From: Chlorobiota bacterium
GTDB taxonomy: Bacteria; Bacteroidota; Ignavibacteria; OLB7
Direction: 5' to 3'
Assembly: GCA_028287785.1 (NCBI GenBank)
Contig: JAQBOZ010000001.1
Coordinates: 1 to 64,000 of the forward strand
Length of the DNA: 64,000 nt
Part shown: positions 1-64,000 of the stretch, one piece after another
How positions within the stretch are numbered: the stretch's first letter is position 1
Layout: each line of letters starts with the position of its first letter
Position numbers and translations under genes: made by a program
The notes under the pieces: model-generated
What the model was told of the DNA's origin: nothing
What the model saw: only the letters and a program-made list of their open reading frames with translations
Databases searched by the model: none

Positions 1-2
1 AT

Positions 3-161
3 GGGTCCGGTCGTCTGGTGAAGGTTCTGGCTGCGGGGATGCGGGACTCGGGCGAGCAGGTGATCCAGGTGAACGTGAGCGAGTTGGCGAGCGGCCTGTA
101 TCACTATCATCTGGTGGCCGGTGGTCATCATCTGGAACGGACTATGCAGGTGGTGAAGTAA
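3..161 (+). CDS. C-terminal fragment of a secreted protein with T9SS-like sorting domain (5' end outside window)
   Basis: Frame 3 reads GSGRLVKVLAAGMRDSGEQVIQVNVSELASGLYHYHLVAGGHHLERTMQVVK*, the typical end of a type A sorting domain. Confidence 0.75.
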   Translation, partial: GSGRLVKVLAAGMRDSGEQVIQVNVSELASGLYHYHLVAGGHHLERTMQVVK

Positions 162-201
162 GGGAGGAGCTGATCCTGCACTGAACAACCGGAGAAGATC
201 G

Positions 202-236
202 AAGGGGCAATCCGCTGCAAACGCGGGTTGCCCCTT
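202..236. terminator. Hairpin, bidirectional terminator-like, between convergent genes
   Basis: AAGGGGCAATCCGC-TGCAAAC-GCGGGTTGCCCCTT, 14-bp stem with one G.T, followed by a short T-rich stretch. Confidence 0.7.
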
Positions 237-293
237 TGTCATAGTGAAATCGTTGTCGTCGCTTTTCCACGTGGATACGCAGGTGAGGCCGGG

Positions 294-1643
294 TTATCTC
301 GTGATCGCAATCGCCCTGTTGGTGATCCCGTCCGGCGACTGAATCGAGCATACATAGGAGCCGGAGGGGATATCCCCAAGCTCGACATCGAAATGATGAT
401 CACCCGGCGCCACATCCTCCCGCACCACCGTCCGCACCCTGTTTCCGAGAAGATCGGTGATCGCGATCGTCAGCAGGCCATGACCGCTGGTCGAGCAGTC
501 GATCGCCATCCGTTGCGATGAGGGATTCGGATGGATATTGACGTTGCGCCAGCCCGCCGATTCGGGGAGGATTTCCGATGATGAGACGGTCCAGATTTTC
601 GCCGTCTCGTCAAGGCTGGCGGTGACGACATGCGAGCCGTTCTTATCGAACATGGCGGTGTAGACGAACCCGTTATGCCCCTTCAACACGTTCATCAGGG
701 TTCCCTGCCCCACATCCCAGATTCTTGCCGTGCTGTCGAAGCTGGCCGAGGCCAGACGCGATCCATCGTTGTTGAACGCGACCGAGAAGATCGCTCCATT
801 GTGGCCGGCAAGGGTGTGGAGCAGGGCGCCGCTTCCCGCATTCCATATCCTTGCAACGCTGTCGAATCCGGCGGTAGCCACAAGCGCGCCATCCGGTGAG
901 AAGACCGGGCTGTTCACGCGGTCGCTATGGTTCAGCGTATGCACCAGGCTGCCGGATGACGTGTTCCAGATCCTTGCGGTGCGATCGAAGCTGCTCGTTA
1001 CCACAAACTGCCCGTCGGGGCTGAAGGCCACGTCCGTGACGCGGTCGGTGTGACCGCTGAGCGTATGCAGGAGCGCGCCCGATGCGGCGTCCCAGATTTT
1101 CGCCGTGCTGTCCAGGCTGGTCGTGATGATCTGCGTGCCTGATGGATTGTAGATCGCAGTAAACAGATCCCCGGTATGTCCGGTGAGCGTGGTGACAAGC
1201 GCCCCGGTGTTCGCGTCCCAGATTCTCGCGGTGTTATCAAATGCCGCGGTTACAACGTTCGCGCCGTTGGGACTGAACGCGGCCCAGCGGACGCGATCGG
1301 TGTGGCCGGAGAGCGTGTGCAGAAGCGCGCCGGTGCCGGCGTCCCAGATCCTTGCGGTGTTATCGAACCCGACCGTCACCACGCGCGCGCCGTCGGCGCT
1401 GAACTGCGCCTCGGTAATCCGGTCGGTATGTCCGCGGAGCGTGTGCAGAAGCGTGCCGGTGCCGGCGTCCCAGATCCTTGCGGTGCTGTCGAAGCTGGAG
1501 GTCACCACCTGCGTGCCGGCGGGATTGTAGTAGGCGGTGACAAGCCTGCTCGTATGTCCCGAGAGGGTGATCTGCGAGAGGGATGCGGTATGAACGGCGC
1601 AGAACGCGAGGAGTGTGGATAGGTAGAAAAAACGGGCGCGCAT
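294..1643 (-). CDS. Secreted WD40-repeat protein (8 repeats) with T9SS-like C-terminal domain
   Basis: Signal peptide MRARFFYLSTLLAFCAVHTASLSQ; eight ~42-aa GH..D.V....F.P.G...VTAS.D.TARIWDA repeats; C-term NIHPNPSSQRMAIDC...GSYVCSIQSPDGITNRAIAI. Start moved to the internal ATG at 1643. Confidence 0.85.
   Translation of the reverse strand: MRARFFYLSTLLAFCAVHTASLSQITLSGHTSRLVTAYYNPAGTQVVTSSFDSTARIWDAGTGTLLHTLRGHTDRITEAQFSADGARVVTVGFDNTARIWDAGTGALLHTLSGHTDRVRWAAFSPNGANVVTAAFDNTARIWDANTGALVTTLTGHTGDLFTAIYNPSGTQIITTSLDSTAKIWDAASGALLHTLSGHTDRVTDVAFSPDGQFVVTSSFDRTARIWNTSSGSLVHTLNHSDRVNSPVFSPDGALVATAGFDSVARIWNAGSGALLHTLAGHNGAIFSVAFNNDGSRLASASFDSTARIWDVGQGTLMNVLKGHNGFVYTAMFDKNGSHVVTASLDETAKIWTVSSSEILPESAGWRNVNIHPNPSSQRMAIDCSTSGHGLLTIAITDLLGNRVRTVVREDVAPGDHHFDVELGDIPSGSYVCSIQSPDGITNRAIAITR
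552..1559 (-). repeat. Intragenic ~126-bp repeats encoding WD40 blades (about 8)
   Basis: Recurrent GTCCCAGATCCTTGCGGTG.TATCGAA / CGGTCGGTGTG.CC blocks at ~126-nt spacing. Confidence 0.8.
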
Positions 1644-1841
1644 AGAGTATTCCTCCGGCTGATGATTGTTGGGAACGATATCGAAGGGATGAACACAACG
1701 CGCCGTCCAGCGCAGTCTTTTCAGGGATGCGTGGAGAGTGCGCGATATGCAGGCTTCAGGAAACCTGAATCGCTCCAATGAAGTAGTCTATCGGGAAATA
1801 TACGGGAGGATGGGGATCTCTGAACGCACTACCCTCCGGTC

Positions 1842-2143
1842 GGTAGCGACTCAGGTTAAATCTACTCTTCCGTCTGCTGAACAATCATCGATCGGCGATC
1901 CCTTCTTCACTCTTCAAGCTCCAGAGGAGCGCGCCGGTTGTAGCAACGATGCTCCCATCTTCTCGCTCAAGCTCCGTCGGAGCGAACCATCCGTGCCAAA
2001 TGGTACGCTCCGATGGAGCTTGAGATCATCGAAGACGTGGCATGACTATAACCGGTACGCCCCGATGGGGCTGGAAGGAGAGATGCCGGATGCCCTCGAT
2101 GAGTCCGAACAACATGAACTCTATCCCAAGCTGAGTCACTACC
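1842..2143. repeat. Palindromic MITE/REPIN-like element, copy 1
   Basis: Terminal inverted repeats GGTAGCGACTCAG / CTGAGTCACTACC; central inverted repeat CTCAAGCTCCGTCGGAGCGAACCAT (1966-1990) / ATGGTACGCTCCGATGGAGCTTGAG (2000-2024); similar over its length to 18151-18458. Confidence 0.85.
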
Positions 2144-3227
2144 CTCCGGTCGGTCGATCATGGGAGGTGGGGAGGCAGTCCGCGAAGAGGCCCATCTGCC
2201 CGCCGATTCCCGGTCGCCGGAAGTTCTCGGTGCTCAGGGCAATCCCCTCGCGATTCAGCCCCAGGCGCCGTGCGGTCAGCTTGAAGAAATGGGAGATCAT
2301 CCGCGCGCGCGCCCCGTTTCCCCCCATCCGGTCGCCAAATTCCGCCAGGTTCAGTTTGCCGTCGCGCATATCCTCCAGCGCATGCTGCACCTTGAGCGCG
2401 CGTCCGGGTTCCTCCCGCTCCAGCCAGTCCAGAAAGATCGGACGGACGGCGAGCGGCAGCCGGAGCATCGTAAAGAAGGCGTTGCGTGCTCCCGCATCGA
2501 CGGCGGCGTTCAGCAGCGCGGGGATCTCCTTATCGGTAAGGCCGGGGATGAGCGGGGCCATCATCACACCGACCGGAATGCCGGCCCCGGAAAGCCTGCG
2601 TATCGCCTCCAGCCTCAGCTCCGGGGTGGATGTGCGCGGCTCCAGACGGCGCGCCAGATCGCGATCGAGCGTGGTGATGGAGAGAAAGACCATGGCGCAG
2701 CGATGGCGCGCCAGCTCCGCCAGCAGATCGATATCCCGAAGGACAAGGGCGTTCTTGGTGATGATGCCGATCGGGTTGCGGAACTCCAGCATCGTTTCCA
2801 GAATCTCCCGCGTAATCCCGAACCGTCGCTCCGCCGGCTGATACGGATCGGTGACGCCGCTCATCGATACCACTGTCGGTTTCCACGAACGCTTCATCAT
2901 CGCCTCCCGCGCAAGCCGCGCCGCGTCCCGCTTTACCACGATTTTCGTTTCGAAATCGAGGCCGGCGTTGAAGCCGAGATATTCATGAGTGGGGCGGGCG
3001 TAGCAGTAGGCGCAGCCATGCTCGCAGCCGCGGTACGGGTTGATTGAATGGGTGAACGGGATATCGGGGCTGCTGTTGGTGGCGAATGCCGACCGGGAAT
3101 GATCGTCGATAAACTGCGTCCGGGGGTCCGGCTCCTCCGTGAAGCTCTCCCAGCCATCATCGAATCGCTCGCTTGTTCGCGGGGTAAAGCGATTCCCCGT
3201 ATCGAGATGTGTCCCGCGTTTCGCCAC
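2139..3227 (-). CDS. Radical SAM protein, PA0069/SplB-like family
   Basis: NPYRGCEHGCAYCYARPTHEYLGFNAGLDFETKIVVK, VSMSGVTDPYQPAE, APLIPGLTD. GTG start at 3227 proposed (VAKRGTHLDTGNRF); the track ORF runs to 3695. Stop codon lies in the terminal repeat of the palindromic element. Confidence 0.85.
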   Translation of the reverse strand: MAKRGTHLDTGNRFTPRTSERFDDGWESFTEEPDPRTQFIDDHSRSAFATNSSPDIPFTHSINPYRGCEHGCAYCYARPTHEYLGFNAGLDFETKIVVKRDAARLAREAMMKRSWKPTVVSMSGVTDPYQPAERRFGITREILETMLEFRNPIGIITKNALVLRDIDLLAELARHRCAMVFLSITTLDRDLARRLEPRTSTPELRLEAIRRLSGAGIPVGVMMAPLIPGLTDKEIPALLNAAVDAGARNAFFTMLRLPLAVRPIFLDWLEREEPGRALKVQHALEDMRDGKLNLAEFGDRMGGNGARARMISHFFKLTARRLGLNREGIALSTENFRRPGIGGQMGLFADCLPTSHDRPTGG

Positions 3228-3377
3228 TGTTCCCTTCTCCGTCCTGTGAAGCAAAAATATAGTGATGGTCTGCCGCGAATTTACATCGCCGAATCGGAAC
3301 GGGGATATAAATTTCCGTTTCAGCGACTCCCGAACGCTCACGAGGCCGGCCGGCCTCCCGATCAAATTTCCTTGCAG

Positions 3378-5252
3378 ATGCTCCATTACACACTTGGCCT
3401 CGACAATCCCTCCCGCCATCTCTTCTCGGTGGAGATCACGGTTCCAACCGGCGGCGAATCCCACGTCATCATAGCCTTTCCCGCGTGGTCGCCGGGGCGA
3501 TATTACATCTACGATTTCGCGCGCAACGTCCAGGAGCTTGCCGCCCGCGGCAAGGGGGGACGGGGGCTGGATGTGGAGAAGATCACCAAGGGGAGCTGGC
3601 GGGTGGAATGCGCTGGCGAGGAGTCGATCACCATTGCCTACAGGATGTTCGGCGACACGCTCAGCGGCACATTCTCGCAGCTCGATGACCGCCACGCATC
3701 GATCAACGGATCATCGGTCTTCGGCTATATCGAGGGTCGCCAGATGGAGCCGATCGAGCTGGAGATCATCGCCCCGGAGGGGTGGCGGGCATATACGGCG
3801 CTCAAACGGAAGCGACGGGGCGGGCGGGCGATGTTTGCCGCGGCCAATTACGATCTCCTCATCGATTCCCCGATCGAGGTGGGAACGCCCATGGCGCGCC
3901 GGTTCGCGCTGGAGGGGGTGGATTATCATGTGATCATCGATATCGCCGGCGGCGAGGGAGTGCGGCGGAGTGCCGAGCTGCGGGAGAAGCTGGACCGTTA
4001 CGTGGCCGATGTGGAGAAGGTGGTTCGCGCCTATACCACCACATTCGGGACGCCCGAGTTTCCTGAATACTACTTCCTGGTGAACATCGATCCGTTTGCC
4101 GCGAACGGCGACGGAATGGAGCATCTCACCTCCACGCGCCTTGTGCTGAACGGCTATCCGACAAACCAGGACCAGTACGACGCGCTGGTTGGTGTAACAT
4201 CCCACGAGTTCTTTCATATCTGGAATGTGAAGCGTCTCCGTCCCGCCGAGCTGGGACCGTTCGATTACTCCCGCGAGCTTCACACAACGCTCCTCTGGTT
4301 TGCCGAAGGGTTTACGCAGTACTACGGACATCTGATGCTCCGCCGCGCGGGCGTCTGGGATGACAGGCAGTTCTACAAGGAGATGGTCTCGGAGATCAAC
4401 ACGGTCGATCGATCACCGGGACGCTTCCATCGCAATCTCCGGGCGTCGAGCTTCGACACCTGGAATGCCGTGGGAGCCCGCAGCCCGATGGGGCTGGTGA
4501 GCAATTTCAAGAACACATACGTCAATTATTATTTCAAGGGGGCAGTTCTTGGCCTCCTTCTCGATCTCGAACTCCGGGAACGAACCGGCGGCCGGAAATC
4601 GCTCGACGATCTGATCCGGGATCTCTACCGCACCAGCTATGCGGAGGCCGGAAACGAGGGATATTTCCTTCGCGGCAGCGGTTTTTCGGAGCGGGATGTC
4701 TGCGATGCGGCCGAACGGGTCGGGGGAACCGATGCCCGGCGATTTCTTGAGCAGGCCATTACCAGTGTCGATGAGATCGATTATCGAAGCCATCTCCGCT
4801 ACGTGGGGCTGGAGCTGCTGCGGGGGCCGAAAAAAGGAAAGGATTCGGTGGATGAGGCCCGCCCGCAGATCTTCACGGGGATCATTCCTGCGGAACGCCG
4901 TGAACGTGGCGACGCGGAGTTCGTCACGGTGCTGAATGTTCTGGATGGCTCGCCGGCGGATCGCGCCGGGATCAGCGCCGGCGATCTGATCATCGCGATC
5001 GATGGAGAGCGGACAAACGGCGGCGGCTGGGAGAGCGTGATGGGGATGAAACGTCCGGGAGAAGTGATGGAAATCACGCTGTTCCGCGGGTCGCGTCTCC
5101 TTACGTTCCGGCTGGCGACCGAGGAACGGGACACGAGGGCATACAGGTTCGAGGTGATCGAGCCGGACACCCCGGTCCAGCGCCGCGCCAGAAAAAAATG
5201 GTTGCAGGGGGAGCGCTCCACGGCGGCGCGCTCTGAGAAATCCCACGGATAG
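3378..5252 (+). CDS. M61 family glycyl-aminopeptidase-like metallopeptidase with C-terminal PDZ domain
   Basis: N-term MLHYTLGLDNPSRHLFSVEI; HEFFHIWNVKRLRPAELGPFDYSRE; PDZ segment GSPADRAGISAGDLIIAIDGE. Internal ATG at 3378 used. Confidence 0.9.
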   Translation: MLHYTLGLDNPSRHLFSVEITVPTGGESHVIIAFPAWSPGRYYIYDFARNVQELAARGKGGRGLDVEKITKGSWRVECAGEESITIAYRMFGDTLSGTFSQLDDRHASINGSSVFGYIEGRQMEPIELEIIAPEGWRAYTALKRKRRGGRAMFAAANYDLLIDSPIEVGTPMARRFALEGVDYHVIIDIAGGEGVRRSAELREKLDRYVADVEKVVRAYTTTFGTPEFPEYYFLVNIDPFAANGDGMEHLTSTRLVLNGYPTNQDQYDALVGVTSHEFFHIWNVKRLRPAELGPFDYSRELHTTLLWFAEGFTQYYGHLMLRRAGVWDDRQFYKEMVSEINTVDRSPGRFHRNLRASSFDTWNAVGARSPMGLVSNFKNTYVNYYFKGAVLGLLLDLELRERTGGRKSLDDLIRDLYRTSYAEAGNEGYFLRGSGFSERDVCDAAERVGGTDARRFLEQAITSVDEIDYRSHLRYVGLELLRGPKKGKDSVDEARPQIFTGIIPAERRERGDAEFVTVLNVLDGSPADRAGISAGDLIIAIDGERTNGGGWESVMGMKRPGEVMEITLFRGSRLLTFRLATEERDTRAYRFEVIEPDTPVQRRARKKWLQGERSTAARSEKSHG

Positions 5253-5527
5253 TGGTAAGTTGCCCGGCCCTGCTCAATACTCCCCCGCTCCCGCCGAGCC
5301 GTCCGGCATGGACGTTCGGCTGTATGGTCAATAGCGACGGCGCGACAACGTGGATCGGCGGACAATCTTCTCACGTCTGATCCTTCATGTAAGCGCTCGA
5401 ATCCGGAACACTTCCCGTATCGTTCAGCCAGTTGGCCGTGGAGCACCCCTGCTCTCCCGCGTGATGACTGTCGATTCCTTTCCCGTTGACTCGTTTTTTC
5501 AACTGTGTATCAGGAGTAACACCCCGT

Positions 5528-7252
5528 ATGCATCGGTTCCTCTATCGATTTGTCGCCTTTACCGCTTTTTTCGCCGTTCTGGGAACGGTGGTTCATGCTC
5601 AGACGCAGATTTCCGATGACCGGGATAATACGGATGGGGTTGCCGGAACGTGTGGAATGATGAGGTTCTCGGAGATCGATCCCCGGCAGGCGCTCGCGGC
5701 AACCGCCAGGAATAACCCGGATCTGTACCGGAATATGATGGCTCGCGCCAGGAGCGGCAATGACCGGTCGGTGGCATCGGGACAGACGATGGTGTTCTAC
5801 ACGCTGAACAGAAGCACCAATCAGTTCGATGCCGTAACCGCGACTCTCGTCTACGACGGGCATCTTGCGCGGATCTGGGTGGATCAGGTCGATTCCAGCC
5901 GGGTGAAGCCGGCCACGGTTGCGGCGCTGGCGAAGGGACTGGATTCAGCAACGGGGAGCAAATCGAGAAATCCGGCAAAGGGAATCATCGATAACGATAT
6001 CGAGGTGTACGGCGAGACCCCGAAGGACTACGAGGTGGACGGCAAGACCGATTTCCTTCTCACCGATATCAAGGACGGCATGTCCGGCGGGGGATATATC
6101 GCCGGCTACTTCTCCCCATACGATCAGGGGAGCGAATCGGGATCGAACGAGCGGAATATCCTCTATATCGACTCGCACGAGGGGCTCCAGGGGGGCGTTT
6201 CCTCCCTTCTCGCGACGATCGCGCATGAGTTTCAGCACCTGATCCATTACGGACGGAATCCATACAGCGAGGTGATGTTCAACGAGGGATGCAGCGAAGT
6301 TGCCACCGTGCTCTGCGGCTACACATCCAGAAGCAACAGCAACTATCTCAGCAACACCAACGTTTCCTTCCTCTACTGGAACTACGACAACGGCACCAAG
6401 CTCCTCGCGGATTACGAGCGCGCCCTCACCTTCATGTACTATATGAAGGAACAGTACGGCGAGCCGTTCCTGAACAGCTTTGTGGGGACTGAGTCGAATG
6501 GTTTTACCCGTATCAACGATGCGCTGAAGGCGATCGGCAAGTCCCCGGACTGGCAGGGAACGTTGAAAAGCTTCTCGGTCGCCAACTATGTCCTGAAGGA
6601 TTTCTCCGACTCCCGCTACGTTTATGTCAACAGGCTTTCCAACACGATCGCGAAGGCGGCCACCACATACGATACGGCGTTCGCGTCGTCGGGATCGGTG
6701 TCGGTGCAGCCATATGCGTCGAGCTACATTCAGTATAAGAACCCCGGAGGGCTGAAGGTCAGGTTCAAGAGCTCCGGCACCTATGGCATCAACGCCATTC
6801 TCTACAAGGGAAGCATCGCCGTCGACGTGCGGGAGTTGAAGAACAACACCGATTATTCCTTCAGCGAGAAAGGGCTGTTCGACCGGATCGTCTTTGCAGT
6901 GGTGAACCTGGGAAACAATGCCCAGAGCATCACCTGGACCGCCGAGCATATCGCGCTTGGCGTGGATGATGCCGTCAGCCAGGCGAGCGGCGTGGCTGTT
7001 ACGTCGATCGCCCCGACCCCCACCTCCGGCCATGCAAGCGTCGCGTTCGAGAGCACCGGTTCGGCTCCGGTTACTCTCCAGTTGTTCAACACGAACGGTG
7101 AACTGGTCCGCAACCTGATCGATGCCGAACGCTACGAGAGCGGCACGCATCAGATCGGCGTTGAAACCGGCGGCCTTTCCAACGGTGTGTACGTGGTTCG
7201 TCTTGTTCAGGGCGATCGCACGGCAAGCCGCGTGATGGTTGTGGTGCGATAG
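5528..7252 (+). CDS. Secreted M30/hyicolysin-like zinc metalloprotease with T9SS-like C-terminal domain
   Basis: Signal peptide MHRFLYRFVAFTAFFAVLGTVVHAQ; HEFQHLIHYGRNPYSEVMFNEGCSE; C-term IAPTPTSGHASVAFES...NGVYVVRLVQGDRTASRVMVVVR. Confidence 0.85.
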   Translation: MHRFLYRFVAFTAFFAVLGTVVHAQTQISDDRDNTDGVAGTCGMMRFSEIDPRQALAATARNNPDLYRNMMARARSGNDRSVASGQTMVFYTLNRSTNQFDAVTATLVYDGHLARIWVDQVDSSRVKPATVAALAKGLDSATGSKSRNPAKGIIDNDIEVYGETPKDYEVDGKTDFLLTDIKDGMSGGGYIAGYFSPYDQGSESGSNERNILYIDSHEGLQGGVSSLLATIAHEFQHLIHYGRNPYSEVMFNEGCSEVATVLCGYTSRSNSNYLSNTNVSFLYWNYDNGTKLLADYERALTFMYYMKEQYGEPFLNSFVGTESNGFTRINDALKAIGKSPDWQGTLKSFSVANYVLKDFSDSRYVYVNRLSNTIAKAATTYDTAFASSGSVSVQPYASSYIQYKNPGGLKVRFKSSGTYGINAILYKGSIAVDVRELKNNTDYSFSEKGLFDRIVFAVVNLGNNAQSITWTAEHIALGVDDAVSQASGVAVTSIAPTPTSGHASVAFESTGSAPVTLQLFNTNGELVRNLIDAERYESGTHQIGVETGGLSNGVYVVRLVQGDRTASRVMVVVR

Positions 7253-7453
7253 AGGCTTTCGGGCGCGAATGGTCCCGGAACCGAGGGTGGTTTTCGGAAA
7301 TTTTCAAGGATATCCTTTATGCGGTGTCAACCTGTCCGGTTGATGCCGCATGCCGGTCAAACGACTTCAGTGATATTCCCGCTCCCGTGCCGGTGTAACC
7401 AATTATCCCGACGCGGTTATGTTGAAAGCTGTGCGTGGTGGCTTGAAGTGATT

Positions 7454-7478
7454 ATCCCGCAAACCCTCATTGCGGGAT
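7454..7478. other. Intergenic hairpin
   Basis: ATCCCGCAA-ACCCTCA-TTGCGGGAT, perfect 9-bp stem between the two M30-like paralogues. Confidence 0.5.
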
Positions 7479-7711
7479 GCTCGCGCGATATCGGCTGAGC
7501 CGTTTGCCCCGGCCGCCGCCGATGCTCACGATGCGGTACAATCTCATACCTTTTCATCCTTCTTTAGAGCGCCCTGCATTCATTCTTTTCCGAGCTTGTC
7601 AGACGGTCGCGGTGGGCATTCATGGAACGTCCGGATTGCGGCCGACGTCGTTTGCGACCGATAATTTCCAACAGATTATTCTCTATAACATATTCTGGAG
7701 CAACGTACACT

Positions 7712-9466
7712 ATGTCTGGTTTCCTTTACCGGATAGCTGCCCTGAGCGCGCTTTTTATCGCGATCACAACCTGCGCCTCCGCTCAGACCGACATGGATCT
7801 GGAGCATACCGATGCCAGCGGCCGCATGATCTGCGGAACGATTCCCTTCAATGATGGGAAGGAGATGGAAGCAGTTGCCAACACGGCACGCAATAACCCG
7901 GCCCTCTATCAGAAGATGATGAACGCCTCCAAGTCGACGAAAGAGAATCGTCGGTATGTCGCGGGGGACGATTATCCGTTCTTCGTCCGGGATCGTAATA
8001 CGAACCAGTACGTCACCGTCAACGCGACGCTGATGTACAATGGTCGTTACGCTCAGATCTGGGTGGATAATCTGGATACCGCGCGCGTCAAGAAGACCAC
8101 GCTCGCGACGCTCGGAAAGGCGCTCGATTCCTCCACCGCCCCGTCATCGCGCAACCCATCCCAGGGAATCATCCAGAACGATATCGATGTGTTCGGCAAT
8201 TACAGGGATCAGTTCAACCAGGATGGGCAGATCTGGTTTCTGATGACCGATATCAAGGACGGCTTTAGCGGTGGGGCGTTCGTTGCCGGCTTCTTCTCGC
8301 CATGGGATCAGACGTCGCAGCCTGGCTCCAATATGCTCAACATGCTCTATATCGATTCTCACGAGGGGCTCGGCACCCAGTCCGCGTCCAACCTCCGGGA
8401 TCTGATGAACACGCTCGCCCACGAGTTCCAGCATCTGATTCATTACTACACGAACAATCAGAGCGAGGTCTTCTTCAACGAAGGCTGCAGCGAGACCGCC
8501 AGCATCATCAATGGGTACGCGAACCGCGACAACTCCGGCTATCTGGCGAACACGAACGTCAATCTCTTCCGCTGGACCTACGAGGACGCCACGGGGAACC
8601 TGATTCTGGCGGATTATTCGCGTGCGATGAACTTCGTCTACTATCTCTACGATCAGTATGGCGAGGGCTTCCTGCATGCGTTCAACCAGACCCATTCCAC
8701 GGGGATGAAGCGGATTGATGATGCTCTCAATGTCATCGGCGTTCCCCCATCGTGGCAGGCGATCCTCAAGGGATTCGCGGTCGCCAACTATACGATCAAG
8801 AATGTCGATTACTTCCGGTATCGCTATAACAAGCCGGTGACGACCGGATCGCCGAAGGCCGATACGAACGCGCTCAAGACCACTGGATCGGTTTCGGTGG
8901 CTCCGTATGCAATCAGCTACTTCACGCTCAACAAGCCGACCGCGCGGACGCTGAGGTTCACAAGCTCCGGGCAGACGCCGTACACGGTGATGGCGATCTT
9001 CTACAAGGGAGCCAGCGTGATCGAGGTGAAGGAGCTTGCCGGCAATACCAATTATACGATCGGTGGAACGCCTGCCTACGACAAGGTGGTGTTCGGCGTG
9101 GTCAACCTCCTTGCGGTCGGCTCGGCAAATGCCAACGCCAACATCTCCTGGACTACCGCCGCCGTTGCTTCCGGCGTTGATGACGCCACATCGAGCACGG
9201 GCGGGCTGGCTCTCACGGGCATCGCGCCGACCCCATCGGCCGGTTCCGCGACCATCAGCTTTGTCAGCGGCGGCTCCGCGCCTCTGACGCTCCAGATTTT
9301 CGACGCCTCGGGCTCGCTTGTCCGCACGATGATCGATGGCGATCAGATCAGCGCCGGAGCGCATCAGATTCCGGTCAGCACGGACGGCATGGCAAACGGT
9401 GTTTACATGGTCCGGCTGCTTCAGGGGACCGCAATGGTCAACAGCAGGATGGTGGTGATCAAGTAA
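7712..9466 (+). CDS. Secreted M30/hyicolysin-like zinc metalloprotease, tandem paralogue of 5528-7252
   Basis: MSGFLYRIAALSALFIAITTCASAQ; HEFQHLIHYYTNNQSEVFFNEGCSET; alignable throughout to the upstream protein; T9SS-like C-term. Confidence 0.85.
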   Translation: MSGFLYRIAALSALFIAITTCASAQTDMDLEHTDASGRMICGTIPFNDGKEMEAVANTARNNPALYQKMMNASKSTKENRRYVAGDDYPFFVRDRNTNQYVTVNATLMYNGRYAQIWVDNLDTARVKKTTLATLGKALDSSTAPSSRNPSQGIIQNDIDVFGNYRDQFNQDGQIWFLMTDIKDGFSGGAFVAGFFSPWDQTSQPGSNMLNMLYIDSHEGLGTQSASNLRDLMNTLAHEFQHLIHYYTNNQSEVFFNEGCSETASIINGYANRDNSGYLANTNVNLFRWTYEDATGNLILADYSRAMNFVYYLYDQYGEGFLHAFNQTHSTGMKRIDDALNVIGVPPSWQAILKGFAVANYTIKNVDYFRYRYNKPVTTGSPKADTNALKTTGSVSVAPYAISYFTLNKPTARTLRFTSSGQTPYTVMAIFYKGASVIEVKELAGNTNYTIGGTPAYDKVVFGVVNLLAVGSANANANISWTTAAVASGVDDATSSTGGLALTGIAPTPSAGSATISFVSGGSAPLTLQIFDASGSLVRTMIDGDQISAGAHQIPVSTDGMANGVYMVRLLQGTAMVNSRMVVIK

Positions 9467-9491
9467 CTCCGTCGATACGCCGCAGATAACG

Positions 9492-9525
9492 GAAAGGCCC
9501 GTCATGTAACGATGACGGGCCTTTC
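9492..9525. terminator. Rho-independent terminator-like hairpin
   Basis: GAAAGGCCCGTCAT-GTAACG-ATGACGGGCCTTTC, 14-bp perfect stem. Confidence 0.75.
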
Positions 9526-9750
9526 GTGTCATAGGCCTGCCGGGTGACGGCCCGAAGCGGTGAGCCGTCATACCTGAGCATGGGCGACGGCCGGAACATC
9601 GGCCCGTAAATATTCTTCTGTCTGGCTTGAGATTCTCCAGCGCGGGGAGTATTTTCATTATCCCATTCCCACGCGCCCGATACGATGAACATGCTCTCCG
9701 GCCCCACCCTGGCCCCAGATCTCCATTTATTCCCGTCCCGGAGTTGATCC

Positions 9751-12435
9751 ATGATCGGCAGGTACCTGCTACGCATTGCTTTTCTCCTTCTCTGTCTTCC
9801 CGTTGCGATCACCTCCGCGCGGGCGCAGAGCTTCTTCAGCTTTTCCGATACGCCCTGCGATTCCACGCGATGCGATTCCCTCTTCTTTGCCAATGAGGGA
9901 ACCACGCCGCGGGTGCTCTTTCGCGTCCGGATGCGGGACAGCATCAGCTTCTCCGTTGCCCCCCTGGCACTTCCCGATACGATACCCGCCGGGGGACGGC
10001 TTGCGCTTTCGGTCTGCTTTACGCCGAACAGAAAGGGGACGATCTCGGATTCTCTCAGGCTCTACATCAGAACCGCGACGGGGTTCGATACCATCAGGGT
10101 TCGCCTGAGCGGGAAGGGGATCGGGCCATCCATCGTGATCGCGCCAAGCTCGCTGTTCCTCTTCCCGAAAACCACGACGAACTCCAAGGCGACGCTCACG
10201 ATAACGATCATCAACAACGGCGATCTGCCGTACGATCTTGCCTCGGCGCTCCCCCCCGTGCCCCCCCCTTTCAGCCTGGTTCCCCCCCTGCCCCCCCCCA
10301 TTCTTCCCGGCGATACGGTCGATGTCCAGATCGCGTTTGAACCGAAGGCCAGCGGCGTCTATTCCTCATCGATCAACCTTCCCACGGCGTGCGGCACCAG
10401 CATCCAGCTTCAGTTCAACGGGGCAACGGAATTGATAGGCACCGGTGCCGTGCTGCGGATCGGCAAGGCGGGCTTCAATCCGGTCAACCTGGAGCAGACG
10501 CCGTGCGATATATCGCGCTGTACCGATGTCATTCTCTCGAACGTCGGCAACGCGCCGCTGAATATCGAATCGATCGACTGGCTTCATAACACGGCGGGCT
10601 ATACGTTTACCCCGGCCATTTCCACCCCGTTCAGGATCGAGGCCAACGAAACGAAGACGATTCCGGTCTGCCTCAACAGCCTGACGCGCGGGTTCCTCCG
10701 CGATACGCTGGTGGTGAAAAGCAACAGCAGAACATCGATCGCGTTCGGTCTGACGATCGATGTCAGCGGGAGCATGAGCCAGGAGATGAGTTGCAGCGGG
10801 TCGCGCCCGCAGCGAATCGAGCAGGCGCGGACACAGGCGAAAAACTTTATCGCGCAGACATTGCTGAACCTGCCGGGGGTTGGCATTCAGGATCAGCTTG
10901 TCATCTCCTCCTACAGCACGTTTCCGAACAGCTATGATCCGGACATCACCTTCATTTTTCCCCTCGCCTATATCACCGATATCAACCGTCCGGTGGCCGA
11001 GGCCGAGATCGACAAACTTGAGACCAAGAATCATACGCCCACGGGGCTGGCGCTCCTCCAGATGATCGATTCTCTTTCCGCAAGCCCGCTCAAGAATCGC
11101 GTCATCGTGCTGTTGACCGATGGCGATGCCGATGATATCCTTACGATTCCGGTGGACAGCATCACCGCCACGGCGCGGGCCAGGGGGATCAGAATCTTTA
11201 CGATCGGGCTGAACCTGGATGCCAGCGCGGTCAGCTACCTTCAGGGGCTTGCAGGGGGGGCCAACGGCGTGGCATTTCTTGCCACCGACTGCAATTCCCT
11301 CCAGACGGCGTTCGAGACGATCACCGATCTGGTCAGCCGCGGCAATGTCATGCGGGAGCCATTCTCGATCAGAATAACATCGCCGATTCTTGTCGCCACC
11401 AAAAGCACTGATTTCGATTCGGTCTATATCGGCGGGAAAACCTGCCGGGATATCACGATTACCAATGTCGGTGAAGGGGATGCGATCGTCGATACGATGA
11501 TGATCAACGATCTTCTGGGGGGGACCGCCACTGGTGAATTCTCCATGCAGTCGCCGGTGAAATTCCCCATCCCTGTGCCGGAGAGCGGCCAGGTGAAGTT
11601 CACGGTCTGCTTTACTCCCGCGAAGATCAGGGTCCGCGGCGGCAGCGCAATGTTCACCTATAACAGTTGCGGGGTGGATACCATCCACACCACGTTCGGC
11701 GGCGTGGGCTTCGCGGCGGCGAATCTCCGGATCAGCGACCGGCGTGTCGGGCCGCCGGGGAGCATCATCACCATGCCGGTCTACGCCGATTCCGCGATCG
11801 GCGCGTATGGCGTCAACACCATCACGTACGGGCTGCGCTGGGATAAGTCGGTGCTCGATCTCAAGGCCATCCGCCCCGGATCGGCGGCGGCGGGAACCAC
11901 CGTGAAAATGTCGGCGCCGGTGTCATACGCGAACTTTTACGCAACCGTGGGGCTGATCAGCGAGGGGAGCAGCCTGACCGGCGGAGGCGAGCTGGCGCAG
12001 CTCGATTTCGAAGTGCTCCGTGGCGACTCCCTGGTGGCCGACGTGGAGCTGACCAGAGGTCTCTTCGAGGATGACAACCCGAAGACGAAGCTGAACAACG
12101 CCGGCGCGGTCGCGCTGGACAGCACCTGTTTCCTCTCCTCGAAGCCGATCAAATTCGCCACCGTGGCGAAGGTCGCCGCCGGAGACGTTACCCCGACCCC
12201 TTCTACCGGTCGCAACGCGACAATCCCGGTAAGCACCGATATCGCCACATCCGTTACGCTGGAAGTCTACGGAGCCGATGGAAGCCGCGCGGTGGCGCCG
12301 GCAACGTATCGGCTTTCCGTGGGCGCAACCACGCTCGGAATGGACGTGGCGCGGCTGGCGCCGGGAAGCTATTACGCTATGCTCCGAACGGAATCCGGGG
12401 AGATCCTGGTGAGGAAGTTCGTGGTGGCGCGATGA
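9751..12435 (+). CDS. Secreted VWA-domain protein with ASPM/choice-of-anchor-like repeats, a cohesin-like domain and a T9SS-like C-terminus
   Basis: MIDAS-like DVSGSMS and LLTDGDADD; repeated CD..RC....NVG.APL modules; cohesin-like VGPPGSIITMPVYADS...LAQLDFEVL; signal peptide. Confidence 0.8.
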   Translation: MIGRYLLRIAFLLLCLPVAITSARAQSFFSFSDTPCDSTRCDSLFFANEGTTPRVLFRVRMRDSISFSVAPLALPDTIPAGGRLALSVCFTPNRKGTISDSLRLYIRTATGFDTIRVRLSGKGIGPSIVIAPSSLFLFPKTTTNSKATLTITIINNGDLPYDLASALPPVPPPFSLVPPLPPPILPGDTVDVQIAFEPKASGVYSSSINLPTACGTSIQLQFNGATELIGTGAVLRIGKAGFNPVNLEQTPCDISRCTDVILSNVGNAPLNIESIDWLHNTAGYTFTPAISTPFRIEANETKTIPVCLNSLTRGFLRDTLVVKSNSRTSIAFGLTIDVSGSMSQEMSCSGSRPQRIEQARTQAKNFIAQTLLNLPGVGIQDQLVISSYSTFPNSYDPDITFIFPLAYITDINRPVAEAEIDKLETKNHTPTGLALLQMIDSLSASPLKNRVIVLLTDGDADDILTIPVDSITATARARGIRIFTIGLNLDASAVSYLQGLAGGANGVAFLATDCNSLQTAFETITDLVSRGNVMREPFSIRITSPILVATKSTDFDSVYIGGKTCRDITITNVGEGDAIVDTMMINDLLGGTATGEFSMQSPVKFPIPVPESGQVKFTVCFTPAKIRVRGGSAMFTYNSCGVDTIHTTFGGVGFAAANLRISDRRVGPPGSIITMPVYADSAIGAYGVNTITYGLRWDKSVLDLKAIRPGSAAAGTTVKMSAPVSYANFYATVGLISEGSSLTGGGELAQLDFEVLRGDSLVADVELTRGLFEDDNPKTKLNNAGAVALDSTCFLSSKPIKFATVAKVAAGDVTPTPSTGRNATIPVSTDIATSVTLEVYGADGSRAVAPATYRLSVGATTLGMDVARLAPGSYYAMLRTESGEILVRKFVVAR

Positions 12436-12503
12436 CCGTATCGCGAGTGATCCGCGCGCCCGGATTGCACGGCCGCCGGTTGACATTCCAAACAGCATTA
12501 TCT

Positions 12504-13376
12504 ATGGCTTATCTCTATAAAGGCATTCGTTCCATCACGCCGACCTGGAAGGCCCGCCCGGGAGATCGCGCGGGGAGGATGTCCTGCCGACTTCGGATGC
12601 TTGCCGCGGTTGCCGCGCTCTGCTCCGCCTTCCTCTCGATCGCTCCCAGCCTTCTGGCGCAGGGAGGGCGTGCCATGGATAATATCCTCTATCCGCAGCC
12701 CGAACAGCTTCAAATCCTCGGCGGACCGGAGGTCGGTTACGGCACATGGACGAACAGGGGATATTTCACCGTGCCGGACGGCAGGCGTTCCTGTTCGGCG
12801 TTCGATAACGGCACCGGCAAGGGGCTCACGATCGGCATCAAGGGGATTATCTACCTTACCCCGTGGCTCTTCGTTTCCCCGCGTATCCGATACGAGGCCC
12901 GCTCCGGCAGCTTTGTCTCGCCGCTTCCCGGTGAGCCGGTCCGTGCCGCCAGCAATGCCATCGTCATGCTCGATCAGGAAGCGCAGGTGGATGCAACCAT
13001 CTCCGCCATCTCGATCGATGGGACGATCGGCGTGGAGGCGTTCGGCTTCTATATCTTCGGCGGGGGATCGAGCAGCCTTCTGCTGGATGGAGTGTACAAC
13101 TACACGGAACGGTTGACCGGCTCGAAGCAGAATTTTCAGTACGCGGATTCTCGCAGCGCCGAGCACCGGCTGGTGAGCGGGCGATCCTTCGACGGCTACG
13201 AGAAATCGACCTTCGATCTCCGCGGCGGGGCCGGTCTCCTTCTCGACCTGAACTACTTCACGATCAACCCCGAGGTGTTCTACAGTTCCCCTCTGACCTC
13301 GGCGCTTCACCAGCCCAACGATCTGAAACAGACCGGCCTTGTCGGGACAATCGCCATTCTCTTCTCCCTCCGCTGA
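12504..13376 (+). CDS. Outer-membrane beta-barrel protein (hypothetical)
   Basis: Hydrophobic N-terminus LRMLAAVAALCSAFLSIAPSLLAQ, Gly/aromatic-rich alternating strands, C-term LVGTIAILFSLR. Start uncertain (ORF from 12432). Confidence 0.6.
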   Translation: MAYLYKGIRSITPTWKARPGDRAGRMSCRLRMLAAVAALCSAFLSIAPSLLAQGGRAMDNILYPQPEQLQILGGPEVGYGTWTNRGYFTVPDGRRSCSAFDNGTGKGLTIGIKGIIYLTPWLFVSPRIRYEARSGSFVSPLPGEPVRAASNAIVMLDQEAQVDATISAISIDGTIGVEAFGFYIFGGGSSSLLLDGVYNYTERLTGSKQNFQYADSRSAEHRLVSGRSFDGYEKSTFDLRGGAGLLLDLNYFTINPEVFYSSPLTSALHQPNDLKQTGLVGTIAILFSLR

Positions 13377-13478
13377 GCGATCGACGGCTTCATCGCGGAG
13401 CCCTGGTCGCCGGCCGGTGAAGCCGGGGCCCTTCCAGGGATCTGGTTGTCAGCGCTTACTGTCATAAGCACTTATCCT

Positions 13479-15365
13479 ATGCGCTCTCTCTCAGTTGCAC
13501 TCCTTCTCGTGATCTGCGCCGCGGCAGCACCGGCTCGTGCCCAGCATTATCGCGATCCCGATGAGGCGAAGTTCACCGTGAGCAATCTCCGGTCGATCAA
13601 CACGGACGCCGATGAATATGCCCCATTTGTGACCGCGAACGGTCGATGGATCTATTTCACGACATCGCGCGTGGGCTCCTCCGATCTGTTCCGGGCGCGC
13701 CGCGCGGGGAGTGAGTGGGGAAATCCAGGCCCCATACCCCCCGATCCCACTGTCAACACAGCGCTGGATGATGGATCGCTGAGCGGTGCGATACCGCCGC
13801 TGGCGCAGCTCTTCGAGCTTTCCGATCACGATCTGGCCGGTCTGTATGTCCCGGAGCTTGGCGTGTTCACCAGCGGAAAACGTTCAGGTGGCGCCGGCGA
13901 TGCCGATCTCTATCTGGTCACGATCTCCCGCGATGGCGAACGAATCCGCGAGGCGGCAAAACTTCCATCCCTGAACACCAGCGCATGGGAAGCCCAGGGA
14001 ACGATCGCCTCCGACGGCAGCTTTATCATTTTCAGCTCCAACCGTTCGGGTGGTTCCGGCGGGATGGATCTCTATATCGCCAACCGGACCGCCGGCGGCG
14101 GATATTCCGATCCGGTCAACCTTGGCGAGAACGTCAACTCATCGGCCAACGAGTGTGCACCCTTTATCGCTCCCGACGGGCGGACGCTCTACTTCGCGAG
14201 CACGCGACAGGGGGGCTTCGGCGGCTCCGATCTCTATATGGTGCGGCGCGATTCCTCCGGGGCGTGGGGCATGCCGAAAAACCTGGGGGAGAGGATCAAT
14301 ACATCCGCCAACGAGCTTTTCTTCTTCGGGGTCGGCAGGGCGCACTGCTATTTCGCGAGCGATCGTCCGGGGGGCGTTGGCGGGCTCGATCTGTACGAGG
14401 CATCCCCCAACATCTTTGCTCCCGGCAACTCGCTCATAAGGTTTTCGCTAAACGACACCACGCGTCACGGCGCGCTCCCCGGACATATCCGCATTATGGA
14501 GTCAAGCCTCGGCAGAGCCGTCGCGGAGCTGGATCTGAGCGGTTCCGATACTGTCGCTCTTCCCCTCCTTTCCGGCTTCTCCTACCGCGTTCAGGCCGCC
14601 GCCGCCGGCTTCCCGGAGAGGGAGCTTGCGCTTGCCGATTTTCCGGGGGATACCACGATCAACTTCCCGGTGAACTTCGGGCATCCCCCCGCTGTGGCCC
14701 CCCCCGCCCCGGTGTTCAACTTCACATCCGATATGAGCCTGCCGTTCTTTGTCAGCGGGTACTACCGGATGAACACGGCGGCCATGCTCGCCGATCTTCG
14801 GAAACGGCAGCTCAACGGCGATCTGAAATCGCAGACGTTTATCGCCGATGTGGCGCGCGACGCCGCGGTGTACGAGGAGAGTCGCAGGCTGTCGGGAACG
14901 GTGGAGAAGATTCTGGGGGATTTCGTGGTGATGTGCCAGGGCGACTACTTCCCGAAATTCCTGGCCTATCTGAAGGAGCGGAAGCCGACCGATCCGAAGG
15001 AATATCTCGAGATCACGATCTACGGCTACGCCGATCCGCGCCCGATCATCGGCGTCTACAACGAAAAACCTGTCACGTTCCTCGATACCAACGGCCGTGA
15101 AGTAACGGTCTCCCCCGGCGATCCGCTCGATAATTTCAAGCTGGCCGGGCTGCGGGCGCATTACGCGGTGGAGTATTTCGACGGGCTGTTCCGCTCCTCG
15201 CCGAAGATGCGCCGTGATTATATCTCGCTGGCCGATCAGGGATTGATCCGCTGGCGCGCCATCAGCGAAAGCGTGGACGCGGTCTCCGGCGAGGATCTGG
15301 GGACGAAGCGACGGATCAAGGCGAGCATCCGGAAGGTCCGTGAAGGGGAATCGGGCGGGATGTAG
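13479..15365 (+). CDS. PD40 (WD40-like beta propeller) plus divergent OmpA-like protein
   Basis: MRSLSVALLLVICAAAAPARAQ; repeated NSSANECAPFIAPDGRTLYFASTRQGGFGGSDLYM; C-terminal ITIYGYADPRP... region. Confidence 0.7.
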   Translation: MRSLSVALLLVICAAAAPARAQHYRDPDEAKFTVSNLRSINTDADEYAPFVTANGRWIYFTTSRVGSSDLFRARRAGSEWGNPGPIPPDPTVNTALDDGSLSGAIPPLAQLFELSDHDLAGLYVPELGVFTSGKRSGGAGDADLYLVTISRDGERIREAAKLPSLNTSAWEAQGTIASDGSFIIFSSNRSGGSGGMDLYIANRTAGGGYSDPVNLGENVNSSANECAPFIAPDGRTLYFASTRQGGFGGSDLYMVRRDSSGAWGMPKNLGERINTSANELFFFGVGRAHCYFASDRPGGVGGLDLYEASPNIFAPGNSLIRFSLNDTTRHGALPGHIRIMESSLGRAVAELDLSGSDTVALPLLSGFSYRVQAAAAGFPERELALADFPGDTTINFPVNFGHPPAVAPPAPVFNFTSDMSLPFFVSGYYRMNTAAMLADLRKRQLNGDLKSQTFIADVARDAAVYEESRRLSGTVEKILGDFVVMCQGDYFPKFLAYLKERKPTDPKEYLEITIYGYADPRPIIGVYNEKPVTFLDTNGREVTVSPGDPLDNFKLAGLRAHYAVEYFDGLFRSSPKMRRDYISLADQGLIRWRAISESVDAVSGEDLGTKRRIKASIRKVREGESGGM

Positions 15366-15387
15366 GGCTCGCCGACGGTGATGGCTG

Positions 15388-15428
15388 AACGCGAAAGGGC
15401 ATCCCCGATGAGGATGCCCTTTCGCGTT
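15388..15428. terminator. Bidirectional terminator hairpin between convergent genes
   Basis: AACGCGAAAGGGCATCC-CCGATGA-GGATGCCCTTTCGCGTT, 17-bp perfect stem. Confidence 0.85.
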
Positions 15429-15446
15429 TCAAGACCATGGATGTTC

Positions 15447-16544
15447 TCAGAAGCTCTCGGGATTGAGCTGGAGAAGCGCCGGATGAATGAAGTGGCGTCC
15501 CTTCCGAATCAGCTCACCATCCAGCGTCACATCGGCGCCGATGCAGACCAGATCCCAGTGGATGGCGCTGTTGTTGCCGTTGGGGGCGATATCGTAGCAT
15601 TTGCCGAGCGTCAGGTGGTTGGAGCCCCAGATCTTCTCATCGAAGAGGATATCGTACATCGGCTGATCGATGTTCGGGTTTGTGCCGAAGGAGAACTCAC
15701 CGAAACGCCGTGCCCCTTCATCGGTCCCCAGAATCTCCTCGAGCCCCTTGTTGTTGCTCGAATCGAAATCGATCACCACGCCATCCTTCACCACCAGCTT
15801 GACGAACTCGAACGGCTTTCCCTCATAGACGGTCGGCGCATAGGTGATGGTCCCGTTGACTGAGGTAAGGAGCGGCGCGGAGAAGATCTCGCCATCGGGG
15901 ATGTTCAGATCTCCGGCGCACGGAATCCAGCTCTGTCCCTCGATCGAGAAGGAGATATCGGTTCCCTCTCCCACCATTCGAAGCTCGCGGCTTTTCGCCA
16001 GAAGCTCGTGGAGCGGCTTCATCCGCTCATTCAGATCGGCGTAATCGAGAAGGCAGGCGTTGTAGTAGTAATCGGCGAACGCGGCGGTCGGCATCTTCGC
16101 GTTCATGGCGAACGCCGGGGAGGGATAGCGGAGGACGCACCAGCGGGTGTTGTTCACGCGCTCGGTCATATGCACCGGCAGGCCGTACTCCTCGGAGTAG
16201 GCCCGGCTCTCCTCGCGGCCCGCGTTGCTCAGCTCATAGATGTTCTCCCCGGCACGCACGCCGATGTAGACATCCATCTCCTTCATCCGCGGCAGATCGG
16301 ACTTGTCGCGCAGGGCGCGCCAGAGTTCGCGCGAGCCCCGTTCACGGATGATCCGCTCGGTTTCGGTGTCGCGGATAACCACGAACGGCACGGCGCCCGC
16401 ATCCAGCGTCGCGCGAGCCATCTCCTGCGCCAGATGAGCGCCGTTGATGCCGAAGAGCTCGATCATGACATTCTCGCCCGGCTTGGTGGCTGTTGAGTAG
16501 GAGATAATCTTGTCGGCAAGCGCCTTGTTGCGTGGATCGTACAT
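15447..16544 (-). CDS. M29 family thermophilic-type aminopeptidase
   Basis: Full-length family-like sequence: GENVMIELFG, TDISFSIEGQSWIPCAGDLNIPDGEIFSAP, GTNPNIDQP, LGKCYDIAPNGNNSAIHWDLVCIGAD. Confidence 0.85.
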   Translation of the reverse strand: MYDPRNKALADKIISYSTATKPGENVMIELFGINGAHLAQEMARATLDAGAVPFVVIRDTETERIIRERGSRELWRALRDKSDLPRMKEMDVYIGVRAGENIYELSNAGREESRAYSEEYGLPVHMTERVNNTRWCVLRYPSPAFAMNAKMPTAAFADYYYNACLLDYADLNERMKPLHELLAKSRELRMVGEGTDISFSIEGQSWIPCAGDLNIPDGEIFSAPLLTSVNGTITYAPTVYEGKPFEFVKLVVKDGVVIDFDSSNNKGLEEILGTDEGARRFGEFSFGTNPNIDQPMYDILFDEKIWGSNHLTLGKCYDIAPNGNNSAIHWDLVCIGADVTLDGELIRKGRHFIHPALLQLNPESF

Positions 16545-16661
16545 GAAGTTCCGGAATTAAGAGATTCTGAAGGAATGCCCCGAACGGGCTTCGGTTGATG
16601 GGCCGGGATGGCCCACGCGGATGGAAACGTTATGACGGAATGAACCGGGAATCGTGCGGGG

Positions 16662-17210
16662 TCAGCGTTCGCCCAATTCCCACTCGCGCCGGAGAAGCCG
16701 GCTCAGGGTGAGATAGGAATTGGGGAAGTAGATCAGGAAGAGGGCCGCCGCCAGCAGCAGCAGATCCTCGATCACCTTCTTCGGTCCCACCGGCTCCGAT
16801 TTGCCGGCGAAGCAGCCGCAATCGATGGTCATCCCCCTGGCGATGGCGGAGATCACCGCCACCAGAAAGACAATCAGCATCGCCGCGGTGACCAGCGCGC
16901 TCCCGCGGATCGCGACCCCGGCCAGCAGCAGCACCCCCACCACGATCTCCGTCCAGACGAAGCTGAGAGCAAAGATGTTCGAGAGAGATTCCGGGAGAAG
17001 CTGATAGTCGGCAATGGAGTGGCCGAACGTCGGGAGGGCAACCAGCTTCTCGGCGCCGGCCACCAGAAAGATGACCCCAAGGACGACCCGCACGCCAAGC
17101 GAGAGCCATCGCATCGCCGGGTGGTCCGCCAGCCTGACCGCCGGTGTGGCGGCAACCGGGATGGCCGCGGCCGCGCCGTGCGACCCATCACGCTGCACTG
17201 TCTGATCCAT
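16662..17210 (-). CDS. DoxX/MauE-like integral membrane protein
   Basis: VVLGVIFLVAGAEKLVALPTF...IVVGVLLLAGVAIRGSALVTAAMLIVFLVAVISAIARGMTIDCGCFAG. Confidence 0.8.
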   Translation of the reverse strand: MDQTVQRDGSHGAAAAIPVAATPAVRLADHPAMRWLSLGVRVVLGVIFLVAGAEKLVALPTFGHSIADYQLLPESLSNIFALSFVWTEIVVGVLLLAGVAIRGSALVTAAMLIVFLVAVISAIARGMTIDCGCFAGKSEPVGPKKVIEDLLLLAAALFLIYFPNSYLTLSRLLRREWELGER

Positions 17211-17292
17211 CTGCTATCTCCTCTCGCGGCAACAGGTTAAGGGGGTATGAATGTATCGGGATCCGGCGAGCGACCCATCTTCTTGAACAATC

Positions 17293-18081
17293 CTACTTGG
17301 TCAGCGGGTAGTTTTTCGCGGTCCAGTCCTTGATCCCTCCCGTATAGACCACCACCTTCTTGAAGCCGATATCGCGGAGATGATCGGCCAGCTCGTGGCT
17401 CAGCTCGCATGCATCGCCGCCACCGCAGTAGGTGACGATCAGGCGATCCTTCGGGATCTTGATAAGCTCGGGGATGGATGTCTGCCACTGATCGGCGTAG
17501 ACATTCATCGCGCCGGCGATATGCCCTTCATTATAATGGTCCTCCGGCCGCGCGTCGATAAACATCGCTCCCTTCATATCGAAGAGCTGTTTTGCGATAT
17601 CGGTGGATATCTCCTTCATCCCGGCGACCTTGTCCAGGACCCCGGTTCCCCGCGCCTTCGTTGCGCTGTCGATGATCCGTTTCGCCTCCAGCCGCGCCTT
17701 TTCGACCGAGTCCTTCCGCGCCTTCAGCTCCGCCGCCGATGCCCCTTTCCCGGCGGTATCGATCGTCGCGATCGGCGCCAGCGTATCGGGTCCCGTCGCC
17801 TTGACCGCGGGGGCTGTGTCGGCGGTGGCGGGGACGGCTATCGTGGTGGTGGTGGAAGTATCGGGCAGCAGGCCGCCGGCAGTCGCTGCCGTATCGTGCC
17901 TGCGGGCCTTGTAGATCCAGGAGAGCCGGACGGCGCTGGTATCGAAGATATCGATGGATGGAGCGGCGAAAATATTATAGCATATCATAATCCCGAGCGA
18001 GATCATGATGATGGCGCGGGCCTCCCTCCATGCTATGCCAAGGGGGGTGCGCTGCTGCTTCGTGCTTGTATCGTCGGTCAT
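17293..18081 (-). CDS. Membrane-anchored rhodanese-domain protein
   Basis: N-terminal TM segment, Ala/Thr-rich linker, FIDARPEDHYNEGHIAGAMNV and YCGGGDACELSHELADHLRDIGF. Confidence 0.8.
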   Translation of the reverse strand: MTDDTSTKQQRTPLGIAWREARAIIMISLGIMICYNIFAAPSIDIFDTSAVRLSWIYKARRHDTAATAGGLLPDTSTTTTIAVPATADTAPAVKATGPDTLAPIATIDTAGKGASAAELKARKDSVEKARLEAKRIIDSATKARGTGVLDKVAGMKEISTDIAKQLFDMKGAMFIDARPEDHYNEGHIAGAMNVYADQWQTSIPELIKIPKDRLIVTYCGGGDACELSHELADHLRDIGFKKVVVYTGGIKDWTAKNYPLTK

Positions 18082-18150
18082 GGCTTATCTCCTCAATGGG
18101 GCTGCCAATCTACCATACTAATTGCGCCACAACAAATCACGCCGGGCTCC

Positions 18151-18458
18151 GGTAGTGACTCAGTTTGAATCCAGTCTTCCATCTGCTGAACAATCATCGA
18201 TCGGCCATCACTGCTTCACTCTTCAAGCTCCGTGGGAGCGCGCCGGTTGTAGCAACAACGCTCCCATCTCCCGCTCAAGCTCCATCGGAGCGTACCATCC
18301 CCGCATCCGTGCCGAATGGTACGCTCCGATGGAGCTTGGAATCATGGGGGCATGGCGATGCTACAACCGGTACGCCCCGATGGGGCTGGAAGGACAGATG
18401 TCGAATGCCCTCCATGAGTCCAAACAGCATGAACCGTATCTCAACCTGAGTCACTACC
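18151..18458. repeat. Palindromic MITE/REPIN-like element, copy 2
   Basis: TIR GGTAGTGACTCAG / CTGAGTCACTACC perfect over 13 bp; central perfect 23-bp inverted repeat CAAGCTCCATCGGAGCGTACCAT (18276-18298) / ATGGTACGCTCCGATGGAGCTTG (18316-18338). Confidence 0.9.
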
Positions 18459-18466
18459 CAACCAGC

Positions 18467-18994
18467 TCATGCGTAGCGGATCACATAATTTGTATACAGG
18501 TTCACCGGCCGCGCCTCGGAGCCACCGGCGGAGCTCGATGTCTGCACACTGGTATCACCCGTGTAGACTCCCGGACCGATTTTCGATCCTCTATTGCAAT
18601 GGTGACTGCCGGTATGCATGCTGTATCCGTGATTATGGTTCACAATATTGCAGCTCTGCAGTGACCCCACGTTATCACCACTGTTCCCCTGTTTTCCCAC
18701 CGGGAGATCGGGCCGTGGGAAACCGCGCGTTGCGGTATCTGGATCGCGGCCTGTGCCGGCGTCGACACCGCGGAGAAACATTCCGCGATAATCCGGGACA
18801 TAGAAGGTTGTGTTATTGCCGCCATACATTGATCCAATCACTGTCAGCAGGGCTGCGTAGCCCACGCTCGATTTTGGCAGCCCCCGTCCATCGCACGGAA
18901 TAAATCCAGCGTTTATGATCTGCTCTTCACTGTCCGCAGTAATAGGTCCGGCATATGGCAGAACCGAGCCGATGGGATAGAACGTATCAGGCAT
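18467..18994 (-). CDS. Phage tail-collar-domain (MdpB-like) protein, one module
   Basis: PIGSVLPYAG, FIPCDGRGLP, YYVPDYRG-type FLRGVDAGTGRDPDTATR, GSLQSCNIVNHNHGY, GGSEARPVNLYTNYVIRYA. ATG at 18994 used. Confidence 0.8.
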   Translation of the reverse strand: MPDTFYPIGSVLPYAGPITADSEEQIINAGFIPCDGRGLPKSSVGYAALLTVIGSMYGGNNTTFYVPDYRGMFLRGVDAGTGRDPDTATRGFPRPDLPVGKQGNSGDNVGSLQSCNIVNHNHGYSMHTGSHHCNRGSKIGPGVYTGDTSVQTSSSAGGSEARPVNLYTNYVIRYA

Positions 18995-19145
18995 GGATGC
19001 CTCCTTGAGATTGTATTTAAAAGAAATGATTGTCAATTGTGGTGATGCAAACCTCTACGTCCATGGCTGCCGGTAGCGGACGTTCGCACCTTACCACAGT
19101 GTCGCGGATGCGTAAGCACAGTCGTGCATGCAATGCACGCACGAC

Positions 19146-20183
19146 TCACACCACTTTGATGAGATAGTTCACCGACATATTCAACGGGCGCGTCTCCGAA
19201 CCGCCGGAGATATCCGAGTTGTAGCCCGTAGTCCCGTCAGCGTACGCAACTCCGTCAAAGGTCCCCCATGGCCCCGTCGCTGCGGTGAATTGATATGAGT
19301 CATTGTAGGTATATGAATGTTGATGCAGCATTAGGGCTCCGCTCTCTAGTGAGCCCACCTGGTTACCGTTGTTTCCTGGTACAGGCTGCGATGTAGGAGC
19401 CGTACGCGTCGCCGCATCAGGATCATATACCGGCACGCCGTTGATCGGCGTTCCCTGCCATCCACGCACGAAACGACCACGGTAGTCAGGAAGGAAGAAG
19501 ATGTTCCCGTTTTCACCGTAGAAATTCTCGATGACATTGTAGAGTGCGGAATACTGCACCTGGTCCAGACCGTCACCATTGCACGCAAGCCACGACGGGT
19601 CGATTGTGGAGTCCGGAAGAGCCCCCGCATAGGGAATTACGGCGCCTACCGGAATGGTACTGTCACTCGCCAAGTATTTGATAATGAAGTTGACATACAT
19701 ATTCGCCGGCCGTGTCTCTGAAGTGCCAGCGCCTCCCATGGTTATTGACGTCGATCCCGAATTGAGGGTATCGTGACCAGCGACATGATCACAGTCGTGC
19801 AGGTCGTTGTATACGTTGTATCCGTGCGTGTGTGACTGGATCTCATGGCTCTGCATTGAGCCGATACTGTTGCCCTTATTGCCGGCATTGGGCCGGTCCG
19901 GGCGCGGTGGTACACGTGCCAGGGTGTCCGGATCATTCACGCTTTCACCAGTTACCCCACGTAGAAAGAGGCCGTTACACATCGGGACGCAGAAATTGCT
20001 ATCGTCACCGCCGTAGCTCTCGCCGATAGTCAAGAAAAGGGTTCTGAACATCAGGATCGTGCGCGGATACTTCGAGCCGTCGCAGAGCAGCCAGCCCTGC
20101 TCCACCAGCCCGGTGATCGTGGAGGCCGAAATGTCCCCGGCGTACATCATGATTGTTCCAACCGGAATATTTCCAGTCATCAT
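19146..20183 (-). CDS. Phage tail-collar-domain protein, two tandem modules
   Basis: IPVGTIMMYAGD...WLLCDGSKYP...LFLRGVTGESVNDPDTLARVPPRPD...SETRPANMYVNFIIKYLA, then IPVGAVIPYAG...WLACNGDG...FVRGW...SETRPLNMSVNYLIKVV. Confidence 0.8.
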   Translation of the reverse strand: MMTGNIPVGTIMMYAGDISASTITGLVEQGWLLCDGSKYPRTILMFRTLFLTIGESYGGDDSNFCVPMCNGLFLRGVTGESVNDPDTLARVPPRPDRPNAGNKGNSIGSMQSHEIQSHTHGYNVYNDLHDCDHVAGHDTLNSGSTSITMGGAGTSETRPANMYVNFIIKYLASDSTIPVGAVIPYAGALPDSTIDPSWLACNGDGLDQVQYSALYNVIENFYGENGNIFFLPDYRGRFVRGWQGTPINGVPVYDPDAATRTAPTSQPVPGNNGNQVGSLESGALMLHQHSYTYNDSYQFTAATGPWGTFDGVAYADGTTGYNSDISGGSETRPLNMSVNYLIKVV

Positions 20184-20459
20184 GGCTCCTTTTAATTAGT
20201 GTTTGTCATGAATAAATTCGCCCGCCGAGCCGTGAATTGCTCATGCGCGGATGATGGTGAATCCCGATCACATGTCACAAGCGCATTACCACCGCAGTTT
20301 TATGTACTTACTCCATACTACAGTGTCAATTGCTCGATCAATGCCAACCGAAATTCGTAACTGCAATATGGCGGCACATCGATAATCCGGTGATACTTAG
20401 AATTTACCTAGGCATTGTCACGATGAGTAGATTATCCTCACTTACAGAAGGGATCTGCC

Positions 20460-20989
20460 ATGTCAGCAAAACAGCGTCAGGTGAAACTCCCGGCATCGGA
20501 GTAACGCTTGCTCCAGAACCTTAGGCTCGTACGCTTACTCGCGCGCTCCTGCTGGCCGATCAGGGAAAACCGATGAAAGAGATTGTCGCCGCACTCGGCA
20601 TCGGTCTGGCGACGGTCTATCGCCTGCGATATCGGTTTGCCACCGAAGGACTACAGCCCGCGATCAGCGAACGACCCCGGCCTGCCTGGTGTAGCCCGCA
20701 AGTGAGCATCAGGAGGCGCGATTAACCGCTCTGACATGCCCGGATGCTCCCGATGGCCGGCAACGTTGCGTCTGCTGGCCGACACGCTTGTCGGACTGGA
20801 GTTGGTCGATACGACAAGCCACACGACCGTAGGCGGGTATCTCAAAAAAACGAGTTAAAGCCGTGGCAGCGTCGCCAGTGGTGGCTCGGGCGGATTAGAG
20901 TTCCTCTGGCGTATGGAACATGTGCTTGATCTGTACGAGCAGTCGTACGATGAGCATCGGCCGGTCGTCTGCCTTTCCATCAAGAAAAC
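20460..20989 (+). pseudogene. Decayed, truncated IS630-family transposase
   Basis: MSAKQRQVKLPASE-stop; after a frameshift TRALLLADQGKPMKEIVAALGIGLATVYRLRYRFATEGLQPAISERPRP; then LTALTCPDAPDGRQR / RLLADTLVGLELVDTTSHTTVGGYLKK / KKNELKPWQRRQWWLGRI / EFLWRMEHVLDLYEQSYDEHRPVVCLS spread over several frames. Confidence 0.75.
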
Positions 20990-21006
20990 ACGAAATTTCA
21001 AAAAAA

Positions 21007-21034
21007 GCGAGATTCCAAGAATTTGGAATCTCGC
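21007..21034. terminator. Hairpin flanked by A and T runs, terminator-like
   Basis: AAAAAA-GCGAGATTCCAA-GAAT-TTGGAATCTCGC-TTT, 12-bp perfect stem. Confidence 0.65.
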
Positions 21035-21038
21035 TTTC

Positions 21039-21108
21039 AGCTCCATCGGGGCGAACCGGTTGTAGCAATGCCACATTCTCCATGATGCCAAGCTCCATCG
21101 GAGCGTAC
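21039..21108. repeat. Solo half of the palindromic element, copy 3
   Basis: AGCTCCATCGGGGCGAACCGGTTGTAGCAATGCCACATTCTCCATGATGCCAAGCTCCATCGGAGCGTAC matches one arm of copies 1 and 2. Confidence 0.8.
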
Positions 21109-21158
21109 TGTTGTTCATCAATGCGGGGATGCATCGGCACCTGCCGATGACATGGCCG

Positions 21159-21458
21159 TCAGGGAAGTTTCGCGGCGAGAACGTCGGCCTGCTCGATGGA
21201 TGGGGATTCGGAGAACAGCTCGGATGCCTGTGCCATCAGCGCCTCGGCGACCCGGCCGGAGAGATGCGCCTGCCGGCCGGCCTCGTCGGGAAATGCGTCG
21301 AAGATGCCGAATGTCGACGGCCCGAGGCGGATGGCGAACCATGCCGTGGTGGCCGGCTCATCCTGCACCAGCGCCAGCCCCCCCTTGAGAAACTTCTCCA
21401 CATCAGCTTCCTTCCCCGGTTTTGCCTCGAGCCGAACGAACAATCCTACCGTAATCAT
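21159..21458 (-). CDS. Antibiotic biosynthesis monooxygenase (ABM) domain protein / putative quinol monooxygenase
   Basis: MITVGLFVRLEAKPGKEADVEKFLKGGLALVQDEPATTAWFAIRLGPSTFGIFDAFPDEAGRQAHLSGRVAEAL. Confidence 0.8.
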   Translation of the reverse strand: MITVGLFVRLEAKPGKEADVEKFLKGGLALVQDEPATTAWFAIRLGPSTFGIFDAFPDEAGRQAHLSGRVAEALMAQASELFSESPSIEQADVLAAKLP

Positions 21459-21695
21459 TGCATGCTCCTGTTGATGAACGTGATGCGGTTATGCGCCGGC
21501 GTTGCGTCGTGCGCGCGTTCAGAGACATACGATGAAACGGGCCGGCGGGATGGCGGGGCATGGCGGGGATGCCGTCAGAAATTTTATCGGCGGAAAAATC
21601 GGGGAATCGAGCCATCTTCTCCCGATTCGTGGGTTCTTCATGAAAGCACTTGCCAGACAATCTCCGGCATCAGGGAACGTTGATCGTATACGCTC

Positions 21696-24611
21696 ATGAG
21701 AACATTTGCTTCGTTATTGCTTACGCTGATGCTGGCTCTTGTTTTCCCCGCCCGGCTACCGGCGCGTGGGGACACCCCCTTTATCCCCACCGATGTCCCC
21801 ACGGCCGTGGCGCATCGGGTCGTGGTAAAGCTGCGGGCCGGTGATGGATCGGCCATCGACCGGGGCAGGGAGCTGCTGGCGCCGGTTGCCGCGCGCTACG
21901 GCATCACATCGATCACCACATGGCTCGATCCCCGCCTCCTTCAGCAGAATCGGGAAGGGATCGGACGGAAACGCGCGGCCGATGACCTCTCCGCCTCGGG
22001 GCTGGAGAGGATCATCACGGTGGTCTATATGAGCGATATCCCGCCGGAGGTTGTGGCGGCAAAGCTGCGGCCGATCCCGGAAGTGGAGTATGCGGAGCCC
22101 GTCTACCCCAGGTTTATCAGCACCATCCCGAACGATCCGCTGATCTCCCAGCAGACCTATCTGGAACAGATCAGGGCGGTCCAGGGATGGGGCATCACCA
22201 ACGCGGATTCATCGATCATCATCGCCATCGTCGATACCGGCACCGACCCCACGCATCCCGATCTGGCCGCCGCGATCTGGCGGAACCCCGGCGAAACGGG
22301 CACCGACGCGCTGGGACGCGACATGCGGAGCAACGGGATCGATGATGACGGGGACGGCTTCAAGGATGACTGGCAGGGATACGATTTCGGCGGGAAGGAT
22401 GGCTACACTCCCGATAACGACCCATCGCCGGGCTACTGGCATGGAACGCACGTGGCGGGAATAGCCGGGGCGATTGCGAACAACGGCATCGGCATCGCCG
22501 GCATCGGGTTCGGCGCGAAGCTGATGATCGTGAAGATCGCCGACGACAATCCATCATCCCCCACGCTCACCACCGGCCCGGACGGCATTCTCTTCGCGGC
22601 GCGGCATGGAGCGCAGGTCATCAACTGCAGCTGGGGTGGTCCCGGCTACTCGCAGGCGGAGCAGGATCTGATGGACGCGGTGACAAGGATGGGCTCCTGC
22701 ATTATCGCCGCGGCGGGGAACGAGGGGGAAGGACGAAACAGCATCTCCTATCCCGCCTCCTACCGCAATGTCCTCTCGGTGGGATCGGTGCAGAGAAACG
22801 ACCAGCATTCCTCGTTCAGCAGCTACAATATCGAGGTCGGGATCTCCGCCCCCGGCGACGCCATCTACTCCACGGTTCCCAGGCAGACCGCCCAGAGCGG
22901 CTACATGTACTCGCGCGGCACATCGATGTCCACGCCGATCGTATCCGGCGCGGCCGCGCTGCTGCTGACCAGATATCCCGATCTCCCCCCCGGCCAGATC
23001 GTCGCCATCCTCCAGTCCACCGTCGACAACATCGACTCGCTGAACCCACATTACCACGATGTGCTCGGCACCGGACGCCTCAATATCGAGCGGGCTCTGA
23101 CGGTGGGCCCCTCCGGGGAAGCCGCATCGGTGCTGGACTACAAGGTGATCGAGAGCGCCAGCCCCGGCATTGTGGAGGCGGGCGAGACGATCGCATTCCA
23201 TCTCCGCATCAAGAACCTTCTCGGCCCGGCCGCCGACATGAAGGTGATGCTGACGGCGGCATCGGGGGAGACGCCGGACATCGAACAGGCGATCGAGGAC
23301 TTCGGCGCGATGGATACCTACGAAGAGCGCGAGAGCGCCGATGGCTACTTCCGCATCACCATCCCGAAGGCGGTCCCGACCGACTACAAATTCCGCCTCT
23401 ACTTCGTTCTCATGGATGGCGATCGGAAGATCGGCATGCAGATCGTCGAGCTGACGGTGAACCCGAACTACGCCACCACATGGTTCAACCGGACGCGGGT
23501 GACATTCACCGGCAACGGCCGGATCGGCTTCAACGATTTCCCCTCCGATCTTCAGGGAAAGGGGTTCTCGTTCGATTCATCCGCCAATCTTCTGGCGGAG
23601 GGGGGGCTGATCGTGGCGACCGGACCGGATCGCGTGGAGGATGTTGTCCGTGGCGGCACCGATTACGCGCCGGGGCTGGGCCTTCAGACCGTGGAGCCAT
23701 ATCGCGTTGGATATGTGACGGCGGAAAACGCGGAAGTAGGGCACGCCCGTTTCAACGACGCGCACCTTCCGGCCGGGACGCGCATCGGGCTGGATATCAC
23801 GCTGACCACGAAGCAGTACAACGATTCGGCGACATCGAGCCAGACCCTTCTTCTCTACCGGATACGGAACACCTCGGCGGCGCGCCTGACAAATCTCTAC
23901 TGCGCCCTGTTCATGGACTGGGATCTGGGCCCGGCGGGGGCCGATGATTATATCGCCATCGATCTGGAGCACAGGCTTGGCTACGCCGACAACCGGAGAA
24001 ACCGGCGCCTCCCGTATACCGGGACGATGCTTCTGAGCGACCAGCCCGCGAACTTCTACGCCATCGACAACTCCACCGATTATCCGATCGGCAAGGGCTT
24101 CATGGCAACGGAGAAATGGGATCTGATCTCCGGCGGAATAGGTCGCGAGGAGACGAAGACCGGAGATTGCGCCATGATCATCGGCGCCGGGCCGATAGCG
24201 CTGGAGCCGGGAGCCGACACGGTAGTGGCGTTCTCGTTGATGGCCGGAGCGAACATCGCCGATCTGAATGCATCGGCTGATGCGGCCCGCGCCCGTTTCA
24301 CTGCGCTTGGAGAGCTGCCCGGCGGGCCGATCATCCTCCCCTCCGATTTCACCATTGCCGGCTCCGTCCCCAATCCGTTCACCGACCGGACGGTGATCGA
24401 GTACTGGCTCCCGACGGAGGGTCAGGCCACGCTCGATGTCTTCGATGCCCTCGGGCGGCGCGTGGCGACGCTTGTGAGCGGGTTCCAGACCAAGGGGATT
24501 CATACGGCTCAATTCACCCTCCCCGGCAATGCGGCCAGCGAGGTGTACGTTGTTCGTCTGGCGGCATCCGGCGGGGTCGTCTCGCGCAACCTAATTCACT
24601 TGGCGCGATAA
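21696..24611 (+). CDS. Secreted S8 subtilisin-like serine protease with T9SS-like C-terminal domain
   Basis: Catalytic motifs AIVDTGTDPTHPDL, HGTHVAGIAGA, GTSMSTPIVSGAAALL; signal peptide; C-term VPNPFTDRTVIEYWLPTEGQATLDVFDALGRRVATLVSG. Confidence 0.9.
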   Translation: MRTFASLLLTLMLALVFPARLPARGDTPFIPTDVPTAVAHRVVVKLRAGDGSAIDRGRELLAPVAARYGITSITTWLDPRLLQQNREGIGRKRAADDLSASGLERIITVVYMSDIPPEVVAAKLRPIPEVEYAEPVYPRFISTIPNDPLISQQTYLEQIRAVQGWGITNADSSIIIAIVDTGTDPTHPDLAAAIWRNPGETGTDALGRDMRSNGIDDDGDGFKDDWQGYDFGGKDGYTPDNDPSPGYWHGTHVAGIAGAIANNGIGIAGIGFGAKLMIVKIADDNPSSPTLTTGPDGILFAARHGAQVINCSWGGPGYSQAEQDLMDAVTRMGSCIIAAAGNEGEGRNSISYPASYRNVLSVGSVQRNDQHSSFSSYNIEVGISAPGDAIYSTVPRQTAQSGYMYSRGTSMSTPIVSGAAALLLTRYPDLPPGQIVAILQSTVDNIDSLNPHYHDVLGTGRLNIERALTVGPSGEAASVLDYKVIESASPGIVEAGETIAFHLRIKNLLGPAADMKVMLTAASGETPDIEQAIEDFGAMDTYEERESADGYFRITIPKAVPTDYKFRLYFVLMDGDRKIGMQIVELTVNPNYATTWFNRTRVTFTGNGRIGFNDFPSDLQGKGFSFDSSANLLAEGGLIVATGPDRVEDVVRGGTDYAPGLGLQTVEPYRVGYVTAENAEVGHARFNDAHLPAGTRIGLDITLTTKQYNDSATSSQTLLLYRIRNTSAARLTNLYCALFMDWDLGPAGADDYIAIDLEHRLGYADNRRNRRLPYTGTMLLSDQPANFYAIDNSTDYPIGKGFMATEKWDLISGGIGREETKTGDCAMIIGAGPIALEPGADTVVAFSLMAGANIADLNASADAARARFTALGELPGGPIILPSDFTIAGSVPNPFTDRTVIEYWLPTEGQATLDVFDALGRRVATLVSGFQTKGIHTAQFTLPGNAASEVYVVRLAASGGVVSRNLIHLAR

Positions 24612-24702
24612 CGCCCCGTTCGTATCATGCCGCCGCTTCATGCCGTTCCGGTCCATCGTTTCCGGGCGCGGGCACTTCCCGACAAACACACTCTCTCGGA
24701 CA

Positions 24703-27606
24703 ATGATCATGCGCCAGCGCATTTTACTTTTCATACTGATCGCCATCGGCGGCGCCGGGATATGCAGGGCGCAGACGCTCCAGTTCAGGTACACGCCTCG
24801 CGACGCCGACGGGATATCCGTTCAGGGGGAGATCAGGATCAAGGTGACGCGCGATGCGTTCGCGCGCGGCGTTACGGCCGGGAACTTCGGCGCGGCGGCG
24901 GCCAGATACGGCATCTACGATATCACGCCGTGGATCAACCCGAAACTCCTGGCCTGGCATGCCCCGGCGTACAAGACGACGTTTGGAAGCGGAACGGAGG
25001 AGCCGGGGCTGCTGCCGCTGATGAGGATATTGATCATCCACTATTCATCGCTCGACCCCGCAGAGCAGGTGGCGGGGGCATTCCAGGGAATGCCGGGGGT
25101 GGAATATGCGGAGCCGGTCTACAAGCGCACGCTGATGTTCGCGCCGAACGATCCGCTGGTCTGGCAGCAGCAGCAGTATCTGGACAAGATCGGCGCGCCG
25201 CTGGCGTGGGACAACGTCCGCGCCGACAACTCTTTCATCATCGCCGTGACGGATGCCGGCATCGAGCGGACCCATCCCGACCTGAAGGATGCAATCTGGA
25301 CCAACCCCGGAGAGACCGGCAGGGACTCCGCCGGCAATGACAAGGCGACCAACGGGAAGGATGACGACGGCAACGGCTATACCGATGACTGGTGGGGATA
25401 TGATTTCGCCGGCAGCAACGGAACCAATCCGGATAACGATCCCTCCCCCGGCGCCTCGCATGGCACCCACGTGGCCGGAATCGCGGCGGCGAGCGGCAAC
25501 AACAGCGTTGGGGGCACCGGCGTGGCATTCGGCGTGCGCATCATGTCGGTGAAGATCGGTGACGACGCCCCGGAGCCCGACCTCTTCAACGAGGCCGAGG
25601 GGGTGCTGTACGCCGCGGTGAACGGGGCCAAGGTGATCAACTGCAGCTGGGGGGGCTCGGGAAGCTCGATAGCGGAAGCTGCGGTGTTCGAGAAGGTACA
25701 GAGCCAGTTCGGCGCCGTGGTGGTGGCGGCATGCGGAAACAAGGGGCGGGATCAGGCCATCTTCCCAGCCTCCTATCCGGGCGTCATCTCGGTCGCTTCG
25801 GTTACCACGTTCGATGCCAAGGCCACCTCCAGCAACTACAACGTCAGGGTGGATGTCTCCGCCCCCGGCGAGAACATCTTCTCCACGCTTCCCGGCAGCA
25901 GCTACGGGCTGATGAGCGGCACATCGATGGCCGCCCCGATGGTAAGCGGCGCGGCGGCGCTTATCAGGAAGAAATATCCCGACCTCAACCCGGCGCAGGT
26001 CGCCGAGGTGATCCGCGCGACCGCCGATGATATCAGCGGCGCGTTCGACCCCATCTTCCGCGACAAGATGGGGACCGGCCGCCTGAACGTGGGACGGGCG
26101 GTGACCGGCGGGGCCTCCATCCGCTCGGCAAGGATGATGACATTCCGGATCGCGGAATCCAACCCTGACGGCGTGGTCGATCCGGGGGAGGCCATCACGA
26201 TTCGCGCGGACATCAAAAACATCCTGGCGAACTCCCCGACCGTCACGGCCACACTGGTCGCGGTCAACGCTTCCGACATCACGGTGCAGGGGCCTACGCA
26301 GAACTTCGGCGCCATGACAACCGGGCAGACCCTGACCACGGAGGACAGCGTCTTCCGCGTGATGATCCCCGCCGGCGCGCAGCCGAACAGCGTGCTTACC
26401 TTCAAGATCACCGTGACCACGCCGGACAGATCATCCATCCAGTATTTCTCCATACTGGTGGCCCCCACCTATCTGACCACGAACTACAACCAGATCGCCG
26501 CCACGTTCAACAGCATCGGGAACATCGCCTACAACGGGTTCAACACGAAACAGGGAGATGGCTTTTCATTCGGCAGGGCAGGGGAGCTTCTCTTTCATGG
26601 CGGGCTGATGATCGGCACCGGCGCGGATCACCTTTCGGAAGTGGTGCGCGTGGGGGGGCTTACCGAGGGGGAGAGCGATGGTTTTCATTCCACGCAATCG
26701 TACCGGCTGCGGATGTCGACCGATTCCAGCGTGCAGATCGGCACGGCAAAGTTCAACGACGCACACCTTGGAGCGGCGGGGGCCGGGGTCGATGTCGAGA
26801 TGCACACGTATGAATATCGCGATCCCTCGGCGTCGAATATCGTGGTGGTGGGCTATACGATCCGCAATACCAATCCAACCCCGCTTCACGGGCTGCGGTG
26901 CGGGCTCTACCTGGACTGGGACGTGAGCCCGGCATACTACTACGACCAGACCGGCTACGATTCGCTCAACCGGCTCGCCTATCAGCGGGACACGCGCGAC
27001 GAGCAGAAGCTGTTTACGGGGGCGGCGCTGCTGACGCATCAGGACCCCGGATTCTACGGGGTGGACAACGAGATCACCGCCGGGGGCGACAGCATCGAAT
27101 TCGGATTTACGACGGAGAAGAAGTGGAAGATGCTCTCGGCAAGGCTGCATGAGAACTCGCTGGTCTGCGACGCCGGCATGGTGATCAGCGCCGGATCGAT
27201 CGACCTGGCCCCGAACGATACGACGACCGTGGAGTTCGCCCTCCTCGTCGCCCCCGATTTTCCCGGCCTCCGTTCCGCCGCCCAGCGGGCGCTTGAGCTC
27301 AGGAAACTGAGCGCGGTGCCGGCATCCCCCGCGATTGCAGGGAGCCGGCTCAACCTTCAGGCATATCCCAGCCCGTTCCCGGAGATCACCGATCTTCGCT
27401 TCACGATGCCCCGTCACGCCCATGCAGGCGTGGTGGTGTACGATCTGCGGGGGAACGTGGTGGCGTCGATCTACGATGGTGACCTGGACGCCGGGGAGTA
27501 TCGTTTCCCCTTCAACAGCGCGGGGCTTCCGGATGGAACATATCTGTACGAGGTAAGGGCCGGGACGACAGTCGAGCATGGGAAGGTGGTGAAGCTCGGG
27601 CGGTGA
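24703..27606 (+). CDS. Secreted S8 subtilisin-like serine protease, tandem paralogue of 21696-24611
   Basis: AVTDAGIERTHPDL, HGTHVAGIAAA, GTSMAAPMVSGAAAL; signal peptide MIMRQRILLFILIAIGGAGICRAQ; C-term AYPSPFPEITDLRFTMP...GTYLYEVRAGTTVEHGKVVKLGR. Confidence 0.9.
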   Translation: MIMRQRILLFILIAIGGAGICRAQTLQFRYTPRDADGISVQGEIRIKVTRDAFARGVTAGNFGAAAARYGIYDITPWINPKLLAWHAPAYKTTFGSGTEEPGLLPLMRILIIHYSSLDPAEQVAGAFQGMPGVEYAEPVYKRTLMFAPNDPLVWQQQQYLDKIGAPLAWDNVRADNSFIIAVTDAGIERTHPDLKDAIWTNPGETGRDSAGNDKATNGKDDDGNGYTDDWWGYDFAGSNGTNPDNDPSPGASHGTHVAGIAAASGNNSVGGTGVAFGVRIMSVKIGDDAPEPDLFNEAEGVLYAAVNGAKVINCSWGGSGSSIAEAAVFEKVQSQFGAVVVAACGNKGRDQAIFPASYPGVISVASVTTFDAKATSSNYNVRVDVSAPGENIFSTLPGSSYGLMSGTSMAAPMVSGAAALIRKKYPDLNPAQVAEVIRATADDISGAFDPIFRDKMGTGRLNVGRAVTGGASIRSARMMTFRIAESNPDGVVDPGEAITIRADIKNILANSPTVTATLVAVNASDITVQGPTQNFGAMTTGQTLTTEDSVFRVMIPAGAQPNSVLTFKITVTTPDRSSIQYFSILVAPTYLTTNYNQIAATFNSIGNIAYNGFNTKQGDGFSFGRAGELLFHGGLMIGTGADHLSEVVRVGGLTEGESDGFHSTQSYRLRMSTDSSVQIGTAKFNDAHLGAAGAGVDVEMHTYEYRDPSASNIVVVGYTIRNTNPTPLHGLRCGLYLDWDVSPAYYYDQTGYDSLNRLAYQRDTRDEQKLFTGAALLTHQDPGFYGVDNEITAGGDSIEFGFTTEKKWKMLSARLHENSLVCDAGMVISAGSIDLAPNDTTTVEFALLVAPDFPGLRSAAQRALELRKLSAVPASPAIAGSRLNLQAYPSPFPEITDLRFTMPRHAHAGVVVYDLRGNVVASIYDGDLDAGEYRFPFNSAGLPDGTYLYEVRAGTTVEHGKVVKLGR

Positions 27607-27640
27607 TTCTCCCGCTCACGCGCATTGAGGCATGCATAAC

Positions 27641-27681
27641 GAATCGGGCTCCCCTCCTCTGACTGGAAGGGAGCCCGATTC
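27641..27681. terminator. Bidirectional terminator hairpin
   Basis: GAATCGGGCTCCC...GGGAGCCCGATTC, 13-bp perfect stem between convergent genes. Confidence 0.8.
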
Positions 27682-27720
27682 ATCTATGATGGGATCTCCG
27701 TTGCGGGAGACCGGGGTTGC

Positions 27721-28314
27721 TCAGAACGATCCGAACCGCGCGGTCACTCCCACGGAGGGACCGGAGAGGCTCTTGTTCGTAATTCCCGCCGTCTCGACGC
27801 CGTTAACGAACCGGTAGCTCGCCAGCACGTCCAGCCGGAAGCTCTTTGAAATGTTCAGCTCCACGCTGGCCGCGGGCTCCACCACGAAAAAGACATCGGG
27901 CGAGTCCTGATTTCCCTGGTCGAATGCGTCGGCCCAGTTGCTCCGATGAGCGCCGATCCCCCCCGCTCCCACCATCGTCTGGACGCCGATATGCACCAGA
28001 TTATCCGGCGCGAACTGATAGCCGATGATCCCGCCGCCATACCCGACTCTCAGCATCGTCGTGTCGGCAAGCCCCTCGGTTGTCGGCTCGGTGATGGTGG
28101 CATATCCGCCGCCGCCGATATAGAACGCGTGATTGATCACCCACGCCCCCTCCGCTCCCGCCAGGGCACTCCATTGACTATTGATCCGCGTCCCCTTGGC
28201 CGAAAGACCGGCGAACCCGCCGCTCTGAAAATCGCCGTCCAGCAATGTTTGTGGTTGCGCGTATGCGGTTGCGGCTGACAGGATGAGCGCCGCGATTATT
28301 CCAAGTGCCTTCAT
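27721..28314 (-). CDS. Small outer-membrane beta-barrel protein
   Basis: MKALGIIAALILSAATAYAQ; alternating Gly/aromatic strands; C-term GVTARFGSF ending in an aromatic residue. Confidence 0.65.
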   Translation of the reverse strand: MKALGIIAALILSAATAYAQPQTLLDGDFQSGGFAGLSAKGTRINSQWSALAGAEGAWVINHAFYIGGGGYATITEPTTEGLADTTMLRVGYGGGIIGYQFAPDNLVHIGVQTMVGAGGIGAHRSNWADAFDQGNQDSPDVFFVVEPAASVELNISKSFRLDVLASYRFVNGVETAGITNKSLSGPSVGVTARFGSF

Positions 28315-28463
28315 GATTTATCACCTTTGTGATTGTTGTTGATATTATTTGATGTCTGATTTTCAGGCCGCCGCGCTGTTATGCCGCGCGGCCCTGTAAA
28401 ACGTTTATCGATTAATCGGTACATGTTCGATGTATGCGATCGAGAGATATCCATCGCTCATTA

Positions 28464-28904
28464 TTATCCGGCTTCAGCGCGCTGTTTCAACGCCTCGTTC
28501 ATCCTCTCGAATCCCCGCAGCGTATCACTTTCGATCGATTTGAGGATAATTCCGCTCATCATGCCGGAGAAATTCTCCCCCTGCGTCAGCCGCACCATCC
28601 CATTTTCCAGATCGTCGATCCTGAAATAATGATGCCCGTCGAATAATCCCTTCACGATAAAATTTCCCAGCCAGTCGAAATATCGGTATGGTTCCGATCT
28701 GAGCACTTTCGGGTGGAAGGTCATCTTCCGTCTGCCATTCATCATGACATTATCCAGTCGTGTTCCGGGGATTGCCTCGCCACGGCTGCTGATGATAAAA
28801 GGGTTCCATGTGCTGTAATCGCTGAAGGAAGTGAGGATTTCCCACACCCGTTCCTTCGAAGCCTTGATGATTATTTCGGCGGAAATTGTCTTTGTCGCGC
28901 TCAT
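28464..28904 (-). CDS. SRPBCC-superfamily (START/polyketide cyclase-like) protein
   Basis: ISAEIIIKASKERVWEILTSFSDYSTWNPFIISSRGEAIPGTRLD...FDGHHYFRIDDLENGMVRLTQGENFSGM. Confidence 0.85.
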   Translation of the reverse strand: MSATKTISAEIIIKASKERVWEILTSFSDYSTWNPFIISSRGEAIPGTRLDNVMMNGRRKMTFHPKVLRSEPYRYFDWLGNFIVKGLFDGHHYFRIDDLENGMVRLTQGENFSGMMSGIILKSIESDTLRGFERMNEALKQRAEAG

Positions 28905-29181
28905 GATAACGGGATTATTATTCCATCCACCTGCCCCCGTATCATCTCCGCATTGGAAGCTTTATGATCGAGACAGCCGGAATGTCGATTGTGTGACAAC
29001 GGGGACCGGTACGGCGCGGTGGCGTGCTGGATTCACAATTGGGGATATATCGGGGTGATGAAGTGTAATCGCTTCGAGCGGCGGGATAAAGGCTCACATT
29101 CGCGGATACCGAACGCAGAACGGCCGGCCGATCCGGTTGCTGATCGGGCCGGCCGCTGAAAGGTTTGAGATACGCGCGGAG

Positions 29182-30087
29182 TTATCTATTCCGAGCGTTA
29201 TCGTAGACCGACTGGTGCCCCGGATCGAGATAGAGAAGCTTCTTCCAGACGAGCGGATCGCCATAGCCCGTGAAAATCTCCGAATACTCCACATTCTTCG
29301 CATCGTTCATGACGCGCATGATAACCGAAGGGGCCACCAGCCGATCCACCGCAAGCACCAGATCGGAAAGATGGGCGTTAACGGAGTCGAGCGCGGCGGC
29401 ACGATTCTCGGTGATAAGATCGAGGCCGTTATAGTGATACTCGTAGATGAACTTCCGAAGCGGGCTGAATCGGAGGTCGGTCAGCTCGCGGATGAAGCCG
29501 TAACGCGAATAGCTTCCCGACGAGGTCTGCGTCCCCCATCCGCTCAGATCGGTTCTGACCTGCGCCCGCTGCGCCAGCGCCCACGCCTTGTCGAACTGCG
29601 ATGAGCCGCCGAGATAGGCATAGCTGTCCAGGTCGAGCCCGAGCGCGATATACACGTAGAAGTCGATCAGGCCGGTCAGCTCATCGTAGCGGCTCAGATC
29701 CTGAATAAACGGCTGGTTGCGGTTGTAGTGAAAGCTCCATCCCTCATCCAGCACCTTCATCATCGGCGAGAGTTTTTCCGACTTGTTCAATGTGCGCTGG
29801 CTGCCGACGAGGAGCTTCGCACCATAGGCATTATCGCTCGTCGCGGTGAAGACCACGCTGAAGTTCATCTTCACCTTCTCTCCCTCCCACGGGCCATCGG
29901 TCCAGCGGGTGGAATTGATATAGTGCTGCATCTCATCGGCGAATCCGGCAACCTCCTGCCGGCCGATCAATGGAAGCTGATCGGTGTTGAACGAGACCGT
30001 CGCGTCGATCTCCTGCGCGATCAGCCTGGGAGCGCAGGCGCCGGCGATCAATATCGCCAGCATGGCAATGGTCGAAGGAAATTTCAT
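29182..30087 (-). CDS. DUF4835 / PorD-like T9SS-associated protein
   Basis: QEIDATVSFNTDQLPLIGRQEVAGFADEMQHYINSTRWTDGPWEGEKVKMNF...GLIDFYVYIALGLDLDSYAYLGGSSQFDKA; recognised family pattern. Confidence 0.75.
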   Translation of the reverse strand: MKFPSTIAMLAILIAGACAPRLIAQEIDATVSFNTDQLPLIGRQEVAGFADEMQHYINSTRWTDGPWEGEKVKMNFSVVFTATSDNAYGAKLLVGSQRTLNKSEKLSPMMKVLDEGWSFHYNRNQPFIQDLSRYDELTGLIDFYVYIALGLDLDSYAYLGGSSQFDKAWALAQRAQVRTDLSGWGTQTSSGSYSRYGFIRELTDLRFSPLRKFIYEYHYNGLDLITENRAAALDSVNAHLSDLVLAVDRLVAPSVIMRVMNDAKNVEYSEIFTGYGDPLVWKKLLYLDPGHQSVYDNARNR

Positions 30088-30336
30088 ACTGTTGACGAAG
30101 GGAAAGTTCTAGTTGAATACGCACCGCATTCCGCGCATGTGAGAAAAACCACTCACAACGGACCGCGACTGCCCCACGAAGTTTATCGACCGGCGGAGAT
30201 CGTCGCCCCTCTTCGCGCGCGATGTGTTCCACGCCACCATCGCCGGGGCACTGTTCAGACGTACAAGCAGGCGGTTGATTTGCCGTTGATACGGCGGAAC
30301 GGGCAATCACCACACATCACCACGGGAATCATCATC

Positions 30337-31176
30337 ATGGTCACAACGAATCTACTGAACCGAAGCCATTGGATAAAGGGCTTTACCCTCCTCCTTCATA
30401 TTGTTCTGGCGCCCTGTCTGCGCGCCCAGACCGCCATGCTGGCAAGCCCGCCGGAAACCGCGCTTGCCGGATCTGCCGTCGCCAGGGTTGAAAGCCCGTG
30501 GTTCGCCCGCATCAACCCGGCGGCGGTTGGAGAGACACGCGCCGGAGCCCTCGCCGCTTCATTCGCTCCATCATCGATCGGCATCGCCGGCTATCGTGAG
30601 GGGGCGCTGGTGATGGTCCTGCCAATCGATACGATCTGGCATGTTGCCGCCACCGCCGCGTTTACCGGGGTTCCAGGGTACGGGGAGATGGAGGGGAGCA
30701 TGATCGCGGCCTGCAATCCGGCCCCGCAGGTGACGATCGCCGTTGGAGTCGGGCTCTACTCGCTCAGAATCCGGGACTACGGCTCGGCGATGGCCCCAAC
30801 GATCGACCTGGGAGCCACCGCAAGGTTGAGCGAACAGATACGTTTCGGCTGCGCGATGCGGAACCTGGCGCGGGCGCGCATCGCCGGCACCGATATCCCG
30901 CAACGGGTCGGCTTCGGGTTTGCGTTCGAGGTGGAGGGCGGGACAATCCTTTCGGTGGATGCAAGCGATGAGCTGCGTCGCTCGGCGGCGGTATCGCTCG
31001 CGATCAGCACATCGCCCCTTGCCGGCCTTGTCATCCGGGGAGGGATCGGCAACGGCCCCGGAATGATATCGTTCGGGATGGGATATCATCTGAATGATAT
31101 CACGCTCGATTATGGCGGAGCATATGGTTCCCCGCTCGGGTTCAGGCACGTCGTCGGGGCGGGCATGCGGTTTTAA
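30337..31176 (+). CDS. PorV/PorQ-like outer-membrane beta-barrel protein
   Basis: Signal-like N-term; AGSAVARVESPWFARINPAAVGETR; NLARARIAGTDIPQRVGFGFAFEVEGG; C-term RHVVGAGMRF. Confidence 0.6.
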   Translation: MVTTNLLNRSHWIKGFTLLLHIVLAPCLRAQTAMLASPPETALAGSAVARVESPWFARINPAAVGETRAGALAASFAPSSIGIAGYREGALVMVLPIDTIWHVAATAAFTGVPGYGEMEGSMIAACNPAPQVTIAVGVGLYSLRIRDYGSAMAPTIDLGATARLSEQIRFGCAMRNLARARIAGTDIPQRVGFGFAFEVEGGTILSVDASDELRRSAAVSLAISTSPLAGLVIRGGIGNGPGMISFGMGYHLNDITLDYGGAYGSPLGFRHVVGAGMRF

Positions 31177-31269
31177 TGATAACGGAATATCCCGGAGCGG
31201 ATGCCGTGCATCACCGCGAGCGGCCGGCATGGCGCGAACAAACCATCACCATTCAAAAAGAGGCAATCG

Positions 31270-33483
31270 ATGAAGCACCACATCATCATTCCACGCATCC
31301 TGTTCCACGCCCTCGCGCTCACCGGCGTCATGCTGGCGCTCTGTCACACGGCTTCCGCGCAGTCGCCAGGGCCGGCCACGGAGGAGAGCGAGGAGCGGGC
31401 CGAGGGAAAAATCGACGAGGATGGAACCGATGGCTCGGACGATTCCGAGCTGCTCGATGAGCTGGAGGGCTATCGCCGCAACCCGATCGATCTCTATTCC
31501 ACGACAGCTCACGCGCTGGCACGGCTTCCGGGCATATCCGTGCGCGATGCGGCCGCCATTCTCGCCTTTATCGATCGAACATCGCCATCCGGCTGGAGCG
31601 ATTTCGATACCCTTGCAACCATCTCGAAGCGCCAGCTCCTCGTCCTCCGCGATTACACATCGCTCGACAGGCCGGAGGGCCGCGGGCCGGTGCGCGGTCT
31701 CGGTGTGGAGATCAGAACGCGGGTGATGCGGGATCTTCAGCCAAGACGCGGCTATCATGATCCTCTCTACAGGGTATCCCCGCGGCGCAACCCGACAACC
31801 GGCGATTCGCTCGGGCTGGATACGCTATCCATCGGCCATACCTATCTCGGCGGCCCGCAGGGGGTGATGTCACGCGCGCTGATCTCCTGCGGCGATATCT
31901 CCGGCGGGATCACATTCGAGAAGGACCCGGGGGAACCGCTCCTGTTCAGCGACACGGCGGGCTACTCCTACGGCCGCTACGAATACGCCGATCCACGAAC
32001 CTCCACCGGCGAGCACGCATTGCGATTCGGGGGCTTCGTGAGCGCGCACGCCAGGGTTCATCTGGCCCCGATCACGATCTATGCCGGGGATTTCTCGGCG
32101 GAATTCGGAGAGGGGCTGGTGCTGGGAGGCGCGGCCGGCGGATCGAAGGGGAGCGGGGTGACATCCTCTCCCTATCGGGCGGCGCGGGGGATCACAAGCT
32201 ACAGGTCGGCGGGTGAGATATCATTTTACCGTGGCGGAGCGGTGGTGCTGAACGAGGGGGCATGGCTGCCGGCCGGCACGAGCGCGAGCATCTTCGGATC
32301 GATCAGAAGCCTTGACGCATCGATCGATTCGGTCGCCGGCGATGGCGGCGAGTCATCATCATTTATCAGCTCGTTCCGCGAGGATGGATATCATCGCACG
32401 AGAACCGAGATACGGCATGACGGGAACGCGCGGGAAATCGTTGTTGGAGCGCATCTCCAGCAGCGGCTGGCTCATGGGCGGATCGGCGTCACCGCGTACG
32501 GTTCGCGTTACGACCGGCCGGTTCGCGGAAGCCAGCCGTACGATTTCACGGGGGATCATTCCCTCATGGCGGGGATCGACGGCAACTACTCCATCGGCCC
32601 GGCGACGGTGTTCGGGGAGATCGCCCGTTCGACGACGGGGGCCATCGGCGGGATCGGGGGCGCCATCGCAAAGCTGGCGGGCTCCGAGATCTGCATCGTG
32701 GCGCGCCATCTCCCTGCCGATTTCTACACGCCGCACGGCTCGGGTTTCGGTGAGTCGCCGAACCGGCAGCATAACGAGGAAGGGATCTATATCGGCGCGC
32801 GGGCTCCCCTCCCCGCGAAAGCAACGCTCTCCGCCTATCTCGATCTCTACAGATCGCCGGAGCGGAGCTTCTCGGTCCCCTTTCCCCGCGCCGGAATCGA
32901 CGGATATATGGAGCTTGGATATCGTCCCGGCCGGAATCTGGAGATCACGGCCCGGCTCCATCGCGAGACGAAGGGGGACGCCGTTACGCTGGCGGACAGC
33001 CTTGGACGCGACAGGCGGAGGTTGATCGACAGGACGGTGACATCGGGGAGACTGGAGGCGGAATACTCGATGGCGAGCGGGAGCATCAGGCTTCGCGGGA
33101 GAATCGAGCGGAGATTTGTGGATTACGACGGGGCGCAACCATCGGCCGATGGGATGATCACCTTCGCCGATATGCGGCTGCGGCCGCTGCCGGGGCTTTC
33201 GCTCGGCATGCGGCTGGCGCTGTTCGCCACCGATAACTTCGACGCGGCGGCATATGCATTCGAGCAGGATCTTCCGGGACGGCTCACCGATATCGCGCTT
33301 TCCGGCGAAGGGCGGCGGTTCTATCTCTTCGCGAGCTGGCGGCCCGGCCCGGCGATCGTTCTATCAGCCAAATACGCCGAGACCGTCTACGCCGACCGGA
33401 CGACGATCAACCCCGGCGACCCGCAGGAGATCGCCGGGCCGGTGAACAACAGCCTGGCGGTGCAGGTCGATCTCACATTCTGA
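31270..33483 (+). CDS. Helix-hairpin-helix domain fused to outer-membrane beta-barrel
   Basis: Signal peptide; NPIDLYSTTAHALARLPGISVRDAAAILAFIDRTSPSGWSDFDTLATISKRQLLVLRDYTSL (HhH-like); long Gly/Tyr/Arg-rich barrel-like region; C-term NNSLAVQVDLTF. Confidence 0.65.
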   Translation: MKHHIIIPRILFHALALTGVMLALCHTASAQSPGPATEESEERAEGKIDEDGTDGSDDSELLDELEGYRRNPIDLYSTTAHALARLPGISVRDAAAILAFIDRTSPSGWSDFDTLATISKRQLLVLRDYTSLDRPEGRGPVRGLGVEIRTRVMRDLQPRRGYHDPLYRVSPRRNPTTGDSLGLDTLSIGHTYLGGPQGVMSRALISCGDISGGITFEKDPGEPLLFSDTAGYSYGRYEYADPRTSTGEHALRFGGFVSAHARVHLAPITIYAGDFSAEFGEGLVLGGAAGGSKGSGVTSSPYRAARGITSYRSAGEISFYRGGAVVLNEGAWLPAGTSASIFGSIRSLDASIDSVAGDGGESSSFISSFREDGYHRTRTEIRHDGNAREIVVGAHLQQRLAHGRIGVTAYGSRYDRPVRGSQPYDFTGDHSLMAGIDGNYSIGPATVFGEIARSTTGAIGGIGGAIAKLAGSEICIVARHLPADFYTPHGSGFGESPNRQHNEEGIYIGARAPLPAKATLSAYLDLYRSPERSFSVPFPRAGIDGYMELGYRPGRNLEITARLHRETKGDAVTLADSLGRDRRRLIDRTVTSGRLEAEYSMASGSIRLRGRIERRFVDYDGAQPSADGMITFADMRLRPLPGLSLGMRLALFATDNFDAAAYAFEQDLPGRLTDIALSGEGRRFYLFASWRPGPAIVLSAKYAETVYADRTTINPGDPQEIAGPVNNSLAVQVDLTF

Positions 33484-33742
33484 CTCCCCTATGCGTGGGA
33501 CGATGCCCCGCGCACAAGCTCTTATGCCCCTCCGGGACTGGGACGATTTTTCCGCCAACGTGGTCGTTCGATTCCCTGGGACGCAGAGGGTTCAGCAGCC
33601 CGTTAAACGCATCGCTTTGGAAGGGGGTCACAGCCGTTGATTCAGAATCACTGTTCATTTATTTCCCGGCGGCCGGCGGACGATGACCATATCGTACAAC
33701 GCCGGGTCGCCATATCCCGGCAGATTCATACATTAGCAGACA

Positions 33743-34408
33743 ATGAGTTCCAAAATGTTCTTCCATAGCCCGATGACCGGATCGATTCTGGTGCTGATGA
33801 TCGCCCTGGGCCCCATCTCCGCGGCCCACTCCCGCACCCGGCTGGATGATGTGCGCGACATCGTTAAAAAGACGAAGGCGCTCTATAATTCCACGACGGC
33901 CGCCGAAGTGCGGTTCGAGCAGGCGGGCGCGAACGGCAGCACATCGGGGACGCTTACCTATTCCGGCAGCGAGAAATTCCGTCTGGAGCTGCCGAAACAG
34001 ACGATCGTCAGCGACGGCGTGAAAACGTGGACATACAGTCCCGACAAGAAGCAGGTGGTGATATCGAAGGCGGCGGGGACAAGCGGACGTCTTACGCCGG
34101 GAGAGATTCTGACGGCGTTCCCCGGCAGCTATGCCACGGAACTGGTCGGCGAGCAGACAGTCAACGGGCGCGCGGTCTGGGTTGTCCGCTGCACCCCCGG
34201 AAACGGTAAAAAGATCGGCGACGTGACGCGCGCGACGCTTTATATCGACAAGGGGACGTATCGATTCCAGCAGGTGGATATTGAGAGCCCGACAGTCGGG
34301 ACGGTGAAACTGCGGATCACATCGGCGCAGTACGGCGTGAAGGTGCCCGAGACGAAGTTCACGTTCGCTCCGCCTCAGGGAGTGCGCGTGGTGGATCTCT
34401 CGCGCTGA
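33743..34408 (+). CDS. LolA-like outer-membrane lipoprotein carrier protein
   Basis: Signal peptide; VRFEQAGANGSTSGTLTYSGSEKFRLELPKQTIVSDGVKTWTYSPDKKQVVISK; TLYIDKGTYRFQQVDIESP. Confidence 0.8.
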   Translation: MSSKMFFHSPMTGSILVLMIALGPISAAHSRTRLDDVRDIVKKTKALYNSTTAAEVRFEQAGANGSTSGTLTYSGSEKFRLELPKQTIVSDGVKTWTYSPDKKQVVISKAAGTSGRLTPGEILTAFPGSYATELVGEQTVNGRAVWVVRCTPGNGKKIGDVTRATLYIDKGTYRFQQVDIESPTVGTVKLRITSAQYGVKVPETKFTFAPPQGVRVVDLSR

Positions 34409-34454
34409 GATTGCTACGCGAGATGAGCGTTCAGAAGGGATATCGAATCAGTGT

Positions 34455-34485
34455 GCCGGGACGCGACGAAAGATCGCGTCCCGGC
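34455..34485. terminator. Terminator-like hairpin
   Basis: GCCGGGACGCGA-CGAAAGA-TCGCGTCCCGGC, 12-bp perfect stem. Confidence 0.65.
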
Positions 34486-34493
34486 TGAATATT

Positions 34494-35471
34494 ATGCCTC
34501 GAACCGTGCAGAATACCCCTACCGAATCACATCCCGTCGCCGCGACGACGCCGGCTGGAAAACTGCTTGCACGGGGGCGACGCATCCTCTCCAGTCTCGG
34601 CTGGCTCTGGAAGCATATCGTGGAAGCCGCGTTCCGCGCCGACAGCGATCACGTCTTCATGCTGGCGGCCGGCATCGCCTTCAATATCATCACATCCCTT
34701 GTCCCTACCATCCTTCTGGTGCTCTTCGCGCTCGGCTACTTCCTGGATTCCGCGTCGATCATTCGCCAGCTCAACGAGTACGCGACCACGTTTATCGTCA
34801 CGCAGGGAAACCGCACCGATATTCTGATGAACCTGAGGACGCAGATCGCAGTGGTGATTCAGAACCGCGGAATCGCCGGGATCATCGGCTTCATCGGCCT
34901 GCTCTGGAGTGCATCGGCGCTGGCGGCATCGATTCGCGTATCGGTCAACAAAGTCCTCCGCTGCCGGGAGGTTCGCAACTACTTCATCTACAAGCTCTAC
35001 GACATCATAGCGATCATGCTGATCGGGCTGCTGGTGTTTGTCTCGATTGTCACCGGCCCGCTGCTGCAACTGCTTCTGGCCGCCAGCGATCACGTTGGAA
35101 CGGTGCTGCATCTGGTGGGGATCGAGGGGTTTCTGACCGATATCATCAATTTCGCGATCACCCTCCTCCTCTTCTATGTCATCTTCCGCTATGTCCCCTA
35201 TCAGAAGCAGGAGCGGCATATCATCTGGATAGGGACGCTGACCAGCACCGCGCTCTGGGAGCTTGCCCGCTATGTCTTCAGCTTCTACCTGACGGAATTC
35301 GGAACGCTGGGGCGCGTGTATGGCGCGTACGCGTTTTTCGCGGCGGCGGCGCTCTGGATTTACTTCAGCGCGCTGGTCTTCCTGATTGGAGCGGAGGTGG
35401 CCTATCATATCAAGCAGAGCCGGTGGAACGCGAGAAGGACGTTCAACAGGATATCGCGGGAGATATCGTAG
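34494..35471 (+). CDS. YihY/BrkB family membrane protein
   Basis: DHVFMLAAGIAFNIITSLVPTILLVLFALGYFL; RGIAGIIGFIGLLWSASALAASIRVSVNKV; YRYVPYQK-type motif; ALWIYFSALVFLIGAEVAY. Confidence 0.85.
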   Translation: MPRTVQNTPTESHPVAATTPAGKLLARGRRILSSLGWLWKHIVEAAFRADSDHVFMLAAGIAFNIITSLVPTILLVLFALGYFLDSASIIRQLNEYATTFIVTQGNRTDILMNLRTQIAVVIQNRGIAGIIGFIGLLWSASALAASIRVSVNKVLRCREVRNYFIYKLYDIIAIMLIGLLVFVSIVTGPLLQLLLAASDHVGTVLHLVGIEGFLTDIINFAITLLLFYVIFRYVPYQKQERHIIWIGTLTSTALWELARYVFSFYLTEFGTLGRVYGAYAFFAAAALWIYFSALVFLIGAEVAYHIKQSRWNARRTFNRISREIS

Positions 35472-35539
35472 GGGGAGCGGGCCACCGGCTCGACAGAGCG
35501 ATCATCGCATCGTTTCATAACCGCGACAGAACGATCAGC

Positions 35540-36529
35540 TTATTCCACATGGACCACGAACGGCGCCGTGATGATCTTCCCATGATGCTGGAACTGTCCC
35601 CAGATCTTATAATATCCCGGCGATGGAACGTTGGTATGGAAGATCACGTTGGGCCCGCGATCGGCCTCGGTTCCGGAATCCATCGGCGCTCCCGGCTTCA
35701 TCGCATCGTGACTCATCCCCGATTCCATCGGATGCGCGTGGAGGTAGAGCTTCGTATCGCTCGATAGAATCACCGCATGCCCCATGGCGCCGAGATATGG
35801 CTCCAGATCGGTGATGGGTTTCCCCTTCGCATCGCGGACCTGGAAGTGGAGCATCACATCCTTCCCGGCGGTCAGCTTCTCCGGCATCGGCATCATCGCC
35901 ACCGTATAGCGGCTTCCCCCCGGACTTCCCGGCATTCCCTCGGGAGCCGACAGCACAGATTTCAGCATCCACCCCTCCGCCCCCACCGTATCCGGCGCCG
36001 GCTTCAGCACAAGCCTCTTCGCGGGCTTTCCCACGCCCATCGCCTCGATTTCATATTGGGGCACCTCCTGCGAGCGGCCGTGCGGCGTGTAATCGGCATA
36101 GAGGGCATAATATCCGGCGCGCGGGAACGTGGCGGTCACCGTGAAGACGCCATTCCCCTTGTATTCGGGATGGATATGGTTGAACCATGTGAGATCGGTC
36201 GATACCAGAATCAGGTGCATCAACACGGTATGCGCCGAATCGAACTGCTCGATGGGGCGACCGGTTTTCGCGTCGGTGATCGTGAGTGTCAGCAGCGTCG
36301 GCACGCCGAAGGGGATCGCCCCCGACTCCGGCGCCACGTCGAGTTTTGTTGTGAGCCCGTGGTCATGCGTGCCATCCGCTGTGGCAACCGGCTTCGCGGT
36401 CGCGGAGGAATCATGATGGGCTCGATTTCCCTCCTCCGAATCCTTCCGGCATCCGGTCGCGATCATGCACGCGGCGATCACGACAACGGCGGCGCAATAC
36501 CGCCCGATAATAGTTTTACATGCAGCCAT
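35540..36529 (-). CDS. Lipoprotein with His/Met-rich YtkA/FixH-like beta domains
   Basis: N-term ACMIATGCRKD lipobox; AHTVLMHLILVSTDLTWFNHIHPEYKGNGVFTVTATFPRAGYYALYADYTPHG; second domain GHAVILSSDTKLYLHAHPMESGMSHDAM. Confidence 0.6.
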   Translation of the reverse strand: MAACKTIIGRYCAAVVVIAACMIATGCRKDSEEGNRAHHDSSATAKPVATADGTHDHGLTTKLDVAPESGAIPFGVPTLLTLTITDAKTGRPIEQFDSAHTVLMHLILVSTDLTWFNHIHPEYKGNGVFTVTATFPRAGYYALYADYTPHGRSQEVPQYEIEAMGVGKPAKRLVLKPAPDTVGAEGWMLKSVLSAPEGMPGSPGGSRYTVAMMPMPEKLTAGKDVMLHFQVRDAKGKPITDLEPYLGAMGHAVILSSDTKLYLHAHPMESGMSHDAMKPGAPMDSGTEADRGPNVIFHTNVPSPGYYKIWGQFQHHGKIITAPFVVHVE

Positions 36530-36598
36530 ATTCGGGTTTATAAATCGAGGATAAAGAATATATCCGCCACCACGGAAAGAATTACATCGACAATGGAA

Positions 36599-37138
36599 TC
36601 AGGATTTCCGGGCGCATGAACAGTCAAGGCAGCCATGCTCCGCACAGGCTCCGCAGGTTTCCTCCAACTGCCGACGCAGCATCGCTCGTGCCCGGTGCCG
36701 TCTGACCTTCAGATTACCCCGCGTAATTCCCAGCCGTTCGGCCATCGCCTGAGGATCGGCATCACGCAATTCCAATTCCTGAATAAGCAGCGCATCCTCC
36801 GGTTTCAACGCCGGGATAATTCCCGCGAGGCAGGCGCAGATCGCCTGCACTTCCCGCTGCTCCACTGCCTCCTCGTGCATCTCCGCCACCGCCCGCGCCA
36901 GATATCGCGTTTCCACGTCGCGATGCCGGTAGAGATCGGTGATCACATTGTTGATGATCCGGTAAAACCACGGTATGATCCTCTCATCATCGCGCAGATC
37001 GGGGGCCGAGCGAAGCGCCTTCAACAGGCTGTCCTGAAGGATATCCTCCGCCGGCATGGAATCGCCCACCTTTCCCCGGATATATCTGAGAAGCCCGCTC
37101 CGCCCCTCCAGCAGTTTTTCCTGAACATTGTCAACCAT
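36599..37138 (-). CDS. ECF-type sigma factor with Cys-rich C-terminal tail
   Basis: DILQDSLLKALRSAPDLRDDERIIPWFYRIINNVITDLYRHR; LELRDADPQAMAERLGITRGNLKVRRHRARAMLRRQLEETCGACAEHGCLDCSCARKS. Confidence 0.85.
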   Translation of the reverse strand: MVDNVQEKLLEGRSGLLRYIRGKVGDSMPAEDILQDSLLKALRSAPDLRDDERIIPWFYRIINNVITDLYRHRDVETRYLARAVAEMHEEAVEQREVQAICACLAGIIPALKPEDALLIQELELRDADPQAMAERLGITRGNLKVRRHRARAMLRRQLEETCGACAEHGCLDCSCARKS

Positions 37139-37267
37139 GATCCTTCCCGCCTGTCGATTGAATGATATGCCGTAAAGACGGACAGCATCGGGCGCGGTTA
37201 CAGACTACGCGCATCGGCGTTACCACGTGCCGGGCCGATACAGAAAAAATATCCCCATTTCACCGGC

Positions 37268-37648
37268 TCAACCATGCGTACGCAACAGATCGATATTCAG
37301 AATTTGCAGCATCGAGCCGACGCACAGCACGCCGAAATTCGGAGTTGTGCCGTCGAAGGCCATCACAATAAGATCCTGATATCCCTGATTATTGGCGGAT
37401 ATCCATGAGAAATTCAATTGCTTTCCGATGAGATCCGGAAACAACTGAACCCGCCTGCGTCGCCTGTCCACCCGCGAGCCAGGGCCTATGCCTATGCTGA
37501 TTTCATCGGTCTCGGATATCGGACGCAGGATCACCGTGCTCTCCTCGAAAAACAGCACGATCTCATCGAAATCGATGCCATAGTCGTTGGAGAGATCACC
37601 CACCTTTCCCTCCATCGCGATCAATATGCCGCCATTCGGAAAATCCAT
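37268..37648 (-). CDS. Hypothetical protein, possibly DUF6334-like
   Basis: ORF with plausible composition: ...GIDFDEIVLFFEESTVILRPISETDEISIGI...IGKQLNFSWISANNQGYQDLIVMAF. Family name is from memory and tentative. Confidence 0.5.
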   Translation of the reverse strand: MDFPNGGILIAMEGKVGDLSNDYGIDFDEIVLFFEESTVILRPISETDEISIGIGPGSRVDRRRRRVQLFPDLIGKQLNFSWISANNQGYQDLIVMAFDGTTPNFGVLCVGSMLQILNIDLLRTHG

Positions 37649-37717
37649 AACATCCCCGCTACGTTTTTATCGACCGGGTCGAACATTGAAATTCCGATTT
37701 ATTGCCGGTGCCCCGAT

Positions 37718-38293
37718 TTATCGTTTTCCCGCATCTTCCCGAAGAATTTTATCGACGGCCTCCCTGACGACATGCCTGTTTCCCCGATTGAACACCGATG
37801 TATCCAGCATTCGCAGACGAATGGCATTCAATGTCCCGGAGGATACGGTGGGGAGTATTTCCAGAATTCCCCAGACCGATTTCAGCTTTATCAACTGCTC
37901 AACAACGGCCGGAATATCACTGATATCATCGAGCAGCACCAGCCGGGCAAGGAGTTGCCGGCGTGCCCATTCATAATCCTTGAGAATGCTCAACAGATAT
38001 TCGCACTGCGGCACGGTCAGCAGATCGAAGATGGCACAGTCTCCCACTGCACTCTGAGCGGCCCCGTCAAAGCCTTCGATCGTATAATATTCAACAAGCT
38101 CGCGCACTTCCTCCTCCATCAGCATGCCGCCATTGCGGATGCGGCGGGAATAATACATGGCAAAGGCGGAGACTCTTGCATGGTCGCCAAGGTTTTCACC
38201 ATCGCTCAGTTTCTCCACCAGGCCCGCATCCGGCTCGGGACTACGATAAATCAGTTGCAACTCCTGATCGGTCAGCATGGGATTGTTGTACAT
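37718..38293 (-). CDS. Hypothetical alpha-helical protein
   Basis: MYNNPMLTDQELQLIYRSPEPDAGLVEKLSDGENLGDHARVSAFAMYYSRRIRNGG...; helical pattern. Start uncertain (ORF to 38419). Confidence 0.55.
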   Translation of the reverse strand: MYNNPMLTDQELQLIYRSPEPDAGLVEKLSDGENLGDHARVSAFAMYYSRRIRNGGMLMEEEVRELVEYYTIEGFDGAAQSAVGDCAIFDLLTVPQCEYLLSILKDYEWARRQLLARLVLLDDISDIPAVVEQLIKLKSVWGILEILPTVSSGTLNAIRLRMLDTSVFNRGNRHVVREAVDKILREDAGKR

Positions 38294-38434
38294 CGGATTG
38301 CGCCAGATATTGCGGGGTCTTCGAAAATCACATCGAACGTGGTTCCGTCGATGCGTTCTTCCATAACCGGCAAAGCCGGCCGCGCATTGCGCTGACCGGC
38401 TTTGAGGTATCGAAATCATGCTGAAAAAAACGCC

Positions 38435-39658
38435 TTACCCCGCGTCCACCTTCGGCGTTTCGGGGGCCGCTTCCTTTGCTTTCGGTTTCGGCTTGCCCAC
38501 GGCGGCGCGCTTTTCCTTTGCCTTGCGGAGCGCGTTATAGTTGATCGATGCGGAGAGGGAGACCCCCGGACGGATCACGCCGCGAGCGCGGAGCGTATCC
38601 TCGGCGGCCAGATAGCGGGCGCGGTTCGGGATGCCGCCGCGAGCATCGGTGGGGACCTGGGAGATCGGAATCCATGCCTCTTCAACGCCCATCGGGCTGT
38701 CCGGGAGCTTCAGAACATTCTCGCGATTGGAGGCAAGCTCCAGCCACGGCCCGCCACGCGGGCGACTGAAGTCGAAGACATCGATGATGATCACCGGCGT
38801 TCCGGACAGAGGGATCATATGGCCGGCCGTGTCCCTCAACCCGCCTTCTCCCCAACTGAACAGCCACTCGGCATCCGGCATGAACTGGCGGACGCAGGAA
38901 TGGGAGACCGGGCGTCCCGGCATCGTGAACTGATGGAAGGCGTTGCCGGCGTAGAGATGGAAGTTGAAGGTAAACGGCAGCTTCCAGTTCTCGTTGAGCG
39001 ATGAAATCCGCAGGCGCTCCTTCCAGTTCAGCGCGTACCGGCCGGGGAAGGTCGCCTTCCGCTCGGTCCCGCTGTTGCACGCGGCAAAGCGAACCAGGCT
39101 GCCATGCTCGTAGCAGGCATAGCACTGGTATTTGTTGGAGATGAGGACCAGCTTTCTGATCGAGTCCGCGGCCGGATAATGAGCGGGGAACACCGAGTAG
39201 GCGCGGAGATCACCCACGATCGAGTCAGGCACCACAATCGTATCCCCCACGCGGAAGTAGCCGAACTCCTTCCGGTTCAACGTGGTGATGGCCCGGAACC
39301 CGTCGCTCGACTCCTTCGTCTTTCCAAACCGCCGCCGCACGGAATCGAGGAGCGTTTTCGTCAGCGCCATGCGGGTATACTTGATCTCCGGGAACTGGCT
39401 CTGCGCCACGCCGGAGAGCTTCGTCTGATTGCTGTTCTGCGGTTTGGCCGTGTCAGCGTTCGCCACGGGGCGTGCGGCCGGGGAGTCAGACTCCTTTACG
39501 GCCTCGCGCAGGGGAGCGCCCGGCGCCTTTGTATCGGCGGCAGGTTTATCACCGCCACCACATGCGATCATCGTCACCATTGGGACAATGATCGCGATGA
39601 GACGCAATCCGTCTCTCATCAACCATCCATTCCGGATCGAGCGATTCTTCTTCATCAA
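38435..39658 (-). CDS. L,D-transpeptidase (YkuD-like) lipoprotein
   Basis: MTMIACGGGD lipobox; FHLYAGNAFHQFTMPGRPVSHSCVRQFMPDAEWLF catalytic-type motif. Confidence 0.75.
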   Translation of the reverse strand: MMKKNRSIRNGWLMRDGLRLIAIIVPMVTMIACGGGDKPAADTKAPGAPLREAVKESDSPAARPVANADTAKPQNSNQTKLSGVAQSQFPEIKYTRMALTKTLLDSVRRRFGKTKESSDGFRAITTLNRKEFGYFRVGDTIVVPDSIVGDLRAYSVFPAHYPAADSIRKLVLISNKYQCYACYEHGSLVRFAACNSGTERKATFPGRYALNWKERLRISSLNENWKLPFTFNFHLYAGNAFHQFTMPGRPVSHSCVRQFMPDAEWLFSWGEGGLRDTAGHMIPLSGTPVIIIDVFDFSRPRGGPWLELASNRENVLKLPDSPMGVEEAWIPISQVPTDARGGIPNRARYLAAEDTLRARGVIRPGVSLSASINYNALRKAKEKRAAVGKPKPKAKEAAPETPKVDAG

Positions 39659-39844
39659 CGGTCTACATTAGTCAGAGTTGGGCTGTTGAAGGCCCGCGCA
39701 CGTCTCCGAACGAGACGGTACGTAGGTCCATCGTTCTGGGAACTCGGGGGAACTACAGTCTGAGATTGTCGTCGCGACTGGGACTGGGGGCTTGCTGCGG
39801 ACCTGGGGGGGACCGATGCGATCATCCGTTCGCGGGTGGAGCCC

Positions 39845-40924
39845 CTACAGGGCGGCTCCGGATTGAAGCTTCTCCGCCCGGTCCGCCACCTTGAGCGAGG
39901 TGATCACCGGGTCCAGATTCCCCTCGACAACCTCGATCAGGGGATAATTTTTTGCATCGCCCTCCAGACGGTGGTCGGTCAGCCGGTTCTGGGGGAAATT
40001 ATAGGTGCGGATCTTTTCCGAGCGATCGCCGCTTCCCACCATCCCCTTCCGCTTGGAGGCATAGGCGGAATCGCGCTTCTCCCGCTCGATCTCATACAGC
40101 TTGGCGCGAAGCATCTTCATGGCCCGCTCGCGGTTCTGGAACTGCGAACGCTCCTGCTGGCAGCCAACCACCACGCCGCTGGGAACGTGCGTCAGACGGA
40201 CGGCCGTCTCCACCTTGTTCACATTCTGCCCCCCCTTTCCACCCGACCGGAAGGTATCCATCATGATATCGGCGGGGTTGATGTCGATCTCCACATCCTC
40301 CACCTCCGGCAGAATCGCCACCGACGCCGCCGATGTGTGAACGCGCCCCTGCTGCTCCGTCTCCGGAACACGCTGCACGCGGTGAACGCCCGACTCGAAC
40401 TTCAGCGACCCGAAGACATCCTCGCCGGAGAGCATGAAGGAGACCTCCTTGTAGCCCCCCATATCGGACTCGGAATAGTCCAGCGGCTCAATCTTCCATC
40501 CCTTCGATTCGGCGTAGCGGGTGTACATCCGGTAGAGATCGCCGGCGAAGAGCGCCGCCTCCTCGCCACCGGTTCCGGCGCGGATTTCGACGATTGCGTT
40601 TTTTGAATCGTCGGGGTCCTGCGGGATCAGCAGCACGCGGATCTCCTCCTCCATCGCATCCTTCTTCAACCTGAGCTCCGCGAACTCCGTCTCCGCCATC
40701 TCATGAAGATCGGGATCGTTGGCGGTCATCATCAGCTCCCGCGCGCCTTCCAGATCCGTAATCAGCTTGGAGTAGGAGTGATAGGCCTCCTCGATCGGCC
40801 GCAACTGCCGCTGTTCCCGCATCGCGTCGCGATAGGCGGCCTGATCCTGAGCGAGAGCCGGATCGCCAAGCCGCATCTCTATCTCCTCGTAGCGGCGGTG
40901 GATCTGGCTGAGTTTATCGAGCAT
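39845..40924 (-). CDS. prfA: Peptide chain release factor 1
   Basis: EIRAGTGGEEAALFAGDLYRMYTRYAESKGW; RVPETEQQGRVHTSAASVAILPEVEDVEIDINPADIMMDTFRSGGKGGQNVNKVETAVRLTHVPSGVVV (GGQ motif). Confidence 0.95.
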   Translation of the reverse strand: MLDKLSQIHRRYEEIEMRLGDPALAQDQAAYRDAMREQRQLRPIEEAYHSYSKLITDLEGARELMMTANDPDLHEMAETEFAELRLKKDAMEEEIRVLLIPQDPDDSKNAIVEIRAGTGGEEAALFAGDLYRMYTRYAESKGWKIEPLDYSESDMGGYKEVSFMLSGEDVFGSLKFESGVHRVQRVPETEQQGRVHTSAASVAILPEVEDVEIDINPADIMMDTFRSGGKGGQNVNKVETAVRLTHVPSGVVVGCQQERSQFQNRERAMKMLRAKLYEIEREKRDSAYASKRKGMVGSGDRSEKIRTYNFPQNRLTDHRLEGDAKNYPLIEVVEGNLDPVITSLKVADRAEKLQSGAAL

Positions 40925-41195
40925 TTTCCGTTCTGTTACCGACTGGATTTACAGTAAGTTCCCTGGGCAAACCGCGAGGGGCCTGGCGTGAATCGGCATC
41001 AGCATTGCTGATCTCCGACAAGACGTATCGCGTGATATCGGCAGCGCCATCGTCATTGACGATGGTACACCGATCGTATGGTAGAACGCAACGGCCCCTG
41101 GGAAGAATGGTACAATCTAGCAATCTCCGGGGAATCACTCCCCCATGCCGGGAAGCCGAAGCATTATAATACAGGCGAGAGAGGAACGATTTTCC

Positions 41196-42887
41196 ATGCG
41201 GCCCCCGACCCGCGCAACTTCGATTGTTGAGGCCAGCCGATGTTCGATTCCGTCGATCGTCGGCCTGATTCTCGCGCTTGCCATCGCCGGATGCGCCTCG
41301 CCGGCCCGTATCCCGCTGGATGGGCTCCGCATCGATTCCACTATCGCCGCCCCCAACTCCCGCCTCGGGAAGAAGCTCGCCGACCGGCTTTTCATGGATG
41401 GATCGCTCCTTCAGATGCGCCAGCAGTACGCGGACGCCATCGAGCGATACGGTCGCGCGTTCCAGATGGCCCCGGACAGAGGCGCCATCGCCTTCGCAAT
41501 CTCCCGCTGCTACCGCGCGCTCGGCTCCTCCGATTCCGCCCTCTTCTACGCCAGAATCGCCCTCAGATCCGATTCCGATAATATCGATATCCGCGAACAG
41601 CTCGCTGAGTTGTTTCTGACAAGGGGGCTGATCGATGGGGCAATCGAGCAGTACGAGGCGATGCTCCGCCTTCAGCCGGATGATCTGTCGGCGCGTTATA
41701 CGGTCGCCCGGCTTCTCCAGCGGCGGCGCCCGTCGCGATCCATCTATCACTACGAGTATATCAGGAAGTATCTCGGGGAGGATTATGATGCCCTTCTCAA
41801 CCTCTCCGAGCTTTATCTGAATCAGGAGCAGTACGATTCCGCGGTCGGCGTTATCCGGCAGGTGATCATGCTGGACCCGCAGAACCCCGATATCTACAAG
41901 CTCCTGAACGACACATATATCCGCGCGTCCCGCTACGATGATGCCCTGAAGCTGATCGACGATCTGGAAACGCGCATCCTCCCGGACTCCCTGCGCCAGG
42001 CATTCCTGATCGACAGGCTGGTCGATGTCTCGCATCAGGTTGGACGGGCCAGCACGCCAAGGGAATTTATCGACTATGCCAGGGCGCTGGGGAACCGGGT
42101 CGCCAGGAAATTCCCGGATCAATGGGAGGTCGGCTTCTACTACGGCAAGCTCCGGTACAGCCTTGGCGACAGCGCGGCCGCGGATTCGCTGATCGCCCGC
42201 GCTCTGGCATCGAAATCCTCCACCGTCGGGGCATGGCGGGAGGCGGCAAAGCTCTATCTGGACAACGGGGAAACCGGCCGGGCGCTCAGGATACTTCCGG
42301 GCACATCATACCGCTTCAGAAACGACAGCCGCGTCCTCGATTACCTTGGCGGGCTCTACTTCGTCGCCGGCCGATACGACAGCTCGGAGAAATATCTGCG
42401 GAAATCGCTCGCCATCGATGACGACAACAGCGCCGCGTGGAGCCGGCTGGCGCTGATCTACAAGCGACAGGGAAAGCCGGGCGCCAGCGACGCCGCCTAT
42501 GAAAAGGCCCTGGAGTTCGATCCCGACGATCCCTCCATCCTGAACAACTACGCCTATTCACTCGCCGACCGCAAGCTCCATCTGGACAAGGCGCTGGAGA
42601 TGATCAAGCGGGCGCTGGACGATGAGCCGGAGAATGAATCGTACCTCGACACGATCGGCTGGATCTACTTCCGGCTTGGGGACTACCAGCAGGCGCTTCA
42701 GTATATTCGGCATTCGGTCGAGATCGGCGGAGCGGGGGCCGAAGTGCTGGAACATCTCGGCGATACGGAGGCGGCGCTCGGCGACCGGGACGCCGCGCAC
42801 GACGCCTACCGGCGCGCCCTGAAGCTGAACCCGGACAACCCTGGGATACAGCAGAAATACGACACAACGGGACGGCAGGGGGAATGA
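41196..42887 (+). CDS. TPR-repeat lipoprotein
   Basis: Lipobox LALAIAGCASP; multiple TPRs, e.g. DNSAAWSRLALIYKRQGKPGASDAAYEKALEFDPDDPSILNNYAYSLADR. ATG at 41196 proposed. Confidence 0.8.
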   Translation: MRPPTRATSIVEASRCSIPSIVGLILALAIAGCASPARIPLDGLRIDSTIAAPNSRLGKKLADRLFMDGSLLQMRQQYADAIERYGRAFQMAPDRGAIAFAISRCYRALGSSDSALFYARIALRSDSDNIDIREQLAELFLTRGLIDGAIEQYEAMLRLQPDDLSARYTVARLLQRRRPSRSIYHYEYIRKYLGEDYDALLNLSELYLNQEQYDSAVGVIRQVIMLDPQNPDIYKLLNDTYIRASRYDDALKLIDDLETRILPDSLRQAFLIDRLVDVSHQVGRASTPREFIDYARALGNRVARKFPDQWEVGFYYGKLRYSLGDSAAADSLIARALASKSSTVGAWREAAKLYLDNGETGRALRILPGTSYRFRNDSRVLDYLGGLYFVAGRYDSSEKYLRKSLAIDDDNSAAWSRLALIYKRQGKPGASDAAYEKALEFDPDDPSILNNYAYSLADRKLHLDKALEMIKRALDDEPENESYLDTIGWIYFRLGDYQQALQYIRHSVEIGGAGAEVLEHLGDTEAALGDRDAAHDAYRRALKLNPDNPGIQQKYDTTGRQGE

Positions 42888-42907
42888 TGGATTCATTGTC
42901 CGGATCG

Positions 42908-42961
42908 TGATTGAACGTCATTCGTCCGGGACCGTGATTGAACGTTATCCGTCGGGGGCCG
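42908..42961. repeat. Two tandem ~27-bp units upstream of the DUF4292 gene
   Basis: GTGATTGAACGTCATTCGTCCGGGACC / GTGATTGAACGTTATCCGTCGGGGGCC. Confidence 0.7.
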
Positions 42962-42980
42962 TTTCAAACGGCCCCCGACG
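42950..42980. other. Near-perfect palindromic hairpin
   Basis: CGTCGGGGGCCGTTT-C-AAACGGCCCCCGACG, 15-nt arms around one base. Confidence 0.8.
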
Positions 42981-43005
42981 TGGTCTTGGATATTCAACGA
43001 TAATT

Positions 43006-43797
43006 ATGATGGTACGATTTCAGATCTTCTGCGCCGCTCTGCTGGCGACCACGCTTGTGGGATGCGGCGGCGGCAGGATCACAAAAGCCTCCGACCAGCA
43101 GGCGGAGGCGGTGCTGGCAAGGCTTCGCCAGAGCTACGCGACCACACCGGACCTGACGCTGAAGGGGAACATGACCACCTCCGAGGCCCCCATCGCGATC
43201 ATTTTCGAGGCGCTGATCCGCTCGCGCGATTCCCTTCGCATCGATCTGGTCGGCCCGTTCGCCGTGCCGATCGGCTCGCTCAGCTCCACGCCGGATCGCT
43301 TCACCTTCTTCTCCGTCGAGGAGGGAGTGGCGGTTGATGGAGTGCCGGACCGGGAAACGTTCGGCAAGATGCTGATGATCGACATGAACTATGACGAGAT
43401 GATCTCGATGCTCCGCGGCGAAATCCCCCGCTTCCCCGCTCCCGGAAGCTATCGGGCGGAATGGCGGGGGGATGATGTGACGTTTATCGCGAAGACATCC
43501 GGCGGAGAGGATCGGTTCACCGTGGATACCACGGATATGACGGTGCTGAACTACGGGCGCTACGGCCTGACATCCGCGCCCGACGGCCTTGGCGCGTCAG
43601 GACCGGAGGAGTTCGGGGTGACCTACGATTTATATTATCCTCTCGGCGGACGAAGGTTTCCGAAGAAGGCGGTGGTCAATATCAGCAACGGAGCGCGGAA
43701 GGTGATCGTCAATGTCGACACGCCGAAAAGCGGCATCGATCCCGACAGGAGCTGCGCGCTGATCATCCCGGCCGGCATAGAACGCAGACATCCGTAG
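43006..43797 (+). CDS. DUF4292-like lipoprotein (LolB/LolA-like fold suspected)
   Basis: MIMVRFQIFCAALLATTLVGCGGG lipobox; KGNMTTSEAPIAIIFEALIRSRDSLRIDLVGPFAVPIGSLSSTPDRFTFF...; FPKKAVVNISNGARKVIVNVDT. Confidence 0.7.
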   Translation: MMVRFQIFCAALLATTLVGCGGGRITKASDQQAEAVLARLRQSYATTPDLTLKGNMTTSEAPIAIIFEALIRSRDSLRIDLVGPFAVPIGSLSSTPDRFTFFSVEEGVAVDGVPDRETFGKMLMIDMNYDEMISMLRGEIPRFPAPGSYRAEWRGDDVTFIAKTSGGEDRFTVDTTDMTVLNYGRYGLTSAPDGLGASGPEEFGVTYDLYYPLGGRRFPKKAVVNISNGARKVIVNVDTPKSGIDPDRSCALIIPAGIERRHP

Positions 43798-43822
43798 GGG
43801 TACGTTTGAAACATACCCCTAC
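43794..43822. other. Palindromic hairpin, second copy of the CGTTT-N-AAAC type
   Basis: GTAGGGGTACGTTT-G-AAACATACCCCTAC, 14-nt arms with one mismatch, starting within the upstream stop codon TAG. Confidence 0.75.
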
Positions 43823-43839
43823 TAACGACCCCCGCTTTC

Positions 43840-46518
43840 ATGGATACGATAAAGTTCCCTTCCATATCATTTCTGTTTCTGCTGATCCTCGCGTTCGTGG
43901 CGATGAGCGGGACCGGCCACGCCCAGCGCCGGGCGCCGCGCCGCGCCGATACAACCAGACGACGAGTGACCCCGCCGGCCGACAGCGCACGCATCGCGGC
44001 CCCGGCAAACCCCATCGATTCCGTACGGCAGGCGGCAGTTCCGCCGCGCGATTCCCTCCGCGCCGACTCCCTCGCCCCCGATTCGCTCGCGGTCAAAACC
44101 GGCACATCCGGCGTCGATACGGTGATCGTCTATACTGCGCGGGACAGCATGGTGTTCGATGTCAAGAGCCGCGTGCTGCGCCTGTATGGGGACGCGGTTG
44201 TGACGAAAGGGGCGCAGAAGCTGACGGCGGCATATATCGAGATAGACTTCACCAAGAGCGAGCTGTACGCGGAGGCGCGCTACGATTCGGCGCATCATAA
44301 ATATTACGGCGTCCCGGTCTTCAAGGACGCCCAGCAGGAACTTTCGGCGAACACGCTCCGCTACAACTTCAACACGAAGCAGGGGACGCTCGGCGCCGCC
44401 GAGACAAAGCTGGCCGATGGATTCTATTACGGCGACAAGATCAAGCGGGTGAGCGAGAACACGCTCTTCGTCCGCAACGGGGTCTACACCACCTGCGATG
44501 CCCCGCATCCCCATTACTATTTCTCCTCCCCGGAGATGAAGGTGGTGACGGGGGATCGCGTCTTCGCGGACCAGCTTGAGCTTTCGATCGCGGATGTGCC
44601 GATCTTCTACCTCCCGGTCGGCGTCTTCTTCCCGAGCAACAGCGGCCGGCATTCCGGGCTGATCCTCCCCCGCCCCAGCCAGACATCGCAGTTCGGGTTT
44701 ACGCTGGAGGGGCTTGGCTACTTCTGGGCCGCCTCCGATTATTTCGACACGCAGATCTACACGGATCTCTACAGCAAGGGTGGGGCAACGTTCCGCGACA
44801 ACAGCCGGATCGTGGTGCGGAACCTCTTCAGCAGCGCGGTGAACCTCACTTACGGCCTGCGCCGCTCCGATGCGGACGCTCCGTTCATCAGAAGCTATAT
44901 CATCGATATCCAGCATCAGCAGAAGATCGGCCGCACGGCAAGCCTCACGGGGAATATCAACTTCACATCCAACAACGCGCTCAGGAACACGACGACCCGG
45001 ATCAATCAATTCGGCAGCGATTTCACGACCCAGATCGCCAGCTCCACCATCACATTCCAGAAGTCATGGAGCTGGGGGGGCGGGTTCTCGTCATCGTATC
45101 AGCGCTATCAGAACATCATCAACGGATCGCTGACGCAGACAATCCCGTTCAACTTCACCTTCCCGACCATCACGCTGGCGCAGGTTCTGGGGAGCCCCGC
45201 CGGAGAGGAGAATCTCCTCAACAACCTCAACCCCACGTTCGGCATCGGGGTGGGGGGCGGCGGGCAGTTCTTCCGGCAGGATTCGGTATCGCCGACCGTG
45301 CCGCGGGGGGCGGTGACCATCACCCCGAGCTTCAGCGTTACGCCGAAACTCGCGTTCGTCTCGATGCAACCGTATGTCAGCTTCTCGTCGACGTTCTTTC
45401 TGCGGAGAGTGGTCAAGCAGGCGGTGGGGGATACCGTGATCTCCACCGATGTCCCCGGCCCGCGAGGCGCGTACTCCTGGAACGCCGGCGTCAACTTCTC
45501 GACGAAGCTCTACGGCATCATCCAGCCCAATATCCTGGGGCTGACCGCGATCCGCCACACGGTGATACCGAACATCGGATTCCGCTACAGCCCCGACTAC
45601 AGCAAGCCGGGGGAACTCTATCGCGACCAGTATTTCGATCCGCGGCAGAACCGGGTGGTCAACTACTCGATCTTCGAAGAAGATGAGGCGGCCGGCTTCG
45701 GATCGGCGCCGGGAGGGGAACGTCAGGAGGCGCTCACCTTCAGCCTGAGCAACGTCTTCGACGCGAAAATCGCGCAGGGGGATACCATCCCCGATAAGAA
45801 GGTGCAGCTTCTTCAGCTCGATCTGAGCACATCCTACAACGCGGTCGCAAAGGAGTTCCGCTGGGGACCGGTCAGCACCAATGCCAACGTGAACCTCGGC
45901 AACGTGGGAACACTGAACGGCAACGCCACATTCACCCTGTACGATACCGATACCGCCGGCGTCACCATTCCAAGGCTGCTGATCGATCAGGGGAAGGGGC
46001 TGTGGCGGGCAACGGCGGCGGGCATCAGCTTCGGCACGACGTTCAGCGATCAGGGTTTCGCCACGGGCGCATCGCAGACGGCGGTGGCGGATTCTGCGGG
46101 CGCACGGCGCGAGCGGTTCAACTTTGAACCGGGGGAGTTCGATGATCGCGAGTTCTTCGGCGAGACGGTGCGCGGCAACCCCGCGTTCAGGATTCCGTGG
46201 CAGCTCAGCTTCTCCGGCAACTACAGCCTGGCGCGGACGCTCGCCAACGAGTACGAAAAGAACTTCGGCGTCAACATCGGCTTCTCCTTCACCCTCACTC
46301 CCACCACGGTGATATCGAGCACAGGATCGTACAACCTTACCGAGGGGAAATTTCTGGTGCCGGAAATCACGCTCCGAAAGGATCTTCACTGCTGGCAGAT
46401 GTCGCTTCAGTGGCAGCCGACCGGATACGGCCGTGGGTTCTATTTTCAGATCGGCCTGAAGGCGCCGCAGTTGCAGGATATCAAACTGGAGAGGAATGAT
46501 CGGATTTTCTCCAATTAA
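43840..46518 (+). CDS. lptD: LptD-like LPS-assembly outer-membrane protein
   Basis: OstA-like N-domain VFDVKSRVLRLYGDAVVTKGAQKLTAAYIEIDFTKSELYAEA; FYYGDKIKRVSENTLFVRNGVYTTCDAPHPHYYFSSPEMKV; large barrel. Confidence 0.85.
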   Translation: MDTIKFPSISFLFLLILAFVAMSGTGHAQRRAPRRADTTRRRVTPPADSARIAAPANPIDSVRQAAVPPRDSLRADSLAPDSLAVKTGTSGVDTVIVYTARDSMVFDVKSRVLRLYGDAVVTKGAQKLTAAYIEIDFTKSELYAEARYDSAHHKYYGVPVFKDAQQELSANTLRYNFNTKQGTLGAAETKLADGFYYGDKIKRVSENTLFVRNGVYTTCDAPHPHYYFSSPEMKVVTGDRVFADQLELSIADVPIFYLPVGVFFPSNSGRHSGLILPRPSQTSQFGFTLEGLGYFWAASDYFDTQIYTDLYSKGGATFRDNSRIVVRNLFSSAVNLTYGLRRSDADAPFIRSYIIDIQHQQKIGRTASLTGNINFTSNNALRNTTTRINQFGSDFTTQIASSTITFQKSWSWGGGFSSSYQRYQNIINGSLTQTIPFNFTFPTITLAQVLGSPAGEENLLNNLNPTFGIGVGGGGQFFRQDSVSPTVPRGAVTITPSFSVTPKLAFVSMQPYVSFSSTFFLRRVVKQAVGDTVISTDVPGPRGAYSWNAGVNFSTKLYGIIQPNILGLTAIRHTVIPNIGFRYSPDYSKPGELYRDQYFDPRQNRVVNYSIFEEDEAAGFGSAPGGERQEALTFSLSNVFDAKIAQGDTIPDKKVQLLQLDLSTSYNAVAKEFRWGPVSTNANVNLGNVGTLNGNATFTLYDTDTAGVTIPRLLIDQGKGLWRATAAGISFGTTFSDQGFATGASQTAVADSAGARRERFNFEPGEFDDREFFGETVRGNPAFRIPWQLSFSGNYSLARTLANEYEKNFGVNIGFSFTLTPTTVISSTGSYNLTEGKFLVPEITLRKDLHCWQMSLQWQPTGYGRGFYFQIGLKAPQLQDIKLERNDRIFSN

Positions 46519-46640
46519 TGCCTGGGGGCCTTGATCATCCCGCTGTCCGGCGAAATCCCCCGACGTTGTCCAACAGCCCGATAGCGGCCCGCCAATTGTG
46601 ACCCATTCTGGAATATTGATCGGAAGCTCATTTTTTACAT

Positions 46641-47219
46641 ATGAACGACTTTTCTCGATACGCGACCCGACTGACAGCCCTTGCCGCCCTGCCGATGCTG
46701 ATATCGCTGGCATCGTGCGGGATATTCTCCCGCAGCCAGGCAACCCGGCACTACGACACCGTCTCGATGATGAACGGCCTCCGCTACTTCGATTACGAGA
46801 AGGGGGACGGGGCTCAGGTCCAGCCGGGAATGCGCGTCAGGATCGATTACGCCGGGTATTTCACGGACGGCATTCTCTTCGATACCTCCATCCCGTCGGT
46901 CGCGAAAAACTACGGGACCGATGGCGTCCCACTCCGCCGCGAGGATACAATGGACAACCCGACCAGACGGCGATTCAACCGTGGCGGCTATCCGTTCGAG
47001 CCGATCGAGTTCACAGTGGGGAAAGGTGAGGTGATCCAGGGATGGGATGACGGGCTGACCACCGATATGAAGGTCGGCGGCCGCCGGAGGCTGATCATCC
47101 CCCCCGATCTGGGCTACGGCGCCAAGGCAACGGGAACCATTCCCGCCAACGCCACTCTTATCTTCGATGTCGAGGTGCTCTCCGCCAATTATCCATCCCC
47201 GGCCAGGAAGGGAGAATAG
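46641..47219 (+). CDS. FKBP-type peptidyl-prolyl cis-trans isomerase lipoprotein
   Basis: SLASCGIF lipobox; VRIDYAGYFTDGILFDTSI; FTVGKGEVIQGWDDGLTTDMKVGGRRRLIIPPDLGYGAKATGTIPANATLIFDVEVL. Confidence 0.9.
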   Translation: MNDFSRYATRLTALAALPMLISLASCGIFSRSQATRHYDTVSMMNGLRYFDYEKGDGAQVQPGMRVRIDYAGYFTDGILFDTSIPSVAKNYGTDGVPLRREDTMDNPTRRRFNRGGYPFEPIEFTVGKGEVIQGWDDGLTTDMKVGGRRRLIIPPDLGYGAKATGTIPANATLIFDVEVLSANYPSPARKGE

Positions 47220-47221
47220 CG

Positions 47222-47929
47222 ATGCCTCCTCCCTCCCACGAAGAGCCGATCCATCACGAGCACGCTCGGATCAGGCGATTTCATGCCGACGGGAAGAGCC
47301 CCCACCGCTCCCCCCTGCGAACCGGGGCTATCCTTATCGGATCGATGGCGGCCGTGCTGCTTCTGGCCTATTATCTGTTCGGCCGTCATGGCGGCATCCA
47401 TGCCGATGTGATCGATTTCTCCAAGACGATGGAGCAGATCCAGGAGCTGAGCAGCGTCAGAAGCCATTTCCGGTTCGGCGTGGTGGTGCGGGAGGAATCG
47501 GGCAATATCATCGTCCGCCGGTTCGCCGATCAGGCGGAGGCGATCGGCATGGATGGGCTGGGAAACGCGCTGTTCCAGGACCCCACGATGTTCGTGGAAC
47601 TGCATGGCGTGGCAACCTACGGGATGCGGCTTCAGGGCCTGGCCGGACGGATAACCCAGGATGATTCCACGGTCCATATCCCGATCCCGCGCGCCGAGGT
47701 GCTGGACGCGAAACTGATCAGCGCCGATACGAAAATAGTGGCGACGATGAAGGGGCTGTTCCGAAGCTCCAACAACCAGTTGTTGCTGGAGGCGGACAGG
47801 CGTGGCGAGGAGTTCACGCGCGATTACGCGACCCGGGACACCACAATGATGGAGACCGCGAGCCGGCGTCTGCGCGATATTCTCTCCCTCCTTGTGGAAC
47901 GATCCGGGAAACGTGCGATATTCGAATGA
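47222..47929 (+). CDS. DUF4230-like membrane-anchored protein
   Basis: One TM segment GAILIGSMAAVLLLAYYLF; pattern ELSSVRSHFRFGVVVREESG...GLAGRITQDDSTVHIPIPRAEVLDAKL; 2 nt after the FKBP gene. Confidence 0.65.
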   Translation: MPPPSHEEPIHHEHARIRRFHADGKSPHRSPLRTGAILIGSMAAVLLLAYYLFGRHGGIHADVIDFSKTMEQIQELSSVRSHFRFGVVVREESGNIIVRRFADQAEAIGMDGLGNALFQDPTMFVELHGVATYGMRLQGLAGRITQDDSTVHIPIPRAEVLDAKLISADTKIVATMKGLFRSSNNQLLLEADRRGEEFTRDYATRDTTMMETASRRLRDILSLLVERSGKRAIFE

Positions 47930-47994
47930 TGGAGATGCGGCCGGCATGGCTGCGCTCCCTGTGAGCAGTTCCGAACAACCAGGGCGGATTCGAT

Positions 47995-48729
47995 ATGATT
48001 CTTCAACGTACCCCCGATGGAGTCTTTGCGATCAAGCAGGAGGACCACGCGGCGTTCGCGGGCTTTCTGCTGGAGCATTGGTCCGACCATAATTTCCTCC
48101 ACGATCCGGAGCGGGAGCAGATCATCCTGGCAACCTGCCAGCATGATAACGGCTGGAAGGCGTTCGATGCCGCCCCGAGCCTCGATCCCGCCACCGGCCT
48201 GCCGCTGGAGTTTACGCAGGTCAGCGCCGAGGACGCGTTCGATATCTGGATGAACGGCGCCAGGAAGTATATCGATACCGATCCGTTCGTAGCGCTGCTG
48301 ATCACCCATCACGCCTACTCCATCCACGAGCAGTCCCATAAGCGCGATCCGGTCTGGAAGCTCTTCTTTACCGAGTTCGCCCAGCTCCGCGCGGAACTTC
48401 GCAACCGGCTGGGGCTTGCCCATCCGCAGGTGGAACGCGCCTACTCCTATCTCCGCATGATGGACTGGTTCTCCCTGAGCTACTGCATGCACTACGATCT
48501 GGGCGCCGAGAAATCCGATACATACGCCGGCTATAACTTCAAACGGCTTGCATCGGAGTTCCTCTTCCGCCCCTATCCGTTCGATACCAAGGAGATATCC
48601 TACAGCCTTCCCCTCTACCCGATGGCCGAGGGAGGATATAAGGATGAGGAGGAGCTGAAGGCCGCTCTGAGCAATCCGCCGGTTCAGCACGCGATTATCC
48701 TGAATCCGCTCGGACGGCGGGAGAAGTGA
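47995..48729 (+). CDS. DUF3891 family protein
   Basis: MILQRTPDGVFAIKQEDHAAFAGFLLEHWSDH...ILATCQHDNGWKAFDAAPSLDPATGLPLEF...ALLITHHAYSIHEQ. Confidence 0.8.
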   Translation: MILQRTPDGVFAIKQEDHAAFAGFLLEHWSDHNFLHDPEREQIILATCQHDNGWKAFDAAPSLDPATGLPLEFTQVSAEDAFDIWMNGARKYIDTDPFVALLITHHAYSIHEQSHKRDPVWKLFFTEFAQLRAELRNRLGLAHPQVERAYSYLRMMDWFSLSYCMHYDLGAEKSDTYAGYNFKRLASEFLFRPYPFDTKEISYSLPLYPMAEGGYKDEEELKAALSNPPVQHAIILNPLGRREK

Positions 48730-49403
48730 CCGGGCGATCCCGCGATACAAACAGCGCCCTCCTTGCCCTGAACGGCGATCTCCCCGGCGCCCCCTTTCTC
48801 TCGTCGCTGGCCGCGCTCCACTCCACGATCGTCGCCGCCGATGGCGCGGCGCTCGGGCTCCGGTCGCGCAATATCCTTCCCGATGTGATCATCGGCGACC
48901 TCGATTCGCTCGGAGATGCCGCCGACGATTTTGCCCGCGCCGGCTCGGTGGTGATCAGGATGGAGAGCCAGGAGGAGAACGATCTGGAGAAGGGGCTGCG
49001 ATGGCTTATCGGCGGGGGGTTCGGTTCGGTGACGATTGTCGGGGCGGCCGGCGGGATGATCGATCACACGTTGAACAATTTCTCCGTTCTTGCCAAATAT
49101 GCTCGTGAGATCAAAATCGCCCTGCGCGACCCGCTCTGGCATATGCATATTGTCGCCGGTTCGATGGCGATGGCGACATCTCCCGGCGACCGGATATCGC
49201 TGATCCCCCTCCCCTCCGCCCTGGTGACAACGTCCGGCCTGGCCTGGGCGCTCCGATCCGAACGGCTGGAGATCGGCGTGCGGGAGGGGGCATCCAACAG
49301 GGCGCTGGAGGAGATGGTTTCCATCGATGTGGCTGATGGCGTTATCGCGCTGATCCACTATCCGAACCCGGCAATACGGGATGCGGGCCCTTCCCCCGGC
49401 TGA
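48726..49403 (+). CDS. Thiamine pyrophosphokinase
   Basis: LLALNGDLP...AADGAALGLRSRNILPDVIIGDLDSLGDA...QEENDLEKGLRWLIGGGFGSVTIVGAAGGMIDHTLNNFSVLAKY; GTG start overlapping the upstream TGA. Confidence 0.85.
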   Translation: MTGRSRDTNSALLALNGDLPGAPFLSSLAALHSTIVAADGAALGLRSRNILPDVIIGDLDSLGDAADDFARAGSVVIRMESQEENDLEKGLRWLIGGGFGSVTIVGAAGGMIDHTLNNFSVLAKYAREIKIALRDPLWHMHIVAGSMAMATSPGDRISLIPLPSALVTTSGLAWALRSERLEIGVREGASNRALEEMVSIDVADGVIALIHYPNPAIRDAGPSPG

Positions 49404-49605
49404 CGATTCCCGACGATCGGATGCCCGGCCCCCGCCTCCCCCGGCAATCGCGATCGCCGGGAACCGGACGATGCGGTGAACAGGCTTGCATATAAGCCGG
49501 CATTATGCAAATTTCACTCCTCTAGTCTGAGATCGAGCATCCCGCTCTCACTCCTTTTCGAGAAGATCTTCCAACCTACATCTATCCATAACCTACTCTA
49601 CTTCC

Positions 49606-52230
49606 ATGCACACTTCGGTACGCACTAACTCCCTGCTTCGGCGGTGGCTGGCCCCGGCGCTTCTGGCGCTGGCCGTTGCCGCCCCGCTTTCCGCGCAGCA
49701 GGCGCGCCAGGTCATCATCTCGGTGGCCGACCGGAAGATCAAGGCGAACGAGAGCCACCTGATGGCGACGGCGCAGATCATTCCGCTTTCGATCGATCTG
49801 AACAAGCTCCGCGCCGTGGACGGCCCCACGCTTCGTCTTGCCGCCGTCCCCATCGCTCCGGGGATGAATGTCGATCTGGATCTCCAGGAGTTCTCCGTCC
49901 TCGCATCGGACGCATCGGTGACGGCCGGCGGCAGGAACAACGAAATCCCCATTCAAATCACAACCCGTCTCTTCCGTGGGAAGATCAGCGGCGATGAGCA
50001 GAGCGAGGTCTATCTCGCCATCGGCAACACCAGCGTGATCGGAACGGTGATCAAGGGGGGCAAGAGCTACGAGATCACGACCGACTGGAACAGCGCCGCC
50101 CGACCGGGCCTGCTTGCAGCGATCGTCTATCCGCTCGCCGATGTGACCCTTGTCCCCGGCCGATGCGGTGTAAACCAGGAGAACGCCGAACGGCTCGGCC
50201 TGACGAAAGAGAAGATCGCCGAGGCGACCAGGCTGGCATCCACGCCGCCGCCGGCGGTGAAGGGACAGCGCCTTATCCTTGGGCAGTACGAGGGCGATTA
50301 CGAGTTCGCCCAGTTGTTCGGCGGCAACGCGACCGCCGCCGCCGATTATATCACGCAGACCATCGGCCGCGTCAGCAACATCTTCGAGCGGGACGTGAAC
50401 CTGCAGATCGCGATCAACGCGCTCAAGATCTGGACAACCAACGATGACCCCTACACCATCGCGCCGCCGCAGGCGCTGGAGCTGGCCCTCCACGAAGTGA
50501 AGGCCGCATGGTCATCCAAGAGCGCCCCGGTCCGCCACTTCACGCAGATCTTCACAGGCAAGCCCTGGACCACGCCGATCGGCCTCTCCTACATCGAGAC
50601 CCTCTGCTTCCAGCCGCTGGAATACTCGATCTGCGCGATGACGAAGACCAACCCGGAGCAGGATGTGATCAACGCCGCGCATGAGACGGGACATATCATC
50701 GGCGCGTTCCATACCAACGACTGCAACGAGGGCGCCGTGGATCACTGCGCCGCGGCCGAGGACGTGCAGCGCAACACCAACACCAGTTGCTTCGCGCCAA
50801 CCGACGTTCACGACGAGCTTGGAACCATCATGAGCCTCTGCAAGCAGCGGGAGCTGAAGTTCCACCCGAACAGCATCGCACACCTGAACAGCCTGATCGC
50901 CGCGGCAACCTGCGTGCAGTCGGCGCGCCAGCTCAATGTCAAGTCGCTCACCATCTTCTTCGCGGGCGCGGACCTGGGCCATTCGATCGACACCACGATC
51001 CCCGGCTATCTCTATAACCGGACCGAGGAAGTCCTCACCGTGAAGTCCTTCAAGCTCTCCGGGGCAAATGCCAGCCAGTTCCAGATCATGAGCCCGGACA
51101 CCTCCGCCCCGTTCACGATCGCGCCGGGCGACAGCGTTGACCTGCATATGAAGTATCTGGCGACCACGAAGAACTCTTCGTCCGCCACCATCACGATCAC
51201 GCACAACGCCAACAACCCGACCATCAAGGTCGCCGTTGAGGCATACGCGCTCGACAAGCAGCCGCAGATCCTGATCAAGACATCCGGCGCGGGGATTGAC
51301 TTCAAGACGCAGAAGGTCGGGCAGTTTGTCGATACCACGCTGACCGACATCTTCCAGAACGCCGGGTTCGTCGATCTCCATGTCTCCGATGTGAGGATCG
51401 TTGGACCGGACGCCGGGGACTTCCAGCTTCTGGCCGGCACGGCTCCGTTCGATATCCCGTTCGGCAGCGGCACATTCGTTACCGCGCGCATCAAGTTCGA
51501 GCCAGCGACCGCCGGCGACAAGATTGCCTACCTCAAGGTGATCAGCAACTCCCCCGGCAAGGGGGACAGCGTGAAGCTCATCGCCAAGGTGAAGACCGGC
51601 CCGCGCCTGATTCTCAGCACGCCGAACCTCTCGATCGACTTCAAGACCCATGCGCCTCTCGAGCAGGTCGATACCACGATCAAGTCGTTCTTCTTCAACT
51701 CGGGGACCGATTCCATGAATGTGATCGTGGACCTTATCGGAAAGGATGCCTCGTCGTTCACGACGCCGGAGTTCTTCTTCGACATGGCCCCGCAGGCGAC
51801 CGCGGATTTCCATATCACGTTCGCCGAGGCAACGCCGGGACAGAAGGAGGCCGATCTGATCCTCAATCACGTCGATCCGGTTTCATCGCAGATCTATCAT
51901 CGTGATACCGTCCATCTTCTGGGCGAGATCTTCGTTCCGGCCGGCGCGCCGGGGAACGTCGAGGCCGCCAGCGGCTTCACGATCTCCCCGAATCCGACAT
52001 CCGGCGATGCCACGATCTTCATCGCTCCGCTCGAACAGGAGCGCGGCCTGAAGTACTCGCTGACCATCAGCGACGCTCTCGGCCGCCAGGTCTACGAGCA
52101 TGGCGATCGCTTCTCGGCCGATGGCGCGAACATCATTCTGAAGACCACCGGCTGGGCAACCGGCCGCTACTTCCTGAAGCTGACCAGCAGCGGAGGAACG
52201 CGCTCGCAGACGCTGACCATCCAGCGCTGA
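49606..52230 (+). CDS. Secreted metzincin-like zinc metalloprotease with choice-of-anchor-like domains and T9SS-like C-terminus
   Basis: HETGHIIGAFHTNDC (HExxHxxGxxH); signal peptide; ISPNPTSGDATIFIAP...GRYFLKLTSSGGTRSQTLTIQR. Confidence 0.85.
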   Translation: MHTSVRTNSLLRRWLAPALLALAVAAPLSAQQARQVIISVADRKIKANESHLMATAQIIPLSIDLNKLRAVDGPTLRLAAVPIAPGMNVDLDLQEFSVLASDASVTAGGRNNEIPIQITTRLFRGKISGDEQSEVYLAIGNTSVIGTVIKGGKSYEITTDWNSAARPGLLAAIVYPLADVTLVPGRCGVNQENAERLGLTKEKIAEATRLASTPPPAVKGQRLILGQYEGDYEFAQLFGGNATAAADYITQTIGRVSNIFERDVNLQIAINALKIWTTNDDPYTIAPPQALELALHEVKAAWSSKSAPVRHFTQIFTGKPWTTPIGLSYIETLCFQPLEYSICAMTKTNPEQDVINAAHETGHIIGAFHTNDCNEGAVDHCAAAEDVQRNTNTSCFAPTDVHDELGTIMSLCKQRELKFHPNSIAHLNSLIAAATCVQSARQLNVKSLTIFFAGADLGHSIDTTIPGYLYNRTEEVLTVKSFKLSGANASQFQIMSPDTSAPFTIAPGDSVDLHMKYLATTKNSSSATITITHNANNPTIKVAVEAYALDKQPQILIKTSGAGIDFKTQKVGQFVDTTLTDIFQNAGFVDLHVSDVRIVGPDAGDFQLLAGTAPFDIPFGSGTFVTARIKFEPATAGDKIAYLKVISNSPGKGDSVKLIAKVKTGPRLILSTPNLSIDFKTHAPLEQVDTTIKSFFFNSGTDSMNVIVDLIGKDASSFTTPEFFFDMAPQATADFHITFAEATPGQKEADLILNHVDPVSSQIYHRDTVHLLGEIFVPAGAPGNVEAASGFTISPNPTSGDATIFIAPLEQERGLKYSLTISDALGRQVYEHGDRFSADGANIILKTTGWATGRYFLKLTSSGGTRSQTLTIQR

Positions 52231-52256
52231 TAACCACGCCGGGATATTTTCCCCGA

Positions 52257-52289
52257 AACGCCCGTCTCGACACGTTCGAGGCGGGCGTT
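52257..52289. terminator. Terminator-like hairpin
   Basis: AACGCCCGTCTCGA-CACGT-TCGAGGCGGGCGTT, 14-bp stem with one G.T. Confidence 0.75.
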
Positions 52290-52428
52290 ATTCGTTTCCC
52301 CCCGCATTTTCTATTGCATTTCACCCCATCAAGTGCGTTCTTCCCACTTCAATGTCTCCATCAACCTCTCCGGTCGAACCGTCATTGGCAGGCCTCTCCC
52401 ACCTGCTGTCACTCAACCTGTTAACGTC

Positions 52429-55056
52429 ATGCAACAGTTGGTTCACCTTCCCACATTGTTGCGTCGGGCTTCGAGCGCAGCGGTACTGACGATCCTCATA
52501 TCTCTACCGCTTGCGGCTCAGCAGGCCCGGCACGCGATGATCACCCTCGCGGATCGGAAGATCCACGACGACGCGTCACGATTTACGGCAGCCGCCCAGA
52601 TCGTTCCCCTCTCGGTCGATCTCGGCCAGTTCAGAACCTTTGCCGGCCGGGAGCTTCGGCTGGCCGATGTCCCGCTCGCCCCCGGCCTTGCGGTTGATCT
52701 CGATCTTGAGCAGTTCGATCTGCTCGAACCGGGAGTGATGATCACCACCACCGATGATCACGGCCCCACGCCGATTCAGATATCGACAAAGCTCTACCGG
52801 GGGAAGATCTCCGGCGATGAATCGAGCAGCGCCTACCTGGCGATCGGCGGCACCAGCGTCCTTGGTTCGGTGGTGAAAGGGGGAAAGACCTACGAGATCG
52901 CCACCGACTGGAAGGGACACTCCACCGGCAACGCGCTGGCGGCGATGGCCTATCCCCTTGCCGATGTCCACCTGGCCGGAGGACGCTGCGGGGTGAACGA
53001 TCACAACCTGGAAGCGCTTGGGTTCACCAGGGAAAAGCGCGCGGCGATGGAGGAGCTGATGTCCCGGCCCGAGCTTGCCAGCCTCCCCCCGTCCGGCCCG
53101 ACAATCCAGTACTCGGTCAAGGGGGCGTTCGATGGGGACTACGAATATCTCCAGCTCTTCGGCGGCGATGCCAAGGCGGCGGCGGATTATATGCTTCAGG
53201 TGATCGGCAGGGTAAGCCTTATCTACGAAACCGATATGGCCTGCCAGATCCGCATCAGCTATATGAACATCTGGTCAACCAGCAGCGATCCCTACAACAC
53301 GACCCCGCCAAGCGCCATCGACGCGGCCCTCTACGAGCAGCGGAACTACTGGCATCCCCGGAATGACTCGATCCAGCGCGGCGTGATGAACGTCTTCAGC
53401 GGCAAGAACTGGCAGGGGGCGATCGGCGTCGGGTTTGTGCAGGCGCTCTGCAACAACACCATCGGCTACGCCTACTGCTCGATCACGCGCAGCAACCCGG
53501 AACAGGATATCATCGTGCTGGCTCACGAGGATGGTCACGTCATGGGATCGCTCCATACGCAGTCCTGCACGTGGAAGCCGGAGATCGACCGCTGCGCCGC
53601 CGCGGAGGATGGCAACTGCTATCCCCCCTCGGCAATCAAGGACACGCTCGGCACCGTGATGAGCTATTGCAGCCAGCATGAGTTCAAGTTCCATCCGAAA
53701 TGCGCCAACCTGATCCGAAACAAACTCCAGAACGAGTTCAGTTGCGTGGAGCTGGCGCGGCGGCTCAGCGTGGCCCCGCTGATCGTCTACTTCCCGGAAA
53801 CCAACCTGAACAAGCCGCTGGATACCATCGTCAAGAATTTCTTCCAGAACAACGGCCACGATCCCGTCACCGTGCGGAAGATGGAGCTGAGCGGCAAGCA
53901 CGCCGATGAATTCATCATCACCGATCCGAAGGATTCCTTCGTGGTGGAGCCGGGAAGCTCGCGATCGATCTCGATCAGGTATCTGGCAACATCGCATGAA
54001 TACGCATCGGTTACCCTCACCATCACCCACGATGGCTACAACCCATCGATCAAGGCGGGGCTGGAAGCATATTCCCGCGACCGCGTGCCGGCGCTCGGCA
54101 TGGTGATCAAGGGGAAGCCGGAGATCGATTTCAAGACGAGGAAGATCGGCCAGCCCTACGACACGACAATGCCGGCCTTCTTCGCAAATCTGGGGGAGGC
54201 CGATCTTCATGTGGAACGAACCGAAATCGTCGGCCCGAACAGGTTCGACTTTCAGCTCCTGGATGGCACCGGGCCGTTCGATATCACCTACGGCGGCGAC
54301 AGGATCACGGCCAAGTTCCGGTTTGCCCCGACGACCGCGGGTGAAAAGCTGGCGTACATCCGCGTCACCAGCAACAGCCCCAACAAGCTGGACAGCATCC
54401 CGTTGAAGGGGACCGCGAAAACCGGACCGCTCCTCCGCCTGGCCGCCAACGATCTGTTGATCGATTTCCATAACCGCCTGAAACGGGAGGAGGCCGATAC
54501 ATCGTTCCACGCCTTCTTCTACAACGGCGGGAGCGACTCGATGCTCCTCTCCGGCTATGTCGATGGCAAGGATCTGGCGGCGTTTACCTCCGATATCGGG
54601 CTTGTCACCCTCGCGCCGAATGGATCGGCCGATCTCGATGTCCGCTTCTACGATACCACCGCCGGCATCAAGGAGGCGTTCCTCATCATCGAGAATATCG
54701 ATTACGATACCGGGGAGAAATTCCGGTATGATACCCTCAAGCTCCTCGCGAATATCGCGACCCCGGCCAGCGCCCCGGACGATCAGCGGAAAGTGACGGG
54801 GCTGGAGGTCTCGCCAAATCCGGCGGGGGGCGATGTCTCGCTCTATATCGCCCCGGCCACGGGTGAAACCGGCCTCCGCTACTCGATGGTGGTCACCGAT
54901 CTGCGGGGACGGGAGATGACGCGGCGAACCGACCGCTTCGCGACCGAGGGGGCCACGCTCTCGCTCAAGACCGCCGGCTGGCCGAACGGAACCTACTTCA
55001 TCAGGGTGAAGAGCGAACGCGGGACGCGCGAAACCACCCTCCTCCTCCAGCGATAA
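52429..55056 (+). CDS. Secreted metzincin-like zinc metalloprotease, tandem paralogue of 49606-52230
   Basis: HEDGHVMGSLHTQSC (HExxHxxGxxH); same domain order; VSPNPAGGDVSLYIAP...GTYFIRVKSERGTRETTLLLQR. Confidence 0.85.
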   Translation: MQQLVHLPTLLRRASSAAVLTILISLPLAAQQARHAMITLADRKIHDDASRFTAAAQIVPLSVDLGQFRTFAGRELRLADVPLAPGLAVDLDLEQFDLLEPGVMITTTDDHGPTPIQISTKLYRGKISGDESSSAYLAIGGTSVLGSVVKGGKTYEIATDWKGHSTGNALAAMAYPLADVHLAGGRCGVNDHNLEALGFTREKRAAMEELMSRPELASLPPSGPTIQYSVKGAFDGDYEYLQLFGGDAKAAADYMLQVIGRVSLIYETDMACQIRISYMNIWSTSSDPYNTTPPSAIDAALYEQRNYWHPRNDSIQRGVMNVFSGKNWQGAIGVGFVQALCNNTIGYAYCSITRSNPEQDIIVLAHEDGHVMGSLHTQSCTWKPEIDRCAAAEDGNCYPPSAIKDTLGTVMSYCSQHEFKFHPKCANLIRNKLQNEFSCVELARRLSVAPLIVYFPETNLNKPLDTIVKNFFQNNGHDPVTVRKMELSGKHADEFIITDPKDSFVVEPGSSRSISIRYLATSHEYASVTLTITHDGYNPSIKAGLEAYSRDRVPALGMVIKGKPEIDFKTRKIGQPYDTTMPAFFANLGEADLHVERTEIVGPNRFDFQLLDGTGPFDITYGGDRITAKFRFAPTTAGEKLAYIRVTSNSPNKLDSIPLKGTAKTGPLLRLAANDLLIDFHNRLKREEADTSFHAFFYNGGSDSMLLSGYVDGKDLAAFTSDIGLVTLAPNGSADLDVRFYDTTAGIKEAFLIIENIDYDTGEKFRYDTLKLLANIATPASAPDDQRKVTGLEVSPNPAGGDVSLYIAPATGETGLRYSMVVTDLRGREMTRRTDRFATEGATLSLKTAGWPNGTYFIRVKSERGTRETTLLLQR

Positions 55057-55128
55057 TCATTCCGCCGGTGGATAGTCGATGACGATCATGCGCCCGTTCC
55101 GGCCATCGGGACGGGCGTTACTTTATCA

Positions 55129-57207
55129 ATGGGCCTTTCGATGCGCCAACAGACAGCGCCGCGCGGGCGGCAATCGCTTCTTCTCATCCTGGCCGCCGCG
55201 TGGCTTGCCGCCACCGCCGCGACGGCCCAGCCGCTGGTCCGCCAGATAGCGCCGTTTCCGGTGGAACGGGGGGATGGAACGCGGTATGATAATCCCTTTT
55301 CCGGCGGGTTGATCCAGCCGAGAATCGGGCTGTACGATATCGACGCCGACGGTTATCCCGATCTTCTCGCCCTCAACACCGATAACCGGCTGATCCATTA
55401 TCGCAACGATGCCGGGCTCCGATTCCTTCGCGTGGCCGGCTCCCCGTATGAATCGGCGCGGGTCAACGGCTGGTTCCGGCTTGCCGATATCGACGCCGAC
55501 GGCGATCCCGATCTTCTCACCACCGATGACAACGCGCAGGTCATCATCTACCACAACGGTGGAACGGCGACGATGCCGATCTTTCAGACGATCCCCGACA
55601 CCCTCAAGGGAATCATCGTCTATGGCGTCGGCACGGTCCCGTCGCTGGTCGATATCGACGGCGATGGCGATCTCGATCTCTTCAGCGGTGATCCGATCGG
55701 CTCGATCACCTTCTATCGCAACGTCGGCACGCCGCAAAGCCCGTTGTTCAAGCTGGAGACCAGAACCTACATGGATATCCTGGTGATCCCCGGCAGGGCC
55801 CGCCGCGATGACGCCGCAGCGGAGCTTCAGCGGATGCACGGCGCCAGCGTTCTCGACTTCGCGGATATCGATGGCGATGGCGATCTCGATATTCTCTTCG
55901 GCGACTTCTTTACCGAGAAGCTCCTCCTCTTCCACAACGACGGCAATGCTCACGATGCCGCCTTTTCCATGAACCGCCTGGATACCGCGTTCCGGCCGGA
56001 CGGCGATGATGTGCAGAGCGCCGGGTTCAACCAGCCGACGGCCGGCGATCTGGACCACGACGGCGATCTCGATGTCCTGATCTCCTCCCTCTATCCCGAC
56101 GCCGCCTATCAACCCCTCGTCCTCTACCGGAACACCGGCACCCCCGGTCACCCGGTGATGAAGCGGCAGAACACCGACCCGACCAGCGAGATCGATCTGG
56201 GAACGTTTGCGGCGCCCACCGAGATCCACGATGATGATCACGACGGGCTGCTGGTTGGAACGGGGGATGGCACATTCACCTTCTTTTCGATCGAGCCATC
56301 AGGGCTCCGGCAGGCTGCCACGTATCATATGAACATCGCCGGCATCTTCAACACCATCCCGACGGCCGGGGATATCGACGGCGATGGCAAAGCGGAGATC
56401 GTGGTCGGCTATTCGGAGGGGGGACTGCTGCTGTTTCATATCCGAAACGGCAAGCTGGAACGCGCGCGCTGGCCGCTGGATACGTTCAAGATCGCGGAGT
56501 CCGCGTCGCCAACGCTGGTGGATATCGATGGCGATGGCGATCTGGATATCATCGTCGGCGCGGCGAACGGCAGATATACGCTGCTGGAGAACATCGGCAC
56601 CCCCACGGCCCCCAGCTTCCGCGCCACCACGCCTCCGCATCCGCTGGACACCGCGACCGTCGGCATGAACGCCACCGTCCGTTTCTGCGATATCGACGGC
56701 GATGGCGATCCGGACGAGCTGATCTGCGGCTGGCCCAGCTACCAGGAGCTTCGCGGCGTGGTCCGAACCTTTATCAACACCGGCGGCATGTTTGCCCGAA
56801 GCCCCGCCTTCCCCGATATCCAGACCGATGCCAACCCGGTTCCGGCGATGCTCCGTATCGCGGGCCGAAGAGTGCTTCTCATCGGAACGCGGGCCGGGGG
56901 AATGATCGCCCTTGCCGATTCGTCATGGATTGCCGGGGCGCCCGCGATCCGGCAGGCCCCGGCGGAGATGCCGATAATCGCCCCGAACATCCTGGCAGCC
57001 GGCCAGCGCGCCATCACGGTTCGCTGGACCGGAGAGGCGGCCGATGGCATCGTTGCGGTGCACGATCTGCTCGGCGGGGAGATCACCAGCGCGCCGATCG
57101 AGCGGGGCACGCGAAGCATCCGGCTTGAGCTTCCCGACCTTCCGGCGGGGCTCTATGCCATTTCGGTGGGTGGGCGTCCGGCCGGAACCATCCTGGTGCT
57201 CCCGTAG
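55129..57207 (+). CDS. Secreted FG-GAP/VCBS repeat protein with T9SS-like C-terminus
   Basis: Repeated DIDGDGDLDLFSGD, DIDGDGDLDILFGDFF, DIDGDGDLDIIVGAANG; C-term LPDLPAGLYAISVGGRPAGTILVLP. Confidence 0.85.
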   Translation: MGLSMRQQTAPRGRQSLLLILAAAWLAATAATAQPLVRQIAPFPVERGDGTRYDNPFSGGLIQPRIGLYDIDADGYPDLLALNTDNRLIHYRNDAGLRFLRVAGSPYESARVNGWFRLADIDADGDPDLLTTDDNAQVIIYHNGGTATMPIFQTIPDTLKGIIVYGVGTVPSLVDIDGDGDLDLFSGDPIGSITFYRNVGTPQSPLFKLETRTYMDILVIPGRARRDDAAAELQRMHGASVLDFADIDGDGDLDILFGDFFTEKLLLFHNDGNAHDAAFSMNRLDTAFRPDGDDVQSAGFNQPTAGDLDHDGDLDVLISSLYPDAAYQPLVLYRNTGTPGHPVMKRQNTDPTSEIDLGTFAAPTEIHDDDHDGLLVGTGDGTFTFFSIEPSGLRQAATYHMNIAGIFNTIPTAGDIDGDGKAEIVVGYSEGGLLLFHIRNGKLERARWPLDTFKIAESASPTLVDIDGDGDLDIIVGAANGRYTLLENIGTPTAPSFRATTPPHPLDTATVGMNATVRFCDIDGDGDPDELICGWPSYQELRGVVRTFINTGGMFARSPAFPDIQTDANPVPAMLRIAGRRVLLIGTRAGGMIALADSSWIAGAPAIRQAPAEMPIIAPNILAAGQRAITVRWTGEAADGIVAVHDLLGGEITSAPIERGTRSIRLELPDLPAGLYAISVGGRPAGTILVLP

Positions 57208-57351
57208 AGCCCGGATCGGCCGAAGGCCGGTATCATCCTTGCTGTAACCGGAGAGCGGCACGCGCAATTCAACTATATTCCAACGATTTTTTTTCGAGGT
57301 TTCGCTCGCGATTCCGAGAAGACGAACTTCACATCAAACAGGCATCAGTTC

Positions 57352-58365
57352 ATGACATCCCGCACCTCCTCGATCCTCCTCGCCTGCGCTCTCCTTCTGG
57401 GGGGGCCCCTCTTCACCGGCTGCACGAACGACCCGATCTATGCTGAAAAGGGGATTCGGGTCAGGACCGCGAATCTGCCGGCGATCGGCGGGGATGCGTA
57501 CTACGAGCTCTGGTTCAGCTATCCGAAATCGGAGGCGGACCCGAAGCATCCCACGCCGGACCACGAGGACGCGGCATATGTCAGCATCGGGAAGTTCAGG
57601 GTGGATGATGCCGGCGCGGTGACGGCCATCGGTGGCGGCCAGGCGGTGTTCAACACGCCCGCGGGATATAACCCCGGCCTCTACATGGACGCGATCCTTA
57701 CCGTTGAATCGACCGGCGGGAAGGATACCATTCCCGGACCGCGGATGCTCTCCGGGGCGTTCCTGGGAACCGCATCGCTCGGCCGCGATACGCTGACCCT
57801 TGCCGGAGGTGATGCGTTCGGTGAGCCTATCCTCGGAACCATCGGCGGCGGCTTTATCCTCGATACGCCGACGAATGACTCCGCCAACCCCTCGGCAAAC
57901 GGCATCTGGTTCGTCAGGCTGGCCGACAGCCTCGGAACCATCGGCACGGCAATCCCCGGCCTCCTTCTCCCCTCGCAGCCGATCAACAAGAACAATCCCG
58001 ACTGGACCTATCAGGCCTGGCTTGTCAGAACGCGCGCCGGCTCCCCGACCGAGTATATCCCACTCGGCCATTTCGATATCTCCACCGCCGCCGACTCCAC
58101 CGCCGCCGGTGCCGGTGCCGGCCCCTTCCCAGGCCGCATCTACCCAAGTCCCGGCGAGGATTTCGTGACCGGCACGCCACGGACGCTCAACGACGGCACC
58201 TACGGCGTGATCGTCTCCGCCGAGCCGACCACCATAGCGCTGGGCCGCCCGTTGCTCCCGATGGTCACGCTGGATCGGATACCGGCAGGCGTTCCCCCCA
58301 GAACCACGCTTATCGCCACCACGCCCACGGCATACCCGAGGATCGAGGTGGAACTTGACCGGTGA
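57352..58365 (+). CDS. Hypothetical lipoprotein with two beta-domains (weakly RskA-C-like)
   Basis: Lipobox GPLFTGCTND; two similar segments DAAYVSIGKFRVDDAG and TEYIPLGHFDIS; located between two FG-GAP paralogues. Confidence 0.6.
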   Translation: MTSRTSSILLACALLLGGPLFTGCTNDPIYAEKGIRVRTANLPAIGGDAYYELWFSYPKSEADPKHPTPDHEDAAYVSIGKFRVDDAGAVTAIGGGQAVFNTPAGYNPGLYMDAILTVESTGGKDTIPGPRMLSGAFLGTASLGRDTLTLAGGDAFGEPILGTIGGGFILDTPTNDSANPSANGIWFVRLADSLGTIGTAIPGLLLPSQPINKNNPDWTYQAWLVRTRAGSPTEYIPLGHFDISTAADSTAAGAGAGPFPGRIYPSPGEDFVTGTPRTLNDGTYGVIVSAEPTTIALGRPLLPMVTLDRIPAGVPPRTTLIATTPTAYPRIEVELDR

Positions 58366-60427
58366 GCGGCGCATTCTTCATCTGCTGGTCGCGTTTGGCC
58401 TGCTCCTCCCCGGCGTCCTGGCCGCGCAGCGATTCGAACAGCGGATTGCCCCCTTTCCGGTGGAGCGGACGGCGAACGATCGCTATCTCAACCCGTTCTC
58501 CGGTGGGCTTATCCAGCCCCGCATCGGCCTCCTCGATGCCGATGGAGACGGGCTCCCGGATCTCTTCGCCCTGAACCCCGACAACCGGCTCCGGTTCTAC
58601 CATAATCTGGGAAACCGGAGCTTCCGGCGCGTCCATCCCTCCGGCTACGATTCCGCGAACGTCCGCGGCTGGTTTCGTCTGGCCGATATCGATGCCGATG
58701 GCGATCTCGATCTCCTCACCTCCGGCGATCTCTCGGAGGTGCTCCTCTATCACAATCAGGGGACATCGGCCCAGCCCGTATTTCCACGGGTTCCCGATAC
58801 GCTCAGGACCACGGCCGCCGCCGTGATCTACACGCAGCAGGAGACGGTCCCCTCCCTTGTCGATATCGACGCCGATGGCGATCTCGACCTCTTCATCGGC
58901 GATCCGACCGGCACCATCATCTTCTACCGGAATGTGGGAACGGCCGCGGCCCCGGCCTTTGTGCTGGAGACGCGGAACTACATGGGCATCCTCGTCATCT
59001 CCGGCGGACGGGCCAGAAAGGATGACGCCACCATCCTCCACCACGGCGCCAGCGTGCTGGACTTCGCCGATATCGACCGTGATGGCGATCTCGACATTCT
59101 CTTCGGCGATTTCTTCACCGAGCGGCTCCTCCTGTTCGATAACGGCGGCACAACCCATCAGGCGGCCTTCAGCATGAGCCGGCTCGATACCGCCTTCCGT
59201 CCCAACGGCGACGATGTCCGAAGCCAGGGCTTCAACCAGCCGGTCGCCGGGGATATCGACGGCGATGGCGATCTCGATATCCTGATCTCATCGCTCTACC
59301 CGGATGCCACCGAACAGCCGGTGATCCTCTATGAGAATACTTCGGGCACGGCTCCGGGAATGCCTGCGATGCGGCGGAGGGATATCGACCTGACGAGCGA
59401 GCTGGATCTTGGGACGTTCGCCGCTCCTGCCGGGATACACGACACGGTGATGAACGGGATGGTGGTGGGAATGGGCGATGGCTCGATCTACTACATCCCC
59501 GTCGATACGACCGGCGGAGCGACGGTCTGGCACCCGGCAAAACGATATTCCACCGGTGTTGGCGGGCTGTTCGACGCATCGCCGGCGGTCGGTGATCTGG
59601 ACGGAGACGGGGTGGCCGAGCTGGTCATCGGCGACGCGGACGGGGTGCTGAGGCTCTTCAGGTTCGCGAACGGGGGACTGGCGCATGTCCCCTGGCAGCT
59701 CGATACGTTCAAGGTGAACGCCTATGCCGCGCCGGCCCTCGCCGATATCGATCACGACGGCGATCTCGATCTCTTCATCGGCGCGGGGAACGGGCGCTTC
59801 GTCTACTTCGAGAACACCGGCGGGCCGGCCGCCCCCCGATTCGAACGGCGGACGCCACCGGCACCGTTCGACCTGCTGGATGTGGGGTCGAACTCCGTGA
59901 TCCGCTTCCACGACATCGACCGCGATGGCGCTCTCGATGCCGTTGTCGGCGCATGGCCCAGCTTCGACCGCCTGCGCGGGACCGTCCGCTTCTACCTTGG
60001 CCGCGGCGACACCTTCGCCATCGACCCCGCGCTGCCGGACATCGCCACCGACGCCGATCCGGTGCCGGTGATGGTCAATCTCCCGGAGGGTCGCTTCCTG
60101 ATCGTCGGGCAGAGATCCGGCGGGATGCTCGCGTTCTTCGACAGAACGTCGCCGGAATCCGGGGCGCCGATGGCAGAGACCGCGACGGGAGCGATGACCC
60201 TGGCGCCGACAATTCTGCGGGGAGATGATCGAATCGTGTCGGTGGGATGGAACCAGACCGTGCCGGGAGCGTCATTAGGAGTATATGATTTCCGGGGAGA
60301 TGAGATCATGCGGCAGCCCCTGCCGGATCGCGGCGGAACCATCAGGCTCCGTCTGCCGAAGCTCCCGGCGGGCGTCTACATGATCGCGATCGGCGGCATA
60401 AGCGGGAAGATCATCGTGCTTCCATGA
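58355..60427 (+). CDS. Secreted FG-GAP/VCBS repeat protein, paralogue of 55129-57207
   Basis: Repeated DIDADGDLDLLTSGD, DIDADGDLDLFIGDPTG, DIDRDGDLDILFGDFF; shares RIAPFPVER...NPFSGGLIQPRIGL with the paralogue; overlaps the upstream lipoprotein gene by 11 nt. Confidence 0.85.
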   Translation: MTGERRILHLLVAFGLLLPGVLAAQRFEQRIAPFPVERTANDRYLNPFSGGLIQPRIGLLDADGDGLPDLFALNPDNRLRFYHNLGNRSFRRVHPSGYDSANVRGWFRLADIDADGDLDLLTSGDLSEVLLYHNQGTSAQPVFPRVPDTLRTTAAAVIYTQQETVPSLVDIDADGDLDLFIGDPTGTIIFYRNVGTAAAPAFVLETRNYMGILVISGGRARKDDATILHHGASVLDFADIDRDGDLDILFGDFFTERLLLFDNGGTTHQAAFSMSRLDTAFRPNGDDVRSQGFNQPVAGDIDGDGDLDILISSLYPDATEQPVILYENTSGTAPGMPAMRRRDIDLTSELDLGTFAAPAGIHDTVMNGMVVGMGDGSIYYIPVDTTGGATVWHPAKRYSTGVGGLFDASPAVGDLDGDGVAELVIGDADGVLRLFRFANGGLAHVPWQLDTFKVNAYAAPALADIDHDGDLDLFIGAGNGRFVYFENTGGPAAPRFERRTPPAPFDLLDVGSNSVIRFHDIDRDGALDAVVGAWPSFDRLRGTVRFYLGRGDTFAIDPALPDIATDADPVPVMVNLPEGRFLIVGQRSGGMLAFFDRTSPESGAPMAETATGAMTLAPTILRGDDRIVSVGWNQTVPGASLGVYDFRGDEIMRQPLPDRGGTIRLRLPKLPAGVYMIAIGGISGKIIVLP

Positions 60428-60514
60428 TATCCCGTCGGCTCCCGGATCGCCCGACAACGCGCCCGGTGACTTCGAACATTCAGACTGGTTCCATTTCAAT
60501 AGAGGAGAACTGAT

Positions 60515-61651
60515 ATGGTAAAGAAAGTGATCCCGGTACTCTGTGGCCTGCTGGCAGCCGGAATGGCGATGGCGCAGGACTCCAGACCGACAGTCCCGAT
60601 GCCGCCGATGCCCCCTGTCCCGCCGATGCCTCCGATGGCAATCAGCATGATGGGAGGCAGTTTTCTCGGCGTCATGCCGGAGGAAGTGACGGCCGATCGG
60701 GCAAAGGAGCTTGGCCTGGCGGAGGAATACGGCGCGTTGCTGAAGGAGGTCAGCGATGGAGGCCCGGCGGCAAAGGCCGGCCTGAAGGCGAACGATGTGA
60801 TCGTCGAGTGGAATGGAACACGGGTGGAGAGCGCCATGCAGCTCAGACGGCTTGTGCATGAAACGCCGGCCGGCAGGAGCGTGAAAATCGCCTATATCCG
60901 TGGTGGGCATAGAAACCAGATAGAGCTGAAAGTCGGCCAGAGCCCTGACATGGGAATGATGGGCAACATGATGATGAGGCATGGCGAAAAGAATCAATCC
61001 ATGGATTCTCTCTTCGGCTCCATGGGACCTGAAACATCCTACTTCATGATGCCCCACACCGGCCGCCTCGGCGTGACGATGCAGAACCTCTCGCCACAGC
61101 TTGCAACCTACTTCGGCCTGAAGGACCGCACCGGCGCGCTGATCAGCGATGTGAGCGAGAAGTCCGCGGCTGCGAATGCGGGGCTGGCGGCCGGGGATAT
61201 CGTCATCACGGTGGATGGCGAAAAGGTGAATTCCCCCGGTGATCTGCGGAAGGCAATCGGGTCCAGGGAGGGCGAGGTGAAGCTGGGCATCATCCGCGAC
61301 AAGCAGGAGCGGACGATCACCGTGAAGCTCCCCGCGAAAGGGAGTATCGAAGGTTTCGCGCCGGAGATGAATGAGAATTTCGGCAATCAGGAGATGCCCT
61401 TCCAGATGTTCCAGAATTTCTCCGCCCCCGAGTCGTACCAGATGTTCTTCTTCGGTGGTGATGATGAACAGAACGATGCTCCCGAGGCTCCGAGGAATGC
61501 GCCGAGAGAGCAGCGGGAGACCCCGGAGCTTGGAAATATGATGGAGAAACAGCGGGTCGAACCCCGCAGACATCCCCAGACACCTGGGGAGCAGCTTATG
61601 GGACCACGCCGGCAGGCCAGGCAGGAAGCCCCGGAGGCGAGGGATATCTGA
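60515..61651 (+). CDS. Secreted protein with two PDZ domains
   Basis: Signal peptide; FLGVMPEEVTADRAKELGL...GGPAAKAGLKANDVIVEWNG and LGVTMQNLSPQLATYFGLKDRTGALISDVSEKSAAANAGLAAGDIVITVDGE; Met/Pro-rich linker. Confidence 0.8.
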   Translation: MVKKVIPVLCGLLAAGMAMAQDSRPTVPMPPMPPVPPMPPMAISMMGGSFLGVMPEEVTADRAKELGLAEEYGALLKEVSDGGPAAKAGLKANDVIVEWNGTRVESAMQLRRLVHETPAGRSVKIAYIRGGHRNQIELKVGQSPDMGMMGNMMMRHGEKNQSMDSLFGSMGPETSYFMMPHTGRLGVTMQNLSPQLATYFGLKDRTGALISDVSEKSAAANAGLAAGDIVITVDGEKVNSPGDLRKAIGSREGEVKLGIIRDKQERTITVKLPAKGSIEGFAPEMNENFGNQEMPFQMFQNFSAPESYQMFFFGGDDEQNDAPEAPRNAPREQRETPELGNMMEKQRVEPRRHPQTPGEQLMGPRRQARQEAPEARDI

Positions 61652-61701
61652 CAGCGACGTTCTCCGCGCGCGCGAACGCGCGATGGAATCACCCGACTAT
61701 C

Positions 61702-61737
61702 AAAAGCCCATCCCGAACGATTTCGGGATGGGCTTTT
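61702..61737. terminator. Bidirectional terminator hairpin between convergent genes
   Basis: AAAAGCCCATCCCGAA-CGAT-TTCGGGATGGGCTTTT, 16-bp perfect stem. Confidence 0.9.
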
Positions 61738-61765
61738 CATTTGCTCGGATGCCGTGTGGCCGGGA

Positions 61766-62809
61766 TCAGAACTTTCCCCAGAACCCCTTGTACACCTTGA
61801 ACCCCACCGAGTTGGCATCGGCGCTGGCGACGGTGTAGGCGCGCAGCGTGCCGGGATTTGACTGGTATCGGGAGGTGTAGAGAATGTACTTCCCATCCGG
61901 CGACCAGGTGGGATACACATCGTTGTTCATGACGTTCGGCGTGACCAGCGTCCGCCCGGTGCCGTCGGCATTGATCATGATGATCTGCGCCCCGAGATCG
62001 GTCGATACGGTGGAGAAGGCGAGCTTCGTCCCATCCGGCGACCACGCGGGTTGGAGATCGCCCGGCGCGTCGTTGGTGATATTCTTCCGGTTGGAGCCAT
62101 CGGCGTTGACCACAAAGATATCCCCGTCGCTGTTCGTGGCGGTGCCGGTATATGCCAGCTTCGTCCCATCCGGCGACCAGGCCATCCTGGAATCTCCCTG
62201 CCCGAAATCCTGCGCGTTACTGGCAATCGAGTGGAGATTGCCGCCGTCGGCATTCACCACATAGAGATCGGTTCCCCCATCGCCATGATAGAACGCGATC
62301 TGCCCGCCGTTCGGCGAGAATTCCGGGATCGTCTCATAGGTTGCGTTCGTGCTGATCACCTTCGCCTCGCCGGTGCCGTCGGAGTTCTGGATCAACAGGC
62401 GGCCATCCTTGGTGGAGTAGACGACGCTTTTCCCATCGGGAGAAAGCGCCGGGTAGGATACGGCTGTTTCAAACGTGCTGCTGCTGGCGATCACCTTGTT
62501 GCCGGAGCCGTCGATGTTGGCGACGGAGATCTGGAAGACCGATCCGCTGGTGCTCTCGATCAGGTAGGCGATCTTCCCGCCACGCGGCGAGGTAACCAGT
62601 CGCGCGTCGTCGATAAGCAGCTTCGGGTTATCCCCGGCCGGGTTGGTCACCGGATCGTACGTCACGATCTGATGATGCAGCGTGCTATCCTCGGTGGAAT
62701 AGACAACCATCTCCTTGCCGACGTAGCCCGATCCGGGGGACGTCGTATCATCCTTGCAGCCGAACAGCGTCAGAACGCCGAGCCCGGCCAGTAGTACGTA
62801 TGCTTTCAC
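61766..62809 (-). CDS. TolB-like PD40 beta-propeller lipoprotein
   Basis: Lipobox LTLFGCKDD; repeated PALSPDGKSVVYST, PEFSPNGGQIAFY, MAWSPDGTKLAYT, PAWSPDGTKLAFS, PTWSPDGKYILYTSR. Confidence 0.85.
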   Translation of the reverse strand: MKAYVLLAGLGVLTLFGCKDDTTSPGSGYVGKEMVVYSTEDSTLHHQIVTYDPVTNPAGDNPKLLIDDARLVTSPRGGKIAYLIESTSGSVFQISVANIDGSGNKVIASSSTFETAVSYPALSPDGKSVVYSTKDGRLLIQNSDGTGEAKVISTNATYETIPEFSPNGGQIAFYHGDGGTDLYVVNADGGNLHSIASNAQDFGQGDSRMAWSPDGTKLAYTGTATNSDGDIFVVNADGSNRKNITNDAPGDLQPAWSPDGTKLAFSTVSTDLGAQIIMINADGTGRTLVTPNVMNNDVYPTWSPDGKYILYTSRYQSNPGTLRAYTVASADANSVGFKVYKGFWGKF

Positions 62810-62877
62810 GCCTGTTCTCCTTGCTTGTTGTAGTTACGACGACCCCGCTTCGTTGGTGATCGTTTTCCGCGAGCCGG

Positions 62878-64000
62878 TTATTCCACCACCGGCGTTTCCA
62901 CCACGATGGAAACCGTGCGGCAGTAGAAGCGGCCCTCCGGCAGATCGTTGTCGTACAGGCTCGATTCGCCGATGCCGCGAACCGTCCCGCCGGTAACCCC
63001 GAGCGCGCGCGCCGTTGAACGGGCACGCTCCTCGGAGAGTCGCTTGTTGTACTCCGCCTCGCCGATACGGTCGGTGCTTCCCTCGATCGTCACCGCGGCT
63101 GTCGGGCGGATTCTCGCCTTGATAAACTGGGCGATCTTCCGGTTCGTTTCGTTCAGATCCCCCTTGTCGAAATCGAAAATGATCAGGCTGTAGCGATCGA
63201 TCTGCTTGTCGGCGATCCGCTCCACCCGTTTTTTCCGGACCGTCACCTGCTCCACCGGCAGGGTGCCGGTTGTGGTGAATGTCTGCCCGGCTCCATCGCG
63301 CACTTCAAGCGCGTAGTCCAGCGGCACCGGAGCGCGCGGCATATGCTCCTTCTCCAGATCGATCTTCCACTCCACGCTGGAGGGGACATCCCCCTCGCCG
63401 GTGAAGCGCCGCAACTCGGTCCCCTCCTGTCCCATCGAAAGGGTCCATCCGGTCACTCCCGCCTCCGATCTGGTCGTCGGGTTGAACCGGACAACCGGCG
63501 GGTTCGCGGTGCGGATGGTGTCATTGGTCACCACCGGCTCCACGATCGCCCAGGAATCCGAATAGATCTCCACGCGCCGGTTCTCGGCAACGCCGTCGGG
63601 GTCGGTAACGCTGGAGGGATTTTCCGGCAGATCGCGCGCCGTCACCTTCACCCGTCCCTCGGCCACCCCCCAGACATCCCTCAGGTAATCACGAATCGCG
63701 ATGGCGCGCTGCCGCGAGAGGCCGGTGTTCCCCTTCTCCCCACCGGCGCCGGAGTTGCAGCCGATCAGGGTGATCGCCGCTCCGGGGTTATCGCTCATCC
63801 GTTTGCCGAGGATGTTCAGCAGGTTGTAGTAGGTCGGCAGCGTCGGCACATCGTGCAGGCTCGCGAGCTGGAAACCGGCGGCATCGGCGGGGCTCATCCT
63901 GGTGTAGCGCGATGGGATGGCCGAGGAGCTGTCGTCGAAGAAGACGTAGTTGAGCAGAGGGCGCATCGAGACGGAGATAAACTCCTCCACCCGCAACTGG
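62878..64000 (-). CDS. OmpA-family C-terminal domain protein (5' end outside window)
   Basis: LIGCNSGAGGEKGNTGLSRQRAIAIRDYL...ENRRVEIYSD; second OmpA-like segment SLIIFDFDKGDLNETNRKIAQFIKARIRPTAAVTIEGSTDRIGEAEYNKRLSEERARSTARAL; frame open to the window edge. Confidence 0.75.
   Translation of the reverse strand, partial: QLRVEEFISVSMRPLLNYVFFDDSSSAIPSRYTRMSPADAAGFQLASLHDVPTLPTYYNLLNILGKRMSDNPGAAITLIGCNSGAGGEKGNTGLSRQRAIAIRDYLRDVWGVAEGRVKVTARDLPENPSSVTDPDGVAENRRVEIYSDSWAIVEPVVTNDTIRTANPPVVRFNPTTRSEAGVTGWTLSMGQEGTELRRFTGEGDVPSSVEWKIDLEKEHMPRAPVPLDYALEVRDGAGQTFTTTGTLPVEQVTVRKKRVERIADKQIDRYSLIIFDFDKGDLNETNRKIAQFIKARIRPTAAVTIEGSTDRIGEAEYNKRLSEERARSTARALGVTGGTVRGIGESSLYDNDLPEGRFYCRTVSIVVETPVVE

Follow-up and report, generated by a model that had tools for sequence, protein, structure and literature searches.

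A palindromic segment of about 300 bp with its own terminal inverted repeats lies near the beginning of the analyzed window, by which we mean the whole stretch of 64,000 nucleotides, and raises the question of what kind of element it is and what might have spread it. An earlier note, made from the letters alone, had described it as an inverted pair of hairpin-bearing halves resembling REP doublets or MITEs. All parts that the note described between positions 1842 and 2143 were found where it had placed them (Table 1). Its remark that no protein explains the segment was likewise correct: the element has no coding capacity, and the only open reading frames are those entering from the flanks. Overlooked at that time were the target site duplication CTCCGGTC, the size below the family consensus, which is mainly due to a small central deletion, and the further copies in the window. 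MITEs are typically about 70–300 bp long and have no coding capacity.

Table 1. Positions of the element, its parts, and its further copies in the window
Feature	Position	Strand	Remarks
Whole MITE copy 1	1842–2143	+	302 bp versus 309-bp family consensus; profile match 1–309, 330.6 bits; at least 40 scored homologous places in the genome
Left target site duplication (8 bp), CTCCGGTC	1834–1841		identical to 2144–2151
Right target site duplication (8 bp), CTCCGGTC	2144–2151		identical to 1834–1841
Left terminal inverted repeat, GGTAGCGACTCAG	1842–1854	+	consensus GGTAGTGACTCAG, then KTTGAATCC
Right terminal inverted repeat, CTGAGTCACTACC	2131–2143	-	its CTA (2139–2141) is the TAG stop of the adjoining minus-strand radical-SAM ORF
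Outer left REP-like module, AAGCTCC-AGA-GGAGCG, tail CGCCGGTTGTAGC	1916–1944	+	hairpin part 1916–1931
Inner left module, CAAGCTCC-GTC-GGAGCG	1968–1984	+	
Inner right module, inverted, CGCTCC-GAT-GGAGCTTG	2006–2022	-	
Outer right module, inverted, CGCCCC-GAT-GGGGCT plus tail	2044–2072	-	hairpin part 2058–2072
Second full MITE copy	18151–18458	+	no 8-bp duplication at the flanks
Fragment of third copy (profile positions 146–260)	21018–21131	-	profile match

The ends of the family read GGTAGTGACTCAGKTTGAATCC, with a terminal inverted repeat of 13 bp. A typical copy contains four modules of the design AAGC-NNN-loop-N'N'N'-GCG, two per direction, and each copy forms a single long hairpin carrying these four REP-like modules. 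In the motif formed by the hairpin and GTTGTAGCA, the spacing is 5 N. Folding, which the earlier note had proposed as a check, yielded an end-to-end hairpin for copy 1 as single-stranded DNA (-64 kcal/mol; z = -5.5 against dinucleotide shuffles) as well as for the full 309-bp copy L010 as RNA (-149 kcal/mol; z = -11.8). The stem triplets were complementary and varied among modules and species (TCC/GGA, CCC/GGG, GCC/GGC, ACC/GGT, and CGC/GCG). Complementary triplets were present at 165 of 304 candidate sites in the copies of this genome and at 18 of 35 in those of a congener (G001), versus 2 of 197 in a 35-kb background taken from the window.

The abundance of the element was determined in its own assembly, which comprises 4.75 Mb in 37 contigs; the DNA has a G+C content of 60.6% and encodes T9SS-like C termini, features that would fit the FCB group. 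A DNA search returned 85 matches, opposite-arm matches included, with 40 of the 182 first-look candidates scored. The 13-bp end occurred 169 times in the genome with at most one mismatch, and the module GGAGCGNNCCGGTTGTAGC 239 times with at most two mismatches; the reversed controls gave 0 in both cases. These genome-wide counts are far above chance. With a profile built from 42 aligned copies, a search of the fetched loci detected 123 distinct matches, which cover 29.9 kb or about 0.6% of the genome. Thus, the copy count that the earlier note had called for came to about 100 or more; the exact number is uncertain because nested or broken copies yield more than one match and many contigs begin or end inside a copy. 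Insertions of copies beside or within other copies were seen at L009 573–1195, L016 511–1136, and L018 516–1136. Contigs that start or end in a copy include C10, C11, C16–C19, C22–C25, C29, C30, C33, and C35 of this assembly. The repeat therefore breaks the assembly, and copies lacking a duplication may partly be misassemblies. In addition, a second, shorter MITE-like pair was noticed (L226 222–399 and L227 205–343, on C16) with ends GGTAGTGTCTCAGTTTG and the interior TTGTCATCCC...GGGAATGACAG; no 8-bp duplication was seen at its flanks.

Evidence for transposition came from the flanks of 60 full-length copies. The 8-bp flanks agreed at seven or more positions in 37 of them, compared with 0.2% of mismatched pairs. 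Mean flank agreement was 0.77 at length 8 versus 0.25–0.30 at the other lengths from 5 to 12. Flank identity was 5/8 or lower in 16 of the 60 copies, for which decay, recombination, or misassembly has to be invoked. The target duplications show that the element was inserted as a unit. Its inverted ends, the target duplications of 8 bp, and the large number of dispersed copies confirm the MITE reading of the earlier note, and we regard it as nearly certain that the segment is a MITE.

The other reading offered in the note, a REP/BIME doublet spread by a RAYT of the Y1 family with merely incidental inverted ends, draws on the REP-like hairpins of the interior with their GTAG-containing tail and on three Y1_Tnp matches in the genome. 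None of the three, however, had a module or a paired end within about 1.5 kb, and one was broken by two TAG codons. Furthermore, among 20 module sites picked for having no listed end nearby, 15 belonged to full-length or nearly full-length elements and five to fragments, so that no module standing alone was seen in this sample. The precise 8-bp duplications also speak against a RAYT: such duplications are typical of DDE transposases and, to our knowledge, IS200/IS605-type Y1 transposition produces no target duplication. Mobilization by a RAYT is contradicted by these data, and we consider it very improbable.

The gene context was analyzed with a hexamer coding score, which replaced a longest-ORF test that was uninformative because of spurious ORFs at high G+C. 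By this score, the 100 bp on either side of the copies were non-coding (4% coding-like versus 58–70% at 250–350 bp). At copy 1, the stop codon of the radical-SAM ORF (window 2139–3695, minus strand) is supplied by the inserted MITE end, and the C terminus of this ORF is about 12 residues longer than that of the intact relative L224. Intergenic placement would suit a regulatory RNA or terminator that the host spread or kept for its function, as would the very stable fold, the hairpin core, which is more conserved than the near-end sequence, and the complementary stem triplets that differ among modules and species. Selection against gene disruption also yields intergenic placement, however, and the target duplications speak for insertion as a unit. 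Covariation among the copies of this genome was almost nil, the core being simply invariant, and no Rfam family matched the element. Moreover, a DNA search of 60 related genomes did not find it, except for a 28-bp stretch in the congener. A host-maintained function as the cause of its spread is thus scarcely credible. The search of plasmids gave no match either for the element or for a short element of a class relative.

What, then, might move this MITE? A pattern scan of viral contigs revealed a 3386-bp transposon (L103) with ends GGTAGTGACTCAGTTTGAA, identical to the MITE consensus over 19 bases, and with the target duplication CAGTCGGG matching at 8/8 positions. Its cargo comprises a transposase (P0001), a P63C-domain protein, and an ABC substrate-binding protein. 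P0001 scored above the cut-off of PF03400 (IS1). With NF033558 (IS1 family) it reached 72.8 bits and the transposase of G001 57 bits, both below the cut-off of 100; all 16 aligned transposases matched this model at E < 0.001, and 15 of the 16 matched PF03400. The candidate catalytic residues D67, D139, and E206 were conserved among the aligned transposases. In classical IS1, two ORFs are linked by a frameshift, and a zinc finger is present at the N terminus. The presumed helper is a single ORF of about 300 residues without two frameshifted ORFs, and no C2C2 motif was visible at its N terminus. Single-ORF IS1 groups are known, and target duplications in the IS1 family measure 8–10 bp. A search for related solved structures found none.

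Relatives of the transposase were present at 39 loci in viral contigs as well as on plasmids and were mostly bounded by GGTAGTG-NN-TCAGTTTGA. Exact 8-bp duplications together with a related transposase and such ends were found at 15 or more viral loci besides L103, on three Alphaproteobacteria plasmids (L161–L163), and in the congener; in all, 19 or more relatives of L103 share the end type and the exact duplication, and every well-bounded relative has this end type. The set includes proteins annotated as "IS1 family transposase" on Acidiphilium, Mesorhizobium, and Hoeflea plasmids, where GGTAGTGNNTCAGTTTGA-type ends and exact 8-bp duplications occur as in the MITE. The plasmid transposons are 2.3–4.6 kb long and carry a transposase and passenger genes, whereas the MITE is non-coding and has only the ends in common with them. 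Passengers recorded across L118–L155 and L161–L165 (IMG/VR contigs, Alphaproteobacteria plasmids, and the congener) were the P63C-domain protein, the ABC substrate-binding protein, and an XRE/Peptidase_M78 regulator. The end followed by GTCATNCC did not occur in the viral contigs. The distinctness that the earlier note had suspected for the family holds for the interior and not for the ends, which are those of an IS1-like group of transposons with a wide distribution. This is a new MITE family of an already known kind.

The note had advised looking for a transposase with matching ends. The ends matched over 19 bases in L103 and by type in further viral contigs, on plasmids, and in the congener, and the transposases were of the IS1-like group rather than RAYT/Y1. 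No intact cognate was detected in the element's own assembly. Here, only a decayed remnant is left (L117 and L168; C35, ~28 kb), which contains stops, has suffered a deletion, and is split by an rve-type (IS3-like) transposase gene that inserted into it. The stretch L168 7208–7225 may be a degenerate right end. End positions 8–9 vary among elements: the MITEs of this genome are AC-type like L103, and the autonomous copy of the congener (L165; 4621 bp, exact 8-bp duplication) has GG-type ends GGTACTGGGTCAATTTGA. With only a decayed transposase in the own genome and a GG-type copy in the congener, mobilization in trans is an inference. A MITE need not always have an autonomous partner with the same ends in its own genome. 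Since the assembly lacks a helper with the exact AC-type ends and has only a decayed relative, either the family no longer moves, or it has a helper that was missed in assembly or is brought in by phages or plasmids.

The absence of the cognate enzyme from the genome could also be taken to mean that another DDE family moves the MITE and that the likeness of its ends to those of IS1-like transposons is convergent. IS1595, IS256, and ISL3 also produce 8-bp duplications, and some transposases of the set matched IS6, IS481, and IS1595 models weakly. Against this explanation stand the 19 identical end bases of L103 combined with the same duplication length, and an end type common to all well-bounded relatives, the three plasmid elements and that of the congener among them. 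Convergence is thus quite improbable, and an IS1-like helper is likely. Overall, we assign a probability of roughly 0.88 to the reading of the segment as a non-autonomous DNA transposon whose ends are recognized in trans by an IS1-like transposase. In the mechanism we propose, a DDE transposase of this group that recognizes GGTAGTGNNTCAGTTTGA ends would act in trans on both ends and insert the element by means of cuts with an 8-bp stagger. The hairpin modules would be passengers, and transcribed copies may serve as terminators or mRNA 3' ends.

A scan of the genome collection for the same ends gave matches in MAGs labeled Acidobacteria, Sulfotelmatobacter, FCPU426, Alphaproteobacteria, and Limisphaerales. 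The congener harbors a different MITE of about 269 bp with the same ends and 7–8/8 duplications in four copies. It resembles the element of the window in ends, duplications, and the AAGC-N3-loop-N3'-GCG module design, but its stem triplets differ, and its interior was otherwise unmatched in the DNA search with the own element. The FCPU426 (G337) and Acidobacteria (G335) elements share the end type but have other REP-like interiors. In the Acidobacteria MAG the interior was GGCACGACTGAAGTCGTGCC; in the FCPU426 MAG the interiors were CGTCATTCCGAG / CGTCATTGCGAG and CCCTCACCC / GGGTGAGGG. Most of the copies read in these two MAGs had duplications matching at 7 or 8 of 8 positions. At L487–L490 of the FCPU426 MAG, further elements with the same ends have the repeat CCCTCACCC...CTCTCCCC / GGGAGAGGG...GGGTGAGGG as their interior, and 8/8 duplications were present in four of four. 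An AGCCCC-loop-GGGGCG hairpin also lies inside same-ended FCPU426 elements; the cross-phylum motif mentioned in the earlier note was thus recovered in part. A 38-bp element consisting of two inverted ends alone, with a 7/8 duplication, was seen in an Alphaproteobacteria MAG (L059 6722–6759). It is unusual that one type of transposon end is repeatedly paired with different REP-like palindromes.

The modules were further compared with the GTAG and CGTC super-families of REPs (PMC3733652), which are likewise short intergenic hairpins paired head-to-head or tail-to-tail. The defining feature of GTAG REPs is an unpaired GTAG that immediately adjoins the palindrome on one side (PMC3733652). In our module, about 8 nt separate the GTAG from the stem, and, unlike both super-families, the modules sit inside an element bounded by terminal inverted repeats with target duplications. 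For CGTC REPs no dedicated transposase has been reported, and their transposase was left as an open question (PMC3733652). A CGTC-type REP sequence was found inside FCPU426 elements, where GTCATTCCGAGGAGCAGAG sits 19 bp inside a listed end in 11 of 17 copies and two further copies of it occur in elements that show an 8/8 duplication and a degenerate end. A general test on 353 CGTC REPs from 240 stretches of viral contigs was negative: within 220 bp of them, the end motif was not in excess over the reversed control, and the link between these REPs and the ends is therefore restricted to some genomes. More broadly, IS1-like transposases that recognize GGTAGTGNNTCAGTTTGA ends might carry REP doublets in several phyla, those of CGTC type included; the palindromes would spread as the interior of MITEs with these ends, and many free REPs would be remnants of such elements. 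This proposal is speculative and rather unlikely. A literature search with the letters of these ends and repeats returned unrelated papers only, among the matches listed.

For this organism, the practical effect of the MITE copies is that they fragment the assembly. Beyond it, one end type links MITEs of unrelated phyla to transposons on phage contigs and plasmids. Regarding the question of the CGTC REP transposase (PMC3733652), these elements make one answer testable, for some genomes at least. With ends, a duplication length, and a candidate transposase group, they offer a concrete mobility mechanism for intergenic palindromes that are abundant and are commonly classed as REPs without a known mobilizer.
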